Shown here one piece after another: positions 1 through 34,849 of a stretch of 34,849 nt of DNA; positions within the stretch are counted from its first letter, which is position 1, and the number at the start of each line of letters is the position of its first letter. The translations under genes were made by a program, and so were the position numbers. Source of the DNA: a virus; the IMG/VR virus record IMGVR_UViG_3300038361_000191, positions 1 through 34,849 of that record, one strand, 5' to 3'. The notes below the pieces were generated by a model. It saw nothing but the letters and a program-made list of their open reading frames with translations. It had not been told where the DNA came from and searched no databases.

Positions 1-93
1 CATACCCCGCACCCCAAAATCAGGACGTTTAGCTTGGAATGCTCTCGTTACCGCAGTATGGACCGCATCGTTACCTCTGTCGTGATGTTTCAT
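1..93 (-). CDS. Partial small protein running off the left edge
   Basis: Thirty-one codons are open from an ATG at 93 to the window edge, with no stop. The start is supported by a GAGGT Shine-Dalgarno eight bases upstream and by a consensus promoter and 5' hairpin just before it. The visible protein begins MKHHDRGNDAVHTAV and is basic and hydrophilic. I do not recognise a family. It is the first gene after the promoter at 150-178, so it is probably expressed separately from the cassette array at 644-2615. Confidence 0.6.
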   Translation of the reverse strand, partial: MKHHDRGNDAVHTAVTRAFQAKRPDFGVRGM

Positions 94-120
94 GGAATGA
101 CCTCGCTTTCTTGGGTGTTG

Positions 121-139
121 AGTGAGGAACCCCCTCACT
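121..139 (-). promoter_or_regulatory. Hairpin at the 5' end of the leader of the left-edge gene
   Basis: AGTGAGG (121-127) pairs perfectly with CCTCACT (133-139) around a 5-nt loop. It lies only a few bases after the expected start of transcription from the promoter at 150-178 and before the SD. A stable 5' hairpin often protects phage mRNA; that role is inferred. There is no U-run behind it, so it is not a terminator. Confidence 0.55.
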
Positions 140-149
140 TCTTACTTAT

Positions 150-178
150 AGTATATCAGGGTATGCAGGAAATGTCAA
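150..178 (-). promoter_or_regulatory. Consensus sigma70-type promoter reading leftward
   Basis: On the minus strand TTGACA (plus positions 173-178) is separated by exactly 17 nt from TATACT (150-155). This is the best promoter match in the window. It reads toward the left-edge gene starting at 93. Confidence 0.75.
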
Positions 179-280
179 CAGAAAAATGCATTTTTCTTAG
201 GAACCATGCACTTTTCTTTGGCTATTTTTTATACCCCCCCTTGTTTGGAAGTTCGGCTACTTTTCACTTAATTTCTTTTT

Positions 281-586
281 TAAGGAAGTTAGGAACTCTT
301 TTTTAAAGGAATTTTTTAGGATTATTAAACACTTACTTTTCGGACTACTTTTACTATTTTTTTCTTTTAAGGAAGTTAGGATTCTTTTTAAAGGAAATTT
401 TTTAGGCTTTCTTTTTCTTTTAAAATTTTTTAGGCTTTCTTTTTAAGGATTTCTTTCTTTTAGGAAGTTAGGCTGTTACTTTTTTTAAATTTTAGGATTC
501 TTTTTAAAAGAAAACTTTTTAAGGATTTTAGGAAAGGCCCCCTCCGAATCTCAAAAATGAGTTAAACTTTTTTAGGAAGTTAGGAA
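281..586. repeat. AGGA / poly-T low-complexity repeat tract in a gene-free stretch
   Basis: The stretch 179-643 has no convincing gene. From about 281 to 586 the plus strand alternates T-runs with about 14 AGGA and 3 AGGC motifs. A core AGGAAGTTAGG recurs near 283, 370, 462 and 574, with degenerate copies between. The minus strand therefore carries many TCCT motifs in an A-rich context. Function is unknown: protein-binding repeats, or an RNA rich in SD-like (plus) or anti-SD-like (minus) motifs, are possible. Confidence 0.5.
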
Positions 587-643
587 ACACCCCCACCCTA
601 AAAAACAGCTTCCGGTATTTCAAGAAACTGTTTTTGTGGTGGG

Positions 644-787
644 TTACTTTCTACGGGGGTTGCGGTATCTTTTATCTGAGAATTTTCTGGTTGATCCATC
701 GGGGAGATCGGTAAATTTTTTGCACCTACCATTTTCAGCACTTTGACATTTGTTATATCGTATACAATCGAAACATGACCTTCTCAT
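644..787 (-). CDS. 47-aa Cys-rich small protein
   Basis: ATG at 787 is preceded by AGAGGTG five bases upstream, and the frame closes with TAA at 644. The 47-residue product has four cysteines in its first half (CxxC, then two single Cys, spacing C5, C8, C14, C22), which could bind one metal ion. The C-terminus is very basic (RKFSDKRYRNPRRK). It is the last member of the minus-strand cassette array and shares its leader box (CAACCC, AT-rich, GAGGTG). The gap to the preceding gene contains a GGGGTTGCA palindrome. No family is recognised; a small DNA- or RNA-binding early protein is a guess. Confidence 0.6.
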   Translation of the reverse strand: MRRSCFDCIRYNKCQSAENGRCKKFTDLPDGSTRKFSDKRYRNPRRK

Positions 788-841
788 AGCTGCACCTCTG
801 GTATGGGGTTGTGGGGTTGCAGGTGCAACCCCCTGCTGCTG

Positions 842-1024
842 TTAAGGGGTATAGTAACTGAATGTACCCTGAATTGAACCGTCTTTGACAATCTCTACGC
901 ACCCACATGGGAACCATCTGATTACGTTGTTGGGGTCGGGGGTTTTTTTATCAGGGTACATACACATAACGTCTTTGTCTACATAGTCGCATTTACTACA
1001 TTTGTGGGTTTCAATGGTCTGCAT
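842..1024 (-). CDS. 60-aa small zinc-ribbon-like protein
   Basis: ATG at 1024 has a GAGGTG SD six bases upstream in the conserved leader of this array. The protein (MQTIETHKCSKCDYVDKD...) has CxxC at residues 9-12 and a CGC near residues 40-42, a layout that can bind zinc. There is no membrane segment. It is flanked on both sides by GGGGTTGCA palindromes (813-832 and 1050-1069). No family is recognised; it is probably one of the variable small early genes typical of phage leader regions. Confidence 0.6.
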   Translation of the reverse strand: MQTIETHKCSKCDYVDKDVMCMYPDKKTPDPNNVIRWFPCGCVEIVKDGSIQGTFSYYTP

Positions 1025-1078
1025 GATAACACCTCGAAAAAAGAATTTAGGGGTTGCAGGTGCAACCCCTGCTGCACG

Positions 1079-1303
1079 TTATACCCAATCGTATAGATAT
1101 ACCCTGTCAAAAGAAGTTAATTCAGCACCGTTGTTTTTTGCAATAGAGCGTAAATCGGTCAAGGTAAATCGTAACTGGTGTTTTTTATCAAGGTAACTTT
1201 GAACGTCAAGCATTTCTGCAATGTGAATAGATTGGTTATCTCTTGTCTCTTTTGCACCGCAATGATGCACCGCATGAAGCACTAGCTCGACAATATTGAC
1301 CAT
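1079..1303 (-). CDS. 74-aa hypothetical protein
   Basis: Starts at ATG 1303 behind TCGAGGTGTCACA, the SD leader shared with its neighbours. The product (MVNIVELVLHAVHHCGAKET...) looks soluble and mostly helical, with no recognisable motif. Its leader contains the CAACCC box. The next palindrome (1050-1069) follows ten bases after its stop. Confidence 0.6.
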   Translation of the reverse strand: MVNIVELVLHAVHHCGAKETRDNQSIHIAEMLDVQSYLDKKHQLRFTLTDLRSIAKNNGAELTSFDRVYLYDWV

Positions 1304-1332
1304 TGTGACACCTCGAAAATATGGGTTGACAG

Positions 1333-1449
1333 TTAGCTCACTATGAGGTCTAAAATCGCTTTGATCAATGGTGAGAAATGATAACCGAAAGCGATACTAC
1401 CGAAAAGACACGTTACACCTATGATGCTTTCAAATGCTAGTTGTGACAT
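1333..1449 (-). CDS. 38-aa single-pass membrane peptide
   Basis: ATG at 1449 is preceded by GAGGTGTTCCC, the array's SD leader. The 38 residues (MSQLAFESIIGVTCLFGSIA...) are mostly hydrophobic over residues 8-24, consistent with one transmembrane helix. The frame stays open far upstream of this ATG, but only this start has a ribosome-binding site. Small phage membrane peptides of this kind are often host-takeover or lysis-timing proteins; nothing here identifies which. Confidence 0.6.
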   Translation of the reverse strand: MSQLAFESIIGVTCLFGSIAFGYHFSPLIKAILDLIVS

Positions 1450-1525
1450 GGGAACACCTCTTATTTGGGGTTGACAGTTAAACTTCAATCTGAGTTGCAG
1501 GGTTGCAACCCAGAATGAAACCGAA

Positions 1526-1768
1526 CTATGCAAGGTGAATATGGTTGTTCTCGTCAAGTACCATACACATGCACCTATCAGCAGCACTCTCGAAAACTTC
1601 AGGTGAAAGCATAACTTTTGAACGGTAGTTGTCGGGTACTTCAGAGAAGTTGTTAAAGTTGTATTCTCTCGAAAACTTCTCACTGAGAAAGCGTGAAGAT
1701 ACTACACCGTGAATTGAGATTGTGTCGCTGATAAATCTGGTAACAATAGAGTCAAGTTCTGTAAACAT
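1526..1768 (-). CDS. 80-aa hypothetical protein
   Basis: ATG at 1768 follows TCGAGGTGTTACC, the clearest form of the array's SD leader, and a CAACCC box lies upstream. The protein (MFTELDSIVTRFISDTISIH...) is soluble, of mixed charge and has no known motif apart from a CMC near its C-terminus. The palindrome at 1500-1511 follows its stop. Confidence 0.6.
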   Translation of the reverse strand: MFTELDSIVTRFISDTISIHGVVSSRFLSEKFSREYNFNNFSEVPDNYRSKVMLSPEVFESAADRCMCMVLDENNHIHLA

Positions 1769-1820
1769 GGTAACACCTCGAAAAAAGGGTTTAGGGGTTG
1801 CAAGCGCAACCCCTGAAATT

Positions 1821-2108
1821 TTATCTGATAGAGTCTTTACAGTATTGGTTCATTTCGCAGAAACTCTTGATAGCAGACTCATGAAAATTTGTGGTATGAC
1901 CAATTTCACCGAAAAAATAATTGACAAGTCTGGTAAGATTGTCAAGGTCAATTTCAGTTCTGATATAAACCATACCAACATCAATCAATTGACCATACTG
2001 AGAAATAATTTCTCTGATCATATAAACCATATCAATACTTTCATAGTTTTCAATAAATTTCTCAGCACTCACGTAAATTTGGTCGGTATCAATTTCTCGA
2101 ATTTTCAT
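1821..2108 (-). CDS. 95-aa hypothetical acidic protein
   Basis: The frame is open from 2144, but the start at 2108 is chosen because AAGGTGAAGTT precedes it and the upstream codons fall in the leader. The 95-residue product (MKIREIDTDQIYVSAEKFIE...) is acidic and probably helical, with no known domain. A GGGGTTGC palindrome (1794-1813) lies seven bases past its stop. Confidence 0.6.
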   Translation of the reverse strand: MKIREIDTDQIYVSAEKFIENYESIDMVYMIREIISQYGQLIDVGMVYIRTEIDLDNLTRLVNYFFGEIGHTTNFHESAIKSFCEMNQYCKDSIR

Positions 2109-2210
2109 AACTTCACCTTGAAATATGGGTTTGGTTGTTCTCACTTCTCAAGAGATTGCAGGGTTGCAACCCCTTGAGAAATGGGGTTGCATTTCTGCAA
2201 CCCCTGATTT

Positions 2211-2615
2211 TTAGCTGATTCTTGCAACCCATTTTTCATCATCTATGCGCATGGTGATAATGCTCTTGAAACTTGCGCTTTTGTAAATTGCGCTTGTGAA
2301 GAAACCTTTACCGTAAGAAACCCCATCTATGATGATGGTTGCACCCTGTTTTGACATACCCGCTAAATGCGAGTAAAAGGTACTTTTGATTATCAAGTTG
2401 AAATGCTTCAAAGTTCTTTTATTCATTACCTCATGTTCTTCTTTGGTAAAATTGTGGTTTAGCAGCATAGAGTTCATCACCTGAGTTCTGGTGCTGTATC
2501 GGTGAATGTTAAAGACCGTCTTCACCCCAAAATGCTCTTGTTTTGATTGAAATGCTCTTGTAATGCTCTTGACTTTCACGGGTTTCTGAATCTCATTTCT
2601 GATAAATCTTCTCAT
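2211..2615 (-). CDS. 134-aa hypothetical basic protein, first gene of the minus-strand array
   Basis: The start at 2615 is chosen over an upstream ATG at 2672 because TGAGGTGAACAAA lies directly before it. The product (MRRFIRNEIQKPVKVKSITR...) is basic in its first 60 residues, with a later more hydrophobic segment (AGMSKQGATIIIDGVSYGKG). I do not recognise the family. As the promoter-proximal gene facing the control region at 2616-3352 it should be the first transcribed of the array. Two palindromes follow its stop. Confidence 0.6.
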   Translation of the reverse strand: MRRFIRNEIQKPVKVKSITRAFQSKQEHFGVKTVFNIHRYSTRTQVMNSMLLNHNFTKEEHEVMNKRTLKHFNLIIKSTFYSHLAGMSKQGATIIIDGVSYGKGFFTSAIYKSASFKSIITMRIDDEKWVARIS

Positions 2616-2794
2616 TTTGTTCACCTCATATTTGGGTTGACGTTTTGTTGAACTGCAAAACTTATAATGCAATCACCATACCAAAAAACTTTTTATTGCA
2701 GTAAGAAAAATTAAAATACTTGTAAGTCACTGTTTTTAAAGTAAAAGAAAATTAAAAAAAATTATTTTGCTGCATTGTATCATGTGTTCAAAAA

Positions 2795-2910
2795 GTGTCT
2801 TATTTGAGACACCCCGAAAAATAAATATGAGACACATGCTTAACTAGCTGTTTTTGTTCACTTTTTTGTGTCTCACTGTTTTTTTACAATTATGGTACAT
2901 ATTGAGACAC
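2795..2910. promoter_or_regulatory. Cluster of GAGACAC / GTGTCTC sites, probable operators
   Basis: GTGTCT at 2795-2800 and GAGACAC at 2806-2812 form an inverted pair. Further copies are at 2829-2835 (GAGACAC), 2868-2874 (GTGTCTC) and 2904-2910 (GAGACAC). Five copies in mixed orientation within 116 bp of non-coding DNA between divergent gene blocks suggest binding sites for a regulator. The regulator is not identified. Confidence 0.5.
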
Positions 2911-3112
2911 TTTTTTATTCAATCAATTCAATATGTTAGCTGTTTTTGCTTCTGAAATTTCGCTCACACTGAACCAAATGGTCAAAGTCACATACTGGTA
3001 TGGGTTGATGGGTTGCTTTACAGTGAAGGGTTGTTTTTGTGCTTCTCAGCGCATATTCTGGGTACAGGTAATGTCAAGAAAGACCACCACGACCACTTGG
3101 TGTTGCCTCCCC

Positions 3113-3274
3113 AAAAATAGGCAGGAAATCCTCAACTTCATTCCTCAGCCTACTTCCAATCAAAAATAGGCAGGAAATCCTCAACTTCACTCCAATAAAA
3201 AATAGGCAGGAAATCCGGAGAAAAATAGGGGTCATTTCCAATTAACCCCCACCTAAAAAAATAGGCAGAAAAAT
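3113..3274. repeat. Iteron-like direct repeats with core AAAAATAGGCAGGAAATCC
   Basis: Two copies of a 28-bp repeat are identical (3113-3140 and 3162-3189). A 19-bp copy of the core follows at 3198-3216, a degenerate copy starts at 3221, and a variant lies at 3256-3274. Several units are followed by a CCAAT segment before the next repeat. All point the same way, as replication initiator iterons do, although the spacings are uneven (about 49, 36, 23 and 35 bp). Confidence 0.65.
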
Positions 3275-3290
3275 CACCAGAAAATAAACC

Positions 3291-3320
3291 TTGACATTCT
3301 AGTAGTTGTAGTAGTAGAGT
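3291..3320 (+). promoter_or_regulatory. Probable rightward promoter for the small-gene/nrdJ operon
   Basis: TTGACA (3291-3296), an 18-nt spacer and TAGAGT (3315-3320). The -35 is perfect and the -10 is weak (4/6). The 18-nt spacer matches the promoters at 7035 and 15311. The first gene starts 33 bp downstream. Confidence 0.5.
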
Positions 3321-3352
3321 AGTTCAAACATCAAAATAGAGAAGGGGGAAGG

Positions 3353-3511
3353 ATGATTAACATAGCATTCGGGTTAGGGGTTATGGCCAGTCTTTATTTC
3401 ACAGTAGGTTTTATCAGTTGCATCAAAGCAGCGGATTCAAGATATTCCACCTTTGGTTTCTGTTTAAGTATCAGTTGGGGGATAACCGCTTATTTAGGGA
3501 GTTTGATATAA
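3353..3511 (+). CDS. 52-aa small membrane protein
   Basis: ATG at 3353 follows GAAGGGGGAAGG, and the frame ends at TAA 3509-3511. The 52-residue product has a hydrophobic first segment (residues 4-23, IAFGLGVMASLYFTVGFISC) and a second near residues 35-52, so it may span the membrane twice. Its stop overlaps the next start (TAATG), a sign of translational coupling. No family is recognised. Confidence 0.55.
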   Translation: MINIAFGLGVMASLYFTVGFISCIKAADSRYSTFGFCLSISWGITAYLGSLI

Positions 3512-3708
3512 TGGAAGAAGAGACTAAGATTGTAGTTGGTAAAGGGGATCATCGACCTAGTAGTAGGAATTGTATTCCTACAGATCTTGAGCTTTGTGCT
3601 GATAGTAGAAGAGAAGAATGCCCTTACTACATCAAGGTTATTGTTGATACTAAAGAGGTTAGTTTTTATCAAGGATTTTGTGGTTGGGGATTTAGAAAGG
3701 AGGAATAA
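3511..3708 (+). CDS. 65-aa Cys-containing hypothetical protein
   Basis: The start is ATG 3511, overlapping the upstream stop, with GGGAG upstream. A longer version from 3418 lacks an SD and would run over the previous gene. The product begins MEEETKIVVGKGDHRPSSRN and has four cysteines (C24, C30, C37, C57 by count). A small metal-binding domain is possible. It is coupled to the next gene by a TAATG overlap. Confidence 0.6.
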   Translation: MEEETKIVVGKGDHRPSSRNCIPTDLELCADSRREECPYYIKVIVDTKEVSFYQGFCGWGFRKEE

Positions 3709-3830
3709 TGTTTAGCTTTACGATTCATATTTGGCACTGGCGATGGAAACCTCATTTCTTTAGTTCACGGGAACTTCATGAGATTATATTTAGTTGGTTA
3801 TGTTTTTCTTTTGAGATAGATTGGAGTTAA
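3708..3830 (+). CDS. 40-aa aromatic-rich small protein
   Basis: A near-perfect SD (AAAGGAGG) precedes ATG 3708, which overlaps the previous stop. The 40-residue product (MFSFTIHIWHWRWKPHFFSS...) is unusually rich in Trp, Phe and His. It could be a membrane-surface peptide. No homolog is known to me. One base separates its stop from the next gene. Confidence 0.5.
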   Translation: MFSFTIHIWHWRWKPHFFSSRELHEIIFSWLCFSFEIDWS

Positions 3831-3831
3831 A

Positions 3832-4188
3832 ATGAAAAGAATATGTGGATTTTGTCATTTACCATTTTCAGAAGATGCTATGATTGGAATTGAGAGGGTA
3901 ACTTTTGATGCGTTGGAACATCCTGATACTGAATTTTTTGCTTATCATGGCGACGAAAAAGATATAATACCTGTATGTGAACCTTGCTATTCTGAAAAAT
4001 CAGGAATTAAGAAAGAGTTTGCGAATTTGCCACCTTCTTTGCTGAAACATCAATATCCTTCAATAAAAGTAATAGAAAAAGAAAAGTATAGAAGTATGCC
4101 TTTAGTAAATCAGAGTGAAAGTATGATACGGGTTATTTTTACCTGTTCCATAAATGATTGGAGACAAATGCGTAAGGAGTTTTGCTGA
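3832..4188 (+). CDS. 118-aa protein with a two-CxxC zinc-binding motif
   Basis: The protein has CGFC at residues 5-8 and CEPC near residues 50-53, a four-cysteine arrangement expected to hold one zinc, as in small HNH-like or zinc-ribbon phage proteins. The rest (to residue 118) is charged with no known domain. No HNH catalytic histidines are evident, so I do not call it a nuclease. Its stop overlaps the next start. Confidence 0.6.
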   Translation: MKRICGFCHLPFSEDAMIGIERVTFDALEHPDTEFFAYHGDEKDIIPVCEPCYSEKSGIKKEFANLPPSLLKHQYPSIKVIEKEKYRSMPLVNQSESMIRVIFTCSINDWRQMRKEFC

Positions 4189-4535
4189 TGGATACTTATA
4201 CAAAAGCAAAACTAGAAGAGGGTAAAAGAATTGGTAAAACTCCTTGGTGTGCTTCTGGTAATGTAGAAGCTTATTTATATAATTATTTAAATCCACCTGG
4301 AGATAGAGAGCAGTACCCCCAAGAAACATATCATGAAGCACAATTAAGGTATGTAGAAGAAGGAGAAATTACACAGGAAGAATATGAGGAAAGAATGAGG
4401 AAAGATTTAGAATTTCAGCATTGGCAATTAAGGAACATTGCTGATAATGCTTTAAAGAAAATGAAAGAAGTTGGAATTCTAGATGAATATCTGTCGAAAT
4501 ATTATTTAAAGGATACAAATGATGGTCCAAGTTAA
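4188..4535 (+). CDS. 115-aa hypothetical charged helical protein
   Basis: ATG 4188 overlaps the upstream stop and has AAGGAG eight to ten bases upstream. A TTG at 4182 is possible but too close to the SD. The product (MDTYTKAKLEEGKRIGKTPW...) is Glu/Lys-rich and probably helical in its second half (EEYEERMRKDLEFQHWQLRN). No family is recognised. It overlaps the next gene by 17 bp. Confidence 0.55.
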   Translation: MDTYTKAKLEEGKRIGKTPWCASGNVEAYLYNYLNPPGDREQYPQETYHEAQLRYVEEGEITQEEYEERMRKDLEFQHWQLRNIADNALKKMKEVGILDEYLSKYYLKDTNDGPS

Positions 4536-4743
4536 TCATACCATGTACACAGTGCAGAAGTGTTCTCTTACAGAGGATGAGCTTTATGGTAATAGTCATG
4601 CTAGTAAAGATGGATATGATACTGTATGTGGATTAGAGATAAACCATCATTGGTATATTATCAATAATACCTATGATGGGGAATATAATTGTAAAAAGTG
4701 TGCTAAGATTTTAGAGGAGAATAGGATAAATGGAGTATTCTGA
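4519..4743 (+). CDS. 74-aa small Cys protein upstream of nrdJ
   Basis: ATG 4519 has AAGGAT seven bases upstream; a second ATG directly follows. The product contains NCKKCAKIL near its C-terminus (CxxC) plus two earlier cysteines (residues 15 and 37), so it may bind zinc. It overlaps both neighbours and is co-transcribed with nrdJ. Whether it works with the reductase, for example as a redox partner, cannot be judged. Confidence 0.5.
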   Translation: MMVQVNHTMYTVQKCSLTEDELYGNSHASKDGYDTVCGLEINHHWYIINNTYDGEYNCKKCAKILEENRINGVF

Positions 4744-7027
4744 GAACGCTTTGAATGTATTCAAGAAATTGTACTTTAAGAAAGATGAAGGAGGAAATCT
4801 TTTAGAGGATAATCCTGATGAAGTATTTAAAAGGGTATCGGTATTTATATCTGATGATATAAATGATAGCATGAAATGGGAAAAAAGATTTTATGATATG
4901 ATGAAAGATGGATATTTTAGACCGAATACTCCTTGTTTGATGAATGCAGGGGTACAAGAGAAACCACAGACAGCAGCATGTTTTGTTGGGGATATGGAGG
5001 ATGACCTTTGCTCTATCCTGGATTTTGATCGTGAAGCAGCATTGGTTTTTGCTAGTGGAAGTGGGATAGGTATCAATTTTGGTACTTTGCGGGAAAGAGG
5101 AGCAGCTTTGAGTAGTGGAGGAGAAAGTAGTGGTCCTTTTGCCTTTATGAAAAAGTTAGCATCTACGGGTGAAGCGGTTAAAAGTGGGGGAAGAAGTAGA
5201 CGTGCCGCTATTATGAGTATGTTCTTTGATGATCATCCGGACTTATTGGAGTTTATTACTATTAAAAATGGTGTAGATCAAGATTTACGATCTATGAACC
5301 TTTCTGTGGCAGCAAGTGATGCTTTTATGAAAGCAGTTAAGGATGGTAGTAGTTGGGAATTGTGTGGTGTTATAGATGGTAGGATTAAAAGCACACATAA
5401 TGCCAGAGATATTTTTGATCTGATTGCTACGAATGCACATAAAAGTGGAGATCCTGGTATCTGGTTCATTGATAGAGCTAATGCAGATAATGGATTAAAC
5501 AAACAGTATGGTAGTATCACCAGTACAAATCCTTGTGGTGAACAGTCCTTGTTACCTCACGGTGCTTGTGCTTTAGCATCTATCAATCTAGCTAAGTTTG
5601 TAGTGGAAGATGGCAAATTTGATTATGAAAAGTTTAGAGAAATTGTTACATATGGAACTTATTTCCTCGATTTCATGATTGAAAAGAGTGGATACCCTAC
5701 AAAAGATTATGAGGATATGGCTAAGAATACTAGACCACTTGGTTTAGGTATTATGGGTTTAGCGGATATGTTGTGTTTACTGGAAATTCCTTATGATAGT
5801 CAAGAAGCTTATATACTTTGTGGAAATATAGCGGAAGTGTTAACACAAGAGTCAATTGAAGCTTCAATGAAATTGGCAGAAGATTATGGAGCGTTCCCAG
5901 CTTTTAACAATAATATTAATGGTATGACTGAATTATGTGAAAAGTTTGGTTTTCATGACGATGTACTCAATATTAAACCTCTTAGAAATTCTAGTTGGAC
6001 TACAATAGCACCTACAGGTACAATTTCTATTTCTGCTGATTGCTCTCCAGGGATGGAACCTCTTTTCGGTATCACCTACACAAAGAATATAGCGGATTCA
6101 GATGAAAAATGGATATTTGTTAATCCAATTTTTGAAAGTTTACACCATGATAAATCTTGGTATAAGGAAGCAGTCGAGAGAATTGAATTGAATCATGGTT
6201 CATGTCAAGGAATAGAGTGTGTACCTTTAGAAGTCAGGAGGGTATGGAAGACAGCACATGATATTGATTGGAAAGATCGTATTGAAATGCAAGCACACCT
6301 TCAAACGTATATCTCTAATGCTATTTCATCTACTATAAACCTACCTAGATCGGCTACAGTAGACGAAATCAAAGAGATGTATCTCCTTGCGTGGCAAAAA
6401 GGACTAAAAGGAATTACGGTGTATCGTGACGGTTCTCTTGACTGTCAACCAGTGGAATTTGAAAAAGAAAAAGAGAAACCACAAAAGAAAGTAGAGAAAT
6501 TGTGTAAAGGAAGACCTAAAATTCGTGACGGTAAAACTTATGAAGTAGCTACTGGACATGGAAATGTCTTTATTACAGTAAATCATGATTGTAATGGCAA
6601 GATATTTGAAATATTTAATGCTGGTGGAAAAGGTGGAGGTAAAAATGCTGCAAAACTTGAGGCTATAGGTCGTTTAGTATCATTGGCATTACAGTATAAT
6701 GTTCCAATTGACGAAATTGCTTCTCAATTGATCAATATAGGGGATGGAAGTATTGCTTGGGATAAATTAGATCCAAATGATACAAAATCAACACCTATAT
6801 TGAGTATACCTGATGCTATTGGAAAAGTTTTGAAAAAGTTTTATTCTAATAAAAATGGTATGGAAGTGAATATGATCGTTGAGCAGGAAAGTATCATTTT
6901 AGAAGATACACCAGTTGAATGTGCAGAACCAGAGAATAAACAACTACTTTGTCCTGAGTGTGGGGGTAATGCAGAAATGAAAGAAGGATGTCTTTTCTGT
7001 CCTAGTTGTGGCTCAATGTGTTCATAA
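4730..7027 (+). CDS. nrdJ: Class II (adenosylcobalamin-dependent) ribonucleotide reductase
   Basis: Reduces ribonucleotides to deoxyribonucleotides for phage DNA synthesis, using a cobalamin-derived radical and no oxygen. The 765-residue protein has the family hallmarks: FRPNTPCLMNAG (63-74), GSGIGINFGTLRERGA (110-125), NPCGE (267-271) and APTGTISISADCSPGMEP in the second half. By spacing to the Thermotoga enzyme (C322/C333 and C133), C269 is the thiyl-radical cysteine and C84/C280 the redox pair. A TSCPD-type segment (GGKGGGKNAAKLEAIGRL) follows. The C-terminus is a zinc-ribbon-like tail with CPEC and CPSC plus a final Cys, which probably shuttles reducing equivalents. ATG 4730 lies inside the previous gene, behind AGGAGAATAGGA. 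It is uninterrupted: no intron or intein is present. The chain may depend on host cobalamin. Confidence 0.95.
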   Translation: MEYSENALNVFKKLYFKKDEGGNLLEDNPDEVFKRVSVFISDDINDSMKWEKRFYDMMKDGYFRPNTPCLMNAGVQEKPQTAACFVGDMEDDLCSILDFDREAALVFASGSGIGINFGTLRERGAALSSGGESSGPFAFMKKLASTGEAVKSGGRSRRAAIMSMFFDDHPDLLEFITIKNGVDQDLRSMNLSVAASDAFMKAVKDGSSWELCGVIDGRIKSTHNARDIFDLIATNAHKSGDPGIWFIDRANADNGLNKQYGSITSTNPCGEQSLLPHGACALASINLAKFVVEDGKFDYEKFREIVTYGTYFLDFMIEKSGYPTKDYEDMAKNTRPLGLGIMGLADMLCLLEIPYDSQEAYILCGNIAEVLTQESIEASMKLAEDYGAFPAFNNNINGMTELCEKFGFHDDVLNIKPLRNSSWTTIAPTGTISISADCSPGMEPLFGITYTKNIADSDEKWIFVNPIFESLHHDKSWYKEAVERIELNHGSCQGIECVPLEVRRVWKTAHDIDWKDRIEMQAHLQTYISNAISSTINLPRSATVDEIKEMYLLAWQKGLKGITVYRDGSLDCQPVEFEKEKEKPQKKVEKLCKGRPKIRDGKTYEVATGHGNVFITVNHDCNGKIFEIFNAGGKGGGKNAAKLEAIGRLVSLALQYNVPIDEIASQLINIGDGSIAWDKLDPNDTKSTPILSIPDAIGKVLKKFYSNKNGMEVNMIVEQESIILEDTPVECAEPENKQLLCPECGGNAEMKEGCLFCPSCGSMCS

Positions 7028-7034
7028 ATAGTAT

Positions 7035-7064
7035 TTGACTTTTTTGAAAAGATAATTTTATACT
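7035..7064 (+). promoter_or_regulatory. Promoter ahead of the HNH gene and downstream operon
   Basis: TTGACT (7035-7040), an 18-nt spacer and TATACT (7059-7064), directly after the nrdJ stop. The expected transcript starts near 7071 and enters the structured RNA at 7103-7171. Confidence 0.7.
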
Positions 7065-7102
7065 GCGGTAACTGAAGTGATGATACCAAAGAGAAATAAA
7101 AC

Positions 7103-7171
7103 AAACCCTGAGAATTCTTGCATCGTGAGGTGCAGGAGAGCTATCATCAGCTCCAGTTATTCTCAGGGTTT
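7103..7171 (+). promoter_or_regulatory. Three-way-junction leader RNA, possible terminator/attenuator
   Basis: AAACCCTGAGAAT (7103-7115) pairs perfectly over 13 bp with ATTCTCAGGGTTT (7159-7171). Enclosed are two more hairpins: TGCATC/GGTGCA with a GTGA (GNRA) tetraloop (7119-7134), and a GGAGAGCT/AGCTCC arm (7135-7154). The closing stem runs into TTTTCTTTTT, as in an intrinsic terminator, and the other strand is also T-rich on its far side. It lies between a promoter and the SD of the HNH gene, so attenuation, mRNA protection or a bidirectional terminator are all possible. I cannot match it to a known riboswitch or ribozyme core. Confidence 0.6.
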
Positions 7172-7189
7172 TCTTTTTGGAGGGTAGTA

Positions 7190-7927
7190 ATGAAAAATTT
7201 ATGCGAATGTGGTTGCGGTGAAATAGTTAAGAGGAGATTTGTGTCTGGTCATAATAATAGAGGTAAAACTATTTCTGAATGGCAGAAAGGCAGGATAAGT
7301 GCAGCTAATAAGGGGAGGAAACATTCCGAAGAAACAAAGAAAAAATTAAGTAAACTTAGTACTGGTAGGAAACATTCCGAAGAAACAAAGAAAAAATTAA
7401 GTAAACTTAGTAAAGGAAAAAAACTTTCAGAAGAAACAAAGAAAAAATTAAGTAAACTTAGTAAAGGAAAAAAACTTTCAGAAGAACATAAGAAAAAATT
7501 GAGGGAAGCTAATAAGAATATTTCTGCTGAAAGACGGCAGAAATTGAGAGATGCGAATTTGGGGAGGAAACATTCCGAAGAAACAAAGAAAAAAATAGGA
7601 TTCAAGAGTAAAGGAAGAAAACGTACAAAAAAAGCAAAATTAAAACATTTTATTACTTTAATAGAAAATAGACAGAAAATAGGAATTACAACTGTAAATG
7701 GTGGGTACTGCCATGTTTGGAGTGATAGAGAGTACATTAATGATTTAAGAGGACCAGCGTGTGAACATTGTGGGATAACTAATATGATGAATATTCATTT
7801 ATGTGGATTTAGATTAAGTACACATCATAAGAATGGGAAAGAAAATTGTGCTCCCACAGATATTCAAACTTTATGTAATAGTTGTCACACTAAAGAACAT
7901 CGGAGATTACATTGTAAAGAGGTATAA
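7190..7927 (+). CDS. Free-standing HNH homing endonuclease with NUMOD3 repeats
   Basis: Expected to cut DNA site-specifically and spread its own gene. The start at ATG 7190 is behind TTTGGAGGGTAGTA; upstream codons lie in the structured leader. The N-terminus has a small Cys knuckle (CECGCG, residues 5-10). Residues 42 to about 110 contain four tandem 17-residue NUMOD3-type modules ([16 protein letters not shown]), which bind DNA, and an isolated fifth copy follows. The C-terminal quarter has the HNH nuclease: CEHCG, then [19 protein letters not shown] and [10 protein letters not shown]. It follows nrdJ, a gene type often invaded by such elements. Full length (245 aa) and likely active. Confidence 0.88.
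7313..7516 (+). repeat. Four 51-bp in-frame tandem repeats (NUMOD3 modules)
   Basis: Units begin at 7313, 7364, 7415 and 7466. Adjacent units are almost identical at the DNA level over GAAACAAAGAAAAAATTAAG, which points to recent duplication or slippage rather than ancient protein repeats. A fifth partial copy recurs near 7561-7600. Confidence 0.8.
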
Positions 7928-7943
7928 AAATGTGGGTGATATT

Positions 7944-8309
7944 ATGAAATTTTATCGTTATCAAGATATATTCTATAGATCAGGACCAAAGATTGATTTG
8001 CTAGAATTTAAGTCAATCAAAGAAACCCCAAAAGGTTGGTGGATTGTGTCTAACTACGCTTATCCTAATTGGTTAGACGGCAATCTTGTTGAAGAGATAG
8101 ATGATAAAAGATGGGTATCGGCAACAGCAATGAAACGATTTGCATATCCAACAAAGAAGGAAGCACTTTATAGTTACAAGATGAGGAAAAAAAGTCAAAT
8201 TAGGATATTAAAAGCAAGACTATTGAATGCTGAAACTCTATTGGAAGAGATTGATAGAGTAGATTTTGAAGGGAAACCAAAAACTTTTGAATTAAAAGGG
8301 GGTACATAA
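7944..8309 (+). CDS. 121-aa hypothetical protein
   Basis: ATG 7944 is preceded by GTGGGTGATATT; the frame continues upstream into the HNH gene, but that part has no SD. The product (MKFYRYQDIFYRSGPKIDLL...) has an N-terminal half rich in aromatic residues and a basic, probably helical C-terminal half (SYKMRKKSQIRILKARLLNA). No family is recognised. It abuts the Nudix-like gene with no gap, which suggests one transcript. Confidence 0.6.
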   Translation: MKFYRYQDIFYRSGPKIDLLEFKSIKETPKGWWIVSNYAYPNWLDGNLVEEIDDKRWVSATAMKRFAYPTKKEALYSYKMRKKSQIRILKARLLNAETLLEEIDRVDFEGKPKTFELKGGT

Positions 8310-8921
8310 ATGAATAAATTAAGCGAAATAGTTTGGGCAGTCGAGGTTTCTACATTTGAGGGTAAATTGTTTGAGGGATATCAAGTACCGCCAGATCCAA
8401 CGGTCCTCAATAAAATTTATAATAATTCTGTTGCTATGAGCAGGAGAGATTGTGAGGAAAATCCTGAGTTCAAACACATTATTCCTTATGTTGTTCTCAC
8501 ATCTGAAACCAATGATATATTCGTTACTAGAAGGACCAGTAATCAAACGGAGGGTAGATTACATGGAAAGGCTTCTATTGGTGTAGGTGGTCATGTGGGA
8601 CCTATGCGGTATGTTACAGTAAAAGATTCCATTCATGTAGGAATGTTGAGGGAATTGCAGGAAGAACTTACTGGAATGGATGCAATAGGTACATCCTTTG
8701 ATTTTCTTCCTAAATTGGTAGGTATATTGAGTGACAATTCTAATAGCGTGGGTGCTGTTCATTTGGGATTAGTTTATGAATTGTTGGTAGATCCTGATCG
8801 TATGGAAAGTATTAATATAAAAGAGACAGAAAATATGACAGGGGTGTGGATGCCTTATGATGATGCTCTCAAAGTAGAAAATTACGAAAGTTGGTCGGCA
8901 TTGGTTTTGGGGTTAATATAA
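8310..8921 (+). CDS. Nudix-hydrolase-like protein
   Basis: Nudix enzymes hydrolyse nucleoside diphosphates linked to another group, such as NADH, capped RNA or nucleotide sugars. The 203-residue protein has a Nudix fold signature: ASIGVGGHV near residues 88-96, then RELQEELTG near 114-122, matching the conserved RExxEExG end of the Nudix box. The usual first glutamate of the box is replaced or displaced (KDSIHVGML precedes RE), so the box is atypical. SD GGGGG lies seven bases upstream. It is coupled to a nucleotide-kinase-like gene by TAATG, consistent with a nucleotide-metabolism module near nrdJ. Confidence 0.75.
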   Translation: MNKLSEIVWAVEVSTFEGKLFEGYQVPPDPTVLNKIYNNSVAMSRRDCEENPEFKHIIPYVVLTSETNDIFVTRRTSNQTEGRLHGKASIGVGGHVGPMRYVTVKDSIHVGMLRELQEELTGMDAIGTSFDFLPKLVGILSDNSNSVGAVHLGLVYELLVDPDRMESINIKETENMTGVWMPYDDALKVENYESWSALVLGLI

Positions 8922-9451
8922 TGGAAAAAGTTAAAGTAATAGTAGTGAACGGATTGTCACGTTCTGGTAAAGATTCATTTATTGATGCTATACGCAAGAA
9001 AGTTCCTGCTTTAATCGAACATTCAACAATTTATACAGTTTGGGATTCATTACTTTATCTTGATATGATAAATCCTATCAAGAAAGGTCCAGAAGAGAGA
9101 GAATTTCTTGCTGCTGTGAAACAAGCATGGATCAATTACAATGAGGGTCCTTTTAAAGAAGTAGTACATATGGCAGATGAATTAGAAAAGGAATACGCTT
9201 TCACATCTAATATAGACAGGGTTTTGTTAGCAGTTCATGTTAGAGAACCGGAAGAAATGAAGAAATTGAAGAGACACTTTGAAGATAGAATGTTTACTGT
9301 GAAAGTTACTAGACCTGAAATAACAGCGCAACCAGGAGATGAAAATGTGAACAATTGGAATTACGATTTTGAGGTGTATAATGAGGGGGATTTGGAATAC
9401 TTAGACACATTAGTTGATGCATTTATTAACTTCTTGAATGAAAGGAAGTGA
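8921..9451 (+). CDS. P-loop nucleotide-kinase-like protein
   Basis: The start at ATG 8921 overlaps the Nudix stop. Residues 7-20 (IVVNGLSRSGKDSF) form a Walker A loop, GLSRSGKDS, of the type seen in deoxynucleoside monophosphate kinases and related phage kinases. The rest (176 aa in total) shows VLLAVHVREPEEMKKL and a later VTRPEIT segment, where such kinases carry their lid and nucleotide-binding arginines. Phosphorylation of dNMPs to feed DNA replication is the likely role, but the substrate is not determined. Confidence 0.7.
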   Translation: MEKVKVIVVNGLSRSGKDSFIDAIRKKVPALIEHSTIYTVWDSLLYLDMINPIKKGPEEREFLAAVKQAWINYNEGPFKEVVHMADELEKEYAFTSNIDRVLLAVHVREPEEMKKLKRHFEDRMFTVKVTRPEITAQPGDENVNNWNYDFEVYNEGDLEYLDTLVDAFINFLNERK

Positions 9452-9453
9452 AA

Positions 9454-9678
9454 GTGGAAACTGATGGTTTAATGAGAACAGAACTTTCTGGTTCCGTAAT
9501 GTGTGAAATGTCTTCAAGATTATGTGATATTTTGCATGAAGCATACGTGGAAGGAACCCATATAGATATCAGACATCCTATATTTGATTTTCCTTGTAAA
9601 TTTGTAATTATTTCTGAAATAGTGGAAGCTTCACCAAATGGTGCTGTAGTTTTTTTTGAATTGCGGTCTTTTTCATAA
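9454..9678 (+). CDS. 74-aa hypothetical protein
   Basis: GTG 9454 is preferred because AAAGGA lies seven bases upstream; an in-frame GTG at 9448 is almost on top of the SD. The product contains GTHIDIRHPIFDFPCKFVII and is probably a small beta-rich domain. No motif is recognised. Confidence 0.5.
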   Translation: METDGLMRTELSGSVMCEMSSRLCDILHEAYVEGTHIDIRHPIFDFPCKFVIISEIVEASPNGAVVFFELRSFS

Positions 9679-9690
9679 AGGAGGGGAAAA

Positions 9691-10083
9691 ATGTTAAGTT
9701 TTCAGCCAATAAAGAATTGGTTATTTCAAAAGAAATGTGAGGATGACTATAAAGAAATGGTAACATCCTCTTCTACTGTTTCTACTGATGTCTGCTTTAT
9801 TTGTGGAGAGGAAGAAAATGAAACACAAAAATTGGAGTACCTTTACGTTGAGACAGATCCTATTTATGGTATCATGAATAGGGCTATTTATCATAGGGAT
9901 TGTGTCGAGCATATTGTGTGCAATTCTGAAAATTTACCAGAAGAAGGTAGAGAGCATTTAAAACAGGCTGTACAAATTGTACAGCAATGGAAGAAAGATG
10001 AATTAAGAGCCAAAGAAGCTCAAGAGGAATTGGAAACACAACTATTAGATAGCAAGTTATTCCTTTGCAAGGAGAATAAATGA
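9691..10083 (+). CDS. 130-aa protein with a CxxC...HxxC zinc motif and C-terminal coiled coil
   Basis: SD AAAGGAGGGG precedes ATG 9691. CFICG at residues 35-39 and YHRDCVEHIVC at residues 67-77 provide Cys and His ligands for a zinc finger. The last 50 residues (EHLKQAVQIVQQWKKDELRA...) are strongly helical and probably coiled coil. It may be a small DNA- or protein-binding regulator. It overlaps the next start (ATGA). Confidence 0.6.
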   Translation: MLSFQPIKNWLFQKKCEDDYKEMVTSSSTVSTDVCFICGEEENETQKLEYLYVETDPIYGIMNRAIYHRDCVEHIVCNSENLPEEGREHLKQAVQIVQQWKKDELRAKEAQEELETQLLDSKLFLCKENK

Positions 10084-10313
10084 TATATACAATGATATTT
10101 GCATTGTTCATTTTGGTATTCATTTTGATAGATAGTTTCAGTAAATTAAAAATACGGGAGGGTTACGATGAAGATTCAAACAACACTAGGGATTATAGTT
10201 ACACTAGGTACAATTGCTGGTGGACTAGTAGCAATAGACAGTCATTATGCGAAATCTTCAGAAGTGGAAGAGGTATCTGTCTATATATGCAGGATAGAAA
10301 AACGACTAGATGA
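10080..10313 (+). CDS. Candidate 77-aa protein with N-terminal membrane helix, overlapping the next gene
   Basis: ATG 10080 overlaps the previous stop as ATGA and has a strong AAGGAG five bases upstream, so translation is likely. Residues 1-18 (MIYTMIFALFILVFILID) are a clear membrane segment. The remaining residues are polar and overlap the gene at 10168 by 146 bp in another frame, where codon use looks unselected. Either it is a real membrane peptide with a drifting tail, or only its N-terminus matters. Confidence 0.4.
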   Translation: MIYTMIFALFILVFILIDSFSKLKIREGYDEDSNNTRDYSYTRYNCWWTSSNRQSLCEIFRSGRGICLYMQDRKTTR

Positions 10314-10461
10314 GAAGATACAAACAGATAGAGCTAATTCATTACAAGAACGAATGTGGCGTCTTGAGGATCGTTATACACCAGATAAAGCTAGACAAAA
10401 AGATGAGTACCGTAGATTGCAACAGGAAAGAGAAGATATTATTAGAAAAAAGGGAAAATAA
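10168..10461 (+). CDS. 97-aa membrane-anchored coiled-coil protein
   Basis: SD CGGGAGGG lies five bases before ATG 10168. Residues 5-23 (TTLGIIVTLGTIAGGLVAI) form a transmembrane helix. The rest is a charged helix (EVEEVSVYICRIEKRLDEKI and onward), giving a short anchored coiled coil. That layout is seen in some phage lysis accessory proteins, but it is not specific, and no holin or endolysin is nearby. Confidence 0.6.
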   Translation: MKIQTTLGIIVTLGTIAGGLVAIDSHYAKSSEVEEVSVYICRIEKRLDEKIQTDRANSLQERMWRLEDRYTPDKARQKDEYRRLQQEREDIIRKKGK

Positions 10462-10463
10462 CT

Positions 10464-10670
10464 ATGGAAGAGGTATTTTATGATAAATTAGATAAGAAAG
10501 AGCATTGGGCTAAGAAAACCTTTAGAGAAAAAGGTGTTTCTATGGGGGATGTAGCCAGAGCATTGGGATTAAGCTATACCTATGTCTGCGGTATGCTATC
10601 TGGAAATATCAAGATAACTGATGAGCAAGAGGAAAGAATTAAGGAATTGGCGGATTATTTGAACCAATAG
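10464..10670 (+). CDS. 68-aa helix-turn-helix regulator, Cro/CI-like
   Basis: Residues 25-50 (VSMGDVARALGLSYTYVCGM) read as a Cro/CI-type helix-turn-helix, and the domain closes with EERIKELADYLNQ. At 68 residues it is a minimal DNA-binding domain with no dimerisation extension. It could act on phage operators such as the GAGACAC cluster, but nothing links them directly. Confidence 0.7.
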   Translation: MEEVFYDKLDKKEHWAKKTFREKGVSMGDVARALGLSYTYVCGMLSGNIKITDEQEERIKELADYLNQ

Positions 10671-10679
10671 GGGGTTGCT

Positions 10680-10910
10680 ATGGTGGAAGAAATAAAGTTA
10701 GAAAAAGAATCTTTGTGTCTGGATTGTGAACATTTGTTTGTTGCTACTGCTCAAGGGGAAAAACCAGAGTTATTCACTAGATCGGTTTGTTTAAAAGATA
10801 AGGATCTTTTTGATCACTTATGGAATATGGCGCAGGATGTCTTTTTAGAAAAGAAAAATGACGCTTCTATTCCTCATATAATTGAATGTTCGCAGTATTC
10901 AGGAGAATAA
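10680..10910 (+). CDS. 76-aa small Cys protein
   Basis: GGGG precedes ATG 10680. The product has CLDC near residues 13-16, a further Cys near residue 37, and a terminal CSQYSGE. The pattern resembles small metal-binding phage proteins, but no family is assigned. One base separates its stop from the WbpB-like gene, so it shares the sugar-operon transcript. Confidence 0.55.
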   Translation: MVEEIKLEKESLCLDCEHLFVATAQGEKPELFTRSVCLKDKDLFDHLWNMAQDVFLEKKNDASIPHIIECSQYSGE

Positions 10911-10911
10911 T

Positions 10912-11784
10912 ATGAAGAAATTCGTGTTACTCGGTGCGGCAGGATTTGTTGCACCTCGCCATATGCAGGCGATAAAAGACGTTGGTGGTGAGTTAGTTGC
11001 TATAATGGACCCCTCTGATAGTGTGGGTATTGTGGATTCATATTTTTCTAATGCTGCGTACTTTAAAACATTTGAAAGGTTTGATCGTCATTGCTCCATG
11101 AGAGGGGATATAGATTACGTTTCTATTGCAAGTCCGAACCATTTACATGACGCACATTGTCGTTTTGCTTTACGAATTGGAGCGGACGCCATTTGTGAAA
11201 AACCTTTGGTATTAAGAGAGAAAAACCTTGATCAGTTGCTTAAATTAGAGAAACAAACAGGTAAAAGGGTTTGGAATATCTTGCAATTACGGTTAAGTGA
11301 TGTTTATAAGAGGATTATTTCTCATATTAATGAAATAGACGATGGACATTTACTTGATATTTCATTGGATTACTTTGCTCCAAGGGGTCGTTGGTACGAC
11401 TTTAGTTGGAAGATGTCTGAGGAACAGTCAGGTGGCCTTGAATGTAATATAGGGATTCATTTACTGGATCTTCTTTGTGAATTTTTTGGTCATTGGGATA
11501 TGGTTTCAGCTTATGACAAAGATATAATGGGAAGGAACATATACTTTTCTGTAGAATTTGCACATGCTACTGTTTATGTGGAACTATCTCTTGACAGATC
11601 AGAGAAAAGGGAACTCACTATAGATGGAGTTTCTTTTGACCTTACCCCTAATATGAAAAATTTGCACACAAAGAGTTATGAACAGATTTTAGCAGGGAAA
11701 GGTTTTGGTATTGAAGAAGCAAGGCAGGCTGTATCTTTATGCGATGAATTGCGTGATATATCTTTTGAAAGGAGGTATAAATGA
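10912..11784 (+). CDS. wbpB: Gfo/Idh/MocA oxidoreductase, WbpB/WlbA-like
   Basis: WbpB/WlbA oxidises UDP-N-acetylglucosaminuronic acid at C3, the second step toward UDP-2,3-diacetamido-2,3-dideoxy-glucuronate. The 290-aa protein has an N-terminal Rossmann motif, GAAGFVAPRHMQAIKDVGG (8-26), which closely follows that subfamily. It also has DPSDSVGIVDSYF, the family EKP motif (CEKPLVL, 95-101) and GIHLLDLL (181-188) with the catalytic-region histidine. The start is ATG 10912 behind AGGAG; an upstream ATG lies in the preceding gene. It is followed directly by a WbpD-like acetyltransferase, as in bacterial O-antigen clusters, but the aminotransferase WbpE is not in the window. Confidence 0.85.
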   Translation: MKKFVLLGAAGFVAPRHMQAIKDVGGELVAIMDPSDSVGIVDSYFSNAAYFKTFERFDRHCSMRGDIDYVSIASPNHLHDAHCRFALRIGADAICEKPLVLREKNLDQLLKLEKQTGKRVWNILQLRLSDVYKRIISHINEIDDGHLLDISLDYFAPRGRWYDFSWKMSEEQSGGLECNIGIHLLDLLCEFFGHWDMVSAYDKDIMGRNIYFSVEFAHATVYVELSLDRSEKRELTIDGVSFDLTPNMKNLHTKSYEQILAGKGFGIEEARQAVSLCDELRDISFERRYK

Positions 11785-12278
11785 GAGATGATATGAGAGA
11801 AACAGGTGACAATGTTCAAATTCATCCAACTGCAAGAGTGGATTACTGTTATATGGGGAAGAATATTAAAATTTGGCATAATTCTCATATTTGTGACAGG
11901 GCAGAAATTGGGGATAATTGTATGATCGGTCAGAATGTCTACATTGGACCAGATGTTAAAATTGGAAAAGATTGTAGAATCCAGAATAACGCTTATATAC
12001 CAGAAGGTGTCATTATTGGGGATTTTGTTTTTATTGGACCTGGAGTAACATTCACTAATGTTAAGTATCCTGATGCATTGACAGATCAAAGTGGTAATTT
12101 TTTGACTACTAAGGTTATGGCTGGTGTGGTAATTGGTGCTAATGCGACAATCTTGCCAGGACTAGAGATTGGTAGTGAGAGTTTTGTGGGGGCAGGTTCT
12201 GTTGTTACAAAAGATGTTGAAAATGGAGAAACTGTGGTTGGTAATCCAGCAAGAAATTTTGATAATGGGAGAAAGTAA
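11781..12278 (+). CDS. wbpD: Left-handed beta-helix N-acetyltransferase, WbpD/WlbB-like
   Basis: Transfers acetyl from acetyl-CoA to a sugar-nucleotide amino group; in WbpD/WlbB this is the 3-amino group of the diaminoglucuronate precursor. The 165 residues are hexapeptide repeats (GDNCMIGQNVYIGPDVKIGK and similar) that form a trimeric left-handed beta-helix. A loop (FTNVKYPDALTDQ) carries the active-site region, and the end VVGNPARNF is typical of the family. ATG 11781 has AAAGGAGG upstream and overlaps the WbpB stop. Pairing with WbpB supports the substrate assignment. Confidence 0.85.
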   Translation: MRDDMRETGDNVQIHPTARVDYCYMGKNIKIWHNSHICDRAEIGDNCMIGQNVYIGPDVKIGKDCRIQNNAYIPEGVIIGDFVFIGPGVTFTNVKYPDALTDQSGNFLTTKVMAGVVIGANATILPGLEIGSESFVGAGSVVTKDVENGETVVGNPARNFDNGRK

Positions 12279-12731
12279 ATGAAAGACAATGTTATACAAA
12301 TTGAAAATGATATAAAGTTAGCTGTTGTGTGTATGCCTGGTTTAGAGTCATTTCTTCCAGATATTGTGCATAGTTTAGAAGAAAACTATTCTGTACAGAC
12401 ATGCTATAGTAAGGATATGAATGAAATTAAAGATGTTGTGGAATGGTGCGATATTGTATGGATCGAATGGGCCAATGAACTTGCTATCCATATTACCAAT
12501 GAATTACCAATTGAAGACAAACAGGTGATTATAAGGTTGCATTCGTATGAAGCTTTATCCGGGTATTGTACGCAAATAAAATGGGAAAAGGTAGATGGTC
12601 TTATACTAGTTGCACAACATATAAAGGATATATTAAAAAACCAAAATATTATTTTACCGGCAGATTTGAGAACGTACATTATTCCTAATGGTGTAGATTG
12701 TGATAAATTCAGGAGGGTAGTTAATGGCTAG
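12279..12731 (+). CDS. N-terminal half of a split GT-B glycosyltransferase
   Basis: This is the N-terminal Rossmann domain of a GT4-type glycosyltransferase: AVVCMPGLESFLPDIVHSL near the start, a DGLILVAQHIKDIL helix and the hinge motif YIIPNGVDCDKF at residues 133-144. In an intact enzyme the chain would continue into the second domain. Here the sequence stays colinear to F144 (12710), after which six foreign codons lead to TAG. The missing half resumes at 13119 after an inserted HTH gene. The half has no donor-binding site, so it would need to assemble with the C-terminal half to work. Confidence 0.8.
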   Translation: MKDNVIQIENDIKLAVVCMPGLESFLPDIVHSLEENYSVQTCYSKDMNEIKDVVEWCDIVWIEWANELAIHITNELPIEDKQVIIRLHSYEALSGYCTQIKWEKVDGLILVAQHIKDILKNQNIILPADLRTYIIPNGVDCDKFRRVVNG

Positions 12732-13118
12732 AGGAAACTTTGTGAACTGGGATTCTTTAAAAGAAACTTATAACAGGATGCATAATACGCAGTATAAAAC
12801 AAGTAAAGAATGGGTCATAGAGCTATACAATAAGCATAAAAAATATGTCAGTCCTGTATCAGAAGAATTAGGGGTTAGTTTTAATACGGTTAGTAAATAT
12901 TTGGATGGTCTGGGTGTTCTGGAAAGAAAACCTAAAGGTGGAAATAACTATATAAATAGACCTATGGGTAAAAAAGAGCAGTTATTTTTAGGAATAACGG
13001 AAAAAACTATGTTGGAGTTAACTAGAAAGCAAGTAATGGAAAGATGCGGAATATCGCATACTACGTTTAATAAATTGGCAAAAAAGTACGGAAGAACTTA
13101 TTTGAAAGGAAGAAGCGC
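12711..13118 (+). mobile_element. Insertion that splits the GT4 gene, carrying one HTH gene
   Basis: The homology to glycosyltransferases breaks exactly after codon TTC 12708-12710 and resumes at 13119. The inserted 408 bp begin with an SD (AGGAGG at 12711-12716) and contain one 132-aa gene. This resembles phage genes split by free-standing homing elements, such as the nrdA of Aeromonas phage Aeh1. I see no transposase, terminal repeats or group I intron core. Confidence 0.6.
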
Positions 13119-13122
13119 ATGA
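12724..13122 (+). CDS. 132-aa protein with two helix-turn-helix segments, inserted in the GT gene
   Basis: SD AGGAGG lies seven bases before ATG 12724. The protein has one HTH near residues 45-65 (PVSEELGVSFNTVSKYLDGL) and another near 102-125 (LTRKQVMERCGISHTTFNKL). It is basic and suits DNA binding. No HNH, GIY-YIG or LAGLIDADG motif is seen, so it may be a homing endonuclease remnant or a DNA-binding protein that works with another nuclease. It overlaps both halves of the split gene. Confidence 0.65.
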   Translation: MARGNFVNWDSLKETYNRMHNTQYKTSKEWVIELYNKHKKYVSPVSEELGVSFNTVSKYLDGLGVLERKPKGGNNYINRPMGKKEQLFLGITEKTMLELTRKQVMERCGISHTTFNKLAKKYGRTYLKGRSA

Positions 13123-15302
13123 AACCAATAGAGGGAAAGAGAATTGCATTCTTAGGGGCATTGTCTCACAAAAAAGGTATTCAGCTTATGGTTGAGGGGT
13201 TCAATGCCATTCATGAAGCTGATGAGGAGTATACTATTCACATTGGGGGTATAATTCAAGATGTACGCTATGGGGCTTATTTAGATCATGCTATTCTTGA
13301 TTTAAAATTGCAAGATCATATTTATTATGATGGAAAGGTTGAAGATGTAGTCTCTTGGTTGCAGGATAAAGACTATATTTACTGTTCTTCACCCTTAGAA
13401 GGTTGTCCAGTCGGGGTATTAGAAGCACTTTCTGTAGGATTAAAGCCTCTAATTCACTCATTTATAGGTGCTTCTGGTCTTTACCCACAAAAATATATCT
13501 GGAGAACCATAAAAGAATTGGTTGCAATGGCTTTAGAGGGTAGGGGTGATCCAAAAGAATATAGGGATTTTGTTAAGAATAATTATTCGTTGGATAGACA
13601 ATTGAAGTCAATAAGCAGGGTGGTAGGTTCTGTAGCTAAGGATGTAAAGAAAACTGCTGTGCGATCTAAGAATAGTACTGTTTCTTGTGTAATTGCTGTT
13701 AAGAACGGGGAGAAAACCATTGAAAGAGCATTGGAATCTCTAATTTGTCAGACTAAGAAATTAGATCAGATCATTGTTGTAAATGATGCTTCCACTGATA
13801 ATACAGTGGAAATTGTGTCTAAATTTGCAACATTTCATAAAGATTCAACTATTAACGCTCAGATTATCACTTTGCCAGAAAGTAAATGGGTATTTTCAGC
13901 TAGAAATGAGGGATTTAAGCGTGTAGATACGGATTATTTCTTTTTTCTTGATGCAGATGATTATGTACCTGAAAATTATGTGTATGAAATGAGCAAAATG
14001 TTAGACAATAATCCTACAGTAGCAGTTACTTATTGTGATATGGTTCATTTTAATGAACTAGGGGAGGAGAAAGTTCCTGTACCAGAATTTGATCCATCTA
14101 TTCTTATGGAAAGAAATTTTATTGCTTACTCTGCAATGCAAAGGACGAAGAACTTTGAAGGATATTCTGAATATTTGAATGATACCAGAAATCATTTGAC
14201 GGAATGGGATCTTTGGTTAAATTACGTCAAGAGGGGTTTCCAGATAAGAAAGTGTACCCATACTAGCTTTCATTATTACCTTGCACCCACGATGGGCTCA
14301 GACACTCAAATGAGTAAAAATTATGAACAACCTAGACTTTCAATGCACATTCAGATGGCGATGGGGTTGGTTGCTAATCTTTCTGATATTCAGATTAAAG
14401 GGGATGAGAAAAGAATTCTTCTTGTATGTCAGGGAAAAGATTATTTGGATCGTTCAAAAATGGGTTTTGAACTTATGACTTGGTGCAAACCTCTAGAGGA
14501 TTTTGGGGATGTATTTGTATTCCAGTATGATGTAGCAATAAAACATTTTGGTAAAGAAGGAATGGTTAACAAGCTGGAAGAGACTTTAAATGTTGTAGAC
14601 CCAACTGTAATTTTCCACCCAACATACGTGGATGATATTCCAGCTAAAACATGGGCTGAGATAACTAAAGCATTTAAAACAGTTTGCTGGAATAGTGATG
14701 ATGATAGACGGTTCGACAGTTTTTCAAAAGAGTATGGGAAAAATTTTACTAATTCGGTGACTACTTACCCTGAAATATTTAAGAAAATGGATCATCCTGG
14801 TAGGATTTTAAGTGCTTGGGCAGTGAACACTTCTTATTTTTATCCTAGAGAAAAAACAATAGATGTTAGTTTTTGTGGTCAGAAGTATGGTGGCCGTGAA
14901 GAAATGTTAAGCGGTTTGGATGTGGAATGTTATGGGGGTGGTTGGGAAAATGGTTTTGTTGATTTTACAGAAATGGCAAAGATATTAGGGGAGAGCAAAA
15001 TTTCTATTAATTTCAGTTTGGGTGCTGATGGTAATTCTCAAATGAAACTCCGACCCTTTGAGATATGTGGTTCTAATACTTTGTGTTTAACTGAGAATGC
15101 ACCTGGATTAGATAATTTATATGCGATAGAGGAAGAGGTTATCCTTTTTGAAACCAAAAAAGAACTAAAGGAATTGATCGAGTATTATCTAGAACATGAA
15201 GATGAAAGAAAAGCTATAGCCAAAGCTGCATATGAGCGCACTATATCTAAGCATACGTGGAAAAATAGGTTTGAAGAGATTTTCAACGTGCTTTACACTT
15301 AA
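13119..15302 (+). CDS. Three-part glycosyltransferase: GT4 C-half, GT2 domain, CgeB-like GT domain
   Basis: The 727-residue protein starts with the C-terminal domain of the split GT4 enzyme: FLGALSHKKGIQLMVEGF (11-28) and SPLEGCPVGVLEALSVG (91-107), with the EX7E pair E94/E102 that binds the nucleotide-sugar donor. Residues about 187-410 form a GT2 (GT-A) domain: SCVIAVKNGEKTIERAL, VVNDASTDNT and the metal-binding DADD at 278-281. Residues about 431-727 resemble CgeB-type glycosyltransferases (KRILLVCQGK... and a C-terminal SQMKLRPFEICGSNTLCLTE). ATG 13119 has AAAGGAAG upstream. The chain may perform two or three successive sugar transfers. Confidence 0.85.
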   Translation: MKPIEGKRIAFLGALSHKKGIQLMVEGFNAIHEADEEYTIHIGGIIQDVRYGAYLDHAILDLKLQDHIYYDGKVEDVVSWLQDKDYIYCSSPLEGCPVGVLEALSVGLKPLIHSFIGASGLYPQKYIWRTIKELVAMALEGRGDPKEYRDFVKNNYSLDRQLKSISRVVGSVAKDVKKTAVRSKNSTVSCVIAVKNGEKTIERALESLICQTKKLDQIIVVNDASTDNTVEIVSKFATFHKDSTINAQIITLPESKWVFSARNEGFKRVDTDYFFFLDADDYVPENYVYEMSKMLDNNPTVAVTYCDMVHFNELGEEKVPVPEFDPSILMERNFIAYSAMQRTKNFEGYSEYLNDTRNHLTEWDLWLNYVKRGFQIRKCTHTSFHYYLAPTMGSDTQMSKNYEQPRLSMHIQMAMGLVANLSDIQIKGDEKRILLVCQGKDYLDRSKMGFELMTWCKPLEDFGDVFVFQYDVAIKHFGKEGMVNKLEETLNVVDPTVIFHPTYVDDIPAKTWAEITKAFKTVCWNSDDDRRFDSFSKEYGKNFTNSVTTYPEIFKKMDHPGRILSAWAVNTSYFYPREKTIDVSFCGQKYGGREEMLSGLDVECYGGGWENGFVDFTEMAKILGESKISINFSLGADGNSQMKLRPFEICGSNTLCLTENAPGLDNLYAIEEEVILFETKKELKELIEYYLEHEDERKAIAKAAYERTISKHTWKNRFEEIFNVLYT

Positions 15303-15310
15303 TTTTTCTC

Positions 15311-15340
15311 TTGACTTTTACATGTATAATGTGGTATAAA
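15311..15340 (+). promoter_or_regulatory. Promoter within the glycan region
   Basis: TTGACT (15311-15316), an 18-nt spacer and TATAAA (15335-15340). It has the same -35 and spacing as the promoter at 7035. The transcript would begin near 15347 and then form the hairpin at 15361-15403. Confidence 0.7.
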
Positions 15341-15360
15341 GTATGTAAATTAAATTAAAA

Positions 15361-15403
15361 TAAAGATTAGTAAGGGGAGGTTATCTTCTCTTACTAATCT
15401 TTA
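15361..15403 (+). promoter_or_regulatory. Long perfect hairpin in the leader
   Basis: TAAAGATTAGTAAG (15361-15374) pairs over 14 bp with CTTACTAATCTTTA (15390-15403). The stem can extend inward through G-U pairs (GGGAGG/TCTTCT) to a 3-nt loop. It lies between the promoter at 15311 and the SD AAAGGAG. Only a short T-run follows, so mRNA protection or attenuation seems likelier than full termination. Confidence 0.65.
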
Positions 15404-15430
15404 TAAAGAAAGGAGACAATAAATTAAATT

Positions 15431-15715
15431 ATGCGGAGAAAAAAGAAAATACCAAGAAAGAAGAAATATGATGTAGTATTGAACAATCATGCTAAGAAAA
15501 GGGTTTGGGAAAGATATTCTATTGAATTTACTAATGCTGATTTGAACAAAATAATTGCCAAGATTCATAATGGGGATGCGGTGTTTGTAGAAGGAAAGAC
15601 TAATACTAGAACTGTTCATAAGATTGAGTACGAAGGAACTGATTTTTTAGTTTTGTACAGCAGAAGTATGAAAAGAATTGTTACATTTCTACCAATGGAG
15701 AATTATCATGCGTGA
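15431..15715 (+). CDS. 94-aa basic protein, possibly DUF4258-like
   Basis: ATG 15431 follows the leader hairpin and AAAGGAG. After a very basic start (MRRKKKIPRKKKYDVVLNNH) the protein reads HAKKRVWERYSIEFTNADLN, then GDAVFVEG, and ends with FLVLYSRSMKRIVTFLP. The pattern HA(x)KRxxER, then beta strands ending in IVTFLP, resembles DUF4258 and RelE-fold-like small proteins found in phages. No antitoxin partner is obvious. The assignment is tentative. Confidence 0.55.
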   Translation: MRRKKKIPRKKKYDVVLNNHAKKRVWERYSIEFTNADLNKIIAKIHNGDAVFVEGKTNTRTVHKIEYEGTDFLVLYSRSMKRIVTFLPMENYHA

Positions 15716-15911
15716 TAAGATTAAAGCTAGAATATTAGATGAATTAGAAATGAGAGGTTGGACTATAGTTGAGGGTACAGAAAACTTGATTCCACCGGAT
15801 TCATTATGGGAAAAGAAACCAAAAGAGTTTTTCGTGTATGATGCTGTTGATGTGGAAGAATTACTGAATAAAGAATTTTTTGAAAAAGTTTTAATGGAGG
15901 AGGGGTTATAA
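15708..15911 (+). CDS. 67-aa hypothetical acidic protein
   Basis: ATG 15708 has GGAG upstream and overlaps the previous stop by eight bases. An earlier in-frame ATG at 15678 lacks an SD. The product (MRDKIKARILDELEMRGWTI...) is acidic, with no motif. Its stop overlaps the next start (TAATG). Confidence 0.55.
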   Translation: MRDKIKARILDELEMRGWTIVEGTENLIPPDSLWEKKPKEFFVYDAVDVEELLNKEFFEKVLMEEGL

Positions 15912-16558
15912 TGGGGTGGGAAGATGATTTGATTGCTACATTAGAAGATGAAATAAAAAAAGATTCTACTTCTGGTCTTTACGATGAGGATTTTTATAAT
16001 GCACACGTTAAGTATAAACCCATTTATAGTTTCCTGGGGGATTTGATAGTCGCCACTCTTGAACCGAAATCTGTTATTGACTTGGGTTGTGGGTGCGGTT
16101 TCCTTCTAGAAAGATTGAAAGAGCATGGTGTTTCAACTCTTAAAGGGATTGACGGTAGTGATCAAGCTGAATCTGCTTGGAGTGAAGATATTAAAACCTT
16201 TGCAGAAGTACATGATCTTGTGAAATTCAAACCAGAAGGAAGGTATGATCTTGCTGTTTGTATGGAAGTAGCAGAGCATATTCCTCAAGATAAATCTTCT
16301 AGAGTCGTTAAAGTTGTGACAAGTGCAGCTAGTAAGTTTGTATGGTGGACTGCTGCTGTACCAGGACAGGGTGGTACAGGACATGTAAATTGTCAGAGCA
16401 TTTGTTATTGGGTAAGGGAATTTGAAAATCAAGGGTTTGTACCCGCATGGGAATTAACCTATGATCTAAAAACAGAAATGTTGAAAATTCCAGAAATATG
16501 TATGTCATTCCCATGGTTTAGGGATAATTTAATTCTTTTTAAGAGGGTGGGAAAATGA
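15911..16558 (+). CDS. Class I SAM-dependent methyltransferase
   Basis: Residues 54-66 (SVIDLGCGCGFLL) are motif I for S-adenosylmethionine binding, followed by GIDGSD (motif II) and YDLAVCMEVAEHI (motif III/IV). This is the usual small-molecule or sugar methyltransferase layout (215 aa). It lies in the glycan region, so O-methylation of a sugar is likely, but its substrate is unknown. GGAGGAGG gives a strong SD. Confidence 0.85.
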   Translation: MGWEDDLIATLEDEIKKDSTSGLYDEDFYNAHVKYKPIYSFLGDLIVATLEPKSVIDLGCGCGFLLERLKEHGVSTLKGIDGSDQAESAWSEDIKTFAEVHDLVKFKPEGRYDLAVCMEVAEHIPQDKSSRVVKVVTSAASKFVWWTAAVPGQGGTGHVNCQSICYWVREFENQGFVPAWELTYDLKTEMLKIPEICMSFPWFRDNLILFKRVGK

Positions 16559-16683
16559 ATAATGATGAAGAAGAACAAATTCCTAATCTCAATAAGCATG
16601 AAAGTGAGTTGAGAAAACATAGGAAAAAGAGAAAGATAAAAAGTAAAATGTCCAAACGGTCAAGAAAGAAAAATAGGAGGTAA
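16555..16683 (+). CDS. 42-aa highly basic peptide
   Basis: ATG 16555 overlaps the methyltransferase stop (ATGA) and is preceded by AGAGGGTGGG. After an acidic start (MNNDEEEQIPNLNKHESELR) the last 22 residues are almost all Lys, Arg and Ser. It could bind nucleic acid or an anionic polymer. Its tail contains the SD for the next gene (AATAGGAGGTAA). Confidence 0.5.
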   Translation: MNNDEEEQIPNLNKHESELRKHRKKRKIKSKMSKRSRKKNRR

Positions 16684-16685
16684 AC

Positions 16686-17384
16686 GTGGGACAAGTCTTT
16701 GCTTTTGGCAATTCTCATGTATCTATTTTTTCTGGAACTGATTCGATGGTTCCAATTTGGCCTAATCTTTCACAAGATAAACTTCCTTGGTTTCGTACTT
16801 TTAGGATAGGTGCTGTTACTGCTTATCAGGCAGTGAAGCACATGAAATTGATTTATGAAATATGTGATTCTGTTTCTTTTAAAAAAGATGAGGATATTCT
16901 TTTATTTGTATTTGGTGAAGTGGATATTAGAGCGCATATAGTAGAACAAAGTAAAAAACAGAATAGACCACAAGTACAAATAACAAAGGAAGTAGTACAA
17001 AGGTATTTTGAAGCTATAAAAGAGGCTAAAGATGAAGGTTATGAAGTAGCAGTTTTTGGCTGTATTGCTGGTTTTAAGTTAAAAGAAGGTGGGGATAAGC
17101 CACCTTGGCCTTACTCTGGTACATGTAAAGAGCGTAATAGCATAACACAAATTTTTAATCAGGAATTATGTAAAAAGTGTCATACTAATTACATTCCTTT
17201 TATTTCTGTGTTTGAAGAAATGCTATTAATGAATGGAGAAACTGATGTTAGATATTTAGATATTAATGGTGCTGGATGTCACCTCACTACGAAAATACTT
17301 CCATTGATTCTATGGCGATTTAGAGATTCAGGGTTAATTCCTTTTGATTGTAAATTGTGTGAGTGGGAGAGTAAAGGGGCATAA
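16686..17384 (+). CDS. SGNH-hydrolase-like protein
   Basis: GTG 16686 has AGGAGG five bases upstream. The 232-aa protein has a GDS-like N-terminus, FAFGNSHVSIF (6-16), with S10 as the likely nucleophile. It also has LLFVFGEVDIRAHI (72-85) as the family's internal block and DINGAGCHL (192-200) with D192/H199 as the possible Asp/His. SGNH proteins in polysaccharide clusters remove or transfer acetyl groups on sugars. Neighbouring sulfotransferase and glycosyltransferase genes support a role in glycan modification, but catalysis is not certain. Confidence 0.65.
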   Translation: MGQVFAFGNSHVSIFSGTDSMVPIWPNLSQDKLPWFRTFRIGAVTAYQAVKHMKLIYEICDSVSFKKDEDILLFVFGEVDIRAHIVEQSKKQNRPQVQITKEVVQRYFEAIKEAKDEGYEVAVFGCIAGFKLKEGGDKPPWPYSGTCKERNSITQIFNQELCKKCHTNYIPFISVFEEMLLMNGETDVRYLDINGAGCHLTTKILPLILWRFRDSGLIPFDCKLCEWESKGA

Positions 17385-17386
17385 AA

Positions 17387-18121
17387 TTGACAGATTTAGT
17401 TTACTTGCATGTACCAAAAACAGGTGGAACCTATACAGCAAGGAACGGTGTATTAGATCCTATTAATGATTTGAATCATAGTGTTTTCATAGATGGTAAT
17501 TTTGATGATAAGGATTACCCACCTAGCCCAGGCTATTTAGCTAAAATGAAGAAAGATGTATCGGTAGTAAATAAACCAGATAGAATTTGTTTTGCTACCG
17601 TTAGGAATCCTTATTCATGGTTAGTGAGCTATTGGTTTCATGCAGGATGTAATATACCAGAAAATGAAAATCCTTCTCATTATGATTACAGATTAGCAAG
17701 GAAGGGCTTCAGTACCTTTGTGGAAGGAATCGCTAAAAGAGATGTAGGGTGGCCATCTAAGAAATTTATTCATTTCGCTTTTTTTTCATATAAGGGTGAT
17801 TTTATGATTGATAGACTAATTCATCAAGAGGATCTAGATAGTGAATTGAAAGAATTAGCTGCTGATTATAAACTTTCTTATACACCACAAGACAGGGTTA
17901 TGGTTGGCAAAGCCACAAAGAATTATGTAGATTATTACGATGATAATTTACGTTCTCTAGTTCGTGATGTTTGGGGTAGGGAATTAGCTTTGTTTGGCTA
18001 TGATTTTTGGGGAAGAAATTTCACTGGTATTTTGGATAAGGGCATTACAGAAAAACATAAGGAAGAAATAAAGTATGTTTGGAAAACAAATATTTTAAAA
18101 ATAGGGGAGGAGGCATTATGA
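17387..18121 (+). CDS. Sulfotransferase-family protein
   Basis: Likely transfers sulfate from PAPS to a glycan hydroxyl. The start is TTG 17387 behind AAAGGGGC. Residues 7-16 (LHVPKTGGTY) form the 5'-phosphosulfate-binding loop and residues 73-83 (RNPYSWLVSYW) the 3'-phosphate-binding motif, both in the normal positions for the family. The protein is 244 aa, with no signal peptide, so it acts in the cytoplasm. Its stop overlaps the next glycosyltransferase (ATGA). No PAPS-synthesis gene is present, so the host would supply PAPS. Confidence 0.85.
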   Translation: MTDLVYLHVPKTGGTYTARNGVLDPINDLNHSVFIDGNFDDKDYPPSPGYLAKMKKDVSVVNKPDRICFATVRNPYSWLVSYWFHAGCNIPENENPSHYDYRLARKGFSTFVEGIAKRDVGWPSKKFIHFAFFSYKGDFMIDRLIHQEDLDSELKELAADYKLSYTPQDRVMVGKATKNYVDYYDDNLRSLVRDVWGRELALFGYDFWGRNFTGILDKGITEKHKEEIKYVWKTNILKIGEEAL

Positions 18122-19188
18122 ACATTCTTTACATACCTTTGGAATTTCCAAATTGGTACTCTGCAAAGAAAATGACTTATCCGGTTGGGGTAGGTCTAAG
18201 TGAAGGTTTTGGTAAGAATATTGAGGTTACGGTTGTACCAGCATTTTACAATTCCGGTCTGTGGATGCAATATTTGCATCAAATTACTATGGGACAAAAG
18301 TATGATCAGGTTTGGTTTGAAGTTGTGCATTCTAAAATTCCAATGCAGGTATTGGAATATATAAAATCTTTAGCTGAAATTAGGGTAGGATTTGTTATTG
18401 AAAGTCTCACTATTCATCCTGATGAGTATAAAAATAATCCAGACGGTACTAATTTAAGAACAGAAAATCTCAATGCGAAATTGCCATATATGACGCACGT
18501 TGTAGTTGTGGATGAGAGAGATTTAAAAACCTTCAAAATTCCAGTAATGTTTGATATTGCTAGTGTGCCTGAGAGTATGGTTAATCTTGAAGTGAATGAA
18601 AAAGCACTAGAAACTGATAATGTAATTTTTTATGGAACACCTTATGGAGAAAGAGAGCAATGGGTCAAAGCATTGGGTGATTCTCTTTTGTTAAATCCAC
18701 AAGGTAATTCAGAAGAAAAGGGTGGAATGCCAGCACAATATGAAACCATCACCTCTGGTGCATTTAATAATATGTTCGGAAAAGAGGTTATTCCAGTTGG
18801 GTATTACAAAACATTTTGTGATTCTTGGATGGGTATTCGAAAGAAAATGTATCAGAATTGGATGCGTATACTCTGGAGTATTCAAGGGTATGGGGTCTTA
18901 AATCTTCCACATAGAACTAATGTTTTATCAAGCAGGGTGATCGAATCTATGGCTGCGGGTAAAGTTGTGTTTTCGCCCAGAATGTACAATGGAGCAGATT
19001 TCTTGTTCAATAATGGTGAAAATATTATGTATTATGAGTCATTAGAGGAATTAGAGGAGTTGATCTATGAGATTGATTATGCTGATAAATATATGCTTGC
19101 TAAAAATGCCATCAATACTGTTCTGGAAAATTTCACCACAGAGAAAATGGTTCAACGAATTTTAAAATTCGTTAAGGAGAATATTTGA
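18118..19188 (+). CDS. CgeB-like glycosyltransferase
   Basis: ATG 18118 is behind GGGGAGGAGG and overlaps the sulfotransferase stop. The 356-aa protein opens with MNILYIPLEFPNWYSAKKMT. Its C-terminal half, with SSRVIESMAAGKVVFSPRMY, FLFNNGENIMYYES and a final helical region, is the donor-side domain of CgeB/GT4-like enzymes. The N-terminal Rossmann half is diverged. It probably adds a sugar to the same glycan that the neighbouring sulfotransferase modifies. Confidence 0.75.
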   Translation: MNILYIPLEFPNWYSAKKMTYPVGVGLSEGFGKNIEVTVVPAFYNSGLWMQYLHQITMGQKYDQVWFEVVHSKIPMQVLEYIKSLAEIRVGFVIESLTIHPDEYKNNPDGTNLRTENLNAKLPYMTHVVVVDERDLKTFKIPVMFDIASVPESMVNLEVNEKALETDNVIFYGTPYGEREQWVKALGDSLLLNPQGNSEEKGGMPAQYETITSGAFNNMFGKEVIPVGYYKTFCDSWMGIRKKMYQNWMRILWSIQGYGVLNLPHRTNVLSSRVIESMAAGKVVFSPRMYNGADFLFNNGENIMYYESLEELEELIYEIDYADKYMLAKNAINTVLENFTTEKMVQRILKFVKENI

Positions 19189-19379
19189 TGGAACATGCAG
19201 ATTTTCCAATAGACAGTTTTGGTTTTATGAATGATCCTGCAACAAATGAGCAGAAAGAAATGATTGTTGAACTTTGTGAGGCTAGAGATACACCAATTGA
19301 TCCTAATGGTAAATGGCCTGAACCTTTTACTAAGTGGGATGCTAAAAGGATGATTGATAATTTGGAAGGAGAGTCATGA
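19188..19379 (+). CDS. 63-aa protein, DUF3072-like; paralog of 23947-24138
   Basis: ATG 19188 is behind AAGGAG; a TTG three bases earlier is possible. The protein contains TNEQKEMIVELCEARDTPID and ends FTKWDAKRMIDNLEGES, a layout close to DUF3072-type small domains in which the last helix reads KxxAxxxIDxL. It is 34/63 identical to the protein at 23947-24138 by direct comparison. It overlaps both neighbours. Function is unknown; a protein- or nucleic-acid-binding adaptor is possible. Confidence 0.65.
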   Translation: MEHADFPIDSFGFMNDPATNEQKEMIVELCEARDTPIDPNGKWPEPFTKWDAKRMIDNLEGES

Positions 19380-20074
19380 ACACCTTGGATAAATTGGTAG
19401 AATCGGGGTTACATAATGTTGAGGAATCTTTGAAGCTCCATTTGGGTTGTGGTCAGACTAAATTAGATGGTTTTATTAATATTGATTTCCCTCAAGATAA
19501 ACATAATGTTATGATTTCTGCTGCTGATGCAGAAGCAGATATAACAAAAGATTTGCTTTTTCCAAGATTTTCTGTGGATGAAATACGGTTACATCATTTG
19601 TTCGAACATTTTCCACGTGTAGTAGCATTAGCACAACTTGTGAAATGGCACTTTTGGTTAAAGATTGATGGAATACTCATAATTGAAACTCCTGATTTTA
19701 TGGGGAGTATTCAGCAGATAGTTGATAATGATATTGAGTATGCTCAGAAAATGGCTATAGTACGTCATTTAGTTGGTGATCAAGCGGCAGAATGGGGATT
19801 TCATATAGATCAGTGGTGGAAGGATAGATTTGAAACCACTTTGTCTAGCTTCGGTTTTCATGTTACAGATATTAAATATTTCACTTGGGAAATGTGGCCT
19901 CATTTAAAAAGTATTACAGTTACTGCCACTAAGGTTGCAGAGATTTCTATAGCGGAACAAATTAAAAAGTGTTTCCTATTACTGAAAGATAGCATGGTTT
20001 CTGAAAGAGAAGTAGCAACTTTTGAAGTATGGCAACACCAGTTATTAGAAGAACTGAAGGAGTATACGGGATGA
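19376..20074 (+). CDS. SAM-dependent methyltransferase-like protein
   Basis: Residues 19-37 (LKLHLGCGQTKLDGFINID) are the motif I form seen in methyltransferases of surface-polysaccharide clusters. HHLFEHFPR near residues 73-81 and GILIIETPDF near 101-110 complete the core, and the protein is 232 aa. It overlaps the upstream gene (ATGA-type) and the downstream transketolase start. Methylation of a glycan is the likely job. Confidence 0.8.
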   Translation: MNTLDKLVESGLHNVEESLKLHLGCGQTKLDGFINIDFPQDKHNVMISAADAEADITKDLLFPRFSVDEIRLHHLFEHFPRVVALAQLVKWHFWLKIDGILIIETPDFMGSIQQIVDNDIEYAQKMAIVRHLVGDQAAEWGFHIDQWWKDRFETTLSSFGFHVTDIKYFTWEMWPHLKSITVTATKVAEISIAEQIKKCFLLLKDSMVSEREVATFEVWQHQLLEELKEYTG

Positions 20075-20826
20075 CATTATTAAATCCATATCCAAATAAA
20101 ATAAAAAGAGAAATACTGACTACTGCTTACAATGCTGGAGAGGGTCATATAGCATCTTCTCTTTCTATTGTGGAATTACTATATGTGCTTTACGATAATG
20201 TGTTAAAGGAAGAAGATTATTTTATCTTATCTAAGGGACACGCTTCCCTTGGATGGTATGCTGTTTTGAACCATTTTGGTTATATTACGGATGAAGATTC
20301 AGATTCATTTTGCAAACCAAATGGATTACCAGGACATCCTGATAGACTCAAAACCCCTTGTATTCATGCGTCTACTGGTTCTTTAGGACATGGTTTACCC
20401 ATTGGGGTTGGCATCGCTTTAGGTCTTAAAGCAGCAAATAGAAGTGGGAAAGTTTACGTTCTGATAGGTGATGGAGAAGCTAATGAAGGAGCTATATGGG
20501 AAGCTGCAAATTTAGCTGTATATCATGATCTGGATAATTTATGTTGTATAGTGGATTGTAATGGTTCTGCTGACAGGGCTTTGACAACTTATATACCAAA
20601 AGTGTTTAGTGCCTTTGGTTGGGTTACTAATGAAATAGTGGGACATAACATGTATGATATTAATCATGCTATTAATGATACAGCTATTCCACCTAGATTA
20701 CCTTACTGTGTTGTTGCTATAACGACAAAGGGATATGGGGTTAGTTTCATGGAGAATAACCCTGAGTGGCACCACAAGACGATGAATGAAGAACAGTATC
20801 AGCAGGCTATGAAGGAGTTAGAATAA
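20071..20826 (+). CDS. Transketolase-like N-terminal subunit (TPP-binding)
   Basis: ATG 20071 is behind AAGGAG. The 251-aa protein carries the thiamine-diphosphate domain: GEGHIASSLSIVELLYVLY (23-41), LSKGHASLGWYAVL, TGSLGHGLPIGVGIALG and GDGEANEGAIWEAA (133-146), ending with N164 as the metal ligand. It lacks the pyrimidine-binding domain, which is encoded separately at 21923-22780. Such split transketolases in sugar clusters move two-carbon units to make unusual sugars. Its stop overlaps the next gene. Confidence 0.88.
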   Translation: MTLLNPYPNKIKREILTTAYNAGEGHIASSLSIVELLYVLYDNVLKEEDYFILSKGHASLGWYAVLNHFGYITDEDSDSFCKPNGLPGHPDRLKTPCIHASTGSLGHGLPIGVGIALGLKAANRSGKVYVLIGDGEANEGAIWEAANLAVYHDLDNLCCIVDCNGSADRALTTYIPKVFSAFGWVTNEIVGHNMYDINHAINDTAIPPRLPYCVVAITTKGYGVSFMENNPEWHHKTMNEEQYQQAMKELE

Positions 20827-21044
20827 TGGATAATTCTTTTTGGGTAGATGCGGGGGAGGGTGTACATTTACGGATAAGAAAGTTTGAAAGATTACCCCCT
20901 TTTCCAGAACCAACAGAACTTATTTTAGATTGGGAAGGAATAAAAAGAGGTGGAGAAGAAATTCTTTTTTCTAAAGAAGAAGTAGAAAAAGTGGTAAAGG
21001 AATGTCCTTCTTTATTTGATTTCGTTATAGCTAATTTAATATAA
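20826..21044 (+). CDS. 72-aa hypothetical acidic protein
   Basis: ATG 20826 overlaps the transketolase-N stop (TAATG), with AAGGAG upstream. The product (MDNSFWVDAGEGVHLRIRKF...) is acidic, with no known motif. It is the first of five small genes between the two transketolase halves. Confidence 0.55.
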   Translation: MDNSFWVDAGEGVHLRIRKFERLPPFPEPTELILDWEGIKRGGEEILFSKEEVEKVVKECPSLFDFVIANLI

Positions 21045-21057
21045 AGGAACTAGAATA

Positions 21058-21240
21058 ATGGCAAAATCAAATATCACTGTAGATGTCACTGCTAATTTGT
21101 TTTCCCTATGTTCTGTAAAATGTGACAATTTTAGTTGTGTACACAGAAATCAGGACACCCATAATTGTAATTTGAAGCATATAGAAATAGATGTAGCTGG
21201 AAAATGTGAAAATTATAGAACTGCGAATATGATGGCATGA
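21058..21240 (+). CDS. 60-aa Cys-rich protein, DUF1540-like
   Basis: Six cysteines occur between residues 18 and 50 (CSVKCDNFSC, CNLKH, CENY), followed by a typical ending IEIDVAGKCENY. This resembles DUF1540-type small Cys-rich domains that bind a metal. It has no visible link to sugar chemistry. AAGGAACTAGAATA provides the SD. Confidence 0.6.
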   Translation: MAKSNITVDVTANLFSLCSVKCDNFSCVHRNQDTHNCNLKHIEIDVAGKCENYRTANMMA

Positions 21241-21249
21241 GGGGTTAAA

Positions 21250-21534
21250 ATGAAAGCACCGATACGAGAAAGACGTTTAGGTAAATTCTCTATTACAAGG
21301 AATGTGATATACGACAATCCTGAGCTTGTTAAAAGAATAATGGGTGAATGTATTATTGTTAATGCAACTATGAAGTGGCATACAGATGCTATTCATTATG
21401 TAGCTATATCAGATCATTTTGCTGTAGTAGAAGAAGGAGATAGAGAAATACCTATTTATTCAATCCAATGTGAAACAGAATATGATGATACTGGTATGAT
21501 AGTTAATATTGATTGGAAGTTTACGGGGGTGTAA
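21250..21534 (+). CDS. 94-aa hypothetical protein
   Basis: ATG 21250 has GAGGGG upstream. The product begins MKAPIRERRLGKFSITRNVI and looks like a small mixed alpha/beta domain. No motif is recognised. Confidence 0.55.
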   Translation: MKAPIRERRLGKFSITRNVIYDNPELVKRIMGECIIVNATMKWHTDAIHYVAISDHFAVVEEGDREIPIYSIQCETEYDDTGMIVNIDWKFTGV

Positions 21535-21535
21535 A

Positions 21536-21700
21536 ATGGGAGAAGGGATGATGAAATTAGAAACTGCACGACACATTGCGGCACGGATATGGTGTGATCA
21601 AGAGTATCAACACATTGAGATGGATGTGAACCTTGCAGAGAAAATTGCTGTTATGCTGATGAACAATGCGAACAGTGAAGCACCACCGGAGGAGGGATGA
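21536..21700 (+). CDS. 54-aa hypothetical protein
   Basis: ATG 21536 has GGGGG seven or so bases upstream. A start at ATG 21551 with GGGAGAAGGG is an alternative. The product is helical (MKLETARHIAARIWCDQEYQ...), with no known family. Its end carries the SD of the next gene. Confidence 0.5.
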   Translation: MGEGMMKLETARHIAARIWCDQEYQHIEMDVNLAEKIAVMLMNNANSEAPPEEG

Positions 21701-21701
21701 A

Positions 21702-21926
21702 ATGGGAATGTTTGATTGGGTATTTATTGTATGTCCTGAGTGTGGTGGCAATATAGGATTTCAGTCTAAAGCAGGGGAATGTGATTTGCGAGAATATGAT
21801 GAATATGACATGCCACCTGAAATTGCTGTTGATTTAAAAGATGAGGAGATGCGGTGTGATCAGTGTAAAGCCCGTGTAAAATTGAGAGTTCAAGTAATTA
21901 CTAAAGTAGATGTGGAGTTGCTATGA
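21702..21926 (+). CDS. 74-aa zinc-ribbon protein
   Basis: ATG 21702 has GGAGGAGGGATGAA upstream. CPECGG (residues 10-15) and CDQCKARVK (near 53-61) form a zinc ribbon with two CxxC knuckles. Such ribbons usually bind nucleic acid or serve as protein adaptors. It overlaps the start of the transketolase C-half. Confidence 0.65.
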   Translation: MGMFDWVFIVCPECGGNIGFQSKAGECDLREYDEYDMPPEIAVDLKDEEMRCDQCKARVKLRVQVITKVDVELL

Positions 21927-22780
21927 GAAATCAATTCGTAAGGACAATGACAGATATAATGAATGAGGATCAAAACCCTTATCTTCTCTTAGGTGATATT
22001 GGAGTGTGGGGTTTCAGACATCTATTAGAGAAATACCCTCTGAGAGCAAAGAATATAGGTATCTGTGAGCAGGCAATGATCAGTCTAGCATCAGGGTTAT
22101 CTATGGTTGGTTTTACCCCTGTGGTGCATTCTATAGCACCGTTTCTAGTGGAGAGAGCATACGAGCAAATTAAGATTGATTTTGGATATCAAGAGTTAGG
22201 TGGTAATTTTGTTTCTGTTGGAGCTAGTTATAATTACAATAAACTTGGAAGTACACATCACTGTCCAGCAGACGTTTCTATCCTCAGTCAAATACCAAAT
22301 ATGCAAATAGTTGTGCCAGGTTCGGCGAAAGAGTTTGACATTTTGTTTAAGGAAAGTTATAATAATGGTCTACCTACCTACTTTCGCCTGTGTGAGCATA
22401 CTAATGGGGATAACTTGAATGTCAAATTTGGTGAGGTGCTCCCACTTCATGGAACTGGCACAAGGTTCACAATGCTTATCACAGGTCCTGCCTTTGACTA
22501 CGTTAAGATAACTGGTTATATGGGTTCTGGAATAAAAGTGTTATATTGCACTACACCAGTACCATTAGATTTGTATACTATAGGTAGGAATATAGAAAGT
22601 AATAGACTCATGATTGTTGAGCCATACTATTCAGCTATGTTACCAGAGATAGTAAATGCTTTTCCTGGTTTAGAGGTAATTTCTGTAACACCCGATAAAG
22701 CATTTGTAGATGTTGGTTTTGATCAGGAAAAAGATATGGTTAATCGCATTATTTGGAATGTGAGGAGATTGAAATGGTAG
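21923..22780 (+). CDS. Transketolase-like C-terminal subunit
   Basis: This 285-aa partner supplies the pyrimidine-binding and C-terminal domains. NIGICEQAMISLASGLSMVG (44-63) contains E49, the conserved catalytic glutamate that activates thiamine diphosphate. GSAKEFDILFKESYN and a C-terminal TPVPLDLYTI segment match the family. It is separated from its N-terminal half by five small genes (about 1.1 kb), although the two must assemble. The C-terminal domain is short for the family. Confidence 0.85.
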   Translation: MRNQFVRTMTDIMNEDQNPYLLLGDIGVWGFRHLLEKYPLRAKNIGICEQAMISLASGLSMVGFTPVVHSIAPFLVERAYEQIKIDFGYQELGGNFVSVGASYNYNKLGSTHHCPADVSILSQIPNMQIVVPGSAKEFDILFKESYNNGLPTYFRLCEHTNGDNLNVKFGEVLPLHGTGTRFTMLITGPAFDYVKITGYMGSGIKVLYCTTPVPLDLYTIGRNIESNRLMIVEPYYSAMLPEIVNAFPGLEVISVTPDKAFVDVGFDQEKDMVNRIIWNVRRLKW

Positions 22781-23754
22781 ATATAAAAGATTTTTTCCCC
22801 AGTGTTGCTAGTAGGGTTCGTAACATTGAAAAACTAAAAGGTAGGAAGGTACTAGTGACAGGGGCAAGCGGTCTAATTGGTAATCATATTCTTTCAACAT
22901 TAGATGACGTTGAAGCAGATACACATATTTTACACCATGAGACTGTTCCTTACTGTATACGTAAGAGAATGACTGGTCATTCTTGGTATTCCTTAACTTT
23001 ACCTACTAGAAGTTTTGATTATATTTTTCATTTAGCGGGATATGGACAACCAGACAAATTTAGTATAAATCCTTATACGACAATCGATTTGAATACGGGG
23101 GTTTTACTACATTTAATTACTAAAAATTTAGAGTTTGGTGGTTCTATCTTATTTGCCAGTACTTCAGAGATTTATAGCGGTTTGACTGTAGAAGCTACTG
23201 AAGATATGGTTGGAACTACTACGCCAGCACATCCCAGAGCTTGCTACATTGAAAGTAAACGTTGTGGTGAGGCTCTTATTCATGCTTTGAATGAAAAGGG
23301 TTACAATGGTAAAATTGCTAGGATAGCTTTAGCATATGGTCCTGGTTGCAGATATGATGACACCCGTGTTATGTCGGATTTCATTAGAATGGGTTTGGAA
23401 AATAAGCACATAGCACCAAGGGGTGGATTGAGAAATGTACGTACATATAATTATGTTACTGATACCGTCCAAATGCTCTTTAACATCCTATTGAATGGGA
23501 AGCAGACCGTTTACAATGTAGGTGGTGAAAGTTCTCTTACAATAGGGAGATTAGCTTTGCTAATAGGAAAGGAAGTAGGTGCAAAAGTGGAGTTAGTTGA
23601 TTTAATACACACCGATGCATCCCCTACATTTGTTGGTATTAGCACTGATAGATACAATGAGGAATTCCCAGATATGAAAATTACAAATATAAATGATGGT
23701 TTGGATAGGACAATAGAGTGGTTTAGGTATTTGGAGGAGTCAAAAAATGGCTGA
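22774..23754 (+). CDS. Extended SDR: NAD-dependent nucleotide-sugar epimerase/dehydratase
   Basis: ATG 22774 is behind GAGGAG. The 326-aa protein has VLVTGASGLIGNH (26-38), the NAD-binding GxxGxxG, FHLAGYGQP, FASTSEIY near residue 130 and YIESK (158-162), the catalytic Tyr/Lys. It reads closest to UDP-glucuronate decarboxylase and dTDP-glucose dehydratase relatives. Product specificity cannot be assigned. It follows the transketolase half, suggesting that both act on one sugar. Confidence 0.85.
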   Translation: MVDIKDFFPSVASRVRNIEKLKGRKVLVTGASGLIGNHILSTLDDVEADTHILHHETVPYCIRKRMTGHSWYSLTLPTRSFDYIFHLAGYGQPDKFSINPYTTIDLNTGVLLHLITKNLEFGGSILFASTSEIYSGLTVEATEDMVGTTTPAHPRACYIESKRCGEALIHALNEKGYNGKIARIALAYGPGCRYDDTRVMSDFIRMGLENKHIAPRGGLRNVRTYNYVTDTVQMLFNILLNGKQTVYNVGGESSLTIGRLALLIGKEVGAKVELVDLIHTDASPTFVGISTDRYNEEFPDMKITNINDGLDRTIEWFRYLEESKNG

Positions 23755-23950
23755 TATACCATTTGCAGTTGGTTTGAATAAAGGAAATAGGGCGGTTATT
23801 AAACTACAATTTATTAATGGAGTGGTTCCTCTTGTATACTCTCATATGTGTATAACAAAAGATGGAAATAGGTATGCGTTTAGAACAGAGGAAGATGCTA
23901 AATTAGCTGCTAATTATAATGATTGGAAATATATAGAGGATAGCAAATGA
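23747..23950 (+). CDS. 67-aa hypothetical protein
   Basis: ATG 23747 has GGAGGAGTC upstream and overlaps the SDR stop. The product (MADIPFAVGLNKGNRAVIKL...) looks like a small beta-rich domain, with no recognised motif. It is coupled to the DUF3072-like paralog that follows. Confidence 0.55.
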   Translation: MADIPFAVGLNKGNRAVIKLQFINGVVPLVYSHMCITKDGNRYAFRTEEDAKLAANYNDWKYIEDSK

Positions 23951-24138
23951 AACATGAAAATTTTCCAGTTGAAGGTTTTAACTTTATGGATGAAGCTGCT
24001 ACTGAAGTACAAAAGGATATGATTGCAGAACTTTGCAAAGCTAAAGATATACCGATTGATCGACATGGTGTATGGCCAGACCCTTTTTCAAAATGGGATG
24101 CTGCAAATATGATTGATAGCTTAAAGGAAGGAGATTAA
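23947..24138 (+). CDS. 63-aa protein, DUF3072-like; paralog of 19188-19379
   Basis: Has the same length and layout as the protein at 19188-19379, with 34/63 identical residues. It contains TEVQKDMIAELCKAKDIPID and ends FSKWDAANMIDSLKEGD. Both copies sit directly before a sugar- or methyl-transfer gene and overlap the gene upstream. It is a duplicated small domain of unknown role. Confidence 0.65.
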   Translation: MKHENFPVEGFNFMDEAATEVQKDMIAELCKAKDIPIDRHGVWPDPFSKWDAANMIDSLKEGD

Positions 24139-24140
24139 AA

Positions 24141-25088
24141 GTGAAAAAATTATTAGTTACTGGAGCTGGTGGTCTATTAGGAAAAGCAATTTGCACTGTT
24201 GCGCAGAATGATTTTGATGTAATTTCCTTAAAAAGGGAAGATTGTGATTTGATTAATTTCCAAGATACAAAAGCTATTTTTAATTATGTAAAACCGGATT
24301 ATGTAATTCATACGGCAGCCGTAGTTGGAGGTATAGGTTCTAATATGAACCATCCAGGTAAATTTTTCTGTAGTAACATTGCAATTAATACTAATATTTT
24401 GGAATGTGCCAGATTAGTGAATGTGAAAAAACTTATATCATTTTTATCAACGTGTGTCTTCCCCGATAATGCACCTTACCCATTGAGCGTAGAGAACATC
24501 CATGATGGTCCACCGCACCCTTCTAATGCGGCTTATGCTCATGCTAAACGAATGCTTGATGTACAGAGTAGAGCTTATAGAACAGAATACGGGTGTGATT
24601 TTATTACACTAGTACCTACTAATTTATACGGTTTTCATGATAATTGGGATATTGAGAATGGTCATGTTATTCCATCCTTAATTCATAAAGCATTTATTGC
24701 AAAGAAAGAGGAGAAACCTCTTATTGTATGGGGCAGTGGAAAACCTTTACGAGAATTTATTTTTGTTGACGATATGGCAAATATTTCTCTTAGGTGTTTT
24801 AGTGAATACATTTCTGCTGATCCTTTGATAATATCTACAAGTGAAGAAGTATCTGTAGGAAAAGTAGCAGAAAAGATAGCTAAAAGAGTTGGTGTGAAAT
24901 GCATTTTTGATACCGATAAACCTGATGGTCAGATGAGGAAACCTTCTGATAATTCTGTTTTCAAAGAAATATTTCCTGACTTTGTTTTTACTTCTCTAAA
25001 GCAGGGTTTAGGACATACAATAAATGAGTTCGAATATCATTGGATTAACAAATTACCAATGAGAGGAGTGTCCTATGATAACAAATGA
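24141..25088 (+). CDS. fcl: GDP-L-fucose synthase-like epimerase/reductase (SDR)
   Basis: GDP-fucose synthase (WcaG/Fcl) converts GDP-4-keto-6-deoxymannose to GDP-L-fucose. The start is GTG 24141 behind AAGGAAGGAG. The 315-aa protein has LLVTGAGGLLGKA (4-16), FLSTCVFP (101-108) and YAHAK (132-136) with the catalytic Tyr/Lys. It also has the family signature VPTNLYGFHDNWDIENGHVI and REFIFVDDMA. No GDP-mannose dehydratase (Gmd) is in the window, so the precursor must come from the host or from genes outside it. Confidence 0.88.
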   Translation: MKKLLVTGAGGLLGKAICTVAQNDFDVISLKREDCDLINFQDTKAIFNYVKPDYVIHTAAVVGGIGSNMNHPGKFFCSNIAINTNILECARLVNVKKLISFLSTCVFPDNAPYPLSVENIHDGPPHPSNAAYAHAKRMLDVQSRAYRTEYGCDFITLVPTNLYGFHDNWDIENGHVIPSLIHKAFIAKKEEKPLIVWGSGKPLREFIFVDDMANISLRCFSEYISADPLIISTSEEVSVGKVAEKIAKRVGVKCIFDTDKPDGQMRKPSDNSVFKEIFPDFVFTSLKQGLGHTINEFEYHWINKLPMRGVSYDNK

Positions 25089-25956
25089 GATATGCCGATT
25101 TGTGGATAATTATGTGAAGAATATTTATTGGAAAGATGGAATAGGAGATTATAGAACTAATCCATATTACCCTTTAGATAAAGAGAAAAGAGATAAATGG
25201 ATTTTGTTTATATTGAAAGAACTAGCGAACCCTTTGGAACAGACAGGTAAACATAGAAAGCAGCAGTGGGAAGATGGTTGGCAGGAGTCTTTAGACTTGA
25301 AAGAGTACATTCCAGGTTATTTTGGTAAATACCCTATTATGAGATTCAACGGTGAATTTGTACGTTCCAATCATTTAGATAATGATTTAGAGTATCATTT
25401 CTTTGCTGGTTTGCAGGAGTATTTGTTTGGTGCGCTTTTGCAACATGTAGAAAATGTATATGAGTTTGGTTGTGGTACAGGACATAATTTAGTACGAATG
25501 CGAGCCGTTAATAAAAAAGCTAAATTATATGGGTTAGATTGGACTCAGTCCGGTGTTCAGAGTGTGAACAATTTGGAACCTATGCTGCACAATGTTGAGG
25601 GTGTGTTATTTGATATGTTTCTTCCTGACCTTAATTTCTCTTTGAAACCGAATAGTGCTGTTGTAACTGTAGCGTCTTTAGAACAGTTGGGAACAGGGTT
25701 TGAAAAATTTGTACATTATGTAGTAGAGCAGAAGCCTGATATTGTAGTTCACATAGAACCTTTTCAGGATCTGTTAAATCCAGATAATTTGTTAGATTAT
25801 CTGTCTTTGCAATATATGAAGAAAAGGAACTACATAGATGGGTATGTGCAATATTTGCAATCGTCTGGTAAGGCGGAGATTATAATGTATGAAAGATCCT
25901 ATATTGGCTCTTTATTTGTTGATGGATATACAATTTTGGTGTGGCAACCTTCATAA
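25075..25956 (+). CDS. SAM-dependent methyltransferase-like protein
   Basis: ATG 25075 has GAGAGGAGTG upstream and overlaps the previous gene by 14 bp. The 293-aa protein has VYEFGCGTGHNLV (128-140) as the SAM-binding motif I, then LYGLDWTQSGVQ as motif II. A long N-terminal part (residues 1-110, WKDGIGDYRTNPYYPLDKEK) is not part of the usual fold. It is the last gene of the glycan block and probably methylates a sugar or lipid-linked glycan. Confidence 0.75.
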   Translation: MITNEICRFVDNYVKNIYWKDGIGDYRTNPYYPLDKEKRDKWILFILKELANPLEQTGKHRKQQWEDGWQESLDLKEYIPGYFGKYPIMRFNGEFVRSNHLDNDLEYHFFAGLQEYLFGALLQHVENVYEFGCGTGHNLVRMRAVNKKAKLYGLDWTQSGVQSVNNLEPMLHNVEGVLFDMFLPDLNFSLKPNSAVVTVASLEQLGTGFEKFVHYVVEQKPDIVVHIEPFQDLLNPDNLLDYLSLQYMKKRNYIDGYVQYLQSSGKAEIIMYERSYIGSLFVDGYTILVWQPS

Positions 25957-25958
25957 GA

Positions 25959-25990
25959 AATAAGGGGGTAGGATTTTCTACCCCCTTATT
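25959..25990. terminator. Bidirectional intrinsic terminator between convergent operons
   Basis: AATAAGGGGGTAG (25959-25971) pairs perfectly over 13 bp with CTACCCCCTTATT (25978-25990) around a 6-nt loop. It lies between the stop of the rightward methyltransferase (25956) and the stop of the leftward portal gene (25994), so it serves both strands. T-rich ends of the stem supply short U-tracts both ways. Confidence 0.85.
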
Positions 25991-25993
25991 ATC

Positions 25994-27679
25994 CTATCTG
26001 TCTGTATCTTCACCTCTACCATCCTTACCGTCAAGTTGTCGGGAAGAACCTTTTACATTATCAGTAATACCTTTAGCAGAAGGATCAGCATCAGATTTGC
26101 CAGGATCTCTATCTCTGTCTCTAGCATTATTTTGTCTAATATCTTTTGTGGATCTATTTTCAGTTTGATCGTTTGCTTTTAAAATATCTTCTTCTGTTAA
26201 TTTATCAATGGCATTGCGAATATCTACCATTAAGGCGTCAGGTAAATCCGGTAATGCTCTTTTAGCTACTGTTTTCATTAATTCTTTTTTGAAGGTAAGT
26301 TCAGGGATTATACGATCAGCCATAATAGCATTTTCAAGACTTTGACTGAGATCATCAATGCTGAAGTCAGTGGACCTTGTAATTTCCACCTTATTAAAAT
26401 CTTTCTCTTTATTTTGCCATTTCAACCAATATTTAATAATACCTAGTTCTGTCTCTGTGAGATTAGAGCTTTTCTTACCTAGTACAAGACCTAGTTGTTG
26501 AAATTCATAGCGCATTGCTACCCCTGATCTAGCAGCACTACCACTAGTTCTTTGGGCATTAAGACCAGACAGATGAGCCAATTGAAATGTTTCTTCTACC
26601 TTTTTGTCTACCCAATTTAGAATAGCATCTATAGGTTCATTTACTTCTGCATTTAGCCAATCTGGTTTTCCTGCTTCACCTAGAGATGGATCAAATTCAA
26701 GAATAGCCGTAACTCCAGCTTCATTATTAATCTCTTCACCTTCTCTAGCCATAGGACGTCTTGCTTGAGGGAAACCAGCAAATTTGATAACTTCTTCTCC
26801 ATAAGAAACATTTCGAATAATACTAGCCGTAATTCTTGATATTTCTTTAATATCAGATTCACCAATGTAAGGATCTTCAATATTCTTGATATTTTGAAAC
26901 CACAGGAAAGGTATTTCATTTAATGGATTAGGTCCTTCTGAAACCATAATTGGATCTTCTGTGGAGGTTAATGCACTTACAATTTTACCTGGATGTTGTG
27001 CATATTTATTATCTCCAGGTTTAGGTTCATAATCTGAAGTATCTGTATGTTTATGAATCCTCATAGTGGTTCCACCAGAAGTTTCAGGAATAGTCCATAT
27101 TTCCCATTTATCTGGCCACCAAAGTAAATACCTATTATCGTAATCAAACAATTTGAGATAGGTCAGTTGAGGTCTATTAGTGCGTTCATCCCTTTCATGT
27201 TCCCAATCTAATATATTAGGTAATGTAAAAGTAGAGCAATAAGGATAAATGCCATCAGCTACATCTTCTTTGAGGATTTGATTTGTACTTGTAGGTTTGT
27301 CAACTAAGATTCCTACTGCACCGTATATACCTGCTAATTTTTGAGATTCATTCAAATACACATCAAAATTGGTTCCATATAGATCAGCATCTTTGGTAAA
27401 TAACTTCCACAATTTATCATCTACTAAAGGACCTAATTCTCTCAAAGCAGGCTTTTCTGTAAGGTAGAAATTAAATAGATCAATAACGATACTGGAGTAA
27501 TTGAAACAGGTTCCTTCATCTTGTCTAGATTTCCAATTTTTTTGGGATTCTCTCATATGTTTTTGTAATGCAAAATTTATAAAACGAGTACCTCCAGAAT
27601 AAGCTAGGCCCCAAAATGTCCAATCGCTTATCATATCTGCATAAGTGTCGTGGGTTTCTAATAGTTGTTCTACATCCAT
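25994..27679 (-). CDS. Phage portal protein, DUF4055-like
   Basis: The portal forms the dodecameric DNA-entry ring at one capsid vertex. The 561-aa protein has the expected size, the N-terminal IVIDLFNFYLTEKP, the conserved NEIPFLWFQNI near its middle, the long wing/stem helices (ETFQLAHLSGLN and SSNLTETELGIIKYWLKWQN) and an acidic, disordered Asp/Arg-rich tail (residues about 510-561). This reads as a DUF4055-type portal. SD AAGGAG precedes ATG 27679. It follows the terminase large subunit with a 12-bp gap, the normal packaging order, but is transcribed opposite to the capsid genes. Confidence 0.8.
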   Translation of the reverse strand: MDVEQLLETHDTYADMISDWTFWGLAYSGGTRFINFALQKHMRESQKNWKSRQDEGTCFNYSSIVIDLFNFYLTEKPALRELGPLVDDKLWKLFTKDADLYGTNFDVYLNESQKLAGIYGAVGILVDKPTSTNQILKEDVADGIYPYCSTFTLPNILDWEHERDERTNRPQLTYLKLFDYDNRYLLWWPDKWEIWTIPETSGGTTMRIHKHTDTSDYEPKPGDNKYAQHPGKIVSALTSTEDPIMVSEGPNPLNEIPFLWFQNIKNIEDPYIGESDIKEISRITASIIRNVSYGEEVIKFAGFPQARRPMAREGEEINNEAGVTAILEFDPSLGEAGKPDWLNAEVNEPIDAILNWVDKKVEETFQLAHLSGLNAQRTSGSAARSGVAMRYEFQQLGLVLGKKSSNLTETELGIIKYWLKWQNKEKDFNKVEITRSTDFSIDDLSQSLENAIMADRIIPELTFKKELMKTVAKRALPDLPDALMVDIRNAIDKLTEEDILKANDQTENRSTKDIRQNNARDRDRDPGKSDADPSAKGITDNVKGSSRQLDGKDGRGEDTDR

Positions 27680-27691
27680 TTTATTTCTCCT

Positions 27692-30238
27692 TTATTTCCA
27701 ATAAAGTTTTGATGGTGGCCTTCTTACGTATCTCGGTTTATTCACCCATTGTAAAAATTGACTTGTTGAGTCTACCATATCGTCATGTTCAGTAGAAGGG
27801 AAATTTGTTATTTGATATTCATAATCAGATAACCAATGGGCTTCTTCTGGAAGAAATACCTTTCCAGCTTCAAATAAAGTTGTTACTGCGTCAAAGCGTA
27901 ATATTTTGTTCACATTGTTGGTACTGATGGGGATAATGGGAATTCTAGTTTCCATTTTTATATCTTGAATTAAAGATTGCCCACTAGCTCTATCTTCAAC
28001 CAATACCCCTGTGGCTTTGTGAACTTCGTATAGTTGTAAAAATCTTTTTTTAAGTTCTGGAAATTCCATTCTTTTGTTTATTACATCTAATAGGTAATAT
28101 CCATTTTCACCTATACCCCACACTGTGGCAGCAGATGGGTCACTTATTTCTGAATCTTTAAATGCCGTATCCCAACTTATAATGATTCTATTTAGTTTTG
28201 GTAAAATTGAATATCTTTTTAACCAGGCATGTTTTACCATACCCCCTTCTCTACTTACTGGATGCTGTTGGTACTGAGCATTCCATTCGTAAGAACCAAT
28301 AATTTTTTCTATAGCATTTAAAGATGACTGAGGATAAGCTTCTGGCCATAGAGCATCCCCAACTTCTCTACCGAGAATATCATTCTCTTCTGCAATAGCT
28401 TTGAGATCAAGAATTGTCCAATCTTCTTGTGGATGTTCCTTTAGTACATAACCGCTAAGATCATTTTCATGCCATCTAGTATTAATCATAATAATTCTAT
28501 TATCAGGCATCAATCTAGTATAAGCAACTGCTCTGTACCATTCGTGGAGGTCTTTTCGAATTGTTTGGGATTCTATTTCTTTTCTGGATTTGATAGGATC
28601 ATCTATAATAAAGCAGTTGTGGGTTAAAATGAGATAGTTATCGTTAGTTATCGTTCTTTTATTGTGTACTGCATGTGCAAAGAAGTTACTTGTTCCCTCA
28701 ACTTGGATGTCATAGACTGGGATCGGATCTGTGCTAATTCTTTCAATTTGGGAAATGGTGTCCTCTTTGATTTGTGATGAATTATATGACAACTGAGACA
28801 TAGTGTTATTAGATTTTCTGGTGCATTGTTGGTCTTGTCCCCATCTATGTGATGTAGTAAGAGAGTTTCCCTCTTTGTTTTGTTCCCTGTATTGCCATCT
28901 ACCGTCGATACTTTCCCCATTTGAATATTGCATACAGCGCATTGATTGTTGTCCCTCTCTAGTATTAAAGGGCGCATTTTGCGTGATATGATGTTGTATT
29001 CTTTCCCATGCCGATAATTGGAATTCTGTGTTCCAAGCATTTTCTGAGAATGTGTTTGATTGGCACATTCTCGGGAGCAATGCTGCGTTAAGTAGCTTAA
29101 TGGGGAAAATGTTTTCCCACATTGAGGACATATTATTTTTGGCATTTTCCTTCGCTCTCTGGACTCTTTTCTGCATTTGTTGGAACAGAATTTTCGTATA
29201 GGCGTTTCTGTTGTTTTTCCGCAGATTACACATTTTCTTTTGTTTTTTACAGCGTGATGTTTTTGGGAACATTCTATTGAACAATACATATCTTTGTGCT
29301 TTCTTTTTATTGCTGCACGTACTTCGTAATTCTTTTTTACTACTTCTTTTCCGCACCATGCACATGTTATTTTTGTATCGGCTTTTCGAAGCATATGATA
29401 GCAGGATCTGCAATGAAGAGAGCCTATAGTTTTTCTTTTTCCACACTCCGGACATACTTGGGATTTTCTTGTCTGTAATAATTGTGATGGTGTCTCCCTT
29501 TTGTATATCTTTCGTTTTAATGTAACCTTGTCCCTGTATGAAGAATTTGTGCTCTCCAGTTGCTCTAATGTAATTCCCTGAATTTGTGGTGATTTTGTAG
29601 AGTTCATTTGTAATTTCCTTTCTAGCAGCTATTATTTTTTTGTATACTAAAGTGTTACTAGTATGGTCTAAAGATAATATTTTTATTTCTTTGCTAGATA
29701 ATAACTCTACGAGGGTAGCAATGTCAACAGTTTTTATTGAAGAATCAATCTTCACATTTAGCATTGTTTCTGCTGGAAGACAATTTGCTCCACGTCCAGT
29801 GGCACCACCACCAACACTGATGTTAAAGTACTCTCCACCCTGAATAGTAGAGAAATGAGACACAGATTTTGAATCTGAAGAAATAGCACAACCAGGAAAT
29901 ATTTCTCTATGTAAATCTGAGTCAACTAAATTTCTGACTTTTCGTCCAACATCGTCACCACGTTTCTGATTGTAAGTTGACCATATAATTTGCCAATCTG
30001 GATTTCTACCTATGAACCAGGCAGGAAACATTTCAGATGCTAATAAAGTTTTACCATGCCTAGGGGGAGAAAAAATTAGTAACCTTCTAATATCTCCTCT
30101 CTCTACAGCTTCCAGATACATGGCAATCATTTCATGCATTAACCCAATTTTATATTTTGGGTACATTAAACGTGTGAAGCTTAAAAGTTTAGAGTGCGCA
30201 AATTGTTCGTTGGAAGGACCTTTTTTAATTGCCATCAT
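27692..30238 (-). CDS. Terminase large subunit, interrupted by an intein
   Basis: The DNA-packaging ATPase/nuclease motor. The 848-residue precursor contains a 389-residue intein (153-541), so the spliced protein is 459 aa, normal for the family. The ATPase domain has Walker A SPPRHGKT (57-64) and, after splicing at ANC, Walker B FIIDDP (543-548). NTRWHENDLSGYVL follows as the coupling motif. The nuclease domain (RNase H fold) has IIISWDTAFKD and ends HDDMVDSTSQFLQW with acidic catalytic residues. The start is one of two adjacent ATGs at 30238/30235, overlapping the small-subunit stop, with AAAGGGAG at the same site. Splicing is essential because the intein sits between the nucleotide-binding motifs. 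A second gene is nested in the +1 frame (28648-29607). Confidence 0.93.
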   Translation of the reverse strand: MMAIKKGPSNEQFAHSKLLSFTRLMYPKYKIGLMHEMIAMYLEAVERGDIRRLLIFSPPRHGKTLLASEMFPAWFIGRNPDWQIIWSTYNQKRGDDVGRKVRNLVDSDLHREIFPGCAISSDSKSVSHFSTIQGGEYFNISVGGGATGRGANCLPAETMLNVKIDSSIKTVDIATLVELLSSKEIKILSLDHTSNTLVYKKIIAARKEITNELYKITTNSGNYIRATGEHKFFIQGQGYIKTKDIQKGDTITIITDKKIPSMSGVWKKKNYRLSSLQILLSYASKSRYKNNMCMVRKRSSKKELRSTCSNKKKAQRYVLFNRMFPKTSRCKKQKKMCNLRKNNRNAYTKILFQQMQKRVQRAKENAKNNMSSMWENIFPIKLLNAALLPRMCQSNTFSENAWNTEFQLSAWERIQHHITQNAPFNTREGQQSMRCMQYSNGESIDGRWQYREQNKEGNSLTTSHRWGQDQQCTRKSNNTMSQLSYNSSQIKEDTISQIERISTDPIPVYDIQVEGTSNFFAHAVHNKRTITNDNYLILTHNCFIIDDPIKSRKEIESQTIRKDLHEWYRAVAYTRLMPDNRIIMINTRWHENDLSGYVLKEHPQEDWTILDLKAIAEENDILGREVGDALWPEAYPQSSLNAIEKIIGSYEWNAQYQQHPVSREGGMVKHAWLKRYSILPKLNRIIISWDTAFKDSEISDPSAATVWGIGENGYYLLDVINKRMEFPELKKRFLQLYEVHKATGVLVEDRASGQSLIQDIKMETRIPIIPISTNNVNKILRFDAVTTLFEAGKVFLPEEAHWLSDYEYQITNFPSTEHDDMVDSTSQFLQWVNKPRYVRRPPSKLYWK
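28636..28655. repeat. Perfect 10-bp tandem duplication at the end of the intein
   Basis: AGTTATCGTT occurs twice in direct succession (28636-28645 and 28646-28655). Ten bases shift the frame by one. With both copies, block F is in frame with the THN/C splice end; with one copy it would not be. The nested HNH stop codon falls inside it. Confidence 0.85.
28648..29607 (-). CDS. HNH homing endonuclease nested out of frame in the intein
   Basis: A 319-aa protein lies in the +1 frame relative to the terminase/intein. ATG 29607 has AAAGGA eight bases upstream, all inside intein block B DNA. Residues 1-48 are the alternate reading of real intein sequence and carry no motif. From residue 50 there are four Cys4 zinc ribbons (52/55/66/69, 82/85/109/113, 126/129/141/145, 160/163/177/181). 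An HNH domain follows, with CAVC (213-216), LLLHHIDGDKTNNAPENL (239-256) and CLSCHIIHH (260-268). It ends at 28648, inside the DNA for the intein C-terminus. The zinc fingers and HNH look intact. It presumably cuts an intein-less terminase gene and so spreads the intein. Confidence 0.85.
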   Translation of the reverse strand: MNSTKSPQIQGITLEQLESTNSSYRDKVTLKRKIYKRETPSQLLQTRKSQVCPECGKRKTIGSLHCRSCYHMLRKADTKITCAWCGKEVVKKNYEVRAAIKRKHKDMYCSIECSQKHHAVKNKRKCVICGKTTETPIRKFCSNKCRKESRERRKMPKIICPQCGKTFSPLSYLTQHCSRECANQTHSQKMLGTQNSNYRHGKEYNIISRKMRPLILERDNNQCAVCNIQMGKVSTVDGNTGNKTKRETLLLHHIDGDKTNNAPENLITLCLSCHIIHHKSKRTPFPKLKELAQIRSQSMTSKLREQVTSLHMQYTIKER

Positions 30239-31043
30239 CTCCCTTTCGTCCTACCAATTCACCTTCAAGAATGTCATCTCCACCACCTAATTTTTCAGCT
30301 AATAATTTGCCACCTGGAGTATTCATTAATTTTGAAGGTGTGATTTGTGCAGCTTCTATGATGGCGTCTGTCTCCTCTTTTGAATGGACAACATCTATTC
30401 TTCCTCTGATCATATTTTTATTTTCATTGTAAGTATCTGGAAGTAAACATCTGGCAGCAAAAATGATTGCTGCTGTGTCCCCCGATGCCACTTTTGCTAA
30501 TAGACTGGATTCTACTAAGTCCTTTTTCTCCTCATCAACAGATAACATTTCATCTTTGAACGACTCATCTATCTCCATCCATTTTACAACTTTACCCCTA
30601 GATATACCGACTTCATTACATGCTTCTGTCAAGTTGAAACTGGAATATCTGTAAGCTTCTTTTAGAGCATCTTTCAGAACCCTTTCATCTTCGTTGTTAG
30701 TTATGATAACCTTTTTGTCTATTTCCTTTTCCTCAGTTACCATTGTTGGTTTGTAGAATGCGGCAGGATCTTTCTGTTTTCTTATATTGTAATATTGCTC
30801 TTTGAACATGGGATCATCTTCAGCCCATGTGTAAATAGTATTTTGAGATTTGACTCCGGCTTTCTTCAAGGCTTTAGAAATGGTCATTCCCTTACTTTTG
30901 TAGTGATATAGGAAATTTCTTTTCTTAGTCCTTATCTCTATTATATCTTCTTCAGATAATTCTTTTTTAGGTTTAATGCGTTTTTTAAGCCGTTTTCTAT
31001 TGGAAAATGCTTTATCATTTGTATCAATTCTTTTAGTTCCCAT
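30225..31043 (-). CDS. Terminase small subunit-like protein
   Basis: Recognises the phage DNA and regulates the large subunit. The 272-aa protein is basic at the N-terminus, has two HTH-like stretches (GMTISKALKKAGVKSQNTIY near residues 52-71 and NLTEACNEVGISRGKVVKWM near 137-156), then LLAKVASGDTAAIIFAARCL, a motif typical of HTH-type phage terminase small subunits. An acidic C-terminal tail (GGGDDILEGELVGRKGDDGN) may contact the large subunit. GGGGGA lies seven bases before ATG 31043. It sits directly upstream of, and overlapping, the large subunit. Confidence 0.75.
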   Translation of the reverse strand: MGTKRIDTNDKAFSNRKRLKKRIKPKKELSEEDIIEIRTKKRNFLYHYKSKGMTISKALKKAGVKSQNTIYTWAEDDPMFKEQYYNIRKQKDPAAFYKPTMVTEEKEIDKKVIITNNEDERVLKDALKEAYRYSSFNLTEACNEVGISRGKVVKWMEIDESFKDEMLSVDEEKKDLVESSLLAKVASGDTAAIIFAARCLLPDTYNENKNMIRGRIDVVHSKEETDAIIEAAQITPSKLMNTPGGKLLAEKLGGGDDILEGELVGRKGDDGN

Positions 31044-31073
31044 AAAAAAATCCCCCGTTAATACATTTTTTTC

Positions 31074-31103
31074 TTGACAACCGCTTTTAAGTTCCCTTAG
31101 TAT
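31074..31103 (+). promoter_or_regulatory. Candidate rightward promoter of the capsid operon
   Basis: TTGACA (31074-31079), an 18-nt spacer and TAGTAT (31098-31103, 4/6). It lies in the divergent gap between the packaging and capsid genes and has the same spacing as the other promoters found. Confidence 0.45.
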
Positions 31104-31108
31104 GGTAC

Positions 31109-31175
31109 AGGCTATAATAATTTGGAATCATTTGTCAAGAAAAACTTGACAAGCAGGGAAATTAAGTGTTACCCT
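31109..31175. promoter_or_regulatory. Back-to-back -35 elements in an inverted repeat (divergent promoters)
   Basis: TTGTCAAG (31132-31139), five A, and CTTGACAA (31145-31152) form an 8-bp inverted repeat that carries a perfect TTGACA on each strand. Leftward, weak -10s lie 16-18 nt away (TATAGC or TAGCCT near 31109-31116), suitable for the terminase genes. Rightward, TACCCT follows an 18-nt spacer (31170-31175). The -10 matches are poor, so the repeat could instead be an operator. Confidence 0.45.
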
Positions 31176-31251
31176 TTAAATAAGGAAATTAGAAGGTCCT
31201 CGAGCCTCTGTTTGATAATCGAAATTTGCTATTATTAACTTTTTACTTTCA

Positions 31252-31326
31252 ACTAAAGAAAATGGAATTTTTCTTTAGTACGGTTATTGGAACCTGGAAA
31301 GGTAATTTGAACTGTCTGGAAAGACA
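31252..31326 (+). promoter_or_regulatory. Three tandem leader hairpins, each with GGA in the loop
   Basis: Three hairpins follow one another before the scaffold SD. ACTAAAGAAAA/TTTTCTTTAGT (31252-31279) has loop TGGAAT. ACCT/AGGT (31292-31303) has loop GGAA. TGTCT/AGACA (31313-31326) also has loop GGAA. Hairpins 2 and 3 share CTGGAAAG. GGA in hairpin loops, in several copies ahead of an SD that itself contains GGA (AAAGGAG), is the known pattern of CsrA/RsmA targets. A phage RNA-binding repressor is an alternative. Confidence 0.5.
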
Positions 31327-31340
31327 AAGGAGATCGTATC

Positions 31341-32189
31341 ATGGCATTACAGTATAAGTTGGCCCAAGAGGGTAAGTTTATTGAGTTGAGTGAAGAGGGA
31401 CATCCTCTGGTATTTGATGATCAAGATGAGGATGAGAAAACATTTCCACTGGATGGTATTCACCTTTATTCTAAAGTGCCTACACTTCAAGCGGAAGCTA
31501 AGAAGTATAGGGAAGATAAGGACAAACTTCAACAGAAAATGGGTCTTTTGGGAGATCACGAACCAGAAGAACTTTCTATTAAGTTAAAGACTTTAGAAGA
31601 TTTCGGGGATATCACACCAAAAGAGGCAAAAGAAGCTAGGGACCTACTTAAAAATCTTGAAGATGTGGATGAAAAAAATGCGGTTCAGATTGAAAAGGTG
31701 AAAGCTGGAGTAGCAGAATCGTATGAAGGAAAGATCAAAGATATTGACACTCAACATCAACACCAAATTTCATCTCTTGAAACCAATATACAGAGAAAGG
31801 ACGGAGCCATTAGGAACCTGATCATCAAAGGTGCTTTCGACCGAAACGAGTTTATTAAGGATAGAACTGTGCTGACGCCTGATATTGCTTATGACAGTTT
31901 CGGGAAGTATTTCGTTGTTGAGGATGGGGAGAATGGTATATCTGTCTATGCTGTGGATCGGTCTGGTGAGAAAATTTTTAGTAAGGCTAAGCCTGGTGAG
32001 TATGCATCACCTGATGAAGCCATCGAATTGATCATCAATGATTACCCGCAAAAAGACAATATTATGAGGACTACTTCAGGTGGCTCAAACTCTGGTGGTA
32101 ACGCCAGTGGAGGATCAGCTAAACGTCAGAGAATGGCAGAGTTGACTTCGATGCCGGCTGGGGAACGCCTTAAAGCTCTTAGACGATAA
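31341..32189 (+). CDS. Capsid scaffolding protein (probable)
   Basis: It lies directly before the major capsid gene. The 282-aa protein is acidic and rich in helical heptads (residues about 50-160, EAKKYREDKDKLQQKM and EARDLLKNLEDVDE), which would form a long coiled coil. The C-terminus has a Gly/Ser linker and a basic end (KRQRMAELTSMPAGERLKAL), the usual capsid-binding helix of scaffolds. AAAGGAG precedes ATG 31341. It probably guides procapsid assembly and is then lost. Confidence 0.75.
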   Translation: MALQYKLAQEGKFIELSEEGHPLVFDDQDEDEKTFPLDGIHLYSKVPTLQAEAKKYREDKDKLQQKMGLLGDHEPEELSIKLKTLEDFGDITPKEAKEARDLLKNLEDVDEKNAVQIEKVKAGVAESYEGKIKDIDTQHQHQISSLETNIQRKDGAIRNLIIKGAFDRNEFIKDRTVLTPDIAYDSFGKYFVVEDGENGISVYAVDRSGEKIFSKAKPGEYASPDEAIELIINDYPQKDNIMRTTSGGSNSGGNASGGSAKRQRMAELTSMPAGERLKALRR

Positions 32190-32212
32190 AATTTTAGCAG
32201 GAGGATTTAAAA

Positions 32213-33145
32213 ATGGCATTAACACTCGTTGAAGCGGCAAAGATCGCTATGGGTCGGGATGAAGCTCTGAAAGCTACTGTTATGGAACTGTATGCTAGAG
32301 GTTCCGATATTTTGCAGTTTCTGCCCTTTGAAAATATTACTGGTAATGCTCTCACCTTTAACCGTGAGAAAAATTTACCCACTGCCGGGTTTAGAGGAGT
32401 GAATGAAGCTTACTCTGAGGGAACCGGAGAATTCGATAAGATTACTGAATCTCTGGCAATCGCCGGTGGTGATTTGGACGTTGATGTTATGCTGGTGAAA
32501 ACTGGTAATTCCGATCAGCGTGGAGCGCAGGAAGCTTTGAAAATTAAAGCCCTGTCGCTTGCTATGACTAAATCTATTCTTAAAGGTGATTCTGAAACTA
32601 CACCTAAAGAATTTGATGGTCTCCAGGTTCGTCTTACTGGTGATCAGGTTGTTGATGATGGTGCAACTGGTGGTGGTGATGTCCTTAGTTTGGTTAAGCT
32701 TGATGAGCTTATTGATGCTGTGGATGAACCGACTCACCTTTTGATGAACAAAACTATGCGTAGGCGGCTTACTGCTGCTGCAAGACTTACCACCGTTGGT
32801 GGCTATATTACTTATGATGTAGATGCTTTTGGTCGTAGAATTACCAAGTACAATGATCTGCCGATTCTGATTGCTGATAAGGATAATGATTACAACGATA
32901 TTATGCCTTTCACCGAAGCGGCTGATAGTGGTACTTCTCAGTGTACTTCCATTTACTGTGTCTCATTTGCAGAAAATGGTGTTATGGGCTTGCAGAATGG
33001 TGTTATGGATGTTAGGGATCTTGGTGAGATTGATACCAAACCTGTGTTCCGTACTAGGATTGAATGGTATATTTCTCTTGCCGTTCTGCGTCCCAAAGCT
33101 GCTGCCCGTTTACGCTACATTAAGGATGGTGCCGTTGCTGCGTAA
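32213..33145 (+). CDS. Major capsid protein, HK97-fold
   Basis: The 310-aa protein (MALTLVEAAKIAMGRDEALK...) matches the small P22/BPP-1-like HK97-fold capsid group: N-terminal helix, then a TFNREKNLPTAGFRGVNEAY segment, the central DEPTHLLMNKTMRRRLTAAA spine helix, and YNDLPILIADKDNDYND near the end of the A-domain. CAGGAGG is the SD. The first gene after the scaffold is the normal place for the capsid gene. No cleavage site is evident. Confidence 0.85.
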   Translation: MALTLVEAAKIAMGRDEALKATVMELYARGSDILQFLPFENITGNALTFNREKNLPTAGFRGVNEAYSEGTGEFDKITESLAIAGGDLDVDVMLVKTGNSDQRGAQEALKIKALSLAMTKSILKGDSETTPKEFDGLQVRLTGDQVVDDGATGGGDVLSLVKLDELIDAVDEPTHLLMNKTMRRRLTAAARLTTVGGYITYDVDAFGRRITKYNDLPILIADKDNDYNDIMPFTEAADSGTSQCTSIYCVSFAENGVMGLQNGVMDVRDLGEIDTKPVFRTRIEWYISLAVLRPKAAARLRYIKDGAVAA

Positions 33146-33165
33146 TCAAAGGGTTTCTTTTGATT
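33144..33165 (+). terminator. Weak intrinsic terminator-like hairpin after the capsid gene
   Basis: AATCAAA (33144-33150, overlapping the stop codon) pairs with TTTGATT (33159-33165) and runs into TTTT. The stem is AT-only except for one pair, so it may reduce rather than stop transcription into the next gene. Confidence 0.4.
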
Positions 33166-33198
33166 TTTTGTAAATCTTGAAATAGAGAGGTATTAAAA

Positions 33199-33645
33199 AT
33201 GGCAAACAATACTTTTACGGTTGATGGAAGAACTAGGTTGGTGGATGACCTTCTGGTTCTTAAAGCCAAAGGTACAGTGGCAACTTCTATGGTAGGTGAA
33301 AGTCCCGTTGGTACGGACAAAACCTTTGATACTGGTGGTGGACGTACTGCTGGTAATATTGTACTGCTTGTTTATGCAGTGCCTAATATTCTCGCTTCTA
33401 CCAAAATGACCTTTAGGCTGCAGGGTGGAAAGAATACTTCTTTCTCCACTCTTACTGATCTTCATATTATTGAGTTGGGTGATTCTACTCAGATTACCAG
33501 TGCTGTTGATTTGGGCGTTGGTAAGTACATTATTCCTTTCAACAATGAGTTTGATGGAACGGTTTATCGCTATCTGCGACATTACCTGACCATTGGTGGT
33601 ACTTGTGGAACTGGCGTAAAGTATGAGTATTACCTCACAAAATAA
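33199..33645 (+). CDS. Probable capsid cement/decoration protein, Bbp16-like
   Basis: It follows the capsid gene directly, as in BPP-1-like phages. The 148 residues are beta-rich with an early ALLVLKAKGTVATSMV-like stretch and later LVYAVPNILASTKMTFRLQG. A central IVLLVYAVP and a C-terminal RYLRHYLTIGG agree with a jelly-roll cement protein of the Bbp16 type. It would bind the outside of the shell and stabilise it. The assignment rests on position and overall pattern. Confidence 0.6.
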   Translation: MANNTFTVDGRTRLVDDLLVLKAKGTVATSMVGESPVGTDKTFDTGGGRTAGNIVLLVYAVPNILASTKMTFRLQGGKNTSFSTLTDLHIIELGDSTQITSAVDLGVGKYIIPFNNEFDGTVYRYLRHYLTIGGTCGTGVKYEYYLTK

Positions 33646-33655
33646 GGAGTAGATA

Positions 33656-34849
33656 ATGAATGATACGGGGCAAGTATCTATTTCTATCTGCATGATGGTA
33701 AGGGACGAAGAAGAGAACCTTCAACGTTCCTTACCATCTTTAAAAAATTTAGCAGATGAACTAATTGTTATTGACACAGGATCAAAAGATAAGTCTATTG
33801 AGATTGCTAAGTCCTTTGGTGCTAAAGTTTATGAACATCCTTGGGAAGATGATTTTTCGAAACACAGGAATCAATCTGTTTCATATGCTACCTCAGACTG
33901 GATTTTCATTTTTGATGCTGATGAAGAACTAATTGTACCCAATGAATCTTCCATTAGGGAATTGAAGCAGTGGTTACTTAAATTAGAAGAACCTTGTTGT
34001 TCTGCTGCTATTGTTTTACATGATATTCAACAAGATAGACAGGTAATGCGTTTTAATTCTGTTCGTCTTTTTAGAAGGGGTCATGTTGAATATTTAGGAA
34101 CAGTTCATAATGCCCCTAAAGTTATAAATGGGGATTCAAAAGCGCCAATTTGTAATCTAATTGAATTGAATCATTACGGGTACGATTTAACACCAGAGAA
34201 AGCATTGATTAAAAGAAAACGTACTGAAAGCCTTCTCTTGAAAAGAATTGAACAAGATCCAGATGATGTGGCTGCTTATTTTTATTTGGTTCAAGCATAC
34301 ACAGCATATAGCGAGTATAACACAGCTATTAAGTATATTTTTAAGTATGAGGAAGTTGTTAAGAAAAATGGAGTTGAATTTAATGGTTCAATTTTTTGTA
34401 CTGCCGTTTCAGTTTTCAGAAAAGTGAGTGATAAAGAAAATTGTCAAAGGTGGTTGTTAAAAGGGTTAAAGAAATTTCCACGTGATTTAGATTTACTGAT
34501 GAATTTGACCGAATTTGGTGTTTGGCAAAAGAAGTTGAATTTGGTCATTCAGGGTGGAAAAGGATTTATGGAAGTGTATGAAGAATATTCTAATAATCCT
34601 TTAGCTAGTGGAAATAGATTTACTTACGCAAATGTACCAGAAGCAGCAGCTTATTGTTTATTCCACTTATCATTAGGTTTGCTTCAAGAGAGTAGTGAGT
34701 ATCTAAATAGATTAGGTGTAGTTTTAAATGATGCCGATCCTAAGTATGCTGCTGGAATGAAGGGTGATGTCGCAACTGTTCTAGATAAATTTGGTTGGCA
34801 CAGAGATGGTTGGAGTAGTTCTGCAAAGCCCAATATGATTGGTAGAGAA
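33656..34849 (+). CDS. Glycosyltransferase family 2 with TPR-like region, truncated by the window
   Basis: ATG 33656 is behind AAGGAG. All 398 codons to the edge are open. Residues 7-50 (SISICMMVRDEEENLQRSL, ELIVIDTGSKDKSIEIAKSF) and FIFDADEE near residues 82-89 form a GT-A/GT2 domain with the DxD metal site. Residues about 200-300 (DVAAYFYLVQAYTAYSEYNT) read as tetratricopeptide-like helices. This architecture is shared with SunS-like and phage virion glycosyltransferases. Its position directly after the cement gene suggests it glycosylates a virion protein. Confidence 0.85.
   Translation, partial: MNDTGQVSISICMMVRDEEENLQRSLPSLKNLADELIVIDTGSKDKSIEIAKSFGAKVYEHPWEDDFSKHRNQSVSYATSDWIFIFDADEELIVPNESSIRELKQWLLKLEEPCCSAAIVLHDIQQDRQVMRFNSVRLFRRGHVEYLGTVHNAPKVINGDSKAPICNLIELNHYGYDLTPEKALIKRKRTESLLLKRIEQDPDDVAAYFYLVQAYTAYSEYNTAIKYIFKYEEVVKKNGVEFNGSIFCTAVSVFRKVSDKENCQRWLLKGLKKFPRDLDLLMNLTEFGVWQKKLNLVIQGGKGFMEVYEEYSNNPLASGNRFTYANVPEAAAYCLFHLSLGLLQESSEYLNRLGVVLNDADPKYAAGMKGDVATVLDKFGWHRDGWSSSAKPNMIGRE

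Follow-up and report, generated by a model that had tools for sequence, protein, structure and literature searches.

Organization of the terL locus

The window, i.e., the whole stretch of DNA analyzed here, is IMG/VR virus record IMGVR_UViG_3300038361_000191, 34,849 nt in length. Its minus strand, on which all the features described below are located, carries a packaging module in the order TerS (30225-31043), TerL, and portal (25994-27679). The large terminase gene terL (27692..30238) is a single ORF encoding a precursor of 848 aa, which matches the PHROG_38 terminases (1e-97) and the Terminase_6N, Terminase_6C, and Intein_splicing models. The N-extein (29783..30238) contains the Walker A motif PPRHGKT and ends with GRGAN, and the C-extein (27692..28615) starts with CFIIDDP, which includes Cys+1 and Walker B, and continues into the nuclease domain (Terminase_6C). 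Between the two exteins is an in-frame insertion of 389 aa (29782..28616; GRGAN/CLPAETM...LTHN/CFIIDDP, slashes marking the junctions), the C-junction of which is four residues ahead of the Walker B aspartates of the TerL ATPase site.

The blocks of a class 1 intein are all present in this insertion, namely CLPAETM with Cys1 (block A), TGEH of the form TxxH at 29560-29549 (block B), VYDIQVEGTSNFFA, and LTHN/C with the penultimate His, the Asn, and Cys+1 (block G). The N-terminal splicing half (intein residues 1-104; 29471..29782) is recognized by TIGR01445 and the C-terminal half (residues 338-389; 28616..28771), which includes block F as YDIQVEGTSNFFAH, by TIGR01443; these matches and that of Pfam Intein_splicing (1.4e-17) are all in the intein frame. 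Residues C1, T75, H78, and N389 are invariant in the family alignment. Judged by these blocks, the insertion is a class-1-type intein at the Walker B site of the ATPase and is predicted to splice. The halves are connected by an open linker (residues 105-337; 28772..29470), and the host gene is unbroken, not fractured as in split inteins. About 13 additional residues (NFFAHAVHNKRTITNDNYLILTHN) are located ahead of the C-junction of this intein, which is unusual; they could have an effect on splicing.

A second gene (28648..29607) is nested wholly within the intein, in the +1 frame relative to the TerL/intein frame. It encodes a protein of 319 aa whose best family match is to the PHROG_1271 zinc-ribbon HNH endonucleases (1e-31). 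Its ATG at 29607 is preceded, at a distance of 8 nt, by a Shine-Dalgarno-like AAAGGA (29616..29621), and the closest stop in the HNH frame is only 7 codons upstream of this ATG. Four Cys4 zinc ribbons are followed by an HNH nuclease core. The first ribbon (29401..29454) is formed by C52, C55, C66, and C69; the second (29269..29364) by C82, C85, and C109, all invariant in the family alignment, and C113, conserved in at least 90% of it; the third (29173..29232) by C126, C129, C141, and C145, and it is absent from Synechococcus phage S-EIVl and locus L011; and the fourth (29065..29130) by the invariant C160, C163, C177, and C181. The core (28774..28941; C223, C226, H252, H253, N265, C270, C273, H274, H278) is matched by HNH models and carries a Cys4 set of its own, and H252, H253, N265, H274, and H278 are invariant in a 37-row alignment. 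The nested gene probably encodes the HNH endonuclease that spreads the intein, with cutting as its predicted activity. Standard annotation at such loci names TerL and misses the HNH gene.

An initial annotation made from the DNA alone had described an out-of-frame gene inside a terminase intein, with four Cys4 ribbons, an HNH domain, and AAAGGA eight bases ahead of the ATG, and all of these were recovered. It had also held that the intein frame is free of motifs along the nested gene. This is correct for the region of the HNH core (about 29454-28774), with which the motif-free residues 105-337 coincide, and incorrect for the ends of the HNH ORF, where block B is overlapped by the 5' end and block F by the 3' end. 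Block F, read in the shifted frame, makes up the last ~30 codons of the ORF, which explains their conservation.

Distribution of the nested layout

A tblastn search with the HNH protein found matches in Gordonia phage Clown (65% GC) and in S-EIVl (44-45% GC), in both cases inside genes annotated only as terminase, with the HNH in the +1 frame of TerL and the TerL frame open. Three further IMG/VR contigs encode an HNH protein 100% identical to that of the window. Scanning IMG/VR with the HNH alignment yielded 62 loci, of which 56 were classified: 51 have the HNH in the +1 frame of an open TerL-intein ORF (a locus had to show an open host ORF to be called nested, which biases this count), none has it in frame, and in five distant loci the HNH is free-standing.

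A second scan was blind to the HNH and applied no open-host filter, querying IMG/VR for DNA that encodes His-Asn-Cys-x-hydrophobic-hydrophobic-Asp-Asp-Pro, the sequence of the junction. It returned at least 118 TerL inteins. An HNH-profile match was present in at least 95 of these, always in the +1 frame, and the family HMM run across the junction loci found no in-frame HNH homologue among the matches listed. Within the 95 HNH-containing loci, again among the matches listed, 80 have an HNH ORF of at least 200 aa under the standard code, or about 81 when locus L169 is read under its own code. The others are partial, some of them cut by contig ends and some true remnants that carry a deletion within the HNH while their host frame stays open; profile matches close to block F that are shorter than ~80 aa were excluded from the intact set, as they may represent the block F shadow or a contig-end cut. 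Among the matches listed, 23 loci have no HNH, and nine of the HNH-less loci were scanned with Pfam; three (L086, L106, L083) look like mini-inteins and one (L156) has an in-frame LAGLIDADG endonuclease. Over the 330 codons that precede the junction, stops in the host frame were found only in L153 and L169 among the matches listed. Those of L153 may be located upstream of its short TerL ORF.

Two scans of GTDB genome contigs found no relative, and a tblastn search of phages with only the 114-aa N-intein half as query gave nothing at 0.01. A sequencing error as the source of the frame difference was ruled out, since the +1 layout is seen in ~95 lineages as well as in the three contigs with the identical HNH protein. 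As far as sequence comparison can tell, the double-coded layout is present in scores of unrelated phages and is a widespread, largely unrecognized form of intein.

Selection on the two frames

In this relative frame, a stop in the intein frame needs a T at the third position of an HNH codon (T3), followed by a codon starting with AA, AG, or GA. When the HNH codons of this copy were shuffled synonymously, a mean of 16 intein-frame stops was expected, whereas none is present (0/20,000 shuffles). T3 is found at 0 of 77 such stop-prone junctions vs. 64 of the 155 remaining ones. Openness is not general, as the initial annotation had noted, and the third frame of the HNH region contains 27 stops (mean of 25.5 in the shuffles). 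The same pattern was obtained for 94 non-redundant nested HNH genes with a GC content of 0.35-0.70 in the overlap: 0 intein-frame stops vs. about 903 expected by synonymous shuffling, 1067 third-frame stops vs. 956 expected, and T3 at 0/4446 risky junctions vs. 3996/13425 safe ones. Six free-standing HNH/zinc-ribbon relatives show no comparable stop avoidance, with five near expectation and L015 at 5 vs. 12.6. Chance overlap of two open frames was ruled out by the shuffling, both for this copy and for the family.

The two frames differ in what is conserved. In 23 pairs (one duplicating another), with block F left out, the median dN/dS is about 0.13 for the HNH frame and about 1.75 for the intein frame, and amino-acid identity is greater in the HNH frame in 23/23 pairs. 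These comparisons indicate that the HNH is conserved as a protein, and that the intein frame across it is merely kept open.

A recoded phage provides an internal control. Locus L169 has a GC content of 26.7% and reads TGA as sense; its conserved GRGAN is correct only with TGA as Gly. Its host frame looks broken unless TGA is read as glycine. Under code 25, the intein frame of L169 is open, and the HNH frame is open through the entire HNH core. T3 occurs at 0 of 87 positions before AA or AG codons and at 15 of 20 before GA codons. The intein frame has been purged of TAA and TAG but not of TGA, as expected if ribosomes read it with the genetic code of this phage.

The uniformity of the +1 frame may follow from the genetic code. 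Changing T3 to C3 is synonymous throughout the standard code, and thus a host-frame stop can always be removed without any change to the HNH protein. If the nested gene lay in the other relative frame, any Met with Lys, Asn, Thr, Ile, or Met after it would produce an unavoidable TGA, and such pairs occur in 69 of 95 HNH cores among the matches listed. Purging by T3-to-C3 changes, if true, would account for the overlap being +1 in every case. The TerL set may instead share its frame through descent from a common ancestor. The frame is likewise +1 in two HNH genes embedded out of frame in methylase genes (SG4, CUB-EPI_14).

Predicted structures

AlphaFold (AF2) models were built from 37-sequence alignments of the family's own proteins. 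The HNH model has a mean pLDDT of 84, with at least 90 at 212 of its 319 residues. In the intein-frame model, residues 1-104 and most of residues 338-389 have a pLDDT of about 95, and the linker is mostly at 40-55. The models thus predict a confident Hint fold interrupted by a disordered stretch exactly over the confident HNH core, the linker being the frame shadow of that core. Among solved inteins, the Hint part has a profile match to the Spl DnaX mini-intein (7.6e-25), and Foldseek gives fold matches too. A Foldseek search of the HNH model against the PDB gave no significant match, probably due to the flexible geometry of multiple ribbons, and at the sequence level the HNH family profile matches solved HNH proteins weakly.

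The initial annotation had proposed that selection keeps both frames open, to be examined by stop counts in randomized sequences and by dN/dS per frame. Both results, together with the L169 control and the structure models, agree with this proposal. Neither of two observations it had named as damaging was made: the frame difference is no sequencing error, and no relative among the matches listed has the same endonuclease in the intein frame.

Mobility and decay

Compared with Gordonia phages Danyall and Bakery, Gordonia phage Clown has exactly one additional block, of 1155 nt, which is the intein; the alignment is otherwise gapless over 1605 nt, at ~80% identity. The empty site reads PMD/FGIIDDP and the filled site PMD/C...N/CGIIDDP, so that the +1 residue is changed from F to C in Clown. 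Among 161 matching records, coverage of at least 80% of the query, with the insert included, is found only in the two accession copies of Clown. For the exact empty site of the window, the search found only divergent intein-less TerLs (e.g., L192, L211). The insertion points form four classes, all inside six codons of Walker B, and the class switches seven times along the HNH tree; in many pairs, the HNH proteins are more alike than the C-exteins (e.g., 52% vs. 28%). The preferred use of a single insertion region fits homing, and the sporadic, exact insertion is an indirect sign that the HNH may cut the intein-less allele. In some copies, the HNH has decayed and the intein frame is still open. 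The empty site and these decayed copies agree with the earlier suggestion that splicing is uncoupled from invasion.

Expression of the HNH gene and proposed mechanism

Taken together, the element is very probably a mobile intein whose sequence is translated into two overlapping products. How the HNH frame is entered is less certain, because about one third of the copies have no recognizable Shine-Dalgarno site. Among the matches listed, a start codon with a Shine-Dalgarno-like core of at least 4 nt at proper spacing before the zinc ribbons is present in the HNH frame of 61 of 95 copies, vs. 32 of 190 trials when the two remaining frames of that region were examined; this enrichment favors internal initiation. 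The HNH could instead be made by programmed +1 frameshifting in the N-terminal half of the intein, giving an extein-intein-HNH fusion with no start of its own. The 34 of 95 copies (among the matches listed) that lack a Shine-Dalgarno-like site of at least 4 nt would fit such a fusion, as would the HNH frame being often open far upstream of the first zinc ribbon (380 codons from stop to stop in Clown). Besides the enrichment, it is disfavored by the short distance of the AAAGGA-8nt-ATG of this copy from the preceding HNH-frame stop, and by the AGGAG-6nt-GTG that S-EIVl has right ahead of its zinc ribbons, and we regard it as unlikely. HNH stop codons are frequently located just within the C-extein.

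It is very unlikely that the phage keeps the HNH as a terminase accessory for packaging, of the HK97 gp74 type, rather than as a homing enzyme. The HNH does reside in terL, and HNH proteins are described as acting with terminases (Kala et al. 2014, as cited in PMC10448857 and PMC12613952). An accessory of this kind is difficult to reconcile with a sporadic distribution (one Gordonia phage among ~160 related records), with decay or disappearance of the HNH while TerL persists, and with HNH proteins that are in many pairs more alike than the exteins around them. Phage group I introns often contain HNH ORFs, and yet an RNA-level group I or group II intron carrying the HNH ORF, with the open TerL frame incidental, is hardly credible given the lack of any Rfam match to a catalytic RNA core in 27500-31100 even at E<=1, the intact splicing blocks and Hint fold, the complete absence of the ~903 expected host-frame stops, and the HN/C junction with its F-to-C change at +1 in Clown. 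That either frame is a fortuitous shadow of the other, with a single functional frame, is true of the final ~30 HNH codons and has almost no chance of holding for the rest, where the Cys, His, and Asn of the HNH core are invariant in the 37-row alignment, the low dN/dS was obtained with block F excluded, and stop avoidance in the intein frame tracks the genetic code in L169.

The mobile intein with two overlapping products would operate as follows. TerL would be translated through the intein frame, and the split Hint domain would fold and excise itself, restoring the Walker B ATPase motif and allowing the phage to package DNA. The same mRNA would be read in the +1 frame from the internal start (ATG 29607, AAAGGA) to give a separate zinc-ribbon HNH homing endonuclease, which would cut, at the Walker B codons, the terL of co-infecting phages that lack the intein, and repair would copy the intein together with the HNH and the Cys+1 codon. 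Selection holds the HNH frame as a protein and keeps the intein frame in between merely stop-free. After fixation, the HNH can decay by deletion to a remnant or a mini-intein, leaving TerL unharmed. It is also quite likely that, in viral metagenomes, such elements are a major class of inteins, and the dominant one at the TerL Walker B site, with an overlapping +1 homing endonuclease translated from its own start, a linker kept stop-free by T3-to-C3 purging, and invasion and splicing that evolve and decay separately.

Comparison with known systems

Inteins are taught as single proteins with the endonuclease fused in frame. The element described here resembles canonical bifunctional inteins (LAGLIDADG or HNH) in having splicing blocks with the endonuclease between blocks B and F. 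It differs in that the canonical endonuclease is in the intein frame and is released as one protein with it, whereas no endonuclease lies in frame between these blocks here, the HNH being +1 and presumably translated separately. Fractured genes whose split inteins are accompanied by a free-standing endonuclease were reportedly described by Dassa and colleagues in 2009 (as cited in PMC10448857). These are similar in that the endonuclease is translated apart from the splicing halves, as would be the case here, and different in that the splicing halves here stay within one continuous ORF. Other annotated HNH relatives in phage records are mostly separate genes, whereas the present ones are nested. 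The dCTP deaminase intein of cyanophage CL131 has an in-frame HNH (PMC6293099).

If this reading is correct, endonucleases at one well-sampled phage site are most often arranged as dual-coding genes, and intein surveys restricted to in-frame searches under-count endonucleases. The family would also offer a large natural collection of gene overlaps where selection acts on the protein in one frame and only against stops in the other, with a recoded phage as internal control, and would yield a simple rule to predict the relative frame available to a nested gene. A homing enzyme that can be lost without harm to splicing bears on the origin of mini-inteins.

The initial annotation knew of no described case of this kind; as a claim that none exists in the literature, this went too far. 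In the ShiLan element, an HNH lies out of frame in a methylase insertion that is explicitly said to lack splicing domains (PMC11855218). Both systems have an HNH/zinc-finger homing endonuclease out of frame, a host frame left open, and a sporadic distribution. The ShiLan insertion has no splicing blocks and is thought to remain in the methylase, whereas here a complete Hint domain brackets the HNH and the host gene, terL, is essential. The SG4 methylase element, which is related to ShiLan, is also +1 and has a distant relative of the HNH. Our literature search, which did not reach the 2025 preprint mentioned next, found no account of an out-of-frame endonuclease inside a splicing-competent intein. 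For overlapping frames, PMC11855218 cites a 2025 preprint on actinophage inteins of "non-canonical architecture" (bioRxiv 2025.01.02.630785), which, to go by that citation and its title, may already cover a Clown-like intein. By the sequence evidence, a homing intein with an overlapping +1 endonuclease gene is real and widespread; the preprint is concerned with actinophages, as far as its title indicates, whereas the layout described here spans viral contigs of 35-70% GC, a cyanophage, and a recoded phage.

TerL inteins and their nested HNH genes

Immediately upstream of the C-terminal splice junction of the window's large terminase (TerL) intein (window 28616-28690), the intein sequence reads NFFAHAVHNKRTITNDNYLILTHN, followed by the C-extein Cys. 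This stretch is about 13 residues longer than that of its relatives, in which NFFANEVLVHN precedes the Cys, and it contains an additional VHN. The nested HNH of this intein is also present in the TerL junction region of L169 (IMG/VR, 8716 nt), a phage of 26.7% GC in which TGA is a sense codon, with Gly (code 25) as the best reading; TGA occurs in its intein frame, and TAA and TAG do not. Three contigs (L078, L168 and L182) represent one intein in which the middle part of the nested HNH has been lost; the TerL frame remains open, and the intein is a decay intermediate. Another locus (L077:1380-4331) apparently carries two inteins in one TerL, one with an in-frame LAGLIDADG domain.

Other genes of the window

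The window also encodes a ribonucleotide reductase large subunit (4730-7027, PHROG_84). Two further ORFs, at 13119-15302 and 33656-end, resemble glycosyltransferases, and nucleotide-sugar epimerases are encoded at 22753-23754 and 24141-25088; these four genes suggest sugar modification of a surface or of the virion.

Out-of-frame HNH genes in methylase genes

In Staphylococcus phage CUB-EPI_14 (L189), an HNH frame (2453-2944) lies in +1 of a DNA-cytosine methyltransferase frame (1306-3111), with no obvious intein motif in the methyltransferase around it; this is a ShiLan-like element, i.e., an out-of-frame HNH in a methylase insertion lacking the splicing domain (PMC11855218), outside actinophages. 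The ShiLan-type methylase insertion of Mycobacterium phage SG4 gp70 (L188:1942-3720) likewise carries its HNH (2318-2950) in +1 relative to the host gene, and this HNH and that of the TerL intein are distant relatives.
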